DNA of 64,000 nt from Leptospiraceae bacterium (GCA_026418015.1 JAOACE010000009.1:62001-126000), one strand, 5' to 3'; numbered from the stretch's first letter, positions 1-64,000 are shown. Notes: generated by a model not told the origin, from the sequence alone. Program-made: numbers and translations.

Positions 1-969
1 ACGCTGTTTTTAATTCTTAATGGAAATCACGATCCCGCAGAAAAGCTCAACTTTGGAAGCGAACTGATGATAGAAAACCTAAAAATTATTGCTAAATTAA
101 ACGAAAAACATTTTCCCATTTCTATTTCGAAAAATGGAACAATGTATGATTTTTATCCAATTCCCTTTTATCGTGTAAATGAATATAGATATTTACTCTC
201 GGATTCTACTATAAACGAAACAAAAGATATTTATAAAAATATTTTACAAAATATATCTATAAATAAAAATCATAAAAATATATTAATTACTCATACTGCT
301 ATAGATTTTATGAGTAAACAAGAAAGAGTTGATTCCGAAGAAGACACCTATGGCAATGTAGGTTTAGTTCCAAGCGAAATCTTTTTTGATTTTGATTTGG
401 TTTTACTAGGACATTATCATAAACACCAAAAGTTCGAAAGAAACATTTATTATTCTGGTTCAATCTATAAATATTCTGCAAGTGAATACAACAACAAAAA
501 AGGTGTGTTAATTCACGATCTAAAAGAAGAGACCCATCAATTTATTGAACTTAGTCCTAAGAAAAACCTTCATTATATTGTGGGAACTTTCCAAGAAATC
601 ATTACAAAGATCCATAAACAATTTAACAAACACCAAACCGAAAACGACTATTTTTACATCGAATTAGACGAAAAGAACCTGATTTCTTACGCAAAAGATG
701 AATTGTCGCGATATTATAAAAATATTGTAAATATTTCTTACAAAAACGAAGATATCTTTTCTAATACGAGTAAAATCAACATCAACCATAAAGAAATCAA
801 CCAATTAAACGAAATTGAGTTGTTCAAAAAATTTTTAGAATATTTGTATTTAGACGAAGAAGATCAAAACTTAGATGATGTTCTCTATGAACAAACCGGC
901 TTTAAAAAACAAGAACTGTTAGATACCTATCAAGAGCTTTGGGAAGAATTTCGAAAACATCAAAGCTAA
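1..969 (+). CDS. sbcD: Exonuclease subunit SbcD, 3' part (runs off the left edge)
   Basis: Mre11-type metallophosphoesterase subunit of the SbcCD complex, which opens hairpins and trims double-strand ends. The frame is open from base 1, and the phosphoesterase motif GNHDP lies at visible residues 8-12, upstream of the first ATG at 67. The true start is therefore outside the window, and 322 residues are visible. The second metal motif, GHYHKHQ, follows, then a charged C-terminal capping region. Just downstream is sbcC, its normal partner, with about 11 bases between the stop and the sbcC ATG. Assignment rests on the two metal motifs plus the sbcC neighbour. Confidence 0.93.
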   Translation, partial: TLFLILNGNHDPAEKLNFGSELMIENLKIIAKLNEKHFPISISKNGTMYDFYPIPFYRVNEYRYLLSDSTINETKDIYKNILQNISINKNHKNILITHTAIDFMSKQERVDSEEDTYGNVGLVPSEIFFDFDLVLLGHYHKHQKFERNIYYSGSIYKYSASEYNNKKGVLIHDLKEETHQFIELSPKKNLHYIVGTFQEIITKIHKQFNKHQTENDYFYIELDEKNLISYAKDELSRYYKNIVNISYKNEDIFSNTSKININHKEINQLNEIELFKKFLEYLYLDEEDQNLDDVLYEQTGFKKQELLDTYQELWEEFRKHQS

Positions 970-980
970 AGGAGAAAAAG

Positions 981-3629
981 ATGATTTTAAAAACCTTAAC
1001 CATAGAAAACTTTAAGTCCTACAAAAATAAAACCATCATAGATTTTCGTAAAATGCCCTTGAATCATCTATTTTTAATCCAAGGAAAAACAGGAGCAGGA
1101 AAATCCAGTATACTCGATGCAATCATCTATGCTCTTTATGGATCCGAAAAAAATCTTTTTATTCATCATTATCTTACAAATTCTGTAAAAGAAAACTTAC
1201 TGCAAAATCCACATCACTACAAAGGAAAAGTTATTTCTTTGGTGGAATTAGCATTCGAATATAAAAATCAAAACTATAAAATTGTTCGAACTTTTAAAAT
1301 AAAAAATTTTCGAAAAGAAAATCCCACCATCGACGAAATTAGCGAATTCGAAGAAAAAATTCTACAAGAGAATCAAGTAATTCCCCAAATACCGATTATT
1401 AGACATCTCTCTCGCGAACAATTTACAAAATCAATCATTATTCCACAAAACCAATTCGATGAATTCCTAAAAGCAGATGTAAAAGATAAAGAAGCCATAT
1501 TAAAAAATATTTTCAATACAGAAAAATATGAACTTTTTGCAGAATTTCTAAAAGAAAAATTATCTTTGATCGAAAGTAAGATAGAAAAAGTAAAAAACAA
1601 CCTCGAAAATATCTTAAAAAGAAATCAAATCGAAAAATCTATCGAAGATCCTATTATAAAAGAAATATTCTTACAAAAGATCAAGGATTATAAAACCAAA
1701 ATACAACTCAACGAGAGCGAAATCCAAAAAAAAGATAACCAAAAAAAAGAGATAGAAAATCTTTATAATAAGCAACAAAACAAAAGCGAAATACTCAAAG
1801 AATTAATTTCTCACCTACATGCCAAAGAAGAATTACAAAAAAAAGAAGAAGTGATCCAAAGCCAAAAAGAAAAAATCTTTAATGCTAAAAAGGTCATAGA
1901 TATCTATCCTGTTTATAAAAATATTCAAGATATTCAGATAGAACTAAAATTTAATATAAAAGAATTCGAAGAGCAAAAAAGATCCTTAGAAAATATCAAA
2001 AAAGAGTTAGAAGAAAAAAACAAGGTTCAACAACAACTCGAAAACCAAAAAGAAATCATCGAAAATAAAAAAATTCGTATCAAAGAAATCGAAAAAATTA
2101 CTCCAAAGTTTTCTATGTTTAAAAGAATTCAAAGCGAAATCTACGAAATCCAGAAAGAAAAAATCCAACTAGAAAAGATGATTCAAAAAAACAAATCCAA
2201 ATACGATAAGATCAACCAACAATTAGAAGAAATTTATAAATCGTATTTTGTAAAACAACTCAAAGAAAAAGAACCCTGTCCTATATGTGGTTCAACAGAG
2301 CATCCTCATCCTTTTCGCGGAATACTAAACGAAGATCCAGAAAAAATCCTACTAGAAAAAACAAAATTAGAGCAAGAACTTAAAGAATTAGAAGAAGAAC
2401 TACAAAAAAAAGAAAAAAGCCTAAACAACAAAGAAAAAGAAATACAAGACATCAAAAGTTTTATTGAACAAAATGAATATGATCTTACTAACCTAGAAAA
2501 CATAGAAAAAACTCTAAAAAAAGAATTAGAAGCTTTAAAAATAGAAATATACGAGTATGATAAACAAACAAAACGTCTTCAAAAAGAGATGAGCGAGATT
2601 ACAAAAAAAGAAGGTGAGCATGTTGGAACAATTCAACAACTAGAAAATCAAATCAAACAAAAACAAAAATTGCTAAAAGAAAAAGAAGAACTGCTTTCGG
2701 AATTACTCCAACAAAATCAACTTACAAAAGAAAAGATCGAAGAATACTACCTAAAACAAGACCAAATCAACCGATTAGAAAAAGAGGTTCAAGATTATGA
2801 ATCTAACAAAACAAAAATCGATTCTTTAATAGAAACAAATATTCAAAAATTAAAAAAAGAATATAATTTTATTTATAAAAATATTTATGATATTTCTTTA
2901 CAATTACAAACAACACAAAAAGATGTATTAGAAATAAAAAATAAAATCAACGAAATAAGCAACGAAATCAACATCTTACACAAAGAAAGCGGCAAATTAA
3001 CTGAAAGTATAAAAAACCTAAAAAGCGATTTTGAAGAATTTACAAAAGAAAAAGAAATTTACGATAATTTTATTCATCAGTACAAAAAATACCAATCTTT
3101 ATATCAGATTATATCAAACACCAATCCCAAAAGAATTTCTTTACACCGATACGTAATTCAAGTATACTTCGAAACTGTCATCAAATTTGCCAATGAAAGA
3201 CTCAAAAAAATAGAACCACGATATATCTTAAAAGCATCCGAAGAAGCAAAAGCTGGGAAACGAATAGCTGGACTAAACATCAAAGTATTAGACAAATGGG
3301 AAGGCGAAAGAAATATCGAAAGTCTATCTGGTGGAGAAAGCTTTTATGTTTCTCTTGCATTAGCGTTAGGTTTATACGATATTATCCACACAAATTTTTC
3401 GAACCTTCATTTTGATTTTTTATTCATCGACGAAGGATTTGGTAGCTTAGACGAACAAACCCTACAAAAGGTATTAGCAACCATAAACGAAATTTTTATT
3501 TTAAGAGATGGGAATTCGCAAAAACAAATTGGTTTAATTTCTCACGTAGAAAGTATGAGGCAGCAAATTCCATATCAAATTATCATCAACAACGTAAATG
3601 GCATAAGTAGTGTTAATTATAAGTATTGA
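981..3629 (+). CDS. sbcC: Exonuclease subunit SbcC (Rad50-like ATPase)
   Basis: ATPase and coiled-coil subunit of the SbcCD nuclease. Walker A GKTGAGKSS is at about residues 35-43. Long Lys/Glu-rich coiled coils flank a zinc hook CPICG at about 433-437. The ABC signature SLSGGES is at about 781-787, and Walker B FIDEGFGSLD has its Asp near 817. The 882-residue length is slightly short for the family. A longer open frame exists from 939, inside sbcD, but the ATG at 981 directly follows the Shine-Dalgarno AAAGGAG (968-974) and gives the family-typical N-terminus MILKTLTIENFKSY, so I use 981. It forms an operon with sbcD. Confidence 0.96.
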   Translation: MILKTLTIENFKSYKNKTIIDFRKMPLNHLFLIQGKTGAGKSSILDAIIYALYGSEKNLFIHHYLTNSVKENLLQNPHHYKGKVISLVELAFEYKNQNYKIVRTFKIKNFRKENPTIDEISEFEEKILQENQVIPQIPIIRHLSREQFTKSIIIPQNQFDEFLKADVKDKEAILKNIFNTEKYELFAEFLKEKLSLIESKIEKVKNNLENILKRNQIEKSIEDPIIKEIFLQKIKDYKTKIQLNESEIQKKDNQKKEIENLYNKQQNKSEILKELISHLHAKEELQKKEEVIQSQKEKIFNAKKVIDIYPVYKNIQDIQIELKFNIKEFEEQKRSLENIKKELEEKNKVQQQLENQKEIIENKKIRIKEIEKITPKFSMFKRIQSEIYEIQKEKIQLEKMIQKNKSKYDKINQQLEEIYKSYFVKQLKEKEPCPICGSTEHPHPFRGILNEDPEKILLEKTKLEQELKELEEELQKKEKSLNNKEKEIQDIKSFIEQNEYDLTNLENIEKTLKKELEALKIEIYEYDKQTKRLQKEMSEITKKEGEHVGTIQQLENQIKQKQKLLKEKEELLSELLQQNQLTKEKIEEYYLKQDQINRLEKEVQDYESNKTKIDSLIETNIQKLKKEYNFIYKNIYDISLQLQTTQKDVLEIKNKINEISNEINILHKESGKLTESIKNLKSDFEEFTKEKEIYDNFIHQYKKYQSLYQIISNTNPKRISLHRYVIQVYFETVIKFANERLKKIEPRYILKASEEAKAGKRIAGLNIKVLDKWEGERNIESLSGGESFYVSLALALGLYDIIHTNFSNLHFDFLFIDEGFGSLDEQTLQKVLATINEIFILRDGNSQKQIGLISHVESMRQQIPYQIIINNVNGISSVNYKY

Positions 3630-3632
3630 AAT

Positions 3633-3667
3633 CTTGTAGGATTTTTTCCTACAAGAATTTTTTTTAT
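3633..3667. terminator. Rho-independent terminator between convergent genes
   Basis: A 9-bp perfect stem (3633-3641 with 3647-3655) and a 5-base loop are followed on the + strand by an almost pure T run (3658-3665). It fits termination of the sbcDC operon and overlaps the 3' end of the opposing dehydrogenase gene. Confidence 0.8.
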
Positions 3668-4536
3668 AATTGGATTTGATTTAGGTCTTCGTTAATTTTT
3701 ACTAAAATTGCAAAATCTTCTTCGCCATAACCTGCATTCATACCTGCATTGTAGATTGTTTTTAGAGAAGAACAAAGGGGCAAAGCAACTTGATAATTCA
3801 TAGATTGTTTGATTGCATGGTTAATATCTTTGTTCATGTTCTTTAACGCGAAATGCGCAGAAAAATCTCTTTTTTTTGCCATGTTGATTTTAAATTCTAA
3901 TATGGGAGATTTCGCCGCGGAATTGATCAAAATATCGTATAAAACCTGAAAATCAATCCCTTGTTTTTTTGCCAACATAAAACCTTCTAAGTAGACTTGA
4001 TAGATTCCTGCTTGGATCATATTGAGTGCAATCTTCGCGCGTTGACCATAAGAAACAGGACCACATCGAATCGTCAACTTTCCACAATTTTCGAATACAT
4101 CTTTTCCAGCTTGATAGTCTTCTTCTGTGCCACCCATCATATAAATGATTTCTCCCGCTAAGGCAGCATTTTTACTTCCTGTCATGGGCGCATCGAAAAA
4201 ACGAAACCCTTTTTTTTGTGATTCATCAAACATTCTTAACGTTAAATCTGGGGATGTGGTGCCCGTATCGATAACAACTTTTAAATTGCTTTCTAGAAAA
4301 TCTTGATGAAAAAAAACATTTTCAACTACTGGATCTTCTGTTAAACATAAAATTACTATGTCGGATTGATCTACTGCTTCTTTTAAATTCGATGTGATGA
4401 TGGTTCTTTCGTCTTTAAGATCCTTTATTTTCTCTGGATTTCGCGTATATAATCGAAGCGAATATCCCTTTTTTTGTAGGTTGATTGCCATACCCCTACC
4501 CATGATACCTACGCCAACAATGCTAATGGTCTTCAT
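3664..4536 (-). CDS. NAD(P)-dependent beta-hydroxyacid dehydrogenase (3-hydroxyisobutyrate dehydrogenase / glyoxylate reductase family)
   Basis: The 290-residue protein has the family layout. An N-terminal Rossmann motif GVGIMGRGMA is followed by the substrate-binding stretch FFDAPMTGSKNAALAGE (about 115-131), and the catalytic Lys sits in GQRAKIALNMI (about 165-175) before an all-helical C-terminal domain. This family interconverts small hydroxyacids and semialdehydes, for example 3-hydroxyisobutyrate, glyoxylate or succinic semialdehyde. The GSK substrate motif, in place of the common SGG, leans towards the glyoxylate/succinic-semialdehyde reductase branch, but the substrate cannot be fixed from sequence. 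It is a single gene with no clear operon partner. Confidence 0.85.
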   Translation of the reverse strand: MKTISIVGVGIMGRGMAINLQKKGYSLRLYTRNPEKIKDLKDERTIITSNLKEAVDQSDIVILCLTEDPVVENVFFHQDFLESNLKVVIDTGTTSPDLTLRMFDESQKKGFRFFDAPMTGSKNAALAGEIIYMMGGTEEDYQAGKDVFENCGKLTIRCGPVSYGQRAKIALNMIQAGIYQVYLEGFMLAKKQGIDFQVLYDILINSAAKSPILEFKINMAKKRDFSAHFALKNMNKDINHAIKQSMNYQVALPLCSSLKTIYNAGMNAGYGEEDFAILVKINEDLNQIQL

Positions 4537-4618
4537 AATTTACAGATTAATTGGATGTAAAATCGTTTCAAGTATTTATTATTTGTTTGCTAAAAGAAAA
4601 TTAGCTTGTATCTATTTT

Positions 4619-5285
4619 TGTCAAATTCATTTTTTTTAAAGATTTATTTTTTCTATGATAGTTTTTTACCAAAATGAGATATTATTTAGTATGAGACAAG
4701 ATAATTACACTACAAAATCCCTTCCCCCCGTATGCATCAACCTCGAATCTCAACACTTAGCTTTTCTTTCTCTACTCGCTACATCCCACTTTAACGGCAA
4801 CCACTACCTCGCCATTTCCTTTCTTCTGAATAAATATCTTTTCTACCTCTATGAAATTCGAATCACCCCTTACAAAAAAACAGAAACTGCGAACTATCAG
4901 CCCAAAAACAAACTCTACAAAAGAAAAACCATTCTGATGAACCCAGTCCTTTGGAGCAATCTCTTTGAACTACGGCACTTTATCGGCTACTCTATCAGTG
5001 CACTAATTCGCATCATAATCGAATGGGAGATGCTCTCTTTGGGATACGACATAATTCCCTTAATTCCTTTACCTAATCTAACACATGATGTTTCTTTATC
5101 GAATCAAGTAATCTCAACTAATAACTATCTTTACAAAAAGCAAGGATATCACTCATCAAGAGAAATTATTTGTAGTTTTTTGAATGAATTTGGTTGATGT
5201 TATAATAATTTTATAAATATTAATTATTTTTTATTATATTTTCATCATATTTTTTTTCATCAATATCTCTTACCGAAAAAGTATT
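4619..5285 (+). repeat. Dispersed repeat unit, copy 1 (carries a DUF1564-like ORF)
   Basis: About 667 bp nearly identical to 22001-22668 and 33426-34093. The shared left edge is TGTCAAATTC and the shared right edge is CTCTTACCGAAAAAGTATT. Identity includes about 36 bp before the ORF and 85-90 bp after it. Copies 1 and 3 also share GCTAA beyond the right edge and TTT before the left edge. There are no convincing terminal inverted repeats, target-site duplications or transposase. The inside is visibly richer in C than the surrounding DNA. Confidence 0.9.
4655..5197 (+). CDS. DUF1564-like protein, copy 1
   Basis: 180-residue protein of unknown function, present three times in this window with only 7-9 residue differences between copies. 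The central part (YQPKNKLYKRKTILMN, then PVLWSNLFELRHFIGYSISA and IRIIIEWEM) matches my recollection of DUF1564, a small helical family expanded in Leptospira whose function is unknown. No Shine-Dalgarno is visible before the ATG at 4655 or before the alternative ATG at 4691. Codon use is C-rich (ttc, ctc, acc, cac), unlike the neighbours. It may be a DNA-binding or mobile-element protein, but nothing in the sequence proves that. The family label is from memory and unverified. Confidence 0.72.
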   Translation: MIVFYQNEILFSMRQDNYTTKSLPPVCINLESQHLAFLSLLATSHFNGNHYLAISFLLNKYLFYLYEIRITPYKKTETANYQPKNKLYKRKTILMNPVLWSNLFELRHFIGYSISALIRIIIEWEMLSLGYDIIPLIPLPNLTHDVSLSNQVISTNNYLYKKQGYHSSREIICSFLNEFG

Positions 5286-5306
5286 GCTAACAAAAAAAAC
5301 ATAATT

Positions 5307-5585
5307 TTGAATCATTCACTCGCATCATTTCATCAGATTTATAAAATAAAACAGTTGAAAAATTATAAATATGTGATTAAATTCGTATTAGTAAAAAAAC
5401 TCAATAAAAAAGCAGAAGTGTCTGAACTTAAAGGCTGTCATACTCAGTCAAAGTCGGTGGATGAATTAATAGAAAGAATCAAAGAAGCAATTGAACTTTG
5501 CTTAGATGTATATGGGGATGAGTATCAAAAATTAAAGCTTGTAGGTGTCCAAAAAAATCAGATAGGACAAAACTTCCGTCATTAA
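5307..5585 (+). CDS. hicB: HicB-like antitoxin (possibly decaying)
   Basis: The core ELKGCHTQSKSVDELIERI followed by KEAIELCLD (about residues 40-70) is the signature of HicB/UPF0150 antitoxins, which neutralise the HicA mRNA interferase. The N-terminal beta strands seem shortened, and translation may really start at the TTG at 5355 (LKNYKYVI). The normal C-terminus GVQ-K-I/R is followed here by an A7 run (5551-5557). Removing one A would give a stop after VQKIR, so the last residues may be a frameshift product. The hicA gene immediately downstream is broken. The pair lies between repeat copy 1 and the type I RM operon. Confidence 0.72.
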   Translation: MNHSLASFHQIYKIKQLKNYKYVIKFVLVKKLNKKAEVSELKGCHTQSKSVDELIERIKEAIELCLDVYGDEYQKLKLVGVQKNQIGQNFRH

Positions 5586-5825
5586 CTGGCAAAAAAGTTG
5601 TATCTATTTTAAAAAAAGCAGGTTTAAATGTTGAAAGATAAATAGGAAGTCATGCATTCCTTAGACATCCAGATGGTAGATGTACTGTGATTCCAATACA
5701 TCAAGGAGAAACAATTGGAAGTGGTCTTATGAAAAAAAATTTTAAAAGATGTAAAGATCAGCAAATCAGAATTTTATAAACTTATCTATAAAAATAATGT
5801 TTTTTCAATAAAAAGTTTTTACTAA
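5564..5825 (+). pseudogene. hicA: Broken hicA toxin gene
   Basis: Translation from about 5570 gives KLPSLTGKKVVSILKKAG, then NVER-stop-IGSHAFLRHPDGR and CTVIPIHQGETIGSGLMKK. This is clearly HicA, including the catalytic-His region GSHxFLRHPDGR. The stop is TAA at 5639-5641, where the family usually has Gln or Lys. A second lesion is one extra base in the A8 run near 5732-5739; correcting it restores ILKDVKISKSEFYKLI. No start codon is obvious, since ATA stands where ATG would be expected. The toxin should be inactive, while the antitoxin frame upstream is still mostly open. Confidence 0.82.
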
Positions 5826-6184
5826 TTTTCTATTGCTATAAAATGAGTTTACTGAATAATTTTGTTTCATAAAGACTAATTATTATAAATTAGCTTTATA
5901 ATACTCTGCATAAAACTTAAATAATAAAAATTAACATTAATTTTTCACCAAAAAAAGTAAAATTTAAGATATTATAAACAAATCAATATTCAAATATTTT
6001 TTATAAATCAGTTTATAAATTTTTTATATTTTTGATTCATAATTTTTATCCCACCATATTCTAAAAATAAAATATTTTTAGTTTATAAATAAATATTAAT
6101 ATTTTATGATAAACTTTTATCAATTTTTATGACAATTTTTGTGATTAATTGTTTACAATAGACTCTTGATACAAAAGCCTATTA
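5826..6184. other. AT-rich spacer with no gene seen
   Basis: About 360 bases of extremely AT-rich DNA between the hicA remnant and the 3' end of hsdR. I see no ORF with family resemblance and no strong hairpin followed by a T run. It marks the right edge of the decayed module. Confidence 0.6.
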
Positions 6185-9100
6185 TTATTTCTCTACTAAT
6201 TCTTGAGCTATCGATTCCGCTTGTTTTATGACTGTTTCTGTTGCTAATTCTTGCATATCTGGTGGATATCCATATTTTCTTAAAACCCTTTTTACAGCTA
6301 CTCGTAATCTTGCTCGAACATCTTCTCTAATCGTCCAATCAATATTCACGTTTTTTCTTACTTCTTGGAATAAAACTACTGCAAGCTCTCTTAATTTTTC
6401 TTTTCCCATCAACTCTAATGCACTTTGATTGTCTGCTACTGCTGTATAAAATGCGTATTCGTATTCTGTAAGTCCCAGTTCTTTGGGCTCTTTGTCGATT
6501 TCTCTGATCTCTTTTGCAATTCGGATCAATTCCTCGATAACTTCCACAGCAGTTATGACTTTTTCTTGGTATCTTTTTATCACCTCTTCGTATTTTTCTA
6601 ACAAAGATTTTCTTTTTACATAGTTTATTGTAGTTTTTATTTTTATTTCGTCTTTTAGGACTTTCTTTAAGAGTTCGATTGCAATATTTCGATTGTACAT
6701 ATTTTTTACTTCTAATAAGAATTCTTCGGATAGTACGCTGATTTCTGGTCTTTTTATGCCTGCTACATCGAACACATCAATAACCGGTTCTGCTACTATA
6801 CTTTCGTCTAATATTTGTTTTATTACTGTTTCTATTTCGTAGGTTGATTTTGTTTTTTTACTATCATAATCATCTGTGTTTGTAAGTTTTAGTATTCTTG
6901 ATTTTACATCTTGAAAGAATGCTACTTCGTCTTTTATCTCTAATGCTTTTTTGTGTGGTATTGCTAAAACAAAAGCTCGCGAAAGTTCTGTTACATGTTT
7001 TATAAATCTCTTTTTGCCATCTTCTAATCCAAGTATATATTCTACTGCATATCTTAATATATCAAGCTTTTTGCTTGTATCTGACGTTGTAAAGTATTCT
7101 TTGTAGTTAAATCCATGGAGCATATTTGATACGATTTCGTATTCGTCAATCATCAAGTCTACCGCTTTTTCTTGTAATATTGCTGGGTCTCCTCTTCCTC
7201 CGCTTTTTGAGTAGAATGAAAGGGCTTCTTTTAGGTCTGATGATATTCCTTGATAATCTACAATAAGTCCGCCAGGTTTGTCGTTGTATACTCTGTTAAC
7301 TCTTGCTATGGCTTGCATAAGGGTATGACCTTTCATCGGTTTATCTATGTACATTGTATGTAGGCACGGAACATCGAAACCGGTAAGCCACATATCAACG
7401 ACAATGACAAGCTTTAATTCGTCTTTTGGGTCCTTCATCCTATTTTGTAAGATTTTTCTTTGATCTTTGGTGGTATGATGTTTTGCTAACTCTGGTCCAT
7501 CAGAAGAGTTGGCAGTATAGACAACTTTGATTTTTCCTTTTGTTATTTCGTCTTTATGCCAATCTGGTCTTAGCTTGATGATTTTTTGGTAGACTTTTGC
7601 CGCGATAGGGCGCGATAGTACTACAATCATTCCTTTCCCTTCGAAAACTTTTTGTCTTTGTTCGAAGTGCTCTACGATATCATTTGCAAGTTGATTGAGT
7701 CGGTCTTCTGCTCCAAGTATATTTTCCAGTCTTTTTGTTTTTTCGCTTTCTTCGATTGCATCGAATCCCATTTCTTCTAATTCTTCTTCGAATTCTTTTA
7801 TAAGTTCTTTTCCTTCTTCTGATAACGATATTTTGATTAATCTACTTTCGTAATAGATAGGAACAGTCATTTTGTCTTCTATGGATTGGGATATGTCATA
7901 AATGTCTATGTAATTTCCAAATACTGCTGGGGTATTTTTGTCTTCTTTTTCGATGGGCGTACCAGTAAAAGCGATAAACGTTGCATTTGGCAGAGCATCT
8001 CTTATATACTTCGCGTAGCCGTAGGAGATTTCTCCCGTATTTTTTATTTTTGCTTTAAAGCCATACTGTGTCCTGTGGGCTTCATCCACTATAACGATTA
8101 TATTTTCTCTCTCTGATAGTGTTTCAAAGGTACTGCCTTCTTCTGGTAGAAATTTTTGTATGGTCGTAAAAACAATTCCTCCTGAGTTTACTTTTAATAA
8201 CTGTTTTAGATGATCTCGATTTTCTGCTTGTTGTGGTATTTGTCTTAAAATTTGAATGGATTCAGAGAATGTACCAAAAAGCTGATCGTCTAAGTCATTT
8301 CTATCTGTTAAAACTACTATGGTAGGATTGTTTAGATATTGAACGATTTTTCCTGTATAGTATGCCATTGTTAAGGATTTACCACTGCCTTGTGTATGCC
8401 ATATAACACCTGCTTTTCTTGTCTTGTCTAAAATTGCTTTTTTGGTGGTTTCGATGGCTTTGTTTACTGCGTAGTACTGATGATATGCTGCTATCTTTTT
8501 GTCTAATGTTATAAATACTTGTTTTGTTTTTTCATCTTCGTATTTTGATTTTTGAAATACTACAAAGTTTTTTATAAAATCTATGATTGTTTTTTTGTTT
8601 AGTAATCCTTTTATGATGGTTTGTAACTGGTTGGTTTTTGATATTGTTTTTCCATCTGCTGACTTCCAAGCAAGAAATCTGTCAAATCCTGCTGTTAAAC
8701 TTCCTGCTCTTGCTTCTATTCCATCTGAGATTATAAGTATTTCGTTATAGGTAAATAGTGATGGTATAGTTTCTTTGTAGGTTTGAAGTTGGTTATAGGC
8801 TAACATAAGATTTACATCTTCTTGTGTTGGGTTTTTCAGTTCCATAACTACCAATGGTAAGCCGTTTATAAACAGCACTATATCTGGTATTTTTATGTTG
8901 TTTTTCTCTTTCACCGTATATTGATTTACTGCTAAAAAGTGGTTGTTCTCTGGGTTTTGAAAATCTATTATTTTTACAATTTCTCCTCTTTCTTCTCCGT
9001 TTTTTGTATAGTTAACTCTGACGCCTTCTACAAGCATCTTGTGAAATTGTTCGTTGTTTTCTATTAGGTTTTGGCTACTGGGATGCATGATAGTTTTTAT

Positions 9101-9304
9101 AGCATCTTCTAAGAGGTCTGGTGGTGTTATTGGGTTTAGTTTTTTTAGTGCATTTCTTAGGTCTTCTTCGTGTATGACTTCTTCTAATGATTGTCTTTTT
9201 GGATTTTCTCCTTTTGGTGCTATTTCTTGTCCATGATAGTATTCATAGCCAATCTCTTTTAGTAGGTCTATTGCTAATTGTTCTATTTCGTTTTCGTATA
9301 TCAT
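6185..9304 (-). CDS. hsdR: Type I restriction endonuclease subunit R (HsdR), system 1
   Basis: Motor and nuclease subunit of a type I RM enzyme (1039 aa). The N-terminal PD-(D/E)xK nuclease shows PDIVLFINGLPLVVMELKNP at about 141-160. SF2 helicase motifs follow: Walker A HTQGSGKSL (about 300-308), VDEAHRTQ (about 405-412), FTGTPIE, and QAIARVNRVYND as motif VI. The C-terminal helical region binds the methylase core. It is the last gene of an hsdM-hsdS-OLD-hsdR operon and is separated from the OLD gene by about 225 bases holding a remnant of another hsdR start. No lesions are visible, so it looks functional. Confidence 0.95.
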   Translation of the reverse strand: MIYENEIEQLAIDLLKEIGYEYYHGQEIAPKGENPKRQSLEEVIHEEDLRNALKKLNPITPPDLLEDAIKTIMHPSSQNLIENNEQFHKMLVEGVRVNYTKNGEERGEIVKIIDFQNPENNHFLAVNQYTVKEKNNIKIPDIVLFINGLPLVVMELKNPTQEDVNLMLAYNQLQTYKETIPSLFTYNEILIISDGIEARAGSLTAGFDRFLAWKSADGKTISKTNQLQTIIKGLLNKKTIIDFIKNFVVFQKSKYEDEKTKQVFITLDKKIAAYHQYYAVNKAIETTKKAILDKTRKAGVIWHTQGSGKSLTMAYYTGKIVQYLNNPTIVVLTDRNDLDDQLFGTFSESIQILRQIPQQAENRDHLKQLLKVNSGGIVFTTIQKFLPEEGSTFETLSERENIIVIVDEAHRTQYGFKAKIKNTGEISYGYAKYIRDALPNATFIAFTGTPIEKEDKNTPAVFGNYIDIYDISQSIEDKMTVPIYYESRLIKISLSEEGKELIKEFEEELEEMGFDAIEESEKTKRLENILGAEDRLNQLANDIVEHFEQRQKVFEGKGMIVVLSRPIAAKVYQKIIKLRPDWHKDEITKGKIKVVYTANSSDGPELAKHHTTKDQRKILQNRMKDPKDELKLVIVVDMWLTGFDVPCLHTMYIDKPMKGHTLMQAIARVNRVYNDKPGGLIVDYQGISSDLKEALSFYSKSGGRGDPAILQEKAVDLMIDEYEIVSNMLHGFNYKEYFTTSDTSKKLDILRYAVEYILGLEDGKKRFIKHVTELSRAFVLAIPHKKALEIKDEVAFFQDVKSRILKLTNTDDYDSKKTKSTYEIETVIKQILDESIVAEPVIDVFDVAGIKRPEISVLSEEFLLEVKNMYNRNIAIELLKKVLKDEIKIKTTINYVKRKSLLEKYEEVIKRYQEKVITAVEVIEELIRIAKEIREIDKEPKELGLTEYEYAFYTAVADNQSALELMGKEKLRELAVVLFQEVRKNVNIDWTIREDVRARLRVAVKRVLRKYGYPPDMQELATETVIKQAESIAQELVEK

Positions 9305-9392
9305 GAAAACCTCGCACTTTATTATCTTTTCATATTTTACTTTCTCGTCTTTTTTGTAGTTATATCATGAAATAAATCATCTTCATGAGAGT

Positions 9393-9524
9393 TTATTCTT
9401 GAAACCCTAAGATTGTATTCTTATAATTGGATGTAGTATCAAGTTCAAAAACACATTCCCAGCTAAAGATCTGGAGTAGCTTCAGGAAGAACTGTTTGAT
9501 GGAAGACTCACTGATTTTAGGCAT
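9393..9524 (-). pseudogene. Short ORF resembling an hsdR N-terminus (remnant)
   Basis: A 43-codon ORF with its own Shine-Dalgarno (GGAGAG, overlapping the end of the OLD gene) begins MPKISESSIKQFFLKLLQ and then SWECVF. Many HsdR proteins start with M-x-KISESxIE...LL..LGW/Y, so this looks like the first ~35 codons of an hsdR whose remainder is gone. The intact hsdR downstream starts with MIYENEIEQLAIDLL. It could instead be an unrelated small protein. The ORF is plainly visible; its origin is an inference. Confidence 0.45.
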
Positions 9525-9529
9525 GAGAA

Positions 9530-11392
9530 TTATCTCTCCTTTATAAAAGTTTTATTTACAAGGTCTTTTATTTCCTCAAACCAAGTCTTAACCTCATCCC
9601 ATGCACCTAATTTTTCAAGATGGTCTTTGGTTATTTTTTTTGCACAAGATCCGCAAATCTTTGATTTAATATCAACCTCTTTCATTTTTTTACATTTATC
9701 GTAGCTTTGAATTGCTTTCACAATATCTAAATTATCCCACTCTGAGTCTTCCTTTATATCCAAAGTAATTCCAAACTCCGTCTCTATAATTTCCTTTGGA
9801 ACATAATTTTCTATCTCTCTCTTTTTAGTTAATCGAGCTTTTGAACCATCTTTTCTTGAATTAACAATTTCAATTTGTTCTTTATATTTTTCGTCATGAT
9901 CTCTATCGTATAAATGATATTCGATTACGTTTGTATTCTTTAAAGCATATCTGTTAATCCAATCTTTTAGATTAGCCCCATGCATAGGAATAACAGATAA
10001 AAGGCCATTCTTTATACACTCTTCTAAATTAATTATTTTTTTTAATTCTTCAATATTTTGGTTTATATTTATAAGAAATAGTTCATCAGTTGTGCCCTCT
10101 ACACATAAAACCACCTTTGATATTTCAGGTAGTAATCCAAGATTTTCAATAATTTTTCCGGCAATTTCTTCTGAAAAATCAAAAACATTAGATTCTCCTT
10201 CTACTTTTTCAACAAACTTTATATATTTAGTCTCAAACAACCTTATTAAGGCTGGGCTATGTGTAGTCATTATTACTTGGTAATTAGCTTTCTTTGATAA
10301 TTCAATTAAAGAATTTACCAATTTTATCTGTAGGTCTGGGTGTAGAGAAGTTTCTGGTTCTTCAATTGCATATATCACATGAGAATCTTCATTTCCTTCT
10401 GTTTTTTTCTCAACATCAGCTAATAAAGAGCTTAGCAATACTATTCTTCTAAAGCCGCTCCCCCTCTTGTTTAAAGGTACATCATCTTCAGTCTTAAACC
10501 CAAGATTCTTATAAACATCCTTCCATTTAAGATCGGAAACATCAGGGATATCTGGGTATATTGAAGTTTCAATGGTTGATATTTCTTTGAATTTATGAAT
10601 TATTAAATCAGCAATCTCTTTAATTTCGTTATTCACTTCATTAGCTATGTCTTCAAGAGTTTTTTGTATTTTCTCATTTTTAAAAACTTGTTCAATTTTT
10701 ATTTTTAATGGATCCTGTATTTCTGCATCTTGATCTATGTTTTCTCTATCCGAATGGAAAAGAGCGTATATGGGAAGGTATTTATTTAATTGACTCCAAA
10801 TATCTTTTAACCCATCTGCATTAATAGGTAAATCTATAGTATCATATTTAAGTTCACCATCTTTCTTCATGTAATATTCTCTAATAGATTTTCGCAACTC
10901 TGCTGCCTTTCGTTTATCAACTACATATATTCCTTTTTCTTCCACAAATCCTTGCAACTCATTTATCTTTTTTTTCATAATATCTTTCAAAAAATCATCA
11001 TTAACGGGATGTTTACATCTTAAAAGAGTATTTGTAAGCTTACCATTCCTAAATATTTTCCAAATTTCTAACAAATTGTTCTCATTTAACAAATACTCAT
11101 CTTCTAAGGAGGTAGGATTGGTGGCATCAATAATCACATCTTTTGGGATATCAGAAAATTCTAAAGCAATCTTAAATTCTGAAATTTCATCTTTTTGAGC
11201 GTTAATATTTAAATCTGTTGATTCTATTTTGACATTCCCTTTTCCCTCATAGATAAAAATATCTATTGCTTCCAAGATTGAAGATTTACCTTGATCATTT
11301 TTTCCTATAAAAACATTAAAATTATCGAACGAAATTTCATGTTTACCATAAAACCCTCTAAAGTTTTCCAAAATTAATTTTGATATTTTCAT
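9530..11392 (-). CDS. OLD-family ATP-dependent nuclease (AAA ATPase plus TOPRIM) inside the type I RM operon
   Basis: 620-residue protein. The N-terminal SMC/RecF-like ATPase has Walker A GKNDQGKSS (about 33-41), RGSGFRR as a signature-like motif (about 308-314), Walker B VIYAIEEPETSLHPD (about 343-357) and THSPAL. The C-terminal TOPRIM-like part has LCVEGTTDELFL (about 427), YDRDHD (about 497) and EIENYVP (about 527), then a CGSC pair near the end. This matches the OLD/GajA/PARIS-type architecture used in phage defence. Its ATG overlaps the hsdS stop (ATGA), so the two genes are translationally coupled and the protein probably belongs to the RM system. No UvrD-like (GajB) partner is nearby. 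Confidence 0.85.
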   Translation of the reverse strand: MKISKLILENFRGFYGKHEISFDNFNVFIGKNDQGKSSILEAIDIFIYEGKGNVKIESTDLNINAQKDEISEFKIALEFSDIPKDVIIDATNPTSLEDEYLLNENNLLEIWKIFRNGKLTNTLLRCKHPVNDDFLKDIMKKKINELQGFVEEKGIYVVDKRKAAELRKSIREYYMKKDGELKYDTIDLPINADGLKDIWSQLNKYLPIYALFHSDRENIDQDAEIQDPLKIKIEQVFKNEKIQKTLEDIANEVNNEIKEIADLIIHKFKEISTIETSIYPDIPDVSDLKWKDVYKNLGFKTEDDVPLNKRGSGFRRIVLLSSLLADVEKKTEGNEDSHVIYAIEEPETSLHPDLQIKLVNSLIELSKKANYQVIMTTHSPALIRLFETKYIKFVEKVEGESNVFDFSEEIAGKIIENLGLLPEISKVVLCVEGTTDELFLININQNIEELKKIINLEECIKNGLLSVIPMHGANLKDWINRYALKNTNVIEYHLYDRDHDEKYKEQIEIVNSRKDGSKARLTKKREIENYVPKEIIETEFGITLDIKEDSEWDNLDIVKAIQSYDKCKKMKEVDIKSKICGSCAKKITKDHLEKLGAWDEVKTWFEEIKDLVNKTFIKER

Positions 11393-12504
11393 AATATATT
11401 CACCTCTCCGCTCATTAATTTTGGTAGTAGTGTATCTCTTAGTTTTTCAAGGGTTTGGATTTGAGATGTGTTAAATTGTATTTTTGTAAAAATATTTCTT
11501 GATATTGCTTCAAAGTCTTTTAGAAGATCTATCTTTGGTAAAAATATTTCCATTTTTTTAATATCAGATTGACGAATTAATGGTTGAGTGCTTCCAGAGT
11601 TGTATTCATCTAATTTAGCATTCTTCAATGTGAAATATACGAAATAATAATATTCATTCTTCTTGGGTCTGATAACTAGAGTATTATCTGTCAGCCATAC
11701 TTTTTCATTTTTAAAAACTATAAAAACATTTCCTAATGTTCCAACTCTTCCTGTATAAATTAATTCTCCTTCATAAAGCCAATCATCAACTCTTCCTATT
11801 TCACCATTTGCTCCTAAAACCGGATATAATCCCTTCTCTTTTAATTTCCCTTTTTCTATGCTTTTTCCACTTGAAATTTCTATAATTTCTCCCAAACTTA
11901 CCTCTCCCCACCCGTCAGGCAATCCATCTTTTGTTGGCTCAATAAACCACTGCCTGAATAAAGTCATTGCCATTTTTTCAAGTGTTTTATTTTGACGATG
12001 GAGTAGCTCTATTTTGTCATCTATGCTTGAAAGAACATCAGCTATAGCTTTTTGCTCGTGGAGAGGGGGAAGGGGAATCAATCTTTCTTTTAATATCTTA
12101 AAATGTCTATCATATCCCTCTGACGGGATATTGAGATTTAACAAAGCATAATAGAAGTATTTTCTGTGAAACTTTTCTTTTGGAACAATTATTTTTAAGC
12201 CATCTGCTCCATATATAAATGGGAAATCAACGTATTTAATTATTCTTGTATGATCTCCGAATAAAATAACTGGTAAATCTTTATCAAATACCATAGTTTC
12301 ATCATCATGAAAACCTGCAATATACTTCTGACTTTGATCTATTACTGGAAATTTACCAAAAGTTTTATAATCACTTTGTTTTAATTTTGCATTAGGTGTA
12401 AAACTGTTTATTACATCTCCCACCTTCACTACTTCCCAATGTTCTGGAATTAAACCTATCTCAGTTTCTTTAAATCTACTTTCCATCTCTTCCAAAAACT
12501 CCAT
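11389..12504 (-). CDS. hsdS: Type I restriction specificity subunit S (HsdS), system 1
   Basis: Recognises the bipartite DNA target for HsdM/HsdR. The 371 residues have two target-recognition domains: about 20-145, and about 200-325, the latter opening with GWGEVSLGEIIEISSGKS. Each is followed by a conserved helix region, first PLPPLHEQKAIADVLSSIDD and later an IQTLEKLRDTLLPKLMSG-like end. The ATG at 12504 lies 4 bases after the hsdM stop. An internal ATG (MESRFKETEIGLIP) is a possible alternative start. The stop overlaps the OLD-like gene start. Confidence 0.93.
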   Translation of the reverse strand: MEFLEEMESRFKETEIGLIPEHWEVVKVGDVINSFTPNAKLKQSDYKTFGKFPVIDQSQKYIAGFHDDETMVFDKDLPVILFGDHTRIIKYVDFPFIYGADGLKIIVPKEKFHRKYFYYALLNLNIPSEGYDRHFKILKERLIPLPPLHEQKAIADVLSSIDDKIELLHRQNKTLEKMAMTLFRQWFIEPTKDGLPDGWGEVSLGEIIEISSGKSIEKGKLKEKGLYPVLGANGEIGRVDDWLYEGELIYTGRVGTLGNVFIVFKNEKVWLTDNTLVIRPKKNEYYYFVYFTLKNAKLDEYNSGSTQPLIRQSDIKKMEIFLPKIDLLKDFEAISRNIFTKIQFNTSQIQTLEKLRDTLLPKLMSGEVNIL

Positions 12505-12508
12505 ACCT

Positions 12509-14056
12509 TTAGCCCCCTAAATCCAACCTTGCCAAATTCTCCCTAATAAGCTTATTCAATCTTTCCTCTTCTTTCAATTGCTCCTCAAACTCAGCCTTTA
12601 ACTTATTAAACCTTTCAACAAAATCAAAATCATCGTCCTCATCAGGAAGTCCAACATACCTGCCAGGAGTTAAAACATAATCTAAATTCCTAACTTCTTC
12701 CAAACTTGCAGATTTACAAAAACCCGCTATATCTTGATAATTTCCATCGTCGCCCTTTTGCCATTTATGATAGGTATCTGCAATCTTTCGTATGTCTTCA
12801 GGTTTTAAAACTCTTAATCTTCTGTTTATAAGCTCTCCCATGTCCCTTGCATCGATAAAAAGAATCTGTCCTTTTCTTTTTTTGCTTTTATTTATAAACC
12901 ACAAACAAGCAGGAATGCCAGTATTTAAAAACAGCTTAGCAGGTAGATTTACTATACATTCTACCAAATCAGCCTCTATTAAGTTTTTTCTTATCTCATA
13001 CTCTTCTTTTTGTTTAGATGTTAAAGAGCCTTTGGCAAGAACAAACCCTGCTTTTCCTTTATTGCTTAGATGATAAATAAAATGCTGTATCCAAGCGTAG
13101 TTTGCATTGCCTGCTGGTGGTATTCCATACTGCCATCTTGGGTCATTCTCTAAATGTTCTCTTCCCCATTCTTTTTGATTAAACGGTGGATTTGCCAATA
13201 TAAAATCTGCCTTTAAATCTTTGTGTGCATCATTTAGAAATGATCCTTCGTTGTTCCATTTTACCTGTTCGCTGCCTATTTGTCTGATTGCTAAATTCAT
13301 TTTGCAAAGCTTCCAAGTAGTTTGGTTGCTTTCTTGTCCGTAGATAGAAATATCATCAATTCTTCCTTGATGTGCTATTACAAACTTTTCAGATTGAACA
13401 AACATTCCACCAGAACCACAGCAAGGGTCAAATACTCTTCCTTTAAAGGGTTCTATCATCTCTACCAAAAGCTCTACAACACTTTTGGGAGTATAGAACT
13501 GACCGCCTTTTTTTCCTTCAGCTAATGCAAACTGCCCTAAAAAGTATTCAAAAACATAACCTAAAACATCAGAGCTTTTTTCTTTTGCAGATTCTAACTC
13601 AATGTTATCAAATAGATCTACAAGCCCGCCAAGAGATAATGGGTCTATGTTTCCTCTTGAATAAACCTTTGGTAAAACACCTTTCAACGAATCATTCTTG
13701 CTTTCGATTACTTCCATTGCTTCGTCAAGGTATTTTCCTATCTCTGAACTTCTTGCATATTTTTTAATCTCACTCCATCTTGCCTTTTCTGGAATGTAAA
13801 AAATATTTTTTGATCGATATTCGTCTATATCCTCTGGGTCAGAGTAAGGGTCTTTTTTAAGTTCTTCATAAAGTTCTTCAAAGGCATCTGAGATATACTT
13901 TAAAAAGACTAAACCTAATACAACATGTTTATATTCTGCTGCGTCAATATTCTTTCTAAGAGTATCTGCCGCTTTCCAAAGTTTAGCTTCTAACGGCTCA
14001 TTATTTTTTTCTTTCGTTTTCTTTGTAGTTGATGCAATCTTAATCTTTTTCATCAT
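12509..14056 (-). CDS. hsdM: Type I DNA methyltransferase subunit M (HsdM), system 1
   Basis: Adenine-N6 methylase of the RM complex, 515 aa. The helical N-terminal domain (about 20-165) contains LGLVFLKYISDAFEELY. The SAM motif DPCCGSGGMF is at about 209-218, and the catalytic NPPF motif is in ILANPPFNQKEWG near 287. The C-terminus is helical and charged. It is the first gene of the operon read leftward. The 136 bases upstream are very AT-rich and should hold the promoter. No lesions are visible. Confidence 0.95.
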   Translation of the reverse strand: MMKKIKIASTTKKTKEKNNEPLEAKLWKAADTLRKNIDAAEYKHVVLGLVFLKYISDAFEELYEELKKDPYSDPEDIDEYRSKNIFYIPEKARWSEIKKYARSSEIGKYLDEAMEVIESKNDSLKGVLPKVYSRGNIDPLSLGGLVDLFDNIELESAKEKSSDVLGYVFEYFLGQFALAEGKKGGQFYTPKSVVELLVEMIEPFKGRVFDPCCGSGGMFVQSEKFVIAHQGRIDDISIYGQESNQTTWKLCKMNLAIRQIGSEQVKWNNEGSFLNDAHKDLKADFILANPPFNQKEWGREHLENDPRWQYGIPPAGNANYAWIQHFIYHLSNKGKAGFVLAKGSLTSKQKEEYEIRKNLIEADLVECIVNLPAKLFLNTGIPACLWFINKSKKRKGQILFIDARDMGELINRRLRVLKPEDIRKIADTYHKWQKGDDGNYQDIAGFCKSASLEEVRNLDYVLTPGRYVGLPDEDDDFDFVERFNKLKAEFEEQLKEEERLNKLIRENLARLDLGG

Positions 14057-14192
14057 TAATTGTTTTAATAGAATGGATTTGATTTGTCAAGACAAATTAA
14101 ATTTATTTAAAAATAATTTTATAAATTCATATTATAAAATATCTTTTTAAAAAAACTCTTGTAAAAGATTTGCATTATTTCTTAGAGAGCGT

Positions 14193-15395
14193 TCAGTATG
14201 ACTTAATATATTTTTCGATGACATATTTTGTAAAGGGAATTGCTGCGGTAAAAGCTGGCGAAACTGCATTCAAAATATGGATGCTTGTATCGTCGCCTTC
14301 TATAATAAAATCTTGTACGAGTTCATTGGTTTTTAGGTTGAGTAGTTGTGCGCGAATTCCTGGTTTAGACCATTCGTTAAATTTCGAAAAATCAATCTGA
14401 TGAACTAATTTTGCTGCTAATTGTATAAAATGTTTTCGATTGTATTTTCTGATTTCTTCGAATGCAAGTCTACGAAAATCAAAAGCATTGGTAAAAAATA
14501 ACTGCATTTCTTTTTGTACAATAGAAAAAAACTCTTGCGGTTTGATGTTTTTTATGCCTTGATAGTTTTCTCTCCAGAAAGCAGGAATAGCAGTTGGTCC
14601 TATTTTGATTTCGTGGTTCACCGTAATGGTAAAGTGTACACCTAAAAATGGATTTCTTAAATTCGGGACGGGATAAATATTTGTTCGGATAGGTTGATCT
14701 CTACCTGTATATTTTAAATAGATTCCTTTAAATGGTATTATAACATAATCCTTCGAAAATCCAAAGGCTTTTGCAACCTGATCTGCATATAGTCCTGCAC
14801 AATTGATGATTTTTTTTGCTTGGATTTTATAACTTTTCGTCCGAATGATTTGTTTTTCTTTTTTGATAAAGGGTTCTTCGAAATAAATCTTTACTTGTTG
14901 TTTTAAAAGTTGATTTTTGATGTGTTGACAAATTTCTACTGGATCAACAGTTGCTGTCAAAGGAGAATACAGAGCTTTTTGGTAGGTTTTTGCGTTGGGT
15001 TCAATTTCTTTTAATTCTTTTTCGTCTATTAGCTTTAAATGAACTTGATTGATCCTGCCGCGTTTTTCTAGTTCGTAGATTCCTTCCAGTTCTTCTTCGC
15101 ATGTGGCAACTACAACTTTTTTCGATTCGAATATTTTAAGATCATTTTGATAACAATAGTTTCTCCAAGCTTCGTTTCCTTCTTTCGTAAATTTTGCTTT
15201 TAGAGAATCTTTGGAATAATAAAAACCTGCATGTAGCACTCCACTATTTCTTCCACTGCTATGTTGTGCTACATCCTTTTCTTTTTCTATCAGAACGATA
15301 GAAGCATCGGGATATCTCTCTTTTAGCTCTTTTGCTATGGTAAGTCCAATAATGCCTGCACCTATAATTAAAAAATCTGTGGATAAATTCGTCAT
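14193..15395 (-). CDS. lhgO: L-2-hydroxyglutarate oxidase/dehydrogenase (LhgO family)
   Basis: FAD-dependent oxidoreductase that returns L-2-hydroxyglutarate to 2-oxoglutarate (metabolite repair). The dinucleotide-binding motif IIGAGIIGLTIAKEL is at about 9-23. The FAD/substrate motif HSSGRNSGVLHAGFYY (about 45-60) is typical of LhgO rather than glycerol-3-phosphate dehydrogenase. Other family pieces are INCAGLYADQVA and GPTAIPAFWRENY. The length of 400 is normal. It is transcribed divergently from the GH31 gene across about 150 AT-rich bases. Confidence 0.88.
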   Translation of the reverse strand: MTNLSTDFLIIGAGIIGLTIAKELKERYPDASIVLIEKEKDVAQHSSGRNSGVLHAGFYYSKDSLKAKFTKEGNEAWRNYCYQNDLKIFESKKVVVATCEEELEGIYELEKRGRINQVHLKLIDEKELKEIEPNAKTYQKALYSPLTATVDPVEICQHIKNQLLKQQVKIYFEEPFIKKEKQIIRTKSYKIQAKKIINCAGLYADQVAKAFGFSKDYVIIPFKGIYLKYTGRDQPIRTNIYPVPNLRNPFLGVHFTITVNHEIKIGPTAIPAFWRENYQGIKNIKPQEFFSIVQKEMQLFFTNAFDFRRLAFEEIRKYNRKHFIQLAAKLVHQIDFSKFNEWSKPGIRAQLLNLKTNELVQDFIIEGDDTSIHILNAVSPAFTAAIPFTKYVIEKYIKSY

Positions 15396-15548
15396 ATTTT
15401 TTAGATTGTTGATAAAATTTATTAATCTACAAAAAAATCAATCTTTTTACACCAAGAATCAAAACATAAAAAATTATCGAGATATTTCTTACTAAAAAGT
15501 TATTTACAAAATTTTAACATATAAAATTATTTCTAATAAGGGGGAAAT

Positions 15549-17783
15549 ATGTTAAAAAAATTATATTATTTATTTAATTTATTTTTTTTAATTTTACTAA
15601 TAGATTGTAGTAAAGGTTCAAAAATCAAAAATGTTCTAATCTCGGAAAATCCAGAACTTTCTAAATATCTTAACGAGAAAAAGATAGAAGAATGGTCCTT
15701 CGAAAACTTTGTTTTTAAACGAAAAATCGAAAATAATTCAATTCAATATTCCATCGAAAGCAAAAAGTATAACAAAACGATTTGGCAAACTCCCAAAAAT
15801 GAGGGATTTTTGGCTTTTGCAAGTGGTAAAGAAGATGTGCAAGAATCCAGAGGTTCTTTTTTTATTCAAGAGAAGATCAAACTGGAATGTAAAGAACAAG
15901 TTATAGACAATATCGAACAAGAAAAACATTTTGTAGCAATAAAAGGACACAATATATGCGACGATAAATCACACATTTCTTATGCGGTTTATTTTTATCA
16001 TGAATCGCCCGAAAAGTTAAAAATTGCAGTTTTTAATTATGATCAACGCATCAACCGAATTTATTTGAGTTTTCTATCGGATCCCAAAGAAGCGTTTTTT
16101 GGTTTTGGGGAACAATTTACGTATTTTAACCTTAAAGGCAAACGTCTTCCCATTTTTGTCATGGAACAAGGCATTGGACGTGGCGAAGAGCCTATAACCA
16201 CTGGTGCAAACCTAACAGCGAAATCTGGGGGAGATTGGTATACAAGTTATGCTCCGGTTCCCTATTTTATTTCGAGTAGACTGCGAAGCTTTTTTTTAGA
16301 AAACACGGAATACAGCGTTTTTGATCTAACAGAACCCAACAAAATCCAGATCGAAGTCTTTTCGAATCAACTAAAAGGAAATTTACTAGTTGGAGACTCC
16401 CCTTCGTCATTGATCCAAACTTATACACAATATTCCGGTAGAATGATTCCTTTACCCGATTGGATTCATAAAGGTGCTATTGTTGGTATGCAAGGGGGAA
16501 CAGAAGAAGTATACAAAAAATGGGAAATGCTTAAAAAATACCAAACACCTATTTCTGCCTTCTGGTTACAAGACTGGGTAGGACAAAGAAAAACAAGTTT
16601 TGGGAAACAACTCTGGTGGAACTGGGAACTCGACGAAGATCGATACCCTAATTGGAATCAACTCGTAAAAGACTTAAAAAAAGAAAATATCAATGTAATG
16701 ATCTATATTAGTCCTTTTTTAGCAGATATAAAAGCACTAAAACCTAACATCAAAAAAAGTTATTTTGACGAAGCGAAAGAAAAAGGCTATCTAGTACGAA
16801 AACCTGATGGAAGTCCTTATTTAGTCAAGAATACAGATTTTTACGCAGCTTTGGTAGATTTAACTAATCCGAATGCTCGTCAATGGTATAAAAATATCAT
16901 CAAACAAAATTTGTTAGGCGTTGGAGCAATGGGATGGATGGCAGATTTTGGCGAAGCACTTCCTTACGATGCAGTATTATTCGAAGGTGATCCCAAAGGA
17001 TTCCATAATCAATATCCAGTTGAATGGGCAAAGTTGAATTACGAAGCAGTAATAGAAGCAAACCAAAAAGAGGTAGTATATTTTCTTCGCGCAGGTTTTA
17101 CCCAAAGTCCAAAATACGCTACATTGTTTTGGTTAGGCGATCAATTGGTAAGTTGGAGCGAGTATGATGGAATTAAAACAGCTGTCACAGGTTTACTTTC
17201 CAGTGGTTTAAGTGGTTATGTCTACAATCATTCGGATATAGGAGGATATACAACGATTACCCATTGGTTAAAAAATTATCATCGCTCTAAGGAACTCTTC
17301 TTGCGATGGACAGAATTATCAGCCTTTACAGCAATATTTCGAACCCACGAAGGAAACCAACCAGAAAACAACCATCAATTTTATTCTGACGAAGAAACCT
17401 TACAATTTTTTGCGCGATTTGCAAAAATCTATGCTCATCTCTTTTCTTACAGAAAAGATTTGATCAAACAAGCAAAAGAATTTGGTTATCCTTTGGTTCG
17501 TCCCTTGTTTTTTCATTATCCTGAGGACGAAAAAACCTATAACATAAATTACGAAGAATTTTTACTTGGTCCGGATTTATTAGTTGCACCCGTATTAGAT
17601 CCAAATACACAAAAAAAAGAGGTTTATCTACCCCAAGGAACATGGGTAGAATTATGGACCAATCAAACCTACGAAGGAAATAATAAAATCATAGTTGATG
17701 CTCCTTTGGGTAAAACACCTTTGTTCTACAAAAAAGATTCTTCTTATAAAGAACTTTTCGAAAAGATTCGAAACATTCAATAA
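15549..17783 (+). CDS. GH31 alpha-glycosidase lipoprotein of the YihQ (sulfoquinovosidase) branch
   Basis: 744 aa with a lipoprotein signal (FFLILLIDC, Cys20), so probably anchored in the cell envelope. The catalytic nucleophile lies in GWMADFGEALP (Asp466) and the acid/base Asp in WLGDQ (Asp531). It resembles E. coli YihQ over most of its length, including LQDWVGQRKTSFGK and HSDIGGYTT. By my recollection of YihQ numbering, Gln288, Trp304 and Tyr508 are kept (Gln341, Trp357, Tyr567), but the sulfonate-binding Arg301 is Gln354 here. The substrate may thus be a neutral alpha-glucoside rather than sulfoquinovose. A strong GGGGG Shine-Dalgarno precedes the ATG. Confidence 0.88.
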   Translation: MLKKLYYLFNLFFLILLIDCSKGSKIKNVLISENPELSKYLNEKKIEEWSFENFVFKRKIENNSIQYSIESKKYNKTIWQTPKNEGFLAFASGKEDVQESRGSFFIQEKIKLECKEQVIDNIEQEKHFVAIKGHNICDDKSHISYAVYFYHESPEKLKIAVFNYDQRINRIYLSFLSDPKEAFFGFGEQFTYFNLKGKRLPIFVMEQGIGRGEEPITTGANLTAKSGGDWYTSYAPVPYFISSRLRSFFLENTEYSVFDLTEPNKIQIEVFSNQLKGNLLVGDSPSSLIQTYTQYSGRMIPLPDWIHKGAIVGMQGGTEEVYKKWEMLKKYQTPISAFWLQDWVGQRKTSFGKQLWWNWELDEDRYPNWNQLVKDLKKENINVMIYISPFLADIKALKPNIKKSYFDEAKEKGYLVRKPDGSPYLVKNTDFYAALVDLTNPNARQWYKNIIKQNLLGVGAMGWMADFGEALPYDAVLFEGDPKGFHNQYPVEWAKLNYEAVIEANQKEVVYFLRAGFTQSPKYATLFWLGDQLVSWSEYDGIKTAVTGLLSSGLSGYVYNHSDIGGYTTITHWLKNYHRSKELFLRWTELSAFTAIFRTHEGNQPENNHQFYSDEETLQFFARFAKIYAHLFSYRKDLIKQAKEFGYPLVRPLFFHYPEDEKTYNINYEEFLLGPDLLVAPVLDPNTQKKEVYLPQGTWVELWTNQTYEGNNKIIVDAPLGKTPLFYKKDSSYKELFEKIRNIQ

Positions 17784-17802
17784 GAAGCGAAAGGCTTCTT
17801 AT
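17780..17802. terminator. Hairpin straddling the GH31 stop codon
   Basis: Perfect 9-bp stem (17780-17788 with 17794-17802) with a GAAAG loop. It overlaps the TAA of the GH31 gene. No T run follows, so it may be a weak terminator or an RNA-stabilising hairpin. Confidence 0.45.
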
Positions 17803-17827
17803 TGATACTTATCATATATTTAGTATT

Positions 17828-18307
17828 TTGATTGATCAATTTTTACCTGATTTTTTTTTGGTTGATGTGGAAAAAATACAAAAAATCAAACCAGAAAATT
17901 TTTTGAACTTAGATTCGCTACTGATAAACTACCTCGAAGATTTAATCAGTCAAAATCCATCGCAATTAAAGTTAAAATGGGCAGAGCAATTTTTAAACCA
18001 TAGCTATCCTTGTTTAAAGTACTATAAAAACGAACCAAGAATACGTTACGCATTTGAAAATTTAAACCTTTACCCTATTGATATATCCAAAGATCCTTTT
18101 GAATTCTTAGTTAAAGTGCCGGGTATAACTCTTTTAGTTGCAAAAAGATTATGTTCTCTTCGCGAAAAACGAAAAATTGACTATTTAGATATTACAAACT
18201 CTGGTGGAAAACTTTACATTGCAAAACACTTTATCTGTAATAACGGAAATTTGCCAAAGATTTTTAGAAAATCAAAGAAAGAAAATCAACAGTTAGAGCT
18301 ATTTTAA
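17828..18307 (+). CDS. Hypothetical protein with a helix-hairpin-helix-like C-terminus
   Basis: 159 residues with a TTG start. No Shine-Dalgarno is visible, so the start is uncertain. The segment FLVKVPGITLLVAKRLCSLR (about 108-127) looks like a helix-hairpin-helix (VPGIG-x2-A-x-RI), followed by DYLDIT and GGKLYIAKHFI. This arrangement resembles the C-terminal HhH domain of some radical-SAM DNA-modification proteins, but the radical-SAM part and its CxxxCxxC are absent. The end NQQLELF also resembles the tail of DNA-repair-associated proteins. A nucleic-acid role is an inference. It converges on plsX with a 4-base gap. Confidence 0.6.
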   Translation: MIDQFLPDFFLVDVEKIQKIKPENFLNLDSLLINYLEDLISQNPSQLKLKWAEQFLNHSYPCLKYYKNEPRIRYAFENLNLYPIDISKDPFEFLVKVPGITLLVAKRLCSLREKRKIDYLDITNSGGKLYIAKHFICNNGNLPKIFRKSKKENQQLELF

Positions 18308-18311
18308 AGAC

Positions 18312-19340
18312 CTAATCTAAAAACTTGAATATACCTGGCTTTTTAGGGAATAGTTCCTGAATTTTATAAGAAATTTGTTTTTCTGCATAATCATAACAAA
18401 CTCTTATGGCATTCTTGAATGCTTTCGCGTTCGACGAACCATGACCTATTAGACAAGCACCATTCACACCTAATAAGGGAGCACCACCATACTCAGAATA
18501 ATCCATACGTTTTCGAATTTCGTTCAAAACTGGTTTAAGAAAAAAAGCTCCTGTTTTTGCTAAGGGAGAATCTTCTATACCTTTAAGCAAAATGCGAAAA
18601 ATCGTAGAAGCCAATCCTTCGGTTGCTTTTAAGACGACATTTCCCACAAATCCATCACACACAACAACATCAGCATATCTCGGTGTTCCACCATATAGAT
18701 CTCTACCTTCTATATTACCTATAAAGTTGATGGGAAGTTTTGCTAATTGTTCCGCAGCTTGTACAGAAACAACATTTCCTTTTTTATTTTCTTCGCCGTT
18801 CGATAGAATAGCAACCCTTGGATTAGATATACCAAACATTTCTTTCGCATAAAGACTTCCCATCAGAGCAAATTGAACCAGCCACTCTGGTTTAGAATCT
18901 ACATTAGCTCCAGAATCCACTAAAATGGTAGTACCACCATCTTCGCGAGGAATAGGAGAGGCTATGCAGGGACGATGTACGCCAGGAATTCTTCCGATAT
19001 AAAATAAAGCAGCAGCCATACTTGCTCCTGTATTTCCGGGAGAAAAAAAACCAATTGCTTCGCCCTTTTTTACTAAATTCGCACAAACGACAACAGAAGC
19101 ATTTGTTCGCTCTTTTACCGCTTTTGAGGGAGATTCATCCATTCGAATTACATCAGTTGCATTTTCTACGATGATTAGATCTTTATCGTATTCGTATTTT
19201 TTTAATTCTCGTGTTAATATTTCTTCGTTTCCTACGAGTATAACGGGAATATTCCATTCTCTTACAGCCTGAACTGTTCCTTCTATTGCTGGACGAGGCC
19301 CCAAATCCCCACTCATCGCATCAACTGCTACGTAAAACAC
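18312..19340 (-). CDS. plsX: Phosphate acyltransferase PlsX
   Basis: Converts acyl-ACP to acyl phosphate for phosphatidic acid synthesis. Diagnostic segments are VAVDAMSGDLGP at the N-terminus, FFSPGNTGASMAAALF (about 98-113), SNGEENKKGN, and GVNGACLIGHGSS near the C-terminus. At 342 aa it has normal length. Translation starts at GTG (19338-19340). The predicted -10 ends only 7 bases upstream, suggesting a leaderless mRNA. rpmF, often next to plsX, is not adjacent here. Confidence 0.95.
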   Translation of the reverse strand: MFYVAVDAMSGDLGPRPAIEGTVQAVREWNIPVILVGNEEILTRELKKYEYDKDLIIVENATDVIRMDESPSKAVKERTNASVVVCANLVKKGEAIGFFSPGNTGASMAAALFYIGRIPGVHRPCIASPIPREDGGTTILVDSGANVDSKPEWLVQFALMGSLYAKEMFGISNPRVAILSNGEENKKGNVVSVQAAEQLAKLPINFIGNIEGRDLYGGTPRYADVVVCDGFVGNVVLKATEGLASTIFRILLKGIEDSPLAKTGAFFLKPVLNEIRKRMDYSEYGGAPLLGVNGACLIGHGSSNAKAFKNAIRVCYDYAEKQISYKIQELFPKKPGIFKFLD

Positions 19341-19347
19341 ATAAACG

Positions 19348-19375
19348 TTTATATATAAAAAAATTTATTTGTCAA
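19348..19375 (-). promoter_or_regulatory. Sigma70-type promoter of plsX, predicted leaderless
   Basis: On the - strand, TTGACA (19370-19375), a 16-bp spacer, then TATAAA (19348-19353). Transcription should begin about 7 bases on, essentially at the GTG start codon of plsX. Confidence 0.6.
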
Positions 19376-19514
19376 GATAATTCATCTAGTTATAAAGAAA
19401 ATTTTATAAAATAAAAAAAGCCAATTGAATTATTACAAAATCAAACTGCTTTAAATTAAAAGTTGCAATTATGCGATAGTATTCTTATTAAATTATTTTT
19501 TTTATAAATTTTTT

Positions 19515-21110
19515 TTAATGTCGAAAATGCCTCATTCCAGTAAACACCATTGCTATGCCAAAATGATTTGCAGTATCAATCACTTCTTGATCCCGAATAG
19601 AACCACCAGGTTGAATGATGGCTTTTGCCCCCACTTTGGCTGCAATTTCTACGCCATCTTTAAAAGGGAAAAATGCATCCGAAGCAACATAAGAATCTTT
19701 TAATGATATTCCCATTTTGATTGCTTTGTGAACAGCAAATTCGACAGAATCAACTCGACTCATCTGTCCAGCACCAATTGCTAAGGTTGCATTTTTACTT
19801 GTGAATATCACCGCATTGGATTTTACATATTTCACAACTCGCCAAGCGAATTCTAACCCTTCCCAATCTTCTTCGGTCGGTTGTTTTTGGGTTACCACTT
19901 TCCATTTTGATCTGTCGTTATAGGTATTATCCATATCTTGGTATAAATAACCATCTAATCCTACTCGAATCTCTTTTCTCGGATAAATCAATTTTTCTGG
20001 GTTTTTGTATTCTATAACTCTTATATTAGACTTTTGAGAAAAAACTTCCAATGCTTCATCAGTATATGATTTCGCGATCACACATTCCATAAATTGTTCC
20101 GTCATTTTGATGGCTAATTCTTTATCTACTGGACCATTTACAGCAATAATACCACCAAAAGCACTGATGGGATCACAATCGCGAGCAGATAGAAATGCTT
20201 CTAAAATTTTGTCTTCGCTTTTCGCATAAGCTGCACCTGATGGGTTCAAATGCTTTACAATCACAACACCATAATAAGGAAGAGAAACAGCACATTGCAT
20301 TGCAGCAGTTAAATCTAAGATATTATTAAAAGACAATTCTTTCCCTTGTAGTTGGTTAAAGCCCAAAGGATATTCTTTGTCTTTATAATATTCAAGTAAT
20401 GGTCGATAAAAGGCAGCTTGTTGATGAGGGTTTTCTCCATAGCGTAAAGATAAAACATTGATCAAAGGTATCGTGAGTATTTCGGGAAATTCCTCTTTAA
20501 GTTCGTGGTTAAAATAATCAGCAATCATAGCATCATAAGCAGAAGTAAGTCGAAATACTTTTGCTGCTAATTTTCTCGAAGTATGTTTAGAGATTTGTCC
20601 TTTTAATTCTTCTAGTTCAATCATGATCGGGAAATAATCCGATGGATCGCTTACAACAACTGTATGCATATAATTTTTCGCAGCAGATCTGAGCATTGAA
20701 GGTCCACCAATATCAATATTTTCGATGATGGTTTCGTGGATTTCTTCTTTATCTTTTTGAGAATTTTCTAATGCTAAACGGGTTTGTGCAAAGGGATATA
20801 GGTTCACTACAACCAAATCAATTTTGTTGATATTTAACGATTCTAATGTTTTAACATGGTCAGGATAATCTAATCGAGCCAAAAGACCTGCATGAATCAC
20901 AGGATGTAATGTTTTAACACGACCATCAAGTATTTCTGGAAAGTTGGTTACTTCTTCGATGGATTTCGCAGGAATATTGTTGTCTTTGAGTAATTTATAT
21001 GTACCACCAGTGGAAATGATTTCTACGTTGTATTTTAAAAGATGTTTTGCGAAATCAACAATCCCTTTTTTGTCAGAAACGGAAATTAAAGCACGTTTGA
21101 TTGTTATCAT
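19515..21110 (-). CDS. purH: Bifunctional AICAR transformylase / IMP cyclohydrolase PurH
   Basis: Last two steps of IMP synthesis. The N-terminal IMP cyclohydrolase (MGS-fold) domain has SVSDKKGIVDFA and STGGTYKLL. The C-terminal transformylase domain has RYGENPHQQAAFY and VKHLNPSGAA (the family often has NPCG; Ser replaces Cys here), and ends GSIRDQEVIDTAN. At 531 aa it is a full-length protein. purN lies 45 bases upstream on the same strand, so the two form a purine operon. Confidence 0.96.
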   Translation of the reverse strand: MITIKRALISVSDKKGIVDFAKHLLKYNVEIISTGGTYKLLKDNNIPAKSIEEVTNFPEILDGRVKTLHPVIHAGLLARLDYPDHVKTLESLNINKIDLVVVNLYPFAQTRLALENSQKDKEEIHETIIENIDIGGPSMLRSAAKNYMHTVVVSDPSDYFPIMIELEELKGQISKHTSRKLAAKVFRLTSAYDAMIADYFNHELKEEFPEILTIPLINVLSLRYGENPHQQAAFYRPLLEYYKDKEYPLGFNQLQGKELSFNNILDLTAAMQCAVSLPYYGVVIVKHLNPSGAAYAKSEDKILEAFLSARDCDPISAFGGIIAVNGPVDKELAIKMTEQFMECVIAKSYTDEALEVFSQKSNIRVIEYKNPEKLIYPRKEIRVGLDGYLYQDMDNTYNDRSKWKVVTQKQPTEEDWEGLEFAWRVVKYVKSNAVIFTSKNATLAIGAGQMSRVDSVEFAVHKAIKMGISLKDSYVASDAFFPFKDGVEIAAKVGAKAIIQPGGSIRDQEVIDTANHFGIAMVFTGMRHFRH

Positions 21111-21155
21111 CTATTCCGTTTTATTTTTTCAAATTACACTGAAAAGCACATTTTT

Positions 21156-21785
21156 TTATGAACTTTTTATCCTTACGATTTTTCGAGTTTTTGATGTATT
21201 ATATTCTATTACTAATTTATTTTCGCAGAATAACTTGATTGCTTTTATGTAGAGTTGGTGTTCTTCTTTGAGGATCAATTGAGTTATTTCTTCGACACTA
21301 GAACCCTCGGGAATCTCCACAGCTTTTTGTAAAATGATAGGTCCAGTATCTACCCCTTCGTCCATAAAATGAACTGTACAACCAGATACTTTAACACCAT
21401 ATTCATAAGCTTGTTTTTGAGCATTCATTCCAGGAAAAGCTGGTAAAAGCGAAGGATGTATATTCATGATTCTATCGGGAAAACTTCGGATAAATTCTGG
21501 TGGCAAAATTCGCATAAAACCTGCCCCTAAAATCAAATCTGGTTCAAAAGACTTTGCAGCTAAAAGTAAATCTTGATAAAAATCATCTTTGGTTGGATAA
21601 TTTTTAAAAGGAATCACTTTAACAGGCACTTGATATTTTTTTGCATGTTCTTCTGCACCTGTATTTTCTCTATCTGTGATTAAACCAACCATCTTTGCGT
21701 TAGGAATCTCGCCAGACTCTATCGCGTTTAAAATAGCTAAAAAATTACTACCACGTCCAGATGCTAATGCTAATAAACGATACAT
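21156..21785 (-). CDS. purN: Phosphoribosylglycinamide formyltransferase PurN
   Basis: Formylates GAR with 10-formyl-tetrahydrofolate. The N-terminus LLALASGRGSNFLAIL carries the phosphate loop. The active-site block is MNIHPSLLPAFPG, with catalytic Asn and His, followed by HFMDEGVDTGPIILQ with the catalytic Asp. It has 209 aa. It is first in the purN-purH operon. Repeat copy 2 begins about 215 bases upstream. Confidence 0.95.
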   Translation of the reverse strand: MYRLLALASGRGSNFLAILNAIESGEIPNAKMVGLITDRENTGAEEHAKKYQVPVKVIPFKNYPTKDDFYQDLLLAAKSFEPDLILGAGFMRILPPEFIRSFPDRIMNIHPSLLPAFPGMNAQKQAYEYGVKVSGCTVHFMDEGVDTGPIILQKAVEIPEGSSVEEITQLILKEEHQLYIKAIKLFCENKLVIEYNTSKTRKIVRIKSS

Positions 21786-22000
21786 AATACCATATTTTTG
21801 TATGTTATTTATTTTAAAAACAAAAAACCTAAAATTACTCTATAAATCTATTAATGATAAAAAAATTAAATAATTTTATAAATTATGATTATTTATTTTT
21901 ATGATTTTATATAACTGAGAAAGATTTTATTGAATCAAGATAAAAAATCTTAAATTTTGAATTATTACTCACAAATGCTAGAATTACGAAAAGAAAATTA

Positions 22001-22668
22001 TGTCAAATTCATTTTTTTTAAAGATTTATTTTTTCTATGATAGTTTTTTACCAAAATGAGATATTATTTAGTATGAGACAAGATAATTACTCTACAAAAT
22101 CCCTTCACCCCGTATGCATCAACCTCGAACCTCAACACTTAGCTTTTCTTTCTCTACTCGCTACATCCCGCTTTAACGGCAACCACTACCTCGCCATTTC
22201 CTTTCTTCTGAATAAATATCTTTTCTACCTCTATGAAATTCGAATCACTCCTTACAAAAAAACAGAAACCGCTAACTATCAGCCCAAAAACAAACTCTAC
22301 AAAAGAAAAACCATTCTGATGAATCCAGTCCTTTGGAGCAATCTCTTTGAACTACGGCACTTTATCGGCTACTCTATTAGTGCACTGATTCGCATCATAA
22401 TCGAATGGGAGATGCTCTCTTTGGGATACTACATAATTCCATTAATCCCTTTACCTAATCTAACACATGATGTTTCTTTATCGAATCAAGTAATCACAAC
22501 TAATAACTATCATTACAATAAGCAAGGATATCACTCAACAAGGGAAATTATTTGTAGTTTTTTGAATGAATTTGGTTGATGTTATATTATTTTTATAAAT
22601 ATTTATAAATATATAATATATTTTCTTTATATATTTTTTTTATTAATATCTCTTACCGAAAAAGTATT
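22001..22668 (+). repeat. Dispersed repeat unit, copy 2
   Basis: About 668 bp matching 4619-5285 and 33426-34093, with the same left edge TGTCAAATTC and right edge CCGAAAAAGTATT. The last bases overlap the stop codon of the NagZ-like gene on the other strand. The flank before the left edge (AATTA) differs from copies 1 and 3, which fixes that boundary. Confidence 0.9.
22037..22579 (+). CDS. DUF1564-like protein, copy 2
   Basis: Same 180-residue protein as at 4655 with 9 substitutions, for example Ser for Thr near residue 18, Arg for His in LLATSRFNGN and Tyr for Asp in SLGYYIIP. Many other differences are silent, and the frame is intact in all copies. This suggests the protein is, or was until recently, selected. 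The function is unknown and the family assignment is from memory. Confidence 0.72.
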   Translation: MIVFYQNEILFSMRQDNYSTKSLHPVCINLEPQHLAFLSLLATSRFNGNHYLAISFLLNKYLFYLYEIRITPYKKTETANYQPKNKLYKRKTILMNPVLWSNLFELRHFIGYSISALIRIIIEWEMLSLGYYIIPLIPLPNLTHDVSLSNQVITTNNYHYNKQGYHSTREIICSFLNEFG

Positions 22669-24430
22669 ATTTTTTTATTTCTTGATTTAATAATGGCATA
22701 AGATTAAGATTGGCTTTTGGTATTGGTTCGCGAAAAATCTTTCTTATAATTGCTCTTTGGGAATTCTTTGTTGGAGAAAACGAAGCAACAATAAATTGAT
22801 TTTCCTTTAGATAAATTTTTCCGAAGGGGTTTCCTAAATATAGTCCTATCAAAATCTTATAAGACTTTTCTTCTTGAGCAATTTTATTCCATTCTTCCAA
22901 ACTTTGGATTTCGTAGATAACAATATCATCCTTAAAAGATTTCTTTAAACGAAAAAATTCATTTTTATCGTAAATTTTGATTTGTTTTTGTTGTTCTTGT
23001 AATATTTGCAATTCTTCTTTAATGATTTCTGATTTTAAAAAGACGCTAATTGTTTCTTCTCCAAAAGAAAAAGAAAAATCTTTATACAATGCACGTATGC
23101 TATCATAAGAAATTTGATAGCTTATATCAGGATACAAACCGTTTAATTCTTCGTAGATTTCCTCCGAAAGTTGATTTTTAAAACCAAGCATCGTTTTATA
23201 ATATTTTAATTCTTCTTCTTTAAGAGAAAAAAATTCTTGTAATTCTTCGATGGTCCATAAACCCACATCCAATTTATAATACATTTGTTTTTTAAAAGAT
23301 TCATCTAATCTTTGTTTTGATAAAATATTATTATCATAACTTAATTTTAATTTTTTATAAATTTTATTTATATTATCATTTTGAGCTGTAAGTAGTATTA
23401 TATCTACTCCAGCATTTAAACTCATCAGAGAAGCTTCTTCGAGTTTATATTTATCCGAAACTGCCTTCATCTCCATCGCATCAGTAATTATTAAACCAGC
23501 AAAAGATAATTCTTTTTTTAACAATTCATCAACTATTTTTGGACTTAAGGTCGAAGGAAACTGTTCATCTATCAATGGATACAAGATATGAGCAATCATT
23601 ACCCCTTTTGCTCCTTTTCGGATTCCTTCGATAAAAGGGAAAAGTTCAAAATCTTTTAGTTCTTCTTTATTTTTAAGGATTACAGGTAAGTCCAAATGAC
23701 TATCTACTCTTGTATCGCCATGTCCAGGAAAATGTTTTAAGAACCCAATTCCATTGGTAAAATTCATTCCTTCGATATAAGAAACAACCATACGCGATAC
23801 TCTTTCTTTATCAGAACCAAAAGAACGCGTGTTGATGACAGGATTTTCTGGATTATTGTTGATATCTGCAACAGGCGCAAAGATGAAGTTGATTCCTAAC
23901 TGGGAAACTTCATATCCTGTAAAGAATCCCGATAACCATGCATATTCTGGTTTATCCGTCTGCCCAATAGCTAATGCAGAAGGAAATTCTGTTGTAAAAT
24001 CGATCCGATCAACTCTACCCCATTCCTGATCAATGCTAAAAAATAAAGGAATTTTACAATTTTTTTTTGAAATTTGTTGTAATTCATTTATAAATTTTAT
24101 TAACTGTTCTTTGGATTCAATGTTAGATTTAAAAAAAATGATTCCCCCAGGGCAAAAAGATTCGATTTGTTCAGAAATTCCTTTTTGAACATTTTTTCCA
24201 CTTACACCTGTATGAATCAACTGTCCCATTTTAATAGAATCATCCACTTGGTTCGAAATCTTTTCTACAAGCTGATTTAAAGTTTTATTCCAAAGGTTTT
24301 TATAAAAAATTTCCCAAAGAAAAATTTTGGTTTGAAGTTTCCAAGAAAGATGATGAATTGGATTATCTTCTGATTTTCTAACATTACAAAAAAATAACAA
24401 TAAAACGATCAAAAGTATTGATCTTTTCAT
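22667..24430 (-). CDS. Glycoside hydrolase family 3 lipoprotein (NagZ-like beta-N-acetylhexosaminidase)
   Basis: 587 aa. A lipoprotein signal (LLLFFC, Cys15) suggests an envelope location, unlike cytosolic NagZ. The GH3 domain (about 55-370) has GGIIFFKSN, SIDQEWGRVDR and the NagZ-specific loop KHFPGHGDTRVDSH with its catalytic His/Asp. The nucleophile Asp lies in LIITDAMEMKAV. About 200 extra C-terminal residues lack a motif I recognise. It likely trims N-acetylglucosamine from peptidoglycan or glycans. The stop codon overlaps the end of repeat copy 2. It lies 4 bases after the cyclase gene, so it is probably in a truD-cyclase-GH3 operon. Confidence 0.87.
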   Translation of the reverse strand: MKRSILLIVLLLFFCNVRKSEDNPIHHLSWKLQTKIFLWEIFYKNLWNKTLNQLVEKISNQVDDSIKMGQLIHTGVSGKNVQKGISEQIESFCPGGIIFFKSNIESKEQLIKFINELQQISKKNCKIPLFFSIDQEWGRVDRIDFTTEFPSALAIGQTDKPEYAWLSGFFTGYEVSQLGINFIFAPVADINNNPENPVINTRSFGSDKERVSRMVVSYIEGMNFTNGIGFLKHFPGHGDTRVDSHLDLPVILKNKEELKDFELFPFIEGIRKGAKGVMIAHILYPLIDEQFPSTLSPKIVDELLKKELSFAGLIITDAMEMKAVSDKYKLEEASLMSLNAGVDIILLTAQNDNINKIYKKLKLSYDNNILSKQRLDESFKKQMYYKLDVGLWTIEELQEFFSLKEEELKYYKTMLGFKNQLSEEIYEELNGLYPDISYQISYDSIRALYKDFSFSFGEETISVFLKSEIIKEELQILQEQQKQIKIYDKNEFFRLKKSFKDDIVIYEIQSLEEWNKIAQEEKSYKILIGLYLGNPFGKIYLKENQFIVASFSPTKNSQRAIIRKIFREPIPKANLNLMPLLNQEIKK

Positions 24431-24434
24431 AAAA

Positions 24435-25754
24435 TCACAATCCTATATTTAATTTATAATAGATTACTTCGGTTAATTTACCTTTAAATTTTCGTGGAGG
24501 CATTTCGATAAAACGAAAATCATTCTTTGTTAGATGATAAGTATTATCATCACATACAATTCCATCCGAAACTTGCATTAATCGGGCAGCAAAATTTACG
24601 TTTGTACCATGCATCGTATATTCACTTCTTACTTCGTTTCCCACAGTTCCACAAAAAACCTTACCAGTTGCAATTCCCATCTTTGATTGATAGCCGATTT
24701 TTTCTAATTCTTTTTGTAGCAAAATAGACGCAAGAATTGCTCTTTTCGGATCATCTTCATGGATTAATGGGGGTAGACCAAATGCTGTTAACACAACTGC
24801 ACCTTTATCGTCTACTCCAAAGCGATTGATGCTTCCTTCGTACTGGTAAACACAAGATTGAACAGTTCTCATGATTTCTTGGACTTTATCGATTTGAGAT
24901 AAACTCTTCATCCTATCGCTTCCCACTTTAATAAAAAGTATACTTACTTGCAAAAATTCCATATGCCAAGAATCAAACCCTTCTTCTATTCTTGTGATAA
25001 TCGCTCTTGGAACATAATTTTTCATGATAGGTAAGACAGAATCTTTTAGTTGATAATCCCTAAAATAAGGTCGATTTAATAGATGAACTCTTTCTTGTCG
25101 CGAAGGAACATTCAACTTAAATTTATTATTTTCCTTTTTTCCATATTGATATTTTTCTAATAATTGCCAAGCATATTGAGAAATCTTTATTTCTCCTGGA
25201 TTTGCCGATCTTTGTGCTCGTGCTGCTCGCGATAATGCCTCTCCGGATACAACAAATTCCCAACGATTAAAAGCTCCACCAACATGCATTGCATAAATTT
25301 TACCAGAAGAAATTCCTACCCTTACGGAAAGTTTAATATTTTCGCCTACATCAAACTGAAACAATCTATTCTGTATTTCTAATCCCGTTAATGCAGCGAT
25401 ATATAAATTTTCTACTAATTCTCTTTCGCTTTGGGGATCTTTTAGCTTCCATATTACAAACAATGCATCCCCTGCAAATTTAACAATATCTCCTCCTGCA
25501 TTCGTGATAATCCGAATTAATTGTTCTAAATAGATGGATAAAACATTCGAAATAATCTCTAAACCATTATAATATTGAGAAACTACCTTTTCTGTTAAGG
25601 TGCTGAATTCTACGATATCCACAAACAAAAAAGCAGTAATATATTCTTCCGAAAAAGGTTTTGATATTGGCTCTGGGTTTTTTTCCAGTCGTTCCAATAT
25701 CAAATTGGGTATATATTTTTTTAATTCCTGTTTTATATCCCTTTTGTGCATCAT
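24435..25754 (-). CDS. Class III nucleotide cyclase with two catalytic-type domains (soluble adenylyl cyclase-like)
   Basis: 439 aa with no membrane segment. Domain 1 has the metal Asp residues in FLFVDIVEFSTL (about 42-53) and GGDIVKFAGDALF (about 87-99). Domain 2 (about 265-435) has ILFIKVGSDRM, AFGLPPLIHEDDPKRAI, the Asn/Arg motif NVNFAARLM and RKFKGK. Tandem C1-C2 in one chain, with the phrase FGLPP...HEDDP.RA, resembles animal and bacterial soluble adenylyl cyclases, but the usual long ATPase/TPR C-terminus is missing. It probably makes cAMP. The start lies directly against the truD stop with no gap, implying coupling. Confidence 0.83.
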   Translation of the reverse strand: MMHKRDIKQELKKYIPNLILERLEKNPEPISKPFSEEYITAFLFVDIVEFSTLTEKVVSQYYNGLEIISNVLSIYLEQLIRIITNAGGDIVKFAGDALFVIWKLKDPQSERELVENLYIAALTGLEIQNRLFQFDVGENIKLSVRVGISSGKIYAMHVGGAFNRWEFVVSGEALSRAARAQRSANPGEIKISQYAWQLLEKYQYGKKENNKFKLNVPSRQERVHLLNRPYFRDYQLKDSVLPIMKNYVPRAIITRIEEGFDSWHMEFLQVSILFIKVGSDRMKSLSQIDKVQEIMRTVQSCVYQYEGSINRFGVDDKGAVVLTAFGLPPLIHEDDPKRAILASILLQKELEKIGYQSKMGIATGKVFCGTVGNEVRSEYTMHGTNVNFAARLMQVSDGIVCDDNTYHLTKNDFRFIEMPPRKFKGKLTEVIYYKLNIGL

Positions 25755-26978
25755 TCATATTCTTAATAATAATCTTTTTAAAAGCATTGTTGCATAAGCT
25801 CCCGAATGCAAAGAAAATTGCATCCGAATCATCTTTCTATTTTCATATTTATCGTCATTTTTTACTTCTAAGATCTGAAAATTTTTAGGAATTAATTTAA
25901 TTTTTCTAAAACCAATTGCTAACTTTTGATTTTTTATGTTAATGTTCAAATCGATGGGATCCTGATTTTTTAAGTAATTATTTCGAATGTAATCTAAGAC
26001 TTGATTAAAATAAGGATGATAAACCTTTTGTTCGTATATCTTGTGATGAATTAATGGAAATTCGTTAAAAGGCAATTTTTCGTCTTTGAGTAAAAATGCG
26101 AAATTTCCTACGCGAGTTTTAAAGTATAATACATTTTCTTCTTGAATATTTTGAGTAATCAAATTTGTAACACAATGATTCCAAATATATCCTTGCAAAA
26201 TAGAAAGCATAAAACGAACTTCTTCTGTGGGTAAAAAATTCAAACATTCTTCGAATAAATTTTTTTTCTCCGGATGTTCTATGATATACTTAAAGATGTT
26301 TTTTTCTAAATTAGTTTTTGATATGCTAAAACATTTCTGCCAATTCCCCCAATTCTTTTCTATTTCGTATTTTCTATCTTTTGCTTCTTTCGATTCTGTC
26401 GTAATGGTGTTTGTTAAATAGTTTTTGATAAAACCTTCATAATCTTTGGTTAACAAGAAAAAAGAAGGTATGCCACGATCATTCTTAAACGAAGAAAATC
26501 GTTGATCATCATAATAGTTGATAAAACCACTATTTTTGATAAATTCAACATTTTGATAAAATTTATCTAATTCTTTTTCTTGAACAGAACGAATCGTAAT
26601 GGTAAACTCATTTTCGATTATACTTCTTGTACTCATCGGAGTATTGGTAACACCAAGTAGTTTTAATTCTACTTTATCTTTATATACATCGGGCAATGTT
26701 AACATTTTTTTAGATGTGATGTATTGATAAGTTATTGCATAGCGATCCTTCTTTCCACCATATTGAATTTCTCTTAAAGGAATATTATTTTCCTTTGCAA
26801 TACGAATTAAAATATCCATAGTATTCCAATTCATCTTTTTTAACTCATACAAATAATATGTATCGTCCAATTTCTTAGATGGTGTAATGGGTGTTACTTC
26901 TAAAGAAATTTTTTCTTTAACGATAAAATCTTCTGGCAAAGTTTTTATTTTTCCTGCTAAAAAACCACTAAACTTCAT
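25755..26978 (-). CDS. truD: tRNA pseudouridine synthase TruD
   Basis: Makes pseudouridine 13 in tRNAs. Family motifs are LPEDFIVKE near the N-terminus, YGGKKDRYAITYQYIT (about 91-106) with the catalytic Asp in KDR, GFINYYDDQRFSS (about 152-164) and SGAYATMLLKRLL at the end. At 407 aa it is slightly longer than E. coli TruD. Its predicted promoter (26985-27013) puts the transcription start at about the ATG. It is first in an apparent operon with the cyclase and GH3 genes. Confidence 0.9.
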   Translation of the reverse strand: MKFSGFLAGKIKTLPEDFIVKEKISLEVTPITPSKKLDDTYYLYELKKMNWNTMDILIRIAKENNIPLREIQYGGKKDRYAITYQYITSKKMLTLPDVYKDKVELKLLGVTNTPMSTRSIIENEFTITIRSVQEKELDKFYQNVEFIKNSGFINYYDDQRFSSFKNDRGIPSFFLLTKDYEGFIKNYLTNTITTESKEAKDRKYEIEKNWGNWQKCFSISKTNLEKNIFKYIIEHPEKKNLFEECLNFLPTEEVRFMLSILQGYIWNHCVTNLITQNIQEENVLYFKTRVGNFAFLLKDEKLPFNEFPLIHHKIYEQKVYHPYFNQVLDYIRNNYLKNQDPIDLNINIKNQKLAIGFRKIKLIPKNFQILEVKNDDKYENRKMIRMQFSLHSGAYATMLLKRLLLRI

Positions 26979-26984
26979 TCTGTT

Positions 26985-27013
26985 TAAATATTTTTTTTGT
27001 ATTTCTATGACAA
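26985..27013 (-). promoter_or_regulatory. Sigma70-type promoter of the truD operon, predicted leaderless
   Basis: On the - strand, TTGTCA (27008-27013), a 17-bp spacer, then TATTTA (26985-26990). Only 6 bases separate the -10 from the truD ATG at 26978. Confidence 0.5.
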
Positions 27014-27042
27014 TTTTTATTTTATTAGTTTATCTAATTTTA

Positions 27043-27071
27043 TTGACAATTTAATATAAAACGATTTTAAT
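27043..27071 (+). promoter_or_regulatory. Sigma70-type promoter of the 27080 gene, predicted leaderless
   Basis: TTGACA (27043-27048), a 17-bp spacer, then TTTAAT (27066-27071). The expected start site, about 27078, lies 2 bases before the GTG at 27080. It is divergent from the truD promoter. Confidence 0.5.
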
Positions 27072-27079
27072 GTTATATT

Positions 27080-28012
27080 GTGTTTCCTATACAGGTTAAA
27101 CCCAAACTGATCGAAATTCTTTCGAAATATTTCAATAACGAAGAAATCGACACTATCGGTAAAGAAGTATTTACAAAATTTAATGCACATTTATTATCGG
27201 GACAACCATTTGGAATTATCCTGCCAACAGATATCGCGGCAAAAACACTTGTGGAATATGCAATCCAACAAAACAAACTAAAAGAACTAACAGAAACCAT
27301 CATCAATGTTATTATGAATCAAGGGGGAGGAATCATCTTCCGTAAGATTGAAGCAATAGAAATTCAGGATCTATTATCTCAATTGACCTCTTTTGGTTAT
27401 CATTACAAAAACAGTCACCTAATTTTTACAAACGAAAAAGATCAGTGGGGTTATTTAGAAGAAAATAAAGAATACTATTTTGCTTATCTATCGATTGATA
27501 TTGTTGGAAATTCGCAAATTCAGTTAAAGTACGATAAACCATTGATAGAAGATGTATATGGAAAACTTCTAAAATTAATTCGCGTATGGGTAGAATTTTA
27601 TGATGGCAAAATTTGGACATGGGCTGGTGATGGGGGTATCATCGCTTTTTATAAAGAAAACGTAGAAGAGAGAGCGGTATTTGCAGCATTTAAAATATTT
27701 TTCGAAGTTTTTTTGTTTAACTTAGATCCCCAGAGGAATAAATTTAACGAACCAATCAAATTAAGAATTGGAATCCATGCCGGACCAAGCATATATAAAG
27801 AAAACAAAGGAAATATTCTATCTGATTCAATTAATTTTGTTGCACATTTAGAAAAAAACTTTACACAATCAAATCATATATCCATATCAAAAACTGTGTA
27901 TGAAAAGATCAACCCTCGTTTGCAAAAGATATTTCGATCAAAAGGAATATTCGAAGATAAAGAATGTTTCGAAATTTCTTTAGATTTTCCTTTCAATGGG
28001 ACAACAGTATGA
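27080..28012 (+). CDS. Cyclase-fold protein with an N-terminal effector-type helical domain
   Basis: 310 aa from a GTG. Residues about 135-305 form a class III cyclase homology domain: metal Asp residues in LSIDIVGNS and WAGDGGIIAF, then LRIGIHAGP. The usual Asn-x3-Arg is NFVAH, so the transition-state Arg is His. With only one domain it would have to dimerise and may be catalytically weak or a pure sensor. The N-terminus (about 5-75) has GKEVFTKFNAHLLSGQPFG and TLVEYAIQQNKLKELTETI, reminiscent of death-like/effector-associated domains, which is speculative. The stop overlaps the DinB start (ATGA). Confidence 0.66.
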   Translation: MFPIQVKPKLIEILSKYFNNEEIDTIGKEVFTKFNAHLLSGQPFGIILPTDIAAKTLVEYAIQQNKLKELTETIINVIMNQGGGIIFRKIEAIEIQDLLSQLTSFGYHYKNSHLIFTNEKDQWGYLEENKEYYFAYLSIDIVGNSQIQLKYDKPLIEDVYGKLLKLIRVWVEFYDGKIWTWAGDGGIIAFYKENVEERAVFAAFKIFFEVFLFNLDPQRNKFNEPIKLRIGIHAGPSIYKENKGNILSDSINFVAHLEKNFTQSNHISISKTVYEKINPRLQKIFRSKGIFEDKECFEISLDFPFNGTTV

Positions 28013-28500
28013 TAGATAAAATTAAATTATTGTATCAATATAACGATTGGGCGAACGAAAAAATTTTTGAAATGAGTAAACAATTAACCGAAGAACATTT
28101 ACAAAAACCAGTAAATTTTAGCGAAGGTTCTTACATCAAAATACTCGCACATATGTTAGAAGCTCATGATGTTTGGTTAAGAAGAATTTTAGGAGAAGAA
28201 GTAAAAGCATTTCATTTTGTAGATACATCCAGTTTGTCGAACCTGATTGAATTCTATCACCAATTAAAAATCAAAACCTTTTCTATTATTGATAATCTAA
28301 GCCAAGAAGATTTAAATAAGTCAATCACTTATAGAACTACTCAGGGAAATATTTATACCAATACGATTTTCGAAATTCTATTTCATATATTGAATCATAG
28401 CAATACCCATAGAAGTCAGTTAAAATTACTTTTAAAAGATTATCAAGTAAATACACAAAACATTGATTACATTTTTTTTAGCAGAGAGAAAAATTCTTAA
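28009..28500 (+). CDS. DinB-family protein (putative metal-dependent thiol transferase)
   Basis: 163 aa four-helix-bundle protein. The three metal-binding His residues fit LAHMLEAHDVW (first His) and LFHILNHSNTHRSQ (second and third). The N-terminus LLYQYNDWANEKIFE is typical of DinB/YfiT-like proteins. I use the ATG at 28009, which forms an ATGA overlap with the upstream gene. A longer frame from 27964 would only add residues that overlap it. The family includes bacillithiol and mycothiol transferases and many members of unknown role. Confidence 0.85.
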   Translation: MIDKIKLLYQYNDWANEKIFEMSKQLTEEHLQKPVNFSEGSYIKILAHMLEAHDVWLRRILGEEVKAFHFVDTSSLSNLIEFYHQLKIKTFSIIDNLSQEDLNKSITYRTTQGNIYTNTIFEILFHILNHSNTHRSQLKLLLKDYQVNTQNIDYIFFSREKNS

Positions 28501-28503
28501 ACT

Positions 28504-29028
28504 TTATTTATGAACTGTTTTGATTAATTTACTTGTATCGTAATGATGTTTTGTTTCTAGGTTTAGAAGAATTTGATTGTATGTTTCTTCGTCCATAGTT
28601 TTGTTTCTACTTAAAATCCAGAGATATTTTCTATCAGGCTCACCTACAACAGCATAACGATAATCTTCTGCTAAATCAATGATCCAATAGTCGCCTTCGA
28701 AAGGCCAAAAAAAAGAAACCTTTAGTTTTGCATTTGTCTGATTATCCACGACTCTTGCAACTCCTTTGGATTGTTTTAATTTTCCCTCAAAAGATTTATC
28801 ATAGCATTGGTTTAAAACATTGATTTTTCCGTCTTCTCTTAAAGTATAATTTACAAACGTTCCCACACAATCTTTCTGGAATCTATTGGGATATCTTGCA
28901 ATTTCGTACCATGTGCCAGTATATATTTTTAAATCTACGTATTTTACTGTTTCGAGTGGAGGCAAGTCCTTACCATATAAGCTTAAAAAAGACAAAGCAC
29001 TTGTTAAAAAAATAATGATTTTGTACAT
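28504..29028 (-). CDS. blc: Exported bacterial lipocalin (Blc-like)
   Basis: 174 aa from the ATG giving MYKIIIFLTSALSFLSLYG, a Sec signal without lipobox Cys. An upstream ATG at 29067 would spoil the signal. Lipocalin signatures are YTGTWYEIARYPNRFQKDC (GxW motif), AKLKVSFFWPFEGDYWII and YLWILSRNKTMDEE. Such proteins bind lipids or fatty acids at the envelope. Unlike E. coli Blc it is not a lipoprotein. It converges on dinB with a 3-base gap. Confidence 0.88.
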   Translation of the reverse strand: MYKIIIFLTSALSFLSLYGKDLPPLETVKYVDLKIYTGTWYEIARYPNRFQKDCVGTFVNYTLREDGKINVLNQCYDKSFEGKLKQSKGVARVVDNQTNAKLKVSFFWPFEGDYWIIDLAEDYRYAVVGEPDRKYLWILSRNKTMDEETYNQILLNLETKHHYDTSKLIKTVHK

Positions 29029-29229
29029 AATATATAAATAATCAAAAATATGATATTCGTCAATCAATTATTATATTTATTTATAATATTATTTATAAAA
29101 TGAATTTAAAAAGAATTCGCGAAAAAAATATCCATAAAGATTGAAGATAACTACAAAGTATATCATATTAGGGTTGATTAGCTGATTGTTTTATATTGAC
29201 TGATAAATCAAAAAATTAATCTAGTCATT

Positions 29230-30030
29230 ATGTTAGAATATACGTTAATTACAGGTGCAAGCACTGGAATTGGGAAAGAGTTAGCAAAAGAATTTGCCAA
29301 AAATCACCACAATTTGATTTTGATAGCACGAAACAAATCAAAATTAGAAGAATTAAAAAAAGAGCTTAGTTCCCATTCTGTCAAAATAGAAGTTTTCCCG
29401 ATGGATCTTTCGAAAAAAGATGCTCCAGAAAAAATTCATCAATACATAAAACAAAATCAGTATTCTGTTCAAATATTGATCAACAATGCTGGTTTTGCAA
29501 CCAATGGATTTTTTTTAAAAAATTCCCTTCAAACCGAGCTCGAAGAGATTCAAGTTAATATTACTTCTCTTTTAGAGTTAACTCATCGAATTGGAAACGA
29601 AATGCTCAAAGATTCCCTCAATAAACCTAAATATCATTACAAAATATTGAATGTTGCTTCTACTGCTGGCTTTCAACCTGGTCCTTATATGAGCACTTAT
29701 TATGCAACCAAAGCATTTGTGTTAAATTTTTCCGAAGGATTATACGAAGAATTCAGGCATAAAAATATTCTTGTTTCGGTTTTATGTCCCGGTGCCACAA
29801 AGACGGAATTTTTCGAAAGAGCCAAGATTGATCATGCTATGATCGCGAAATCGCCTTATATGATGAGTGCAGAAGATGTTGCAAAATATACTTACAAAAA
29901 ATTGATGAAAAACCAACCCATCATTATACCAGGTATTATGAATAAAATTGGTGTTTTTAGTACAAGATTATTTCCTAGAAGTGTTCTTAGAAAAATTACC
30001 AAATCCATCAACCAACAAAAGGGGAATTAA
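29230..30030 (+). CDS. Short-chain dehydrogenase/reductase (SDR)
   Basis: 266 aa. The cofactor motif TGASTGIGKELA is at about 7-18, NNAG at about 87-90, and the catalytic Ser/Tyr/Lys in NVASTAGFQP and YYATKAF. The C-terminal sequence SRLFPRSVLRKI-like resembles the classical DltE/YqjQ-type SDRs of unknown substrate. It has no operon partner. It is followed by a convergent hairpin terminator. Confidence 0.85.
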   Translation: MLEYTLITGASTGIGKELAKEFAKNHHNLILIARNKSKLEELKKELSSHSVKIEVFPMDLSKKDAPEKIHQYIKQNQYSVQILINNAGFATNGFFLKNSLQTELEEIQVNITSLLELTHRIGNEMLKDSLNKPKYHYKILNVASTAGFQPGPYMSTYYATKAFVLNFSEGLYEEFRHKNILVSVLCPGATKTEFFERAKIDHAMIAKSPYMMSAEDVAKYTYKKLMKNQPIIIPGIMNKIGVFSTRLFPRSVLRKITKSINQQKGN

Positions 30031-30038
30031 TCCCCTTT
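30018..30038. terminator. Convergent terminator between SDR and DJ-1 genes
   Basis: An 8-bp stem, AAAGGGGA (30018-30025) with TCCCCTTT (30031-30038), and a 5-base loop containing the SDR stop codon. On the - strand the stem is followed by a short T stretch, serving the DJ-1 gene. Confidence 0.65.
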
Positions 30039-30049
30039 GATAATTTGTG

Positions 30050-30625
30050 TTATAGGTTGTGTCCGATAATTTTGATAAACTCTCTTAAAATCGCTGGATG
30101 TCCTGGCCATGCTGGTGATGTGACCCAATTTCCATCCACCACTGCTTGATCTGCTGGAACTTCTTTGTATGTGCCACCACCTAAGATAACTTCTGGTCCT
30201 ACTGCGGGATAGCACGTTAAGGTTCTTCCTTTTACTACATTTGCCGCGGTTAAAATCTGAATTCCATGACAAATTGCTGCAATGGGTTTTTTAGAATCTG
30301 CAAAATGCTTTACGATATCTAGAATTCGTTGATTTCTTCTTATGTATTCTGGTGCTCTACCGCCAGGAATATACAAAGCATCGTATTCTTCGGGTTTTAC
30401 AGCATCAAAATCTTTATTCAGAGCAAAATTATGCCCTGGTTTTTCTGAATAGGTTTGATCTCCTTCGAAATCATGTACCGCAGTTTTTACCTTTTCGCCA
30501 GCCTTTTTGCCCGGACAAACCACATCTACGTGATGTCCCACAGTCAACAAGGTTTGATAAGGAACCATGATTTCGTAGTCTTCTACGAAATCCCCAGCCA
30601 ACATCAATATTTTCTTTGCTGCCAT
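30050..30625 (-). CDS. DJ-1/PfpI family protein (protease I / deglycase-like)
   Basis: 191 aa. The nucleophile Cys lies in [11 protein letters not shown] (Cys about 119), preceded by [14 protein letters not shown]. An acidic residue sits in [12 protein letters not shown] near the N-terminus, the family's Glu position. The family includes stress-response aldehyde detoxifiers and PfpI peptidases, and the exact activity cannot be decided. A strong AAAGGAGAG Shine-Dalgarno precedes the ATG. Confidence 0.88.
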
Positions 30626-30936
30626 ATCTCTCTCCTTTTAGATTTTTATCCCACCCATCCCACCCTCGATTGTCGCTGTGCATAGCCCAGCGACGGTTTC
30701 TTTTTGTCCCACCCTCCCCTATACATCCCAGATCATAAAAAAAATTTTTTTATAAATTGTTCGAATAGAGAAATACTTGTCAATACTTTTATCATCAATA
30801 AAAATAATAGGTTAAAAAAATTAATACAAAACATATTTTTTTCTACCAATTTATTTAGATTTTATTTTATAAAATTGTAATTTATCTTTCTATAATTCTT
30901 GCTTTACTAAAACATTTAAAAAAAAATACAGGAATC
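30626..30936. other. Intergenic region with a GC-rich patch and hairpin
   Basis: The region separates two divergent genes. About 30650-30735 is unusually C-rich, with TCCCACC repeated three times. It holds a 7-bp hairpin GTCGCTG/CAGCGAC (30672-30678 with 30688-30694) followed by GGTTTCTTTTT, a terminator-like arrangement on the + strand with no + strand gene before it. The rest is AT-rich promoter-type DNA. I see no ORF with family resemblance. Confidence 0.45.
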
Positions 30937-32223
30937 ATGAAAAAATGGGAAGAATATTATAAATCAAGGATTATTAGACCAGATGAGGCTGTTTCTTTTG
31001 TAAAAAGTAATATGAGGATCTTTTTAACTGGGAATGCTGCAATGCCTTGGACTATGATCAAAGCATTAACCAAAATTGCTCCTAATTTAGAAAACGTAGA
31101 GTTGAACCATTTATTAACCTTTGGTGATGATCCTTTTAGACAATACGAAGGTATACGAAGCAATGCTTGGTTTGTAGGACCTTCTATTAGAAAAAGTGTG
31201 AATGAATGTAAATCCGACTATATACCTATATTTTTATCAGAAATTGCAAAACTAGTTAGAAGCGGAAGTTGGCCAATTGATGTAGCAATCATTCATGTTT
31301 CTCCCCCAGATCGTTATGGATATATGAGTTATGGTGTAGAAACATCGATTACAAAACCTTGTGCAGAAATGGCAAAACTCGTCATCGCGCAAGTGAATCG
31401 GAAAATGCCTCGAGCATTAGGAGATAGTTTTATTCATGTTACGCAGGTTGATTATTTTGTAGAAGCAGATGACGATCTTTTCGAACTCAAACAAGAAGAA
31501 TCCACAGAAGTAGAAAAACAAATTGCCGAAAATGTAGCAAAATTAGTAGAAAATGGTGCTACATTACAATTAGGAATTGGAGGAATTCCCAATGCAGTAC
31601 TTAATGCATTATCCAACCATGTAGATTTAGGAATTCATACAGAAATGTTTTCGGATGGCATTCTGCCTTTATTAGAAGGGGGAGTAATTACAAACCAAAA
31701 AAAAGGTATCCACCGAGGAAAGGTGATTTCTGGATTCTGTATGGGCTCCAGAGAATTATACGATTACATAGACAACAATCCTTTATTTGAATTTCATCCC
31801 AATCATTATACGAATGATCCTTATTTAATTGCGCAAAATCATAAAATGACTGCAATCAACTCTGCCATAGAAATTGATTTAACTGGACAGGTTTGCGCAG
31901 ATTCTATGGGAGATTATATTTATAGTGGAATTGGTGGACAAGTGGATTTTATTCGAGGTGCTGCTCGTTGTCCAGATGGTAAACCTATCATTGCATTACC
32001 ATCTACTGCAAAGAATGGAACAGTTTCGCGAATTGTACCTTCCTTAACAAAAGGTGCTGGCGTAGTTACTAGTAGAGGAGATGTTCATTGGGTCGTCACA
32101 GAATATGGTGCAGTAAACCTATTTGGAAAAAACCTAAGAGAAAGAGCAGAGTTGTTAATCAGTATAGCACATCCTGATTTTAGAAGCTGGTTAAGGAAAG
32201 AATCCAAATGGTGCAAAAACTAA
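30937..32223 (+). CDS. Acetyl-CoA hydrolase/transferase family CoA-transferase (4-hydroxybutyrate CoA-transferase-like)
   Basis: 428 aa, the usual length. Motifs include LQLGIGGIPNAVLNAL (about 208-223), DLGIHTEMFSDG with the catalytic Glu (about 228-239), and GQVCADSMGDYIYSGIGGQ with ARCPDGK, typical of the ACH1/AbfT family. It moves CoA between short-chain acids, such as acetate and 4-hydroxybutyrate or butyrate. It overlaps the next gene by 16 bases. With the 3-hydroxyacyl-CoA dehydrogenase and IcmF elsewhere in the window it fits short-chain acyl-CoA metabolism. Confidence 0.88.
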   Translation: MKKWEEYYKSRIIRPDEAVSFVKSNMRIFLTGNAAMPWTMIKALTKIAPNLENVELNHLLTFGDDPFRQYEGIRSNAWFVGPSIRKSVNECKSDYIPIFLSEIAKLVRSGSWPIDVAIIHVSPPDRYGYMSYGVETSITKPCAEMAKLVIAQVNRKMPRALGDSFIHVTQVDYFVEADDDLFELKQEESTEVEKQIAENVAKLVENGATLQLGIGGIPNAVLNALSNHVDLGIHTEMFSDGILPLLEGGVITNQKKGIHRGKVISGFCMGSRELYDYIDNNPLFEFHPNHYTNDPYLIAQNHKMTAINSAIEIDLTGQVCADSMGDYIYSGIGGQVDFIRGAARCPDGKPIIALPSTAKNGTVSRIVPSLTKGAGVVTSRGDVHWVVTEYGAVNLFGKNLRERAELLISIAHPDFRSWLRKESKWCKN

Positions 32224-32588
32224 TTTATTTTATAATCATACTTTTATTTTTAACATGTTCTCCAAAAATAGAAAACAAAGAATTAAAAATCCATATAGGA
32301 GATCTAATCGCCCAAAAAAACCTGAATTTTGATTATGTTGAAGGAAATGTGATCGATTGTAGAAATATTTCTATTGTTTATTTAAAAGGAGATGTATCGG
32401 GAGATAAAAACTTAAACATCAACGTTAGCGTAATGAAAGGAAATATTCTTGCAAACAACGTAAAAGTACATATCTTAGATGGAAATATTCTTAAAGGAAA
32501 CAACATAAAAGTAAATTTATTATTAGGGGAAGATTTTACTGGCAAAGCAGAGATATTAAAGAAAATTTATAAAGAAATTAAATTTTAA
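32208..32588 (+). CDS. Small lipoprotein with beta-helix-like repeats
   Basis: 126 aa. The signal peptide ends in LLFLTC (Cys17), a lipobox. The mature part (about 40-115) consists of short repeated strands with a Gly/Asn turn: VEGNVIDCRN, LKGDVSGDKN, MKGNILANN, LDGNILKGNN, LLGEDFTG. They repeat every 14-18 residues, as in polymer-forming or beta-solenoid proteins. No family recognised. Its ATG lies inside the end of the CoA-transferase gene, so the two are probably co-transcribed. It overlaps the convergent PP2C gene stop. Confidence 0.68.
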   Translation: MVQKLIYFIIILLFLTCSPKIENKELKIHIGDLIAQKNLNFDYVEGNVIDCRNISIVYLKGDVSGDKNLNINVSVMKGNILANNVKVHILDGNILKGNNIKVNLLLGEDFTGKAEILKKIYKEIKF

Positions 32589-33358
32589 AACTGAATTAGA
32601 ATAAAACTTATATTATCGAAGGCACCATTTAGAAAGGCCTTATTTTTAAGACAGTAGGAATTGATTTTTAAATCGGATTGTTCTAAGCAAAGGTGAATTT
32701 CTTGTTCTGTTAACATCTCCCACAATCCATCGGAACATATCAATACCTTGCTATCCTGAAAGAATTCTTCATTAAATTCTTTGATAAAAATCATCGGTAT
32801 TATTTCTTCTCTATCGCCCGAAATCGAAGAAGTAATGATATGCTTCTGATGATGCGTTCGAACTTCTTCTTCTGTAATAAAACCTCTATCTTTTAGTTCT
32901 TCTACCACAGAATGATCTTTGGAAATTCGTTTCGTGAAATGATTTTTGTGATGATAAATCCGCGCATCTCCAACATTAAAAATAATAAAATTACCAGAAG
33001 AAATCATCATTCCTGCTATCACTGTACCCATACCATAAGCTGTTGGATTTTCTTTTACGTATTGATTAAGAGTATTTTTTGCCCCTTGTAGAATATCGAT
33101 AAGACTTTTTTTATGTTCGATTTTTTGGAAATTTTTTCGTAAATAATCCAACACTAAAAAACTTGCAACTTCTCCTTTACTATGTCCCCCCATTCCATCC
33201 ACAACTGCAAATATCATACTTTGGTTTGAATTTAAAGCGACTTCTATCAGTTCATAATCATTCATATCTTTTTGAGCAATTAATATATTATTGATTAAAA
33301 TCGCATCTTCATTATTCTTTCTTACTTTTCCTGTATGGGTAAAATAAGAGACCAACAC
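32585..33358 (-). CDS. PP2C-family Ser/Thr protein phosphatase
   Basis: 257 aa, cytosolic. Metal-binding motifs are HTGKVRKNNEDAILI (N-terminal Asp), FAVVDGMGGHSKGEVAS (about 54-70), NVGDARIY and ICSDGLWE, then NISFILIQ with the last Asp replaced by Asn-Ile (families usually have DN). It is probably a Stp1/PrpC-like signalling phosphatase. No Hanks-type kinase is visible in the window. Repeat copy 3 starts about 67 bases upstream. Confidence 0.87.
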   Translation of the reverse strand: MLVSYFTHTGKVRKNNEDAILINNILIAQKDMNDYELIEVALNSNQSMIFAVVDGMGGHSKGEVASFLVLDYLRKNFQKIEHKKSLIDILQGAKNTLNQYVKENPTAYGMGTVIAGMMISSGNFIIFNVGDARIYHHKNHFTKRISKDHSVVEELKDRGFITEEEVRTHHQKHIITSSISGDREEIIPMIFIKEFNEEFFQDSKVLICSDGLWEMLTEQEIHLCLEQSDLKINSYCLKNKAFLNGAFDNISFILIQF

Positions 33359-33425
33359 AAAATCATTTAATTATATTATAAATGAAAATCAATATTTTTT
33401 TAAATACTGACAAAAAAGAACTTTT

Positions 33426-34093
33426 TGTCAAATTCATTTTTTTTAAAGATTTGTTTTTTCTATGATAGTTTTTTACCAAAATGAGATATTATTTAGTATG
33501 AGACAAGATAATTACACTACAAAATCCCTTCACCCCGTATGCATCAACCTCGAACCTCAACACTTAGCTTTTCTTTCTCTACTCGCTACATCCCACTTTA
33601 ACGGCAACCACTACCTCGCCATTTCCTTTCTTCTGAATAAATATCTTTTCTACCTCTATGAAATTCGAATTACCCCTCACAAAAAAACAGAAACCGCGAA
33701 CTATCAGCCCAAAAACAAACTCTACAAAAGAAAAACCATTCTGATGAACCCAGTCCTTTGGAGCAATCTCTTTGAACTAAGACACTTTATCGGCTACTCT
33801 AGCAGTGCACTGATTCGCATCATAATCGAATGGGGGATGCTCTCTTTGGGATACGACATAATTCCTTTAATCCCTTTACCTAATCTAACACATGATGTTT
33901 CTTTACCCAATCAAGTAATCTCAACTAATAACTATCTTTACAAAAAGCAAGGATTTCACTCATCAAGAGAAATTATTTGTAGTTTTTTGAATGAATTTGG
34001 TTGATGTTATATTATTTTTATAAATATTTATAAATTTATAATATATTTTCTTTATATATTTTTTTTATCAATTTCTCTTACCGAAAAAGTATT
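33426..34093 (+). repeat. Dispersed repeat unit, copy 3
   Basis: About 668 bp matching the units at 4619 and 22001, bounded by TGTCAAATTC and CCGAAAAAGTATT. The match with copy 1 continues for GCTAA. That CTA supplies the stop codon (34095-34097) of the GerMN gene on the other strand. Confidence 0.9.
33462..34004 (+). CDS. DUF1564-like protein, copy 3
   Basis: Third copy of the 180-residue protein, 7 substitutions from copy 1 (for example Ser for Ile in GYSSSALIR, Gly for Glu in EWGML, Phe for Tyr in QGFHSS). The frame is intact. No Shine-Dalgarno is visible. The family label is from memory and the function is unknown. Confidence 0.72.
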   Translation: MIVFYQNEILFSMRQDNYTTKSLHPVCINLEPQHLAFLSLLATSHFNGNHYLAISFLLNKYLFYLYEIRITPHKKTETANYQPKNKLYKRKTILMNPVLWSNLFELRHFIGYSSSALIRIIIEWGMLSLGYDIIPLIPLPNLTHDVSLPNQVISTNNYLYKKQGFHSSREIICSFLNEFG

Positions 34094-34094
34094 G

Positions 34095-34808
34095 CTAATT
34101 TTCTTTTATTTTTGTTTCTTCTTTGTATTTTATGACTTTTCTTTCGCATTTTTCTTGTTTTAAATAGAGTTGATTCTCTATCCAATAATAAATCGATTTT
34201 ATTTCGGGAAATTGTTTTAGTGTTAAACAAATTTGATCAATTCTATCTTTCATGATAACATCATTATGGGAATAAAAGCTTTGATCAAAAAACAAGTGAA
34301 GGATTTGTTTTTCTTCATCATAAGATATTTTATAAAACGATACACCTTCGTAATAAGCATTTACTAATCCAGCTTCTTTTTCTAGTGGTCCCTTTTGTAA
34401 AATATTCAATGCTATAATGGGATTAACTTTTCCTTTGATCTTTCGCGATACTTGATACATTTCTGTTTTTTTATTTTTTAAAAACCTGGGGAAGTATAGA
34501 TTGATCTCAGTAATCTCTGCATCGTTGTAAGGCAAGGTTAAAGATTCCAAATTTTTCAAGTAAGAGTTTTCGATCTTTTGGGGAATTTTTTTTGCGCTTT
34601 CGATAACTTTTTCTTTGTTTTCTTCATACACTTCTTCTATTTGTTCTTTTGCTTTATGAATTTTTTTGTCTTCGAGTAGCTCTTCAATTGATACTTTTTT
34701 TATGTTATTTTTTACATGATGATATTGTTTTTTTGCCTGCAAATCCAAAAAAACTGCTAGAACAATTCCACTAATAACCGTAATTATAACCTTATCTTCG
34801 AAGTTCAT
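34095..34808 (-). CDS. Membrane-anchored GerMN-domain protein
   Basis: 237 aa. A single N-terminal membrane segment (about 7-24, VIITVISGIVLAVFL) is followed by a Lys/Glu-rich linker. The GerMN-like domain is at about 95-215: ITEINLYFPRF, ALNILQKGPLEKEAGLV, LHLFFDQSFYS and CLTLKQFPEIKSIYYWI. GerMN domains occur in spore-germination and envelope lipoproteins, and the role outside spore formers is unknown. The stop codon lies directly at the end of repeat copy 3. Confidence 0.72.
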   Translation of the reverse strand: MNFEDKVIITVISGIVLAVFLDLQAKKQYHHVKNNIKKVSIEELLEDKKIHKAKEQIEEVYEENKEKVIESAKKIPQKIENSYLKNLESLTLPYNDAEITEINLYFPRFLKNKKTEMYQVSRKIKGKVNPIIALNILQKGPLEKEAGLVNAYYEGVSFYKISYDEEKQILHLFFDQSFYSHNDVIMKDRIDQICLTLKQFPEIKSIYYWIENQLYLKQEKCERKVIKYKEETKIKEN

Positions 34809-34964
34809 TGTTTGAATTAATTTTCGGATTAAGCAAAATAAATATCAAACGAAATTTCCATAAATGCATGGTTTTTTGTTAAAAGGATATAAAAATGATT
34901 TGACCTGTATGTTGCATAAACTAACAAGGATTTTACTTGATTTTTCAAGTTTGAAAAAAATTAT

Positions 34965-35036
34965 GGCGTCGTGGCCAAGTGGCTAAGGCAGGGCTCTGCA
35001 AAAGCCCGATCGTGGGTTCGAATCCCACCGACGCCT
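34965..35036 (+). tRNA. tRNA-Cys (anticodon GCA)
   Basis: Cloverleaf with acceptor stem GGCGTCG/CGACGCC, anticodon GCA at 34998-35000, T-loop GTTCGAATC, and discriminator T as usual for Cys. CCA is not encoded. Confidence 0.95.
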
Positions 35037-35043
35037 CAATCTT

Positions 35044-35130
35044 GCCCGGGTGATGGAACAGGTAGACATACAGGACTTAAAATCCTGGGGGCTTTTGCCC
35101 GTGCGGGTTCAAGTCCCGCCCCGGGCACCA
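35044..35130 (+). tRNA. tRNA-Leu (anticodon TAA)
   Basis: Class II tRNA with a long variable arm. The acceptor is GCCCGGG/CCCGGGC, the anticodon stem CAGGA/TCCTG carries TAA at 35078-35080, and the T-loop is GTTCAAGTC. The 3' CCA is encoded. It lies 7 bases after tRNA-Cys, so probably one transcript. Confidence 0.95.
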
Positions 35131-35181
35131 ATTCAGTATCTAATTAAAAACTCTCTAATATCTTTAAGCGAATAAAATTCT

Positions 35182-36291
35182 TTATTCTTCTAAAATCATG
35201 TCGTTGCGATGAATCGCTTCGAAGGGAAATCCCTCTATACGATTACCATGATTGTGCAGATGTAGTTTGATGATTCGCGAAGGTATGTTGATAATTCCTC
35301 TTCCTAAAACCTGATTTCTAAAATTCTTTATTTCTACCACATCCCCATAAGTAAATGATCCTTCAATATTTTTTATTCCAGCAAATAGCAAAGAAGAACC
35401 GCGATTTTTTAGTGCATATTCTGCTCCCCCATCGATGATAACAGCACCTTTCGTTTTAGAAAAAAGAAGCCACTTTTTTCGCGCTGGTAATGTTTTTTTG
35501 TTCGATAAGATTAACGTACCTACATCTTCGCCCGATATAAATTTCTGGACTACATCTTCTAAACTTCCAGGTAAAATAGCTACATGAACACCCGCTTGCT
35601 GACACAATTTCCCTACGCGAATTTTAGAATACATTCCTCCACTTCCATGACCTACGGGTCCTTTTGCATGTTTTATGATTTCTTCTGTAATATTTTCTAA
35701 AACAGAAATCCTTTTACCATCAACAATAAAACCTTCCACAGATGTTAAAAGAATCAATAGTTGACTTTGAAGTAAAGCAGCAACAGCAGCACTTAAATAA
35801 TCATTGTCTCCGAATTTTAATTCATCCGTAGAGACAGTATCATTCTCGTTGATGATTGGTATTATGTTTAATCTTAGCAATTCTTGTATGGTATGACCAA
35901 TATTAAGATAAGTTTCTCTATCGCGAAAATCTTTTGCTGTAATCAACACCTGAGATATAGCAAACCTTTCTTTTAGAAAAAGTTGATCGTATAAATTCAT
36001 TAACTCGATTTGTCCAATGGATGCTAAAGCTTGTTTTCTTATAAGAGTAGGAAACTCTTGGGGGACATAATCATTAAAACGATTTTTTAATTTTTTTCTA
36101 CCTAATGCAACTGCTCCACTACTTACCAATATCACTTCTTTTTTTAATTTTTTTAAAAATAAAATACATCGAATTAAATTTTCTAGATTATTATATTGGA
36201 TTGTATCTCCTTGAACAATTAAATTCGACCCAATCTTTATCACAATTCTCTTAATATTCGGAAACTCACTGATAAATTCGTTTCGTTGCAT
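35182..36291 (-). CDS. proB: Glutamate 5-kinase ProB with C-terminal PUA domain
   Basis: First step of proline synthesis. The amino-acid-kinase fold shows VIKIGSNLIV at about 17-26, LVSSGAVALGRKKL, and IPIINENDTVSTDELKFGDND (the glutamate/Mg region). A PUA domain occupies about 275-360 (GAVIIDGGAEYALKNRGSSL). It has 369 aa and overlaps the obgE stop by one base. It is the last gene of the rplU-prp-rpmA-obgE-proB operon. proA does not follow within the window. Confidence 0.95.
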   Translation of the reverse strand: MQRNEFISEFPNIKRIVIKIGSNLIVQGDTIQYNNLENLIRCILFLKKLKKEVILVSSGAVALGRKKLKNRFNDYVPQEFPTLIRKQALASIGQIELMNLYDQLFLKERFAISQVLITAKDFRDRETYLNIGHTIQELLRLNIIPIINENDTVSTDELKFGDNDYLSAAVAALLQSQLLILLTSVEGFIVDGKRISVLENITEEIIKHAKGPVGHGSGGMYSKIRVGKLCQQAGVHVAILPGSLEDVVQKFISGEDVGTLILSNKKTLPARKKWLLFSKTKGAVIIDGGAEYALKNRGSSLLFAGIKNIEGSFTYGDVVEIKNFRNQVLGRGIINIPSRIIKLHLHNHGNRIEGFPFEAIHRNDMILEE

Positions 36292-37373
36292 TATACGACT
36301 CTTTTATGAACTAATATTTCTGCATAAGTAGGTAAAGGGAAAAATTTGATTAATTGTTGCATCAAAGGTTTTAATTGTTCCTTATTTTGTATTGCATCGT
36401 TTGCAGAGATAAAAAAAACCGGCACTTTGCGAATATTTTTTTGAAAAGATTCCACATCTCTACAAAAATCTTCGTATATCATTTGGATAAAATCTTCATC
36501 ATAATTTAAAAGATCAATCTTATTAAAAACAATGATACTCTTTTTTTTGAGTAATTCTGGGGAATATTCCGATAACTCCAATTGCAATGTTTTATATTCT
36601 TTTGCCAATTGAATGGAATTTATGTCAAGAATATAGATGATTACATTCACTCTTTCAATATGTTTTAAGAAAGAAATACCTAATCCAACTCCTTTACTTG
36701 CACCTTCTATAATACCTGGAATATCTGCAAGTAAGATTCGTCGTTCTGAAAGATCTTCATTGATATAGAATAAAACACCTAAATTTGGGTTTAAAGTCGT
36801 AAAAGGATAATCTGCGATCTTTGGGTTGTTGGACGTTAACGCTTTTAATAATGTTGATTTACCAGCATTTGGGAAACCAACAAATCCTACATCTGCGATT
36901 AATTTTAAGTTTAATATGATTCTTTTGCATTCTCCGGGTTGACCAGGCTGTGCATATTCTGGTGTTTGATTGACAGGAGAGGCAAAATGTACGTTTCCTA
37001 ATCCGCCTTTGCCTCCTTTTGCAATTAAGACTTTTTTACCAGGAAAGTCCAACTCTCCTAAAATTTCGCGCGAATCGCTATCGAGAATCACCGTACCGAC
37101 TGGTACGCGAATTACTAAATCCTTTCCATCTTTTCCGTGTTGCTTTTGACCTTTACCCTGTTGTCCATTTTCTGCTTTAAAATATTTCTGAGACAGAAAA
37201 TTGTTCAGATTACTTAGAGTTTCGTCCGCGATAAAATAGATGTCTCCACCCTTACCACCATCACCTCCATCTGGTCCACCTTTGGGAACAAACTTTTCCC
37301 GATGGAAGCTTACGCAACCTGGTCCGCCTTTACCAGCTTCTACGGTTATCTCTATTTCGTCTACAAAACTCAC
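36291..37373 (-). CDS. obgE: GTPase ObgE/CgtA
   Basis: Ribosome-assembly GTPase, 360 aa. The glycine-rich Obg fold (FHREKFVPKGGPDGGDGGKG) covers about 1-158. The G domain has GFPNAGKSTLL (G1), DIPGIIEGA (G3) and NKIDLL (G4). It ends right after the G domain, without the OCT domain of some homologues. It starts 2 bases after the rpmA stop. Confidence 0.97.
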   Translation of the reverse strand: MSFVDEIEITVEAGKGGPGCVSFHREKFVPKGGPDGGDGGKGGDIYFIADETLSNLNNFLSQKYFKAENGQQGKGQKQHGKDGKDLVIRVPVGTVILDSDSREILGELDFPGKKVLIAKGGKGGLGNVHFASPVNQTPEYAQPGQPGECKRIILNLKLIADVGFVGFPNAGKSTLLKALTSNNPKIADYPFTTLNPNLGVLFYINEDLSERRILLADIPGIIEGASKGVGLGISFLKHIERVNVIIYILDINSIQLAKEYKTLQLELSEYSPELLKKKSIIVFNKIDLLNYDEDFIQMIYEDFCRDVESFQKNIRKVPVFFISANDAIQNKEQLKPLMQQLIKFFPLPTYAEILVHKRVV

Positions 37374-37375
37374 AT

Positions 37376-37630
37376 TTAGAGAGGATAAACAGAAACTTTT
37401 TGTTTTAATCGATTGATATGTTCAAACTGAACTCTACCATCAATCAAAGCATATAAGGTATGATCTTTTCCTATTCCCACATTTTTTCCTGGGTGTATTT
37501 TGGTGCCTCTTTGTCTAACGATGATGTTACCAGCTTTGACAATTTCTCCACCAAATCTTTTAACACCTAAACGCTTCGATATACTATCTCTACCGTTCTT
37601 CGTTGAACCACCACCTTTCTTGTGTGCCAT
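37376..37630 (-). CDS. rpmA: Ribosomal protein L27
   Basis: 84 aa. The N-terminus [16 protein letters not shown] is the mature-type form, with no hydrophobic extension ending in FFA before it. [17 protein letters not shown] follows. This matters because the gene just upstream encodes Prp, the protease that removes such an extension in Firmicutes. Confidence 0.97.
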
Positions 37631-37640
37631 AAATCTTCTC

Positions 37641-37964
37641 CTATTGTTTTATCATTTGTAATAAAACAGTATTTTTAAAATCATTGCTAATTTTTTTAAA
37701 CATAACAAAAAAAGGATAAATAAAGCGTTCTATCTCTTCGCGCTTTTTTTTATCTTTTTCTGTAATAATAATTCTTATTTTACCACTGTCTTTTTCTAAA
37801 ATAGCATTGTTATATACTTCTTTGAATGCTATATACATTGTTTCTGCCAATGTCGAAACAACTGAACACTCCAAACTAAAAGATTCATCAATCGGAGCAT
37901 GACCCTCTATTATAATATCTTTTAAAAATTTATTCTCATCAAAAATGATTTTAACGACGATCAA
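37641..37964 (-). CDS. prp: Prp-like ribosomal-processing cysteine protease (YsxB family)
   Basis: 107 aa between rplU and rpmA, the classical prp location. The catalytic dyad is visible as His in IEGHAPID (about 22) and Cys in LECSVVSTL (about 33), with the usual spacing. In Firmicutes Prp trims L27, but the L27 here has nothing to trim. The target may be another protein, or the family has a second role. Confidence 0.85.
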
Positions 37965-37965
37965 T

Positions 37966-38277
37966 TTAAATAATAATATCTAATACTTGGAGTTTTTGTA
38001 AATCTTGTCTATGTCCCCATCTTTTAGCATAACCAGTTTTTCTTTTGTATTTAAAACCCCTTACTTTGGGACCACGAAAATTTTGGATTACTTTTAATTT
38101 TACCTTTGCACCATTTACATAGGGTTGACCAACTTTTACTTGATTATCCTTGGATGCCAATAAAACAGAATCGATTTCGAACTCTGCACCTGGTTCCTTA
38201 CCGGTTAATTCACTTACAAAAATCATGTCTTTATGAATTTTATGTTGCTTTCCTTTTAGTTCTATAATTGCAAACAT
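37966..38277 (-). CDS. rplU: Ribosomal protein L21
   Basis: 103 aa from the ATG at 38277, giving MFAIIELKGKQHKI, the canonical L21 start. An in-frame ATG at 38337 adds 20 residues not seen in L21. The C-terminal FKYKRKTGYAKRWGHRQ matches the rRNA-binding part. It is first in the operon, and prp follows with almost no gap. Confidence 0.95.
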   Translation of the reverse strand: MFAIIELKGKQHKIHKDMIFVSELTGKEPGAEFEIDSVLLASKDNQVKVGQPYVNGAKVKLKVIQNFRGPKVRGFKYKRKTGYAKRWGHRQDLQKLQVLDIII

Positions 38278-38387
38278 AGACGCTACCCTTTCTAAGATTT
38301 TGAATAGCCATTTTTTATCCATAGATTTTCGAATCAACTCATTTTTTAATAAATCCGAGCAATTTAATCATTAATTATATATATTAT

Positions 38388-38447
38388 AAAAAAGAGCTGC
38401 CAAAGGCAGCCTACAGGTAAGGTTAAAGGAGAGAGAGTATTAACCTT
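38388..38447 (-). terminator. Two-hairpin element with a - strand terminator upstream of rplU
   Basis: Read on the - strand, an 8-bp stem AAGGTTAA/TTAACCTT (38419-38426 with 38440-38447) is followed by a tight hairpin GCTGCC/GGCAGC (38396-38401 with 38405-38410) and a T6 run (38388-38393). It could terminate the gene at 38638 or serve as an attenuator or leader ahead of rplU, about 115 bases on. The GC content stands out from its surroundings. Confidence 0.6.
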
Positions 38448-38637
38448 AAAGACCATTTTTTTTCAATTTAGTTTTCGGTCAACTTCTTTTTAATTGAATT
38501 TTATTCACTTTTTATCGTAAATTGATAATGAAAAATTCAATGATTCTTTTTAGAATTTATGTTTTAGAACCTGGTTAATTTATAAATTTTATTGATAATT
38601 AAAAAAATTTGTGTTTGGATTCGTTAAATAAATTAAA

Positions 38638-40168
38638 TTAATAAAAATAATAAATATTGATACCTTCTTTATCTTTAATGATTACTTTTTTTGAAACGCT
38701 ATTTACATATTTTTTTTGAATAAATTTTAACAATTTTTCTCGAACCCTTTCATCTTCGTAAAAATATCGATCTTTTTGGTTTATCTCTTCGGGTAGATAG
38801 AAATTAAAACGAAAATGAAATATCACTAAATTTTTATATTTTTTCTCGAAAGAATGAGCTTCGAAAGTTTTTATAAATTCATCTACTTCATCTTCGTGTT
38901 CAAGAACAATTGCTGTATTGTCTATTAGATAAGCTCCTAATCCGCCAGAACCAAAATTGCTATGAAAAATCCATAATGAATTTTTTTTCGCATTATCATT
39001 TAAAGATAAATATAGATGATGGTAAAAATGGTTTAATTTTAAGGTCACATAAAAAGATACCACAGTAAAAAAAAGTGCTATAAACATTGTAAATATTATC
39101 ATATACTGAATGATTTTGTTTTCGTATATTTTATAAAAATTATTGATCAATAAAAAAGATGGATAAATTAAAACACTTAAATATCGTGTTCCAAAATCTG
39201 CACCAGAATCATTAGGTACCAAAACCAAAACTATCATTAAAGAAATCAAAATCGAAAAATAAATCACACTATCTAATAAAGGAAATTTTTTTCTATTTAT
39301 AAAAAATTAATCAATAAAACATATATTTAAAATATCCAACTGGATGGGTCCAAGTTCCCCATAAATTTCCCCAGATAGAAAAAAGTTTTTCTTTAAAATT
39401 TATATTAAAAATTCCTTGTTTATTTGCTTCGAACCTTATTCCAATGATATTTCCATAATAAATAAAATTCACGATAAAAAAAACTAATAAAGAAAACAGA
39501 ACACCAAAGCTAAAAATTAAATATTTTTTTCGATTTTCTTTATCCATTAAATACAATAAAAACAATAAAACAAAGATAAAAATTTGTGTTTCGTACCGAA
39601 AAAATACGTTTAAACCAGTAATTGTACCTAATAAAAATGTTTTACTTTTCGTTAAAGAATCTCTTTTATCCAAGAAAATATATACAAATGAGCTAAAAAA
39701 AAGCGAAAGTGCTAAATCACTAAAAGATAGATATTGAAAAAATAAAGGGGTAAACAAAAATAAAGCTATTAGAAAAAAACTATCAAGATATCTATAAAAC
39801 ATTAGTAAATTTATAAAAAAAATTATTTGTGGAATAACTAGAAAATATTCTTTACCCAATAAATAAATTATTATAGCATTAAAATAACTTAATGCAACAG
39901 GAAAAACACCTCTTAGCGTATATTCATCCACATTATACATTGTAGTGGCCTTTACAGCATATTTGCAAAATTCAAATTCAGAAAGCCATTGACATCTTAT
40001 AACATCATCTTTAAATTGATTGTTAATAACAGCATAAGCTTGAAAAAATTTTGTGCCATTATCTCCATAAAAGGAAATATTAGGATCAATATTCAGATTA
40101 TATAAAATTATCAAAATTATTAGTACAATATATATAAATATTTTATTGAAATTATTAACTATTCTCAT
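38638..40168 (-). pseudogene. Split multi-spanning membrane protein (glycosyltransferase-like)
   Basis: Two ORFs on the same strand, 39311-40168 (285 aa) and 38638-39267 (209 aa), look like one protein of about 510 aa. The first part has many hydrophobic helices and an early acidic motif, FYGDNGTKFFQAY. The second continues with FFINRKKFPLLDSVIYFS and PNDSGADFGTRYLSVL, then a soluble tail. The break at about 39285-39313 holds a TGA and a T6 run where one extra T would restore the frame. The layout resembles GT-C type mannosyl/arabinosyl transferases, which is an inference. It could be a pseudogene or an assembly error. Confidence 0.65.
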
Positions 40169-40502
40169 AAAATAAAGATAAAATTCAAAACAATTGATAC
40201 GTCAATTTTTTAATTAAGCAATTTTCTCTGGTTCGTTTAAAAAGATTGAATTGTTTTAAAAGATCTCATTTTTAGAAATCACAACATTAATATAAAAACT
40301 TTTATTTCTGTTAATACATTTTTAGAATTTAAACTTTAAAATTTTTATTTTAAAATTTAAATAATTTTATAAATTAACAAATGAAATTAAAATAGCGAAA
40401 TGATTTCACTCCTTTTTGTAAATATGTTATAATATAAAAACTGATTTTAAAATGGATGAACGTTTTTATAAGTTTTTTACAATCTATTTAAAACCGAAAA
40501 AT
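40169..40502. other. AT-rich spacer with no gene seen
   Basis: About 330 AT-rich bases between the start of the split membrane protein and the 3' end of mscL. It should contain the membrane-protein promoter. I see no ORF, hairpin terminator or repeat I can support. Confidence 0.5.
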
Positions 40503-40888
40503 TTAAGGTTTCTTTTTTAATTCTTCTAAAATTTCGCGTAAAAGCTTAACATCTTCTGGGGGTTCGGGTGGAGCCAAGTTTTCCTTAGCTTTTTCTCTCT
40601 CTTTTAATTGATTCATTGGTACTACGATAATACTATAATACTATAGATCGCTAATGCAACAATCAGAAAGTTCAAAATAGCGTTGATAAATTTACCAATT
40701 GTCACTGGTCCAATCTTTAAGGCAGAAAAATCCGGAGTACCACCTAGCAAACCAATCAAGGGAGTTATAATATCTACTACCAAAGAATTCACCACTTGGT
40801 TGAATGCAGTGCCAATTATAACTCCAACAGCTAAATCCACCACATTCCCTCTCATGAAAAAATCTTTAAATCCTTTAATAACCCCCAT
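40503..40888 (-). pseudogene. mscL: Large-conductance mechanosensitive channel MscL, frameshifted by an 8-bp duplication
   Basis: The first frame (from the ATG at 40888, after GGAGG) encodes [19 protein letters not shown] and the two membrane helices, then stops after AIYSIIVLS at 40622. The missing C-terminal helix lies in another frame (40503-40616): MNQLKEREKAKENLAPPEPP then EDVKLLREILEELKKKP. At the join the 8-mer ATAATACT occurs twice in tandem (40627-40642). Removing one unit gives [14 protein letters not shown] in a single frame, about 126 aa, the normal MscL length. The truncated form keeps both helices, so it could still gate. It may be a phase-variable state. Confidence 0.85.
40627..40642. 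repeat. 8-bp tandem duplication inside mscL
   Basis: ATAATACT x2, perfect. Not a multiple of 3, so copy number decides the reading frame of mscL. Confidence 0.9.
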
Positions 40889-40930
40889 TGTCAATTTCCT
40901 CCAATATCAAAACATTTTCGCTATTTCGGT

Positions 40931-43369
40931 TTATTTTGTAAAAGTAATGAGTTTGCCTTTATACTGTTCCGTTTTTCCTTGTAGAATCAATAAATCAAAA
41001 TCTTTCTTGTATTGTAATTCAAAATTTTCAAACCGTACAACATCGCTTAATGCTGGATATTTTGCTTTATGGATTTCTTTTTTATTGTTCGTATTCAGTG
41101 TAACAATCATCCAATCTCCCTCGCCTTTTATGTTTAGTTCATATTTTTCGATGCCAGCACTGCCATCCCAATAACTTCCTTTCCAATTTCCTATAAAGCG
41201 ATCCATTCCTTGTCCTGGCATAAAACGATGAGTAACCGATAGCATCTCTGGGTTCAAAAATGCAACCACTGGTCTGGCGTTCTCGGATTCTTTTCCTAGA
41301 TTGGGTTTACTTCTAACTGTATAGAAAAATAAATCTCCTTTTTTGCCTGGAAAATCTTCTTCGTATTTTGTTGTGTTTCCTGCTAAACTCTGAATAAATT
41401 TATAATCTTTTTCGTCTTTTTTCTTTCGATAGATATAGTATTCATCAGAACCTTTTACTTGATCCCATGTTAAGATAACTCGGTTGTTTTTCATCTCTAT
41501 TTTTAGGTTTTGTGGTGGCATTAAAACCTCTCCTGCACGATGAACATTGGGATTTGTATTTCCTACTACAACATTAGAATAATCACTTCTTCCAGCAGAA
41601 TTGATAGCAACAACTGTATAAGCAAAATAATTGCCATTCAGAATCTTTTTATCTTGATCGATGTATTGATTCTCTGATGTTTTAAACGGACCTTCCCACA
41701 TCTTCGCATTATAATCATAACGAAAAACTACGTAAAATTGAGCTGATTCTACTTTATCCCATTTTAGAACAATTTTATCGCGAAATAAACCTGCACTAAT
41801 TTCTGTAATAATAGGTTTAGGAGGTGGTGTAGTCTCGCCGGGAACAGATACTTCGATGGGGTCACTCCATTCTCCAAATTGATTATTTTTTGCTGCTCGA
41901 ATGGAATATCGGTTGATTTGATTTTTTATAGGATTATTATCAACAAAATTGGTTTGATACAATCTCTTATTCCACGTTAACCATTTTTGAGTTTTTTCGT
42001 CCCATCGTCGAATTTGATAATATTCTATATCGGGAATTGCCTGCCAATTGATATATACTATATTGTTTTTTAACCTTCCCTCTATTTGATATATTTTTGG
42101 AATATCTACAACATTGTTCTGATTCGATGCATATCCTGTTACGATCGCTGTTTTTTGTGGATCGGATGTTTTATCTTCTGTAAGAGAAACCACTGCATAA
42201 TTGTAAGAAATATTTGGTACGATGGATTTATCTACATAGGAATTAGAATAAGAATAACCTATAATAGAAAAATCCGAAGCTCCTGGATCTAATCGTAAAA
42301 TCGCGTAGGCTATTGCAACAGAAACGGGTTTCCATGTTATAACAATTCTATCGGGAAATGTACCTTTGGTTGCCGATACATTTTGGGGTGCAGGAATATA
42401 TTGATTGTTAGTTACAATGTTGGTGCTTTCTGGAAGATTGTTGGATGCAACTTCATCGTATAGAACATAAACATAGGGACGCAGTTGTAACCAAGTTCTA
42501 TAAGAAATCCAACCATATCCTTTATTTGCCCAACTGATTCCCCAAGAATTAACTAATTTAAAAGCACCTTTATATCCATTGGGAGATTTGATATTATCAT
42601 CGTATCCTACCAATGTCATTGCATGGCCACCATATTGTTTTCCTCCTGGTGTATCGTAAACATAATTGCCATCACTTCCTAATTGATAAAAATTATCATC
42701 AATCACAATTCCAAATATAATGGGGTTTCCATTGGCAAGCTCAGCTTTTATTGCATCTAAATTATCAAAAGGAATTCTACGAAAAGATTTTGCTCTAAAT
42801 TTTTGTGCAACTTGATGTGCCATAGGTGTTGGTTGAGTTAAATAATCATCTTCGCGATAAGGCATGTATTTCCAAGGAGATGCACCTTTGTTGATGATCA
42901 AATTCAAAGCATCGTGAAAATACGATCCCCGATCTTGACCACCATTAATTTGATTATAGACATAAGCAGGAGAAAATACTCGTTCTCCTTGACCACCCAA
43001 AATTGGAACATCGTACTTCCACTTGTTTTTTTTGTATTCGTAATAAGATTTTGTATAATAAGCACTAGAAAATGCAACACAACTATTCTGTCTTCCTTGA
43101 TTTAAAACAGGAGGCATTTCGGAAGATAAATCCACTTTTTCTGGTAATCCTCTGTGAGAAATCATCGTGCTTTCTGCAAGTGGAACAGATTCGATCTTAT
43201 CGATGGGGTCGGGATTAAAACCACACTTCATTTCGCCAGATTGACATAGATTGGACTGAACCGTTTTTGGATCAAAACGTTCTTGGGTGACAATTCTATT
43301 GATAAAAAATGTTAACACAATGCTCGTTATGATAAATATAAATAAATTTCTATAACCAAATTCTTTCAT
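40931..43369 (-). CDS. Papain-family (C1A) cysteine protease with fibronectin-type repeats
   Basis: 812 aa. One N-terminal hydrophobic segment (about 8-24) acts as a membrane anchor or signal. The C1A domain (about 75-310) has the catalytic Cys in NQGRQNSCVAFSSAY, His in GGHAMTLVGYDD and Asn in KLVNSWGISWANKGYGW. At least three fibronectin type III-like modules follow (about 325-690), each opening like PAPQNVSATKGTFPDRIVIT, plus a C-terminal beta domain of about 90 residues. All catalytic residues are present, so activity on the cell surface or in the periplasm is likely. There is no obvious propeptide of the papain inhibitor type. Confidence 0.87.
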   Translation of the reverse strand: MKEFGYRNLFIFIITSIVLTFFINRIVTQERFDPKTVQSNLCQSGEMKCGFNPDPIDKIESVPLAESTMISHRGLPEKVDLSSEMPPVLNQGRQNSCVAFSSAYYTKSYYEYKKNKWKYDVPILGGQGERVFSPAYVYNQINGGQDRGSYFHDALNLIINKGASPWKYMPYREDDYLTQPTPMAHQVAQKFRAKSFRRIPFDNLDAIKAELANGNPIIFGIVIDDNFYQLGSDGNYVYDTPGGKQYGGHAMTLVGYDDNIKSPNGYKGAFKLVNSWGISWANKGYGWISYRTWLQLRPYVYVLYDEVASNNLPESTNIVTNNQYIPAPQNVSATKGTFPDRIVITWKPVSVAIAYAILRLDPGASDFSIIGYSYSNSYVDKSIVPNISYNYAVVSLTEDKTSDPQKTAIVTGYASNQNNVVDIPKIYQIEGRLKNNIVYINWQAIPDIEYYQIRRWDEKTQKWLTWNKRLYQTNFVDNNPIKNQINRYSIRAAKNNQFGEWSDPIEVSVPGETTPPPKPIITEISAGLFRDKIVLKWDKVESAQFYVVFRYDYNAKMWEGPFKTSENQYIDQDKKILNGNYFAYTVVAINSAGRSDYSNVVVGNTNPNVHRAGEVLMPPQNLKIEMKNNRVILTWDQVKGSDEYYIYRKKKDEKDYKFIQSLAGNTTKYEEDFPGKKGDLFFYTVRSKPNLGKESENARPVVAFLNPEMLSVTHRFMPGQGMDRFIGNWKGSYWDGSAGIEKYELNIKGEGDWMIVTLNTNNKKEIHKAKYPALSDVVRFENFELQYKKDFDLLILQGKTEQYKGKLITFTK

Positions 43370-43398
43370 AATAACTCCTTAAAGTGTATATTATTGAT

Positions 43399-43848
43399 TC
43401 AATCCATTTTGTCAACATTCGTTTGGTTTAAAAAAATAATTTTATTTTCTTTTTGTAATGTCCAAGGTTCTAATGCAAAGGGTTCTTCTTTGTATAACTT
43501 GTATACTACTACATCATTATTATTTGTTTTGGGATCCAAAAAAAGAATGTATCTTCCATCCTCTGGAATAAATTTTAATTTGTTTTCGAAGGTTTCTGGA
43601 TAAATATTGATATAAATATAAAAAACATCGGGAATATTCAGTTTATAAGTATTTTTTAAAATTTTGATTTTTTCCACTATAAGAGTTGCTGTTTTTGTGT
43701 CTTCGAATAAATTTCTCTGTCGAATCACTCTTACATCCCCTACAACAATTAAGTCGCATTCTTTTACTCTTTCTTCTATAGAAATAAAAGGGGGCAATGC
43801 CCAAAGTTGTATCATATTAAATAAAAAAAAGACCATTTGTTTTTTCAT
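43399..43848 (-). CDS. Exported protein of unknown function
   Basis: 149 aa. A hydrophobic start (MVFFLFNMIQLWALPPF) suggests a Sec signal. The body has ERVKECDLIVVGDVRVIRQR, TATLIVEKIKILKNTYK and DGRYILFLDP. This pattern of a beta strand, then VGxV, then ...VEKIKxLK, resembles small secreted beta-barrel domains common in bacteria, but I cannot name the family. It overlaps the upstream gene by 4 bases (ATGA), so the pair is coupled. It sits just upstream of the papain-like protease on the same strand. Confidence 0.6.
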   Translation of the reverse strand: MKKQMVFFLFNMIQLWALPPFISIEERVKECDLIVVGDVRVIRQRNLFEDTKTATLIVEKIKILKNTYKLNIPDVFYIYINIYPETFENKLKFIPEDGRYILFLDPKTNNNDVVVYKLYKEEPFALEPWTLQKENKIIFLNQTNVDKMD

Positions 43849-44120
43849 TTTTTGTCTTTAAGTTTTTTATTTAGACTCTCTATATATTCATTTAGTTCAC
43901 TTAACATTTCTTGAGACCCCATCAACAATAATTCTAATTCGTCTTTTTCTATGTTATAAATGATGGGTGTTTTGATTGCCTCTTGCAGATCAAAGTTCGG
44001 GTCTTTATTTTTAGAAAGTAAATAACTATACCATGTGGCAAGAATGATTTTTAATTGCTGCAAATCCTTTACTTTAATGGTGATAACTTTGTTTTGTTCA
44101 TCGATTTTTTTGGTAGACAT
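43845..44120 (-). CDS. Small cytosolic protein of unknown function
   Basis: 91 aa from the ATG giving MSTKKIDEQNKVITIKV (an ATG at 44138 would add six residues). It is charged and predicted mostly helical, with LQQLKIILATWYSYLLSKNK and a C-terminal coiled-coil-like ELNEYIESLNKKLKDKK. No family recognised. It is translationally coupled (ATGA) to the exported protein downstream. Confidence 0.55.
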   Translation of the reverse strand: MSTKKIDEQNKVITIKVKDLQQLKIILATWYSYLLSKNKDPNFDLQEAIKTPIIYNIEKDELELLLMGSQEMLSELNEYIESLNKKLKDKK

Positions 44121-44222
44121 ATTTTTTCCCTGATTCATGATTTTTTATAACGATTTTATTCTGACAAGTGAATTTTTAAAACAATAAAATTTCTCTTTTT
44201 ATTATAACTAATAGGAAAAAAA

Positions 44223-44251
44223 TTGACATAATTATCAATTTGTTTTATAGT
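44223..44251 (+). promoter_or_regulatory. Sigma70 promoter of icmF
   Basis: TTGACA (44223-44228), a 17-bp spacer, then TATAGT (44246-44251), followed by AAAAAGGGG as Shine-Dalgarno 5 bases before the ATG at 44269. It is the best consensus promoter I see in the window. Confidence 0.75.
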
Positions 44252-44268
44252 TTTAAAAAGGGGTGTTT

Positions 44269-47200
44269 ATGCAAAACATTGCACAAGAAAAATTTTTATT
44301 CGATGAATTATTGAATCCTAATACCTTACCTCCTATAAAAGTTGTTACTGCTGCTAGTTTGTTCGATGGGCACGATGCTTCCATTAATTTAGTGCGTAGA
44401 CTCCTTGTTGCAAACGGTGCAGAAGTGATTCACTTAGGTCATAACCGATCTGTGAGAGAAATTGCAACAGCATGTATTCAAGAAGATGTAAATGCAGTAG
44501 CGGTAAGTAGTTATCAAGGTGGTCATAATGAATTTTTTCTTTATCTAAGAGAATTTTTAGACCAAAACTTTGGTAAATCCATCAAGATTTTTGGGGGTGG
44601 CGGTGGTGTAATAATTCCCGAAGAAATCAAATTCTTAGAAGCTTCTGGAATAGAAAAGATTTATTCTCCCGAAGATGGTCGTTGTCTTGGATTAAACGGA
44701 ATGATTCAAGATTTATTAAAACGATGTAGTCATTTTCAGTTTGATTCCGAAGATGAACTAAATCAATTTATAACTAAACAAAATCCTTTGGATTCTTATC
44801 GATACATTGCGCGAATACTTACCCTGTTAGAAAATGGCATTTCTATTTTTAATATTACACCCCGAGAAAAAAACAAAAAAGCTATTGTTATAGGTATTAC
44901 TGGTACAGGTGGTGCAGGCAAAAGTAGTTTAACTGATGAAATTATTCAAAGATTTTTATATTATTTTCCTAACTTTAAAATTGCTATATTATCCATCGAT
45001 CCTACGAAACGAAAAACAGGTGGTGCATTATTAGGCGATAGAATTCGAATGAATTCCATCTACCATCCCAACATCTTTATGAGAAGTTTAGCAACAAGAA
45101 ACTTACATTCTGCGATAAATCAGCAATTAAACCTAATGCTGGACTTTCTGAATGATTATTTTGATTTTATCGTCATAGAAACAGCGGGAATTGGACAATC
45201 CGATTCTTCTATCGTAGACTTTTGCGATATTTCCATTTATGTAATGACGCCAGAATATGGAGCTCCCATGCAATTAGAAAAAATCGATATGTTAGACTAT
45301 GCAGACATGATTGCAATCAATAAATTCGATAAAGCAGGTAGTCTTGATTCCCTACGCGAAGTTCGAAAACAATTCAAAAGAAGTAGAAATCTTTTCCATC
45401 TAAAAGACGAAGAATTACCCATCTTTGGAACGATTGCAAGCCAATTCCAAGACCCAGGAATAAACGGACTTTTTTATTATCTTATTCAGCTCATCAACCA
45501 AAGGTTTAACAAAGCGTTGGAATGTGATATTTCTTCGCGTTCTGTTTATTCTTCTAAAAAAGCTCTTATACCCGAAAATCGCATTCATTATTTAAGAGAA
45601 ATCAAAGAAACCATCGAAAAATACCACCAAAAAACCCAAGAAAATTCAAGAATATTGCAAAGATATTATCAATTAAATGGAGCATACAATTATTTTAAAG
45701 ATCAAAAAAATTCAAACGAAATACTCGAATCCATCGAAAAAGAAATTCAAAATTTAAAAAATCAAATCGAAGAAAATTTATCCCAAGAAGAAAAAGATTG
45801 GATTTTCCATTGGAATAATAAAAAAAATCAGTTTAAACAAAACGAATATAAAATCAAAATTCGCGATAAAGAGATAACTTATACACTCTACGAAGAATCG
45901 CTTTCGCACTTAAAAATGCCGAAGATTAGCACTCCCAATTTTAGCGATTTAGGCGATATCTATCGATGGATTCGTAAAGAAAATTTTCCTGGATTTTTTC
46001 CTTTTACAGCAGGAATATATCCATTTAAAAGAAAAGACGAAGACCCAACAAGAATGTTTGCAGGCGAAGGAACTCCTACAAGAACCAATAAACGATTTCA
46101 TTATTTATGCAAGGATTCTGAATATTCGCGTTTATCTACTGCCTTCGATTCTGTTACACTCTATGGCGAAGATCCCGACACAAGACCCGATATCTACGGA
46201 AAGATTGGTAATGCTGGTGTTTCTGTATGCACACTCGACGATATGAAAAAGCTTTATGCTGGGTTTGATCTGTGCAACCCAAATACATCTGTTTCGATGA
46301 CGATTAATGGTCCTGCTCCCATCATTCTTGCAATGTTTTTTAACACAGCCATCGATCAACAAGTCGAAAAATATTTACTATCCATCGGAGAAAGCGATAA
46401 ATTAAAAAAATACGATTCTATCGATCTAAATTTACCACACTATAAAAGAGCAATTAAAACCAACGGACAACTGTTCGGTTATGGCACAATTGGAACATTA
46501 GGAGAACAATTAGTAGAAAAAGAAACTTACGAAAAAATCAAATCCGACACATTAAAAAAAATACGCGGAACTGTGCAAGCAGACATCCTAAAAGAAGATA
46601 TGGCACAAAACACCTGTATTTTTTCTATCGAATTTGCACTAAGAATGATGGCAGATGTTCAAGAATACTACATACAAAACCAAATCAAAAATCATTATTC
46701 GATTAGTATTTCTGGATACCATATAGCCGAAGCAGGAGCAAACCCCATTACCCAATTGGCTTTTACCCTTGCAAATGGTTTTACCTATGTGGAATATTAT
46801 TTATCTCGCGGTATGCAAATCAACGATTTTGTACCAAATTTTTCTTTCTTCTTTTCCAACGGAATGGACCCAGAATATTCTGTTATTGGTCGTGTTGCCA
46901 GAAGAATTTGGGCAATTGCAATGAAGTATTACTACAATGCTGATGAACGATCCCAAAAATTAAAATATCATATACAAACTTCGGGAAGAAGTTTACATGC
47001 GATGGAGATTGATTTTAACGACATTCGCACTACTCTACAAGCACTTATAGCAATTTATGATCGTTGCAATTCCTTACATACAAATGCTTATGACGAAGCA
47101 ATCACCACACCAACAGAAGAATCTGTTCGAAGAGCATTGGCAATTCAGCTCATCATTAACAAAGAATTTGGGTTAAACAAAAACGATAATCCTTTACAAG

Positions 47201-47673
47201 GAAGCTTTATAATAGAAGAACTTACCGATTTAGTAGAAAAAGCTGTATTAGATGAATTCGAGAATTTATCCAAAAGAGGTGGCGTTATTGGGGCAATGGA
47301 ATTGATGTATCAGAGAAATAAAATACAAGAAGAATCTCTCTATTATGAACACCTAAAACACACCGGAGAAATTCCCATTATCGGTGTAAATACATTTATC
47401 AACCCAAATCCAACCAATATCCATGTAGAACTTGCAAGAAGTACGGATTTGGAAAAAAAAGAACAAATAGAAAACCTTCGAGCATTCCAAAGACGAAACG
47501 AAAAAATTGCTCCAATTAAATTAAAACAACTACAATCGATTGCAAAAAATTCCTATCCCAACAAACCCTATAATACCTTCGAAGAACTAATGGAAACAGT
47601 CAAATATTGTTCTCTTGGACAAATTACCCATGCATTATACGAAATCGGAGGCCAATATAGAAGAAATATGTAA
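44269..47673 (+). CDS. icmF: Fused isobutyryl-CoA mutase IcmF (B12 domain, G-protein chaperone and mutase)
   Basis: 1134 aa from the ATG at 44269, preferred over GTG 44263 because of the Shine-Dalgarno spacing. The B12-binding domain (about 20-150) carries the base-off motif [10 protein letters not shown] MeaB-like GTPase (about 200-400) has [27 protein letters not shown] and INKFDKAG. The mutase TIM barrel starts with [20 protein letters not shown] and [17 protein letters not shown]. The Phe after IYP and the [15 protein letters not shown] stretch are typical of IcmF, not methylmalonyl-CoA mutase (RGPYATMY). It interconverts isobutyryl-CoA and butyryl-CoA, possibly also isovaleryl/pivalyl-CoA. 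Confidence 0.93.
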
Positions 47674-47708
47674 ACTTGCCTAAATTTGCTTTTATGTTTT
47701 GAGTTGCT

Positions 47709-47775
47709 TTTTTTATATTCGGTTGATTTACGTTTTTTTAAAAACTTAGTTTTTTTCTCCAATTTTGATTTTATT
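47709..47775 (+). repeat. ~67-bp direct repeat, copy A
   Basis: Nearly identical to 48609-48675, both containing TATTCGGTTGATTTACG followed by T7, A3-5 and TTTTTTTCTCCAAT. The two copies lie 900 bp apart on either side of the NifX-like gene. Confidence 0.85.
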
Positions 47776-47973
47776 TATATTGAAATAGATCAACGATTGA
47801 TTTTAACATTTTTAAAAGAATGCCACACAACATTTTTTTGTATAACTCAAACGAATAATAAAATAATATTATAAAAATACAATATAATAAAAGTTTAAGA
47901 TTTCTAAATTGTAATTTTGAATGCAAAATTTTACAATTATAGAGAAAAAATTTTCTATGTTAAGATTAAACCG

Positions 47974-48002
47974 TTGTCAATTCTTAGATTTTATTGTATA
48001 TT
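47974..48002 (+). promoter_or_regulatory. Sigma70 promoter of the NifX-like gene
   Basis: TTGTCA (47974-47979), a 17-bp spacer, then TATATT (47997-48002). The leader is about 45 bases and ends in the strong Shine-Dalgarno AAGGAGG. Confidence 0.65.
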
Positions 48003-48055
48003 ATTTTTAAATTCTCAAAGTAAGAAATTTGAGTTAATATATTAAGGAGGAAAAA

Positions 48056-48529
48056 ATGATCGCATTAGATTTAGATGAAAGTATAGTAAATCAAGAAGGA
48101 AAGTATAATGGTTATGTAGCAATTCCAATAAAAGCTCCTAAAGAAAACCAACCAATCATGATCTCTCCACTTTTTGGAAAGGTGAAATTTTTTGCATTAT
48201 ACGACAAAAACTTAAAAAAAATTGAAATTGCGAAAAATTCTTTAAATAGAGGTGGTGCAATAACTCGTTTTTTAAACATTCTCGGAATTAAAGAAATCAT
48301 TACTCTTCATATGGGAGAAGGTGCTTACAAGATGGCTGTTTCTTCTGGAATGAAAGTTTATTTTGCACAAGAAGATAAGCAAACATTAGAGGAAGTTATA
48401 TCAAAATTCGAATCAAATCAACTTCCCTTAATCACAGAAGAAAATTTTGAGCTTTTAAATCAATTTGGCTGTGGCAACCATCATCACCATGAACATCAAC
48501 ATGATCATCATCACCATCACCATGGATGA
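48056..48529 (+). CDS. NifX/NafY-type (dinitrogenase cofactor-binding fold) protein with His-rich tail
   Basis: 157 aa. The fold signatures are AIPI, SPLFGKVKFFALYD, GGAITRFLNILGIKEII and GAYKMAVSSGMKVYFA (about 20-125). The C-terminus is CGNHHHHEHQHDHHHHHHG, a clear metal-binding tail. No nitrogenase genes are visible, and the family also occurs in organisms without nitrogen fixation, with roles in metal or iron-sulfur handling. Ni, Zn or Co binding is an inference. It is flanked by two copies of a ~67-bp direct repeat. Confidence 0.83.
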   Translation: MIALDLDESIVNQEGKYNGYVAIPIKAPKENQPIMISPLFGKVKFFALYDKNLKKIEIAKNSLNRGGAITRFLNILGIKEIITLHMGEGAYKMAVSSGMKVYFAQEDKQTLEEVISKFESNQLPLITEENFELLNQFGCGNHHHHEHQHDHHHHHHG

Positions 48530-48608
48530 TTAAGAATCTACGTAAATAAATATTTTTTTTCTAAATGCTGTTTCCTTACAACTTCAAACGTAAGGGAAAG
48601 CATACTAT

Positions 48609-48675
48609 TTTTTTATATTCGGTTGATTTACGTTTTTTTAAAATCTCAGTTTTTTTCTCCAATCTTGATTTTAAT
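48609..48675 (+). repeat. ~67-bp direct repeat, copy B
   Basis: Matches 47709-47775, same orientation, with small differences in the A/T runs. It lies between the NifX-like gene and the SpoIIE-type gene. Confidence 0.85.
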
Positions 48676-48746
48676 TTATTGATATTGAGTCTCAATATCA
48701 TTGACAAATCAACCTTTAATTTTAATCTGTCCTTAGGAGATATTGT

Positions 48747-50408
48747 ATGAATTTTAAAACGCAACATCCTTTGATCATTTTTTTGGTAGTTATTTTAATT
48801 TATGAATTTTTGACTTATTATCAATCCGTAGAAAAAACCCAAAAGATTCTACAAAAAATCGAAAAACAAATGCTTTATAAAAATGACCTAGAATTAATAG
48901 AAAATTATCTTCTGGGAATCTTACACGATAAAAATATTCAATCAATTCACCTTTCTGTGGAAGCAAATAAAAATATCGTCTTATTCAGTGAACAAAACGA
49001 TAGTTGGTACGAAGCCATTCTAGAAGCTTTTTATTTCATAAGAACCATCCAAGTACAAAGGGATTTCAACATCAATCATATAAAAGGGACACTTACGATA
49101 TTTTGGTATAATAAAAACTTTTATTTGTATCAATATCTATTTTTATTTATAATCATCCTATATGCATTATTTTATTTTTACAACGTTTCAAGATCGCACA
49201 AAAAACAAATCATCGACTCTTATAACGAAATTAAATCATTAAAATTTCAACAAGATGCTGATTATTTTCTTACTACACTTTTATTAAACCCTTTTTTTGC
49301 TTTTGGATCAAAATCAGAATTTTATGAAATTAAATATTACTTAAAACAAAAAAATGAATTTCAACATAAAAATAAGTTTTATCAAATAGGAGGAGATTTT
49401 ATCTTTTTAAAAGATATTATCATTAACAACCAAAAGTTTATTTTTTTTATAAACGCAGATGCAATGGGAAAATCATTACAAGGAGCCAATGGTGTTTTAA
49501 TCTTGGGAACAATTCTTTCTACTTTTCTAAAACGATTCGAATTAAACCATATAAAAATTTCTTACCCAGAGTTTTTTCTAAAAAACTTATGTTTAGAAAT
49601 CCAAGAAATGTTCGAATCTTTCGAAGGTTCTATGCTAATCTCTGGTATTTTTGGACTTATAGACGAAAAGCGAAATATCTTGTATTTTATTAATTTTGAA
49701 CATCCATTTCCCATTGTTTACAGAAATCAAAAAGGATTTTTTATCGGAGAGCATGTGTTAAGGAAATTAGGAACGCCCAATATTTTTCAAGAAGAATTCT
49801 TGGTAGAAATTTTTGTCTTAAAGGAAAATGATGTATTAATCATTGGTTCTGATGGAAAAGATGATGTAGAAATTCAAAAAAATGGTATATACACAATTAA
49901 CACCGAAAAAGACTTCTTTCTAAAAATAGTAGAAAATTCATTGGGAAATTTTGAAAATATAGTTATTCAGCTAAGGAATTCTGGAACAATCAAAGATGAT
50001 CTTTCCCTTCTTTATTTTAAAAATTTACTTGTTGATTCTGATTTTTCAATACACTTAGAAAAAAGGTTGGAAATCATTAAAAAAACCATTAAAAAATCTT
50101 TGTTTAGTAAAAATTACGAAGATGCTCTTTTCTACTTAAAAGAAATAATAATGGATTATTATTTTGATAATGATGTTTTATTGTATTATTTGTATACATT
50201 AACAAAATTAAAAAAATATCAAGAAGCCATTGAATTTGGAAACATCTTATTAGTTAGGAAGTTTGATAACCCTCTTATTTTTAACCTGCTTCTAAAGTGT
50301 TATATTGCAGAAAATCAAAAAACCCAAGCAAGAGAAATTTACAAAAAGCTAAAAACCCTTTACCCAGATCAACCTATTTTGATTCGAAAAGAAAAAAAGA
50401 CCAGTTAG
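48747..50408 (+). CDS. Membrane-bound SpoIIE/RsbU-type PP2C phosphatase with TPR-like tail
   Basis: 553 aa. Two N-terminal membrane helices (about 8-25 and 127-148) enclose an extracytoplasmic sensor domain of about 100 residues. The phosphatase domain (about 205-430) keeps YQIGGDFIFLKD, INADAMGKSLQGANG and IIGSDGKDD, i.e. the Gly-Gly-Asp, Asp-x-Met-Gly and Ser-Asp-Gly metal sites. Two or three TPR-like helical pairs end the protein (YEDALFYLKEII, YQEAIEFGNILL, TQAREIYKKLKTLYP). It probably acts on an anti-sigma-factor antagonist, none of which is nearby. AGGAG precedes the ATG. Confidence 0.85.
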   Translation: MNFKTQHPLIIFLVVILIYEFLTYYQSVEKTQKILQKIEKQMLYKNDLELIENYLLGILHDKNIQSIHLSVEANKNIVLFSEQNDSWYEAILEAFYFIRTIQVQRDFNINHIKGTLTIFWYNKNFYLYQYLFLFIIILYALFYFYNVSRSHKKQIIDSYNEIKSLKFQQDADYFLTTLLLNPFFAFGSKSEFYEIKYYLKQKNEFQHKNKFYQIGGDFIFLKDIIINNQKFIFFINADAMGKSLQGANGVLILGTILSTFLKRFELNHIKISYPEFFLKNLCLEIQEMFESFEGSMLISGIFGLIDEKRNILYFINFEHPFPIVYRNQKGFFIGEHVLRKLGTPNIFQEEFLVEIFVLKENDVLIIGSDGKDDVEIQKNGIYTINTEKDFFLKIVENSLGNFENIVIQLRNSGTIKDDLSLLYFKNLLVDSDFSIHLEKRLEIIKKTIKKSLFSKNYEDALFYLKEIIMDYYFDNDVLLYYLYTLTKLKKYQEAIEFGNILLVRKFDNPLIFNLLLKCYIAENQKTQAREIYKKLKTLYPDQPILIRKEKKTS

Positions 50409-50421
50409 AGAAGGCTGGTCT
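50398..50421. terminator. Bidirectional terminator between SpoIIE-type gene and dps
   Basis: Stem AGACCAG/CTGGTCT (50398-50404 with 50415-50421). On the - strand it is followed by a T7 run, a strong terminator for dps. On the + strand it is followed by AATGATTTTTATT. Confidence 0.75.
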
Positions 50422-50429
50422 AATGATTT

Positions 50430-50900
50430 TTATTCTATGGTTGCTCTTAACATCCAAGCTGTCTTTTCGTGAGCATCCAATCGCTGTGTTAATAGATCTA
50501 CTGTTGCTTCGTCATTGGATTCTTCTGCAATAGAAAAATTATCTCGAATAAATTGAATGATCTTTTCGTGATCTTGAATTAAATTTTTAAGCATTTCTTC
50601 TGCTTTGGGGATTTTATCGTCGTCTTTTATCGATGTTAGCTGAGATAATTCTTTGTAAGAAGATGGAGCATATTCACCAAGAGATCGAATTCTTTCTGCA
50701 ATTAAATCGATGGTATTCCATAATTCTGTGTATTGTTGCATAAACATTGCATGCAATGTCTGAAACATCATCCCCGTTACATTCCAATGATAAGTATGTG
50801 TCTTAAAGTAAAGAAAATAAGTATCTGCCAACAATTTTTTTAAAACCTCTACTACCTTTTTTCTCGAATCATCGCTGATTCCAATATTGATTGTTTTCAT
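50430..50900 (-). CDS. dps: Dps ferritin-like DNA-protection protein
   Basis: 156 aa four-helix protein that oxidises and stores iron and protects DNA. The intersubunit ferroxidase ligands are in [12 protein letters not shown] (His) and [17 protein letters not shown] (Asp and Glu). There is no long Lys-rich N-terminal tail, so DNA binding may be weak. The ~240 bases upstream are AT-rich and shared with the divergent dehydrogenase gene. No clear PerR or Fur box is seen. Confidence 0.94.
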
Positions 50901-51145
50901 AATTTCTATTTAAATTCATTTTAAACATTTGTCAATAACTTTTTATATATTTTTTCAATTATTTTATTTTTATATAGAATTTATTTATTTTTAGAATTGT
51001 TATAAATAAAGTTTGTTATTTTAAGATAACATAATACTAAACAATCTCTATACTAATGGGATTTACAATTATCATAAGAATATAAAGATTTTGACATATA
51101 AGTTTTTATTAAAACTTTGACAAAAAACAAATAAAGGAGTTGGAT

Positions 51146-52450
51146 GTGAAAGAATTCAAAACTGTCACAGTTCTTGGTGCAAACGGTACCATGGGAGCTG
51201 GAAGTGCTGCCATATTAGCTGCTTTTGGTAATCTTAAAGTTTATATGATTGCTCGAACATTGGATAAAGCTCAAGAAGGGATAGAAAAAGCAGTAGAATC
51301 TGTTCGTTCTGATATCATAAGACAAAATATGATCCCAGCTACTTATGATGACCTCGAAAAATGTGTAGCAGAAAGTGACTGGGTATTCGAAGCAGTTGCG
51401 GAAAGCTACGAAGCAAAGCTGCCCATTAATCAAAGAATTGCGAAAGCAAGAAAACCAGGTACACTTGTCTCCACTGTTAGCTCTGGTCTATCCATAGAAA
51501 AGTTAGCAAACATGTTCGACGAAGATGGGAAAAAACACTACTATGGTACCCATTTTTTTAATCCTCCGTACAAACTTGTTCTCTGCGAATTGATTACCCA
51601 TCCTGCTAACGATCCCAATTATACAAAAGCATTAGCAGAATATCTAGAAAAAAAATTAGTTCGCCATGTAGTAATCTGTAATGATAGACCAGGATTTGCA
51701 GGAAATAGAATTGGATTCCAATTTATGAACGAAGCTGCCATTGTTGCAGAAAAGAAAAAAAACGAAGGGGGAATCTATTTAATCGATCAAATGCTATCGG
51801 GTTATACTGGTAGAGCCATGAGCCCATTAGCCACAGTAGATTTAGTAGGATTAGATGTTCACAAAGCAATTGTAGATAACATCTACGAAAACACAAAAGA
51901 TGTTGCACACGAAACATTTAAATTACCTTCTTTTATGCAAAAATTGATCGATCAAGGTGCTTTAGGAAATAAAGCAGGAAAAGGTCTCTACAAAAGAGAA
52001 AAAAACGAAGAAGGAAAAACCATTCTAAGGGTTTACAATATAGACAAAAATGATTATGAACTTCCACCACAAATTGATCTAAGCTTTAAGAATAAAGCGA
52101 TGGAATACGTTAAAGAATCAAACTATCGAGGATTGGCAAATCATATTAAAAATTCTTCTGGAAGTGAAGCAGAATTAGTTCGTTATTTTATTGCGAGATA
52201 CATTTCTTATTCCTTGTTTTTAGTTCCCGAAGTTACAGATATAAAAGGTGTAGATGGTGCAATGGGATTTGGTTTTAACTGGGTTCCTCCAACAGCTTGG
52301 GTGGACTTATTAGGTGGTGTAGAAGAAACCAAAAAATTTATCGAAAAAGCAAACCTACCTGTTCCCGATGCATTAAAACAATTAAGTGGTTCTAATGTGT
52401 ATACTTTAAAAAACAAACTCGATTATAGACAACTTTTTAGAGCAAATTAA
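51146..52450 (+). CDS. 3-hydroxyacyl-CoA dehydrogenase
   Basis: 434 aa. The NAD-binding domain begins [19 protein letters not shown], followed by [24 protein letters not shown] and the catalytic His in [16 protein letters not shown] (about 133-148). A C-terminal 3HCDH domain follows, with [19 protein letters not shown] and a second helical region. The start is GTG 51146, six bases after AAAGGAG; the TTG at 51140 would touch the Shine-Dalgarno. It resembles the N-terminal dehydrogenase half of FadB/FadN-type enzymes, without a crotonase part. It acts in beta-oxidation or butanoate metabolism. Confidence 0.9.
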
Positions 52451-52454
52451 ACTT

Positions 52455-52481
52455 TTTGGCATAGGGATTTCCTATGCCAAA
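52455..52481 (+). terminator. Hairpin after the 3-hydroxyacyl-CoA dehydrogenase gene
   Basis: Perfect 11-bp stem TTTGGCATAGG/CCTATGCCAAA with a 5-base loop. It is followed by TTCTCTTC, a weak T stretch. It sits just before the GT2 start at 52490. Confidence 0.65.
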
Positions 52482-52489
52482 TTCTCTTC

Positions 52490-53383
52490 ATGCTTCCTGT
52501 ATCAGCAATTATAATTGATCACACTCGCGAAAGAATTCCGTTATTAATTGGTGCCATAGAATCCATTCTAAACAATACTGTACTACCATCAGAAATTCTT
52601 GTTGTGGTTGATCTATCGCAAGAAGACTACCCACTCTATTTAGAAGATATAAAAAAATTTCCCTTGTTTAACTATCCCTTAGTTCGTTTTTATCGAAATG
52701 AGCATGCGAAAGGACCAGCAGGTGCACGAAATTATGCAATAAAATTAGCTCAATACGAATGGTTAGCCTTTTTGGATTCGGACGATTTATGGCACAAAGA
52801 AAAGTTGTTTTATCAATGGAATTTTATGCAAAAAAGGCCATTTTTAAAAGCTTCGCATACAAGAGAATTGTGGCTTAAAAATCAACAAGTTGTACAAACT
52901 CCCAAACGATTAGAATCTGGCACAGGTAAGTTTTTAATCGAAGCCTTTCGCCATTGTTTAATTTCTATGAGTTCGATTTTGATCAAAAAGCAAGTTTTTT
53001 TCGAAATCGGTGGTTTCGACGAAAAACTATTAGCAGCAGAAGATTATGATTTTTGGTTAAGATATTTGATCCAATATCCCATTGGTTTAGTACCTAATAT
53101 CAACAATCAACCTCCTACGATAAAACGATCTGGTGGTTGGTTCCAAACAAGTATGACAAAAAATATCGATGTTTATAGAATGTATTCATTAATAAAAATT
53201 TATAAAAATTTTTACAATATTTTAAATACAATGGAACAAAAAGAACTGATGTTTCAGATAAAAAATCGCTTTCGAATTATAAACGAACAAAGAAAAAAAT
53301 ATATTTTTGAACCTTATATAGAAAATCTATATCAAGAAATTACAAGCGATATGGAACGTTTAAACCTATTAAACCAAATTTAA
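52490..53383 (+). CDS. Family 2 glycosyltransferase
   Basis: 297 aa GT-A fold. The N-terminal nucleotide site is VSAIIIDHTRERIPLL, then NEHAKGPAGARNYAI and the DxD-type metal motif WLAFLDSDDLWHKE (about 93-106). FDEKLLAAEDYDFWLRY holds the acceptor ED motif. The C-terminus is short and without membrane segments. The sugar and acceptor are unknown; it is probably for surface glycans. The ATG is only 9 bases after a hairpin. Confidence 0.87.
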   Translation: MLPVSAIIIDHTRERIPLLIGAIESILNNTVLPSEILVVVDLSQEDYPLYLEDIKKFPLFNYPLVRFYRNEHAKGPAGARNYAIKLAQYEWLAFLDSDDLWHKEKLFYQWNFMQKRPFLKASHTRELWLKNQQVVQTPKRLESGTGKFLIEAFRHCLISMSSILIKKQVFFEIGGFDEKLLAAEDYDFWLRYLIQYPIGLVPNINNQPPTIKRSGGWFQTSMTKNIDVYRMYSLIKIYKNFYNILNTMEQKELMFQIKNRFRIINEQRKKYIFEPYIENLYQEITSDMERLNLLNQI

Positions 53384-53458
53384 TAAAAAAATATTCATCA
53401 AAAAAGATTGAAGATAAATATTCTTTGACTTAACAGAAACAAAGAAAAGTTTTACTTT

Positions 53459-54724
53459 ATGTTTCGTGTATCGGATTTTGGGAAAAACTATCAAAAAGAT
53501 ATTGGAATCTTTAACCTGATGGAAGATCTTGATAATGCACTAAACCAAAATCCCCATATCTTGATGTTAGGTGGTGGGAATCCCGGTTTTATTCCCGAAA
53601 TACAAGAATATTTTTATAAAAAATTTCAACAATTTCTTTCTAACAAAGAAGATTTTTTTTCTGCAATAGGAATTTACGACTCTCCTTTGGGAAATATAAC
53701 ATTTCGCAAAGTATTAGCAGAATTTTTTCGTACACTTTATGGATGGAACATTACTTACGAAAATGTTGCATTAACGCATGGTAGTCAAAATGCATTTTTT
53801 ATTTTGTTCAACATTTTTTCGGGGGAGGATTCGAACCGATTGTTAAAAATTCTCTTTCCGATTTTACCAGAATACATTGGATACGAACAAGTGCCTTTAA
53901 AGACTCAGGCAATTCTATCTATAATGGGGAAAAAAATACAACAAAATGACTATTTTTTTAAATACGAAATCCATCAAGATCGTTTTATAGAAGTGCTAAA
54001 GCAACATCGCGAAGATATAGGATGCATTGCAATATCTTCCCCATCGAATCCAACAGGAAAAATCTTTTCGAAAGAAGAACTATTATTTTTAAAACAACAA
54101 TCAGAAAAATACCAAATTCCAATAATCGTTGATTCTGCTTACGGAAATCCCTTTCCCGGTATAGTATATACGAATCAGGAATTTGTTTATAGCGAAAATT
54201 TTATCTATACATTTAGTCTATCCAAAGTAGGATTACCTGGTTTACGATTAGGAATTGTTATCGCAAATTCAGAAATCATCGAGCTTATGGGTAAAATACA
54301 GGCAGTGCAGTCCCTTTCGCCATCGCGGATTGCTCCTTTTGTTTTTAAAGATGATTTTGCATCGATGGAATTCTACCAAATGTGCCATAAACATATCAAA
54401 AGCTTTTATCTAAAAAAAAGAAATTTAATTCTTGATCTGTTAAAAGAGCAACTATCCCCAGAATTAATTCAAATCCACGAATCCGAAGGAGCATTTTTCC
54501 TCTGGCTAAACTTTCCGCGATTAAAGATTTCTTCTTTAAAGCTTTACGAAATTTTAAAATCGCGTGGCCTAATCGTCGTTCCGGGAATTTATTATTATCC
54601 AGGGCTAAACTCACAAGAAAACAAAGATGGAGAAAAAAGCATTCGTATAAGCTTTTCTCAGCCCGAAGCTGTATTAACAAAAGGCATAGAAATATTGATT
54701 TCTACGATAAAAGAATTTAGTTAA
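53459..54724 (+). CDS. Class I/II aminotransferase, valine-pyruvate transaminase (AvtA)-like
   Basis: 421 aa, PLP-dependent. NPHILMLGGGNPGFIPEIQ near the N-terminus and YDSPLGNITFRKVLAEFF are typical of AvtA. THGSQNAFFILFN (PLP phosphate region), SSPSNPTGKIFSKEE and the PLP-lysine motif TFSLSKVGLPGLRLGI (about 252-267) follow. AvtA makes valine from 2-oxoisovalerate and alanine, but other branched substrates are possible. No operon partner. Confidence 0.85.
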   Translation: MFRVSDFGKNYQKDIGIFNLMEDLDNALNQNPHILMLGGGNPGFIPEIQEYFYKKFQQFLSNKEDFFSAIGIYDSPLGNITFRKVLAEFFRTLYGWNITYENVALTHGSQNAFFILFNIFSGEDSNRLLKILFPILPEYIGYEQVPLKTQAILSIMGKKIQQNDYFFKYEIHQDRFIEVLKQHREDIGCIAISSPSNPTGKIFSKEELLFLKQQSEKYQIPIIVDSAYGNPFPGIVYTNQEFVYSENFIYTFSLSKVGLPGLRLGIVIANSEIIELMGKIQAVQSLSPSRIAPFVFKDDFASMEFYQMCHKHIKSFYLKKRNLILDLLKEQLSPELIQIHESEGAFFLWLNFPRLKISSLKLYEILKSRGLIVVPGIYYYPGLNSQENKDGEKSIRISFSQPEAVLTKGIEILISTIKEFS

Positions 54725-54885
54725 GTTTGTAGACTGGGTTGAGGGAGATTAGGATCGCCTCTATAAAGAGACAACGCGAAGAAAGCGATTTATTAATTTT
54801 GTAGGTTGGTGCGATACCGCTATATTTCAATATTTTTTTAACATCAACATAAATTTTTTATAATCATCGTTTATAAACAAGAAAC

Positions 54886-54916
54886 AGCCAAAGACAATTT
54901 TTAAAAATCTTTGGCT
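54886..54916. terminator. Rho-independent terminator
   Basis: 9-bp stem AGCCAAAGA/TCTTTGGCT (54886-54894 with 54908-54916), followed on the + strand by TTTCTTAT and on the - strand by GTTTCTTGTTT. It lies between the aminotransferase gene and the H-NOX remnant and may serve either. Confidence 0.65.
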
Positions 54917-54939
54917 TTTCTTATAACTTCTGCTAATTG

Positions 54940-55458
54940 CTATGGAAAAACAATTTCTACTTTATCGTTGCTAAGTTTAGTTAATTTTAAGTCTTCTTTA
55001 TAGAACTTCCCAACACCTTTAATTATACCAACTAAGAAATCGATTAAATTCCTATGGGATTTATACTTCATAATCAGAGTTTTTTGATCTTTCCACTCGT
55101 ATTCAAACCTTGGAGGATGAGCGTTCTGTATATTCTTTGTTACCATCACATGAACCGAATCCATTTTTAGCAAAAAATCTTTAATGTGTTGCAACCCACA
55201 TAATAAATACGATATAGTTTTTGCGTATACACATTCACCCAGTAATCGCCAAAAACATCCGCAACTTGTTCAAGAGATAGGTTTAAAACATCACAAGCAG
55301 ATTTTATAACATTCATAACAATTGGTCATCTATATCTGATGATGGAAGAATCAAAGGTTCTTTGTTAATTCCTTTTTAACTAATGCTTCTTACCATTTCT
55401 GTGCACCATATTTTTCTACCATCATTTGTTTCATTGCTTGTACGATGGAACCTTTCAT
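54940..55458 (-). pseudogene. Dead H-NOX (heme-NO/O2-binding) sensor gene
   Basis: The 84-residue open frame at the 3' end has LLKMDSVHVMVTKNIQNAH, with the probable heme-ligand His, then PPRFEYEW and IMKYKSHRNLIDFLVGIIKG with the heme-binding YxSxR motif. Upstream, out-of-frame pieces complete the family: MKGSIVQAMKQMMVEKYGAQ, then a TAA at 55390-55392, then LILPSSDIDDQ and LSLEQVADVFGDYWVNVY. At least one nonsense and three frameshift lesions are present, so it cannot give a full sensor. H-NOX proteins normally control nearby cyclases or kinases, and none adjoins. Confidence 0.82.
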
Positions 55459-55659
55459 TTTATACCTCTTTTTTTGCACAAACGAGTTTACCATTCAAGC
55501 CCAAAAGATGTACTTGTATTTTTTTATTAAGTTTTTATTTTATAAAATTTATAATTTTTTTTATTTATTAACAATTCTATGTCAAGAAAAGATTAAAAAC
55601 TATAAAAATGTTTTAATAAAAAAAAATTGCTAAATAATTTTCTTTCATTTATGCTTTTA
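55459..55659. other. AT-rich spacer upstream of the H-NOX remnant
   Basis: On the - strand a short open stretch ends just before the H-NOX ATG, reading KKIQVHLLGLNGKLVCAKKE then stop. It may be the tail of another lost gene, but I cannot assign it. The rest is T/A runs. Confidence 0.3.
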
Positions 55660-56334
55660 TCAAATCCTTAGTAGATGGCCGTTTCGTTTTAGCCAGTCGT
55701 CGTGTTTTTCGTAATCGGGCATAAGCATTTTAACTTTAATCCAGAAAAATTTTGAATGGTTTTTTTCTTCTAAATGGACAAGTTCATGCACGACCACATA
55801 GTCTATTACTGGAAGTGGTGCCATAATTAGTCGCCAAGAGAAATTCAAATTGTTTTTGGGAGAGCAAGACCCCCATCTTTGTTTTGCATCTGTGATGTTG
55901 ATTTTATTATAAACAAATCCTCTTTTTTTTGCATACCATTCTACTCTTTCGGAAATCTTTTCGTAAGCTCTTTCTTTATACCAGCGAATCAAAACATCTC
56001 TTGCAGAAGGAAGATAATCCTTCGAAAGATAAAAAGAATGATGATCAAAAACCAGTGGTGTGTTTTGTTTTTCTACGAGGACTAATTTATAATACCGTCC
56101 AAGGTATAAAAAGCCTTCGCCATTTACAAACTCTTTGGGAACAAATTTGGGATCTCGCGAAAGAATCTTTTTTTTCTTTTTTTCTATCCAATCTTTATGC
56201 TTAATGACAACATTTTTGATAGTTTGTTCACTTACATCATAAGGTGCACGAACAATTAAGTTAGCATCTTCGGTAATTTGTAATGCAATGGTTTTTCTTT
56301 TGGTTCGGATGATTTTATCGATCTTAATTTCCAT
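55660..56334 (-). CDS. YgjP-like zinc metallopeptidase (M48/DUF45)
   Basis: 224 aa from the ATG at 56334 (MEIKIDKIIRTKRKTIAL), overlapping the hsdR stop by 11 bases; an ATG at 56361 would give 233 aa. The zinc site is VVHELVHLEEKNHSKFFW (HExxH plus distal Glu). DAKQRWGSCSPKNNLNFSW is the family's conserved RWGSC stretch. The family often sits in type I RM operons, as here, but its substrate is unknown. Confidence 0.9.
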   Translation of the reverse strand: MEIKIDKIIRTKRKTIALQITEDANLIVRAPYDVSEQTIKNVVIKHKDWIEKKKKKILSRDPKFVPKEFVNGEGFLYLGRYYKLVLVEKQNTPLVFDHHSFYLSKDYLPSARDVLIRWYKERAYEKISERVEWYAKKRGFVYNKINITDAKQRWGSCSPKNNLNFSWRLIMAPLPVIDYVVVHELVHLEEKNHSKFFWIKVKMLMPDYEKHDDWLKRNGHLLRI

Positions 56335-59300
56335 TTTTTGGTCCATAGATGTGATAGGCAAGTTCTAGTAATCTTTGGGCTATTTCGTTTCTTTTGCTAA
56401 ATAAATCTACTTGTTTCTTTGTTCCATAAGTGCCATGATCTTCTTTTACAACATCATCTTCATTTGGGGAAGATTGTCGTGAAGAAAATCTCAATATATG
56501 GGATGCGAGGAAACCTTTTAGTCTTTTTTGTTTTTCATAGCTATCCCAAAAATCAACCATCTGAATTTCTCTTTTGATGATTTCTAAAAAATCTTGGGTT
56601 AAATTAACAAGAAGATTTATCTGATCGTCTTCTAATTTTTCGAGAGGAATTTCATTTCCGAAAATCATATTTTTAAGTAAACCAAAAAAGGGCATTTCTA
56701 TTTTTGGATCAAAGCCGAAGGTTTCTTCGTTTTCTCTTCCGATTTTAATTTGATCTCGCAGTTTTAAGAATTCTTGGGCAAGTAGTTCCCAATTTTCTTT
56801 GTATTCTTCGAGCACTTTTTTTAGTCGATCAGAAAATCTTTCGTAGAATTCGGGGTCTTCTTCGCTGTGTTCTTCGATGTATTGGATGATTGCTCTTTTT
56901 AATTCTTCCGCAGTCGCTTTGGGAGATTTATTTTCTAATTCTTGGACAAAAGCTTCGGAAAGTAAAGGGAACGGAGGTATCTTTGGGTTTATGCCTTGGG
57001 AAATCAAATACTCTTCGACAATTTCTCTAATTTTGTTGCTTGCATCTTTTATGCTGAGTCTATCGTCTCTATATCTGTTCCTTGCACTTTCTTTTATAAA
57101 ACTTATTATTTTCAAGTCTTCTACATATTTTAAAGCCTCAGGATCAGGTAGCACCTTGTCCATTGCTCTATCGAATCTACGAGCATAATTTATGAACTCA
57201 TTTCTTATTTCTTCATCTGCTAATAAGTCAATACACTCTTCAATGTTTTCTTTCCAATTGCTAATACCGTATTTCTTGAAAAACTCATTTAATTTGCTAT
57301 GAGTGGATTTAAGTTCATCTTTGCTTTTTGCTTTATTGACAACAACTTGGCTTATTTCTTTGATATCTTCGTCTGAATATACCGCGAGGGATTTTTCTAG
57401 ATTCCTTAGAATACCGACATAATCAACTACGAAACCACAGCTTTTATTTTTATATACCCTGTTGACTCTTGCTATTGCTTGTAGAAGATTATGGTTTTTT
57501 ATTGGTCTATCCAAATACAACACTTGTTCAATCGGTGCATCAAATCCTGTTACAAGCATTTCATTGACTACGATAAATCCGACATCTCCAGATATTCCGC
57601 TTTCATCAACTTTATCAAAAGGCATTTTAAATCTCTTTATGTTTTTGTCTTGTTCTTGCTTATCGGTGTATTCTTTTTTGTATTTTGAAGGGTCATCATT
57701 TTGTGATGATGAAATCACAACAGCAACTTTTAATTTTTTCAGTGTGTCAAGGTCTACTTTATCGAGGTTGCTTTTTTCTAATTCTTTTATTTTTTCTTGT
57801 AGTGCTTCTTCGAGTGCTTGTTTGTATCTTACTGCTGCAAATCGCGAAACTGCCACCACTTGTGCTTTAAATTTATTTGGGAAAACATGCTTTATATAAT
57901 GTTCTACCATATCTTTTGCTTTGTCTCGAATTACTTCTTCTGCTTCGAGGTAGGCTTGCCAGGTATATCTTCCGAGGATCAAACGTCTTTCGTCCTTATC
58001 TACGTATTGAAAGACTTCTTCGAATTTCGCGTTAGCAGCTTTTTCGTTAGAAAGTTCTGCAGAATGGGTTCTTCCTTCGTAGACAATTTCGACTGTTACG
58101 CCATCCTCTACGGATTGCTTTATCCCGTATTTATCAATATACTCGCCAAAAGTCAATTCTGTTTTTTCTATTGGAGTTCCGGTAAAGGCAATTTTTACAG
58201 AATTGGGAAGTGCTTTTCTTAGGTTTGCACCGAGTAATTTGTATTGTGTTCTGTGTGCTTCGTCTATCATCACAAGAATATTCGGAGATTCGTTTAGCAC
58301 GGGAAACGAAGTTTTTAATTCTCTTTCTTGGAATTTATGAATCATCGCCATGATTAAGTCGGGTGTATTGGTTTTTAGCAGTTCTTTGAGCGTTTTTATG
58401 TTGTTGGCATGATGGATGGTAAAACCTACACTTTTTGATGTTTCTTTGAGTTGTTTTTCGAGTTGTTCTCTGTCTGTAATAAAAATGATTTTAAAATTGC
58501 TTAGTTCTGGGTCGTGGTAAAATGCTCTTACTGTTTGCATCATTGTAAGTGATTTTCCAGAACCTTGCGTATGCCAAACAATACCGCCTTTTTCTTCGGG
58601 GGTTTTTCCTTTTTTGATTTTTTCGATGATTTTATGAACTGCTCTAAATTGCTGGTATCTTGGAGCTATTTTTTTGAATCCTTTTGTGTCTTCTACAAAA
58701 AGGGTAAAGGTGCGAAGAATCGAGAGCAAATTCTTTTTCGATAGCATTCCATGTATTAGAACATTCTGACTGGTAATGTTTTTCTTTTCGTTTAGGTCTG
58801 ATAGACTATAGGGGTATGGGTCTTTCCATTCGTAGAAATGTTCGTATTCAGAGGATATTGTTCCGTATTTTGCAACTTGGTTTGAGGTTGCAATCATGAG
58901 GAGGTTGTACCAAAATAGTTTTTCGTTTCCTTCTTTGGTTTCTCTTCTGTTTGAATATCTCATGAGTTGGGTGATGGCTTCGTTGATGGGGTCAGAGGTT
59001 GCTGGGGATTTACATTCAACAACGATTAGAGGTAAGCCGTTGACAAAAAGAACAATATCGGGGATGATATGTTTTTCTGTGCCTGGGATATTGACTTTAA
59101 ATTGTGAGATTGCAATAAAAGTGTTATTTTCTGGGTTCCTAAAATCTATGAATTTAACTGTTGGGCTTTTTTCGCCTGTTTTTCTGTTTTCTTGGACTGA
59201 TGTATTTTCTATTAGTAAATAGTGAATTTCTCTATTAATTTCTAGCAATGAATTTGTCTGTGGTGTTGAGATTCTTCTTATAACTTCGGTTATTTGGTCA

Positions 59301-59548
59301 TCCTCAATCCAAGGGTTTATTCTCTTTATTGAATTTCTTAATTCTTTTTCAAGAATTACTTCTCTAAAGCTTTCTCTGAATTTTACGCTACTACGGTAGA
59401 TGGGTTCCATTAAGTCGTTGAATTCTATGATTTCTTTTACATCTTCGGGGTTATCTTTGTTTTGTCGGTAAATCTTCCATCCCAACCGTTGCAATTGGGC
59501 AAGGAAGGGATTTTCTACATAGTGTTCTTCATCAAGTTTGGCATACAT
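56324..59548 (-). CDS. hsdR: Type I restriction endonuclease subunit R (HsdR), system 2
   Basis: 1074 aa. The nuclease motif is PDIVLFVNGLPLIVVECKSP (about 163-182). Helicase motifs are HTQGSGKSLTM (about 327-337), IDEAHRTQY (about 428), AFTGTPIEKTEL and QAIARVNRVYKNKSCG. It is related to but clearly distinct from the hsdR at 6185, so this is an independent system. It lies between the DUF262 nuclease gene (2-base gap) and the YgjP gene (overlap), all on one strand. hsdM is not in the window. Confidence 0.95.
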   Translation of the reverse strand: MYAKLDEEHYVENPFLAQLQRLGWKIYRQNKDNPEDVKEIIEFNDLMEPIYRSSVKFRESFREVILEKELRNSIKRINPWIEDDQITEVIRRISTPQTNSLLEINREIHYLLIENTSVQENRKTGEKSPTVKFIDFRNPENNTFIAISQFKVNIPGTEKHIIPDIVLFVNGLPLIVVECKSPATSDPINEAITQLMRYSNRRETKEGNEKLFWYNLLMIATSNQVAKYGTISSEYEHFYEWKDPYPYSLSDLNEKKNITSQNVLIHGMLSKKNLLSILRTFTLFVEDTKGFKKIAPRYQQFRAVHKIIEKIKKGKTPEEKGGIVWHTQGSGKSLTMMQTVRAFYHDPELSNFKIIFITDREQLEKQLKETSKSVGFTIHHANNIKTLKELLKTNTPDLIMAMIHKFQERELKTSFPVLNESPNILVMIDEAHRTQYKLLGANLRKALPNSVKIAFTGTPIEKTELTFGEYIDKYGIKQSVEDGVTVEIVYEGRTHSAELSNEKAANAKFEEVFQYVDKDERRLILGRYTWQAYLEAEEVIRDKAKDMVEHYIKHVFPNKFKAQVVAVSRFAAVRYKQALEEALQEKIKELEKSNLDKVDLDTLKKLKVAVVISSSQNDDPSKYKKEYTDKQEQDKNIKRFKMPFDKVDESGISGDVGFIVVNEMLVTGFDAPIEQVLYLDRPIKNHNLLQAIARVNRVYKNKSCGFVVDYVGILRNLEKSLAVYSDEDIKEISQVVVNKAKSKDELKSTHSKLNEFFKKYGISNWKENIEECIDLLADEEIRNEFINYARRFDRAMDKVLPDPEALKYVEDLKIISFIKESARNRYRDDRLSIKDASNKIREIVEEYLISQGINPKIPPFPLLSEAFVQELENKSPKATAEELKRAIIQYIEEHSEEDPEFYERFSDRLKKVLEEYKENWELLAQEFLKLRDQIKIGRENEETFGFDPKIEMPFFGLLKNMIFGNEIPLEKLEDDQINLLVNLTQDFLEIIKREIQMVDFWDSYEKQKRLKGFLASHILRFSSRQSSPNEDDVVKEDHGTYGTKKQVDLFSKRNEIAQRLLELAYHIYGPKNGN

Positions 59549-59550
59549 GT

Positions 59551-61320
59551 TTACTCCTTTAAACCTATAAGGGTTTTAATTTTAACAACTATCAATTTCT
59601 CTCTCATATCAATAAACTTTTCAAAGTTTTGCTTTATTTTCTCCATTGGTAAATTTTTAGATGTTTCTCTCATAATTTCAAACATTTCCTCATTAATGAA
59701 ATGCTTTTCTAAAATATTTTTAACATTATTTTCTGCTTCCTTATAACTTATTTTTTTGTTATTCATTTGGATCTCTATCATTTCTTTTAAATAATCTGCA
59801 GGGCTGTTGTTAGAGATAATCTTGTTTGTTTTGTCGAATATGAGGGTTCTATTAAGAACAATATCAGCCTCAGCCTCTATATCCTTTAAAAAATTCCTTG
59901 GGAAAATGTGATGATCGTTTAATTCGTTGTAGGCAATATTTTCGGGCTCGAAGAAATCAAGAGGATTTTTCATCATTAATAAATTAAAGACGCCCTTGTA
60001 TAAAGAGCTTCCAACTCTTTTAACATTCTTTAGCGTAAAAACATTTTTCCGAATGAGCTCTCTAAAATCCTTCACCACCTCAGGAACTGCTGAGTCATCA
60101 TTGAACCATTTTGAAACTTCCCTGAAATCTTTCATGATTTTTGATTCTGTAGAACCAGAATAACTTTCTGAGAAGACTACACTCCAATACCACATATTAA
60201 TCTTCTCCATATCTGGATGCGCATATTTTAAATGGAAAGCAAGATACGGAATAATTATAGTTGAATACGGGAGCCATTTACCAACACTTTCTCCAATACC
60301 ATAACTTCCTCTTTCAAAAAGCTTATTTAAAACCTTATTCTCTGCTATATCGACTACTCTATCCCACTCCTGCTTGTTTAAAGTTTGCGAATCTAACTTT
60401 ATCAGATCTCTATCTTTTATGCTTTTATCCTTTGAAAGAGCAAGTGCTTGAATAAAAGAAAAAGGTACTGAAGTCTCATCTACATTATTAGAAGCAAGTT
60501 TCTTAATGTTGTGGTAATCGTTGTTATCATAGAACAATCTTTCCCATTCTTCTCTTAGTTTTATAAATTTGTAAAAGCGAGCAACAAGCAAATCATAGGT
60601 AGACAATTTTATTCCAGTTCTATTAAGCCTTTCAAATAGCATAACAATTTTATCTGGTTGTTCATTAAAATACTGCTGTAAAGAAAGCGTTATCACATCA
60701 TAATAAAAAATCCTATCCAAGTAACTTTTAACCTTTTTTGCTATATCCTTATCAAATAAGTCTTTGAAATCTTCATACCAGGTATCGTTAAAAACTCCGA
60801 CATCACGGAACAAAGTCATTGGAATTATTTTTTCTTCCTTAAGTCTTTGAATATTAAACGAATTTTCTCCATTTAAGAGGCTTTTATAAAACCTGTCATT
60901 CTTTGGTACACTAAATACTGCTTCATCGAAATTGTCCTCTGAAAGTTTCTGTAGGTCAATAAAGAACGAGTAAGGTCGCTCAGTAAATCTAAGGGGGATA
61001 TTAGGACTATATATAGCATAAAAGAGAGCAGTAAGCCTCTGTTGCCCATCAAGAATTAGTATTGTAGGCTTAGCCTCTATTTTAGGATTTATTTCTTCTG
61101 CTCCTTGAATGAAAATACATTTAAAAGGATTCATCTCGCTGCTCGTATTAAGAATCAGGAAAGTGCCAATAAAAATATTTTCCAAAATTGACTCTATCAA
61201 CTCTTCTATACTTTGTCTTTCCCAGACAAAATTTCTTTGAAAATCTGGAAGCATTACTTCTCCTCTGTATGCCATATTTACAAGATCTAAAATCTTTTTT
61301 GTTCCGTGTTCAATTTCCAT
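59551..61320 (-). CDS. GmrSD-like DUF262/DUF1524 nuclease embedded in the type I RM operon
   Basis: 589 aa. The N-terminal DUF262 (ParB-like NTPase) shows LPDFQRNFVWERQSIEELIES (about 24-43) and ILDGQQRLTALFYAIY (about 90-105). The C-terminal DUF1524 HNH region has NELNDHHIFPRNFL (about 462-475) and RTLIFDKTNKIISNNSP. This is the single-chain form of type IV GmrSD, which restricts modified phage DNA. It sits between hsdS and hsdR with 2-3 base gaps, so it is co-expressed with the type I enzyme. The DGQQR motif and the HNH His pair are intact. Confidence 0.87.
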   Translation of the reverse strand: MEIEHGTKKILDLVNMAYRGEVMLPDFQRNFVWERQSIEELIESILENIFIGTFLILNTSSEMNPFKCIFIQGAEEINPKIEAKPTILILDGQQRLTALFYAIYSPNIPLRFTERPYSFFIDLQKLSEDNFDEAVFSVPKNDRFYKSLLNGENSFNIQRLKEEKIIPMTLFRDVGVFNDTWYEDFKDLFDKDIAKKVKSYLDRIFYYDVITLSLQQYFNEQPDKIVMLFERLNRTGIKLSTYDLLVARFYKFIKLREEWERLFYDNNDYHNIKKLASNNVDETSVPFSFIQALALSKDKSIKDRDLIKLDSQTLNKQEWDRVVDIAENKVLNKLFERGSYGIGESVGKWLPYSTIIIPYLAFHLKYAHPDMEKINMWYWSVVFSESYSGSTESKIMKDFREVSKWFNDDSAVPEVVKDFRELIRKNVFTLKNVKRVGSSLYKGVFNLLMMKNPLDFFEPENIAYNELNDHHIFPRNFLKDIEAEADIVLNRTLIFDKTNKIISNNSPADYLKEMIEIQMNNKKISYKEAENNVKNILEKHFINEEMFEIMRETSKNLPMEKIKQNFEKFIDMREKLIVVKIKTLIGLKE

Positions 61321-61323
61321 AAA

Positions 61324-62562
61324 TTAATCCTCCTTTATTAAATTGTTCACTCGTACTTTTCCAGTTAATAGATCTTCCATAAGCCCTTGTTTTATTCTTT
61401 TGAGTTTTTCTTTATAGTGTTCTTCTTTTTCGATGGTTTGGTCTATTTGTGAAAGTATTTCTGCAATGCGTTGTTGTTCGGGGAGCGGGGGTAGGGGGAT
61501 TAAAGCATTTTCTATTGTTTCTTTAGTTATACCAAATCTTGTTATACCATTTGCTCTTTTTTGAAAAAAAATATTTATAGACTGAAGCTTTAAAGCTTTA
61601 GATAAAAATAACCCATCAACTGTGTTTTTAGGTCTAAGCATTGCAAGATGATAACCACAAACTAAATTAGGTATTTTTTCAGAAACATAGGAAGGTTTAG
61701 CGATATCATAAAATTCTTCTGAATCTTTTGTAATAATAACGTCTCCTTTTAAAACATTAAATTTGTCAATTTCTCTTTTTGTGGCTGTGCCTATCATAAA
61801 ATTTATAGACTTAGTTATATAATCATTTTTATAAACGTCCAAATAATTACAAAGCATAGCTTTCTTTTCTTTCTCGACTATTTTTTTATCTACATTGCTT
61901 ATTCTTATATCACATACCTCTCCCAATCTCACCACTTCCCACTCTTCTGGTATTCTGCCAAGTGGGGAGTCTTTAAACTTGTGTGTTTTTTCATCTCTGA
62001 TATTGCCGTTTTCGTCTATGCCTTTGGTGAGTAAATCCTGCATCAAGCCCTGTTTTATGCGTTTGTATTTTTCTATGATCTTCTCGGTTTTTTCTATGGT
62101 GTTATCAATTGTCTCAAGAATTTCAGCAATTTTTTGCTGCTCGGGGAGCGGGGGGAGGGGGATGAGGAGATTTTGGAAATGTGGTAACCTTAGAGAGAAA
62201 ACAGTTGTACCAACAGAAACTTTAATAAGTTGATCTTTTAGCAGGTGCATCAAATAGTAGAAAAATTTTCCTTCCAATCCTTTAAAATCAAATATAGCAT
62301 AAGCTCTCTGGTGCAAGTCAAATTTCCCTTTGTAGTATTTTGGTATAAAATACAAACCTTCACCAGGCACAATTACTGCCTCCTTATTTAAAAAATATCC
62401 GTCACTCCTTTTAACTTCTCCTGACCTATCAAAAAGAGGATAAATCCCACCATCAACAGCATCCTGCACATTTGAGTTGCCGGTAGCTATTTTTGCAACC
62501 TCTCCCAACCTTACCCACTTCCACCCCTCTGGCAAATCTTTAAACCCTTTCTCATTATTCAT
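61324..62562 (-). CDS. hsdS: Type I restriction specificity subunit S (HsdS), system 2
   Basis: About 412 aa from the ATG giving MNNEKGFKDLPEGWKWVRLG; an in-frame codon at 62583 adds seven residues. TRD1 is at about 15-135, then the conserved region PLPPLPEQQKIAEILETIDN (about 137-200) ending KQGLMQDLLTKG. TRD2 begins EEWEVVRLGEVCDIRISN, followed by a second PLPPLPEQQRIAEIL and KQGLMEDLLTGK. The Shine-Dalgarno is poor. Its upstream DNA is a diverged duplicate of the DNA before the hsdS half-gene at 62775. Confidence 0.92.
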   Translation of the reverse strand: MNNEKGFKDLPEGWKWVRLGEVAKIATGNSNVQDAVDGGIYPLFDRSGEVKRSDGYFLNKEAVIVPGEGLYFIPKYYKGKFDLHQRAYAIFDFKGLEGKFFYYLMHLLKDQLIKVSVGTTVFSLRLPHFQNLLIPLPPLPEQQKIAEILETIDNTIEKTEKIIEKYKRIKQGLMQDLLTKGIDENGNIRDEKTHKFKDSPLGRIPEEWEVVRLGEVCDIRISNVDKKIVEKEKKAMLCNYLDVYKNDYITKSINFMIGTATKREIDKFNVLKGDVIITKDSEEFYDIAKPSYVSEKIPNLVCGYHLAMLRPKNTVDGLFLSKALKLQSINIFFQKRANGITRFGITKETIENALIPLPPLPEQQRIAEILSQIDQTIEKEEHYKEKLKRIKQGLMEDLLTGKVRVNNLIKED

Positions 62563-62699
62563 AATTAAGGAACATCTAAACAAAATAAACTGCGTGCAAT
62601 AAAAATCAAAAACATAACATAAAAAAAATTTCGCGTGTATTTTATCTTACACAAAAACATTTTTGTAAAGCAAAAAGCAATTTCACTTTATAATTTTTT

Positions 62700-62785
62700 T
62701 AGATAAATTTACGATTATACGACTAATAGCATACTCTGCCGATTTTCTTTTTTTAGATGGTTTATGTAATCGTATTAGTCCTGCT
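62700..62785 (-). pseudogene. 3' remnant of a duplicated fic gene
   Basis: Read on the - strand, one frame gives AGLIRLHKPSKKRKSAEYAI, homologous to the end of the Fic gene at 63475 (AGLIHLHKPSEGRKSAEYAF). The DNA of 62729-62784 aligns without gaps to 63521-63576 with about 8 mismatches in 56. The remnant starts exactly where the hsdS half-gene loses homology, marking a deletion junction. Confidence 0.8.
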
Positions 62786-63383
62786 TAAAACCCTGTTTGA
62801 TTCGTTTGTATCTTTTGATTATTTTATCTATCATCTTTATAGGATTACCAATCATTTGGAGAAGGAACACGATTATTTTCTGCTCGGGAAGTGGTGGGAG
62901 CGGAAATTCAAACGACTCTATAACACTTGGACTAATATTTGGTTGGGAACTAGTCGCAAAGCGATTTAAAACAAAATTATAAAACTCATTACTATTTAAC
63001 AAAAAAAATAAAAAGGTTTTATTAATTTGATTTGTATTTATGTTAAATCTTCCAACCCGTTGGTTGAACAAAGCAATTCCCATATCCTTCACAATTCCAA
63101 CCTTGCCAATTGTTGCACCTGATAAAGATATTAAAATATCATTTTCATTTGTTATAAAATCTTCATAAAATTGTATTTTGTTATCAGGCAGATAACTATT
63201 TGTCTCGTTCAATATAATTCTTTTATCTTCAAAATTTTCTATATCAATAATAGGAATGCCATCATCATCTTCTATAAATTCTTGAGATTTAAATGGAAAA
63301 CCTACTTCTACTTTGCAAACCTCTCCCAACCTTACCCACTTCCAATCCTCAACCATTATTTGATATATGTCTTTTACTTTCAT
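62775..63383 (-). pseudogene. hsdS half-gene (one TRD), truncated at a recombination junction
   Basis: About 202 codons from the ATG at 63383, preceded by AGAGGTGAT as Shine-Dalgarno. It has one target-recognition domain (EDWKWVRLGEVCKVEVGFPF onward) and the start of the conserved region, FPLPPLPEQKIIVFLLQMIG, then RYKRIKQGFKQD-stop. The stop arises because the gene is joined here to the 3' piece of a fic gene. Single-TRD HsdS proteins can dimerise and work, so this could still be expressed as an alternative specificity subunit or serve as a TRD donor for the hsdS downstream. Confidence 0.78.
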
Positions 63384-63431
63384 CCTATCACCTCTAAACA
63401 AAATAAATTGCGTAAATCAAAAGATATTGCT

Positions 63432-63473
63432 ACTTTACACAAAATAGTTTGTGTATATTTCACTTTACACAAA
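63432..63473. promoter_or_regulatory. Operator-like repeats between fic and the hsdS half-gene
   Basis: The 12-mer ACTTTACACAAA occurs at 63432-63443 and again at 63462-63473, 30 bp apart. Its inverse TTTGTGTA lies between (63448-63455), making a palindrome with 4-bp spacer. A related palindrome, TTACACAAAAAC...TTTTTGTAAA, stands at 62647-62669 in the duplicated unit. Confidence 0.45.
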
Positions 63474-63474
63474 T

Positions 63475-64000
63475 TTAACATACATCTCTACTCTCAATAA
63501 TATCTATTATGCCATTAAAAGCATACTCTGCTGATTTTCTTCCTTCAGAAGGTTTATGTAAATGTATTAATCCTGCATCAATCAAACTTTTTAAAACATT
63601 ATTCGCAGTTATTCTATTGGGTATACCTGTCATTTGAATGAAATTCGCCGTGCTTATTATCGGCTGTCTAAAAAACGCATCAAGAGCAGGAATAGCATAT
63701 TGAGATTTAGTAGCCTGTATAAATTTATCTTTCATCTCATTATAAAGATTCAAATGCTTTTGAGCTTTATCAGTATTTATTTTAGCCTGCTGGATGACTG
63801 CCGTTAAAAAGAAATCTATCCAACCGCTCCAATCATTATTTTTAGTTATCATCAACAATCTATCATAATACTCAGTTCTATTTTTTTCAAAATACTCACT
63901 CAAATAAAAACTTGGCCTTGAAATTAGCCCCTTCCAATACAAAAACAAAGGAATTATAAGACGCCCAACTCTGCCATTACCATCTTCAAAAGGGTGAAGA
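63475..64000 (-). CDS. Fic-family protein (AMP-transferase type), C-terminal part, runs off the right edge
   Basis: The frame is open to the end of the window and encodes the catalytic Fic motif HPFEDGNGRVGR at the very start of the visible part (63960-63999). A helical region follows, and then a winged-helix C-terminus (PIISTANFIQMTGIPNRIT, SLIDAGLIHLHKPSEGRKSA). Fic proteins of this architecture are common next to hsdS in type I RM loci and may regulate or modify partners by AMPylation. The inhibitory helix, if any, would be in the missing N-terminal part. About 174 residues are visible. The true start lies outside; an internal ATG at 63948 is not the start. Confidence 0.9.
   Translation of the reverse strand, partial: LHPFEDGNGRVGRLIIPLFLYWKGLISRPSFYLSEYFEKNRTEYYDRLLMITKNNDWSGWIDFFLTAVIQQAKINTDKAQKHLNLYNEMKDKFIQATKSQYAIPALDAFFRQPIISTANFIQMTGIPNRITANNVLKSLIDAGLIHLHKPSEGRKSAEYAFNGIIDIIESRDVC

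Follow-up and report, generated by a model that had tools for sequence, protein, structure and literature searches.

The window analysed here, a 64,000-nucleotide stretch of a Leptospiraceae bacterium contig (JAOACE010000009.1:62001-126000), contains a gene for a putative ATPase-TOPRIM protein inside a type I restriction-modification (RM) operon. The locus raises the question of what kind of protein this is and what it would do behind the specificity gene hsdS. The initial annotation had described an OLD/PARIS-like nuclease coupled to the type I system and suggested that it is a back-up fired when that system is blocked. The observation was right and the defence reading reasonable; what has to be toned down is the claimed affinity to PARIS, the specificity for type I systems and the proposed trigger. 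With moderate confidence, we read the gene as encoding a self-contained Class 1-like OLD nuclease in a cargo slot between hsdS and hsdR, which would provide a latent second layer of defence behind restriction.

Layout of the operon

The operon lies on the minus strand of the window in the order hsdM–hsdS–OLD–hsdR (Table 1). The hsdS gene starts 4 bp downstream of hsdM, and its stop shares an ATGA with the OLD start (junction sequence: GGAGAGGTGAATATATTATGAAA); a Shine-Dalgarno-like GGAGAGG is found about 10 nt upstream of the OLD start. ORF calls, Pfam matches and the junction sequence confirm the placement within a type I operon with an ATGA overlap to hsdS, and through this overlap translation of the OLD gene is predicted to be coupled to hsdS. 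The tight coupling is to hsdS, since hsdR comes only past the 225-bp gap. The short ORF in this gap may be a small regulator or a remnant of another cargo gene; a search of the fetched loci found no homologues of it. Promoter and terminator scans gave an outcome no better than that for shuffled sequences.

Two other kinds of ORF were seen around the operon. A 92-aa HicB-like ORF lies downstream of hsdR (5307-5585, plus strand), with no Pfam match and no obvious HicA partner. A 180-aa ORF, also without a Pfam match, occurs three times in the window (4655-5197, 22037-22579 and 33462-34004, plus strand; 95–100% identity) and has 44 matches over the 2.9-Mb genome (33–100% identity, several with stops), which suggests a large repeated gene family.

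Table 1. Features of the two type I RM operons and of related slot proteins (window positions unless a locus is named)
Feature	Position	Strand	Evidence or remark
hsdM, type I RM methyltransferase subunit, 515 aa	12509..14056	-	N6_Mtase E 3e-112, HsdM_N E 4e-29 (Pfam); many genomes of the phylum encode an HsdM 66-73% identical to it
hsdS, specificity subunit, two target-recognition domains, 371 aa	11389..12504	-	Methylase_S, 2 stretches, E 7e-38
ATGA overlap, hsdS stop/OLD start, 4 nt	11389..11392	-	read from sequence
Single-chain OLD-family ATPase-TOPRIM protein (predicted), 620 aa, ATG start	9530..11392	-	Pfam, homologue conservation, fold model, profile comparison
ABC ATPase domain, residues 1-383	10244..11392	-	AAA_15 full length, E 7e-72 (Pfam)
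Walker A, GKNDQGKS, residues 30-37	11282..11305	-	G30, N32, D33, G35, K36, S37 invariant in 49 homologues
ABC signature, KRGSG, residues 309-313	10454..10468	-	invariant in 49 homologues
Walker B, VIYAIEEPE, residues 339-347	10352..10378	-	E344, E345, P346, E347 invariant
TOPRIM and C-terminal helices, about residues 420-620	9533..10135	-	profile match to OLD-like TOPRIM; fold model
TOPRIM motif 1, VEGTTDE (E432, D436)	10082..10102	-	E432, G433, D436 invariant
TOPRIM motif 2, YDRDH (D496, D498)	9896..9910	-	D496 invariant, D498 at least 90%
EIENY motif (E526, E528), likely metal-B ligand	9803..9817	-	E528 invariant
OLD-hsdR gap, 225 bp	9305..9529	-	sequence read
43-codon ORF within the gap	9524-9393	-	good Shine-Dalgarno-like sequence
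hsdR, restriction subunit, 1039 aa	6185..9304	-	HSDR_N, SWI2_SNF2, T1RH-like_C (Pfam); TIGR00348 634 bits
Second type I RM operon	56324-63948, on to contig ~129000	-	hsdM-fic-hsdS(two)-GmrSD_N-hsdR
hsdM of second operon, 813 aa	past window end	-	
Fic gene, then 208-aa and 419-aa hsdS, second operon		-	
GmrSD_N/DUF262 protein between hsdS and hsdR, second operon	61320-59551	-	
hsdR of second operon	59548-56324	-	YgjP-like metallopeptidase next
AAA_15 ATPase with HEPN-like C-terminus (from sequence)	L047 4105-5883		fecal phage-labelled contig
AAA_15 ATPase with HEPN-like C-terminus (from sequence)	L129 10001-11524		
AAA_15 ATPase with HEPN-like C-terminus (from sequence)	L124 3128-4690		

Domains and family placement

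The OLD gene is an open reading frame in which every ATPase motif is intact. The TOPRIM motifs claimed initially (VEGTTDE, YDRDHD and EIENYVP) are all present and their acidic residues are conserved in an alignment of 49 homologues. Because the ATPase motifs and TOPRIM acids are invariant in these homologues (D498 in at least 90%), the gene appears to be intact and under selection. Pfam run on the single sequence sees the TOPRIM domain weakly (PF20469, E 0.055), and its recognition needed profile and fold comparison. AlphaFold with the alignment of 49 homologues gave a fold model with pLDDT 87.4 (a single-sequence model with pLDDT 33 was discarded), and its best PDB fold matches are Ts OLD (E 4.5e-16), GajA (E 6e-16) and retron-Eco8 OLD (E 4.5e-15), in keeping with the predicted OLD-family identity; the nearest PDB relatives by sequence are likewise OLD and GajA. 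Against OLD and GajA, however, the model reaches only low global TM-scores (0.28–0.34). The domain arrangement or oligomer may therefore differ from theirs, although the domains are of the same types and in the same order.

We compared the TOPRIM profile by hhalign with OLD-like and DUF4435 (AriB family) sets built locally. It matches the OLD-like TOPRIM set with probability 96.5 (E 9e-10) and the DUF4435 set, which has 4 sequences only, with probability 0.2; in a Pfam search of 28 homologues, OLD-like_TOPRIM was matched in 9 and DUF4435 (PF14491) in none. The TOPRIM profile had no real match among PDB sequences, the viral fold search returned generic SMC/Rad50-like matches only, and a PADLOC search via the alignment gave a weak match to the candidate PDC-M55B (E 3e-4). 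The two-metal residues of Ts OLD are E377, D381, D431, D433 and E480 (PMC7049728); they map onto E432, D436, D496, D498 and E528 by motif order, without superposition, and the EIENY motif is equated with S478/E480 of Ts OLD from order and spacing only. An invariant lysine in the C-terminal helices, K576, lies 48 residues past E528 and could be the counterpart of K562 of Class 2 OLD.

Since the TOPRIM profile matches the OLD type and the locus has neither GajB nor a reverse transcriptase, we place the predicted 620-aa protein by architecture among Class 1-like OLD proteins, and outside PARIS, Gabija and RecF.

Four more specific assignments were tried and rejected. Gabija fails as the UvrD-like helicase GajB is absent from the operon and its neighbours, just as had been noted at the outset. 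For a retron Eco8-type OLD effector, NF038234 scores 27.6 bits vs a cut-off of 250 and the neighbouring ORFs are without reverse transcriptase; for RecF, TIGR00611 scores 31.4 bits vs a cut-off of 172. A PrrC/RloC-type effector needs AAA_13 and a C-terminal R-x3-E-...-H nuclease, whereas AAA_15 and TOPRIM are found here.

Homologues and their neighbourhoods

Among 393 genomes of the same phylum there is one other full-length relative (30% identical; genome G131, locus L010), and it lies directly downstream of a type III-like restriction gene. The closest relatives, 55–60% identical, come from a Bacteroidota bacterium (L051), a member of Bacteroidia (L058), Thermosulfurimonas (L057) and Carboxydothermus (L052). 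The L058 gene is surrounded by an MmeI/Eco57I-type methylase, a PLD-helicase and a further helicase, with downstream genes common to L051; the L057 gene is found with a type III-like set and a SIR2-like gene, and no RM gene was recognised around L052. Type II systems adjoin homologues in L040, L041, L095 and L114, and type III systems in L065, L068, L072, L074 and L075. As to type I systems, the OLD gene is between hsdS and hsdR in L059 (with overlapping genes) and L079, both in the M-S-OLD-R order of the window, between hsdM and hsdS in L053 and L102, and adjacent in divergent orientation in L043 and L126.

RM genes (types I, II, III and IIG) occur within 5 kb of at least 22 of the 68 TOPRIM-bearing homologues. 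No RM gene was detected within 5 kb of 46 of the 68, so an RM link is not required. HsdM neighbours within 5 kb of OLD genes number 5 against about 0.15 expected in 43 genomes with sufficiently long contigs (54 strong N6_Mtase matches in about 179 Mb). On the family tree, six changes are needed to account for type I embedding, which has thus happened repeatedly; the HsdM of the window is 29–35% identical to those of L053, L059 and L079. With many RM types adjoining homologues and type I embedding arising repeatedly, the OLD gene is a mobile effector, complete in itself, that many RM systems have recruited. The type I-specific coupling proposed at first does not hold, as close relatives adjoin type III, type II and IIG-like systems or stand alone. 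Searches of viral contigs found no relative, and phage records gave partial relatives only.

Some homologue loci contain further genes. On a Salipiger plasmid (L042, 5569-11732), the homologue is found between an ArdC-type zincin-like metallopeptidase (anti-restriction factor) and a DUF262 gene, an arrangement that may be relevant to an anti-restriction link. In Vibrio maritimus (L043), a SIR2-family gene (3659-4858) lies between hsdS and hsdR and the OLD homologue is divergent beside hsdM, so that this type I locus has two extra effectors. A second, distant OLD-like ATPase gene is encoded a few kb from the homologue in L071 (5265-7031 and 10001-11893) and in L083 (7932-9302 and 10001-11857).

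Cargo of the hsdS-hsdR slot

HsdM proteins 55–73% identical to that of the window are found across the phylum, and in 9 of the 12 such loci that show both hsdS and hsdR, one or more ORFs intervene between these two genes. Two of these loci, with an HsdM about 70% identical to that of the window, encode 855-aa AAA_13 proteins in the slot (L163 3727-1160 and L164 4121-1554, minus strand). With their CxxC and their C-terminal R-x3-E...H, these are by sequence RloC-like proteins with anticodon nuclease features. The slot contains RhuM proteins in L170 and L171, where HsdM is again about 70% identical, and a DUF262-like protein in L178.

In Helicobacter MIT 00-7814 (L124) and Campylobacter coli (L129), the slot is occupied by a relative of the same ATPase (41–42% identical) with a short C-terminus containing RDQIHHPEN and no TOPRIM; we read this C-terminus as putatively HEPN-like (Table 1). 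The Helicobacter copy contains an in-frame stop. The exchange between TOPRIM and the HEPN-like part on the same ATPase is a single change on the tree.

The window has a second type I operon (Table 1), which resembles the Vibrio cholerae type I operon with embedded TgvAB. Two type I operons are therefore present in this genome, and the predicted nucleases behind their hsdS genes differ. Seen against these loci, the operon slot is more informative than the trigger proposed in the initial annotation, whose list of relatives omitted the nearest slot precedents: PrrC (hsdM-hsdS-prrC-hsdR), RloC/Rlo, DarTG2 and TgvAB.

Possible function

A second-line defence that sacrifices the cell is the most likely role of the OLD gene. 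The protein would be an ABC-ATPase sensor or regulator fused to a two-metal TOPRIM nuclease, from a gene inserted into the hsdS-hsdR cargo slot and translated in coupling with hsdS. The ATPase domain would keep the nuclease latent until an infection cue, arriving once restriction has failed, frees it; the freed nuclease would then cut nucleic acid and stop the cell, acting as a second layer behind restriction. We infer the nuclease activity, the latency and the abortive outcome alike. Both the slot and the exchange of effector domains speak for a self-contained second-layer effector gated by its ATPase, and a backup role is plausible; embedding alone is no proof of functional coupling, because the GmrSD-type TgvAB acts without HsdR (PMC11411939). 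Direct sensing of a phage factor, as in PARIS, is more likely than unmasking by the protein's own HsdMS complex, as in PrrC, because the module accompanies RM systems that are unrelated to one another and also occurs by itself. The main alternatives share the identity and embedding of the gene with this reading and differ in the trigger.

It is possible, though short of probable, that the gene is an independent defence with its own phage set and no RM link, for which the operon is a transcriptional berth and an insertion hotspot. TgvAB is such a case, the second type I operon of this genome holds a GmrSD-like gene in the same slot, the slot has been termed a potential recombination hotspot (PMC12255303), and many homologues are solo. 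However, the enrichment beside many types of methylation-based system is far over the background N6_Mtase density, and the OLD start overlaps hsdS instead of having its own promoter.

We regard it as unlikely that the OLD protein is held silent by HsdMS/HsdR of the same operon and freed when an anti-restriction protein binds the complex. PrrC, encoded in the same gene order (hsdM-hsdS-prrC-hsdR), is silenced by EcoprrI and released by T4 Stp in this way (PMC3014915); the ATGA coupling would fit stoichiometric assembly, and RloC-like ATPases fill the same slot where HsdM is about 70% identical. Yet the in-operon partners are unrelated (as the 29–35% identity between HsdM proteins indicates) and close homologues either accompany type II/III systems or stand alone, so that a partner surface would not be expected to be conserved; moreover, the type I-embedded members are dispersed over the tree. 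A related proposal is that the ATPase guards restriction by sensing either that the type I enzyme has been disabled or the phage protein responsible, with a TOPRIM that is an RNase (perhaps a tRNase) and interchangeable with the HEPN-like domain. We consider this speculative and doubtful; if true, Class 1-like OLD proteins would gain a trigger and a substrate. Substrates differ between these nucleases: DNA for OLD and GajA, RNA for AriB and for the HEPN proteins of this slot class.

Still less probable is a fused PARIS (AriAB) relative that would sense Ocr-like DNA mimics and cut tRNA. AriA is the top PADLOC model (209 bits), but this model lacks specificity and spans residues 1-383 only, the stretch matched by AAA_15; nor do the best 50 PDB folds include AriA. 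The PARIS-like label is therefore apt for the ATPase, in that AAA_15 is present as in AriA (a broad family), and fails for the TOPRIM, which does not align with DUF4435/AriB. Similarly, the protein is indeed a single chain, but this does not set it apart from PARIS, since fused AriAB exist (PMC9122126). A housekeeping RecF-like repair ATPase placed beside hsdS by chance has generic RecF/SMC similarity in its favour and can practically be dismissed given its RecF score far under the cut-off, the fused TOPRIM, the single relative without phylum-wide synteny and the recurrent defence context.

Comparison with known systems

Like the Class 1 OLD proteins P2 Old and Ts OLD (6P74), the window protein has ATPase and TOPRIM in one chain, the E/D/DxD/E acidic set and no helicase or reverse transcriptase partner (hsdR is the sole nearby helicase). 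It differs in being about 90 aa longer, with the C-terminal helical part that contains K576, and in its embedding in a type I RM operon: Class 1 OLD genes are described as standing singly, away from other defence genes (PMC10568477), yet restriction systems have recruited this subfamily time and again. GajA of Gabija (Class 2 OLD) has the same fold and domain order and works with GajB, absent here. AriA/AriB of PARIS, which senses Ocr (PMC9122126), and fused AriAB share the AAA_15 ATPase, a TOPRIM effector and the proposed anti-restriction trigger, whereas the TOPRIM of the window protein is of OLD type and not DUF4435.

As to position, PrrC likewise provides an ABC-ATPase effector between hsdS and hsdR, as do RloC and the rlo genes of C. 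jejuni, which are insertions within type I loci (PMC2610378, PMC2928727), but the effector here is TOPRIM rather than a HEPN-type anticodon nuclease and the ATPase is AAA_15 rather than AAA_13. DarTG2, between hsdS and hsdR (PMC12255303), and TgvAB, within a type I operon (PMC11411939), are embedded in the same way and are unrelated proteins (an ADP-ribosylation toxin-antitoxin and a GmrSD-type modification-dependent nuclease). BREX loci and BREX-related ones contain TOPRIM-linked OLD-ABC proteins, for which a role as suicidal backup has been proposed (PMC12839542); these, too, are OLD ATPase-TOPRIM proteins added to a methylation-based system, which in our case is type I RM.

The window gene thus adds a well-supported case to a theme already known, the embedded effectors of RM operons, and is not a new kind of system. 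What makes it valuable is that a TOPRIM and a HEPN-like part replace each other on a single ATPase in a single slot. With both forms set in a common type I backbone, a comparison would tell sensing by the ATPase apart from cutting by the effector, and would bear directly on whether RM operons generally carry fail-safe suicide modules.
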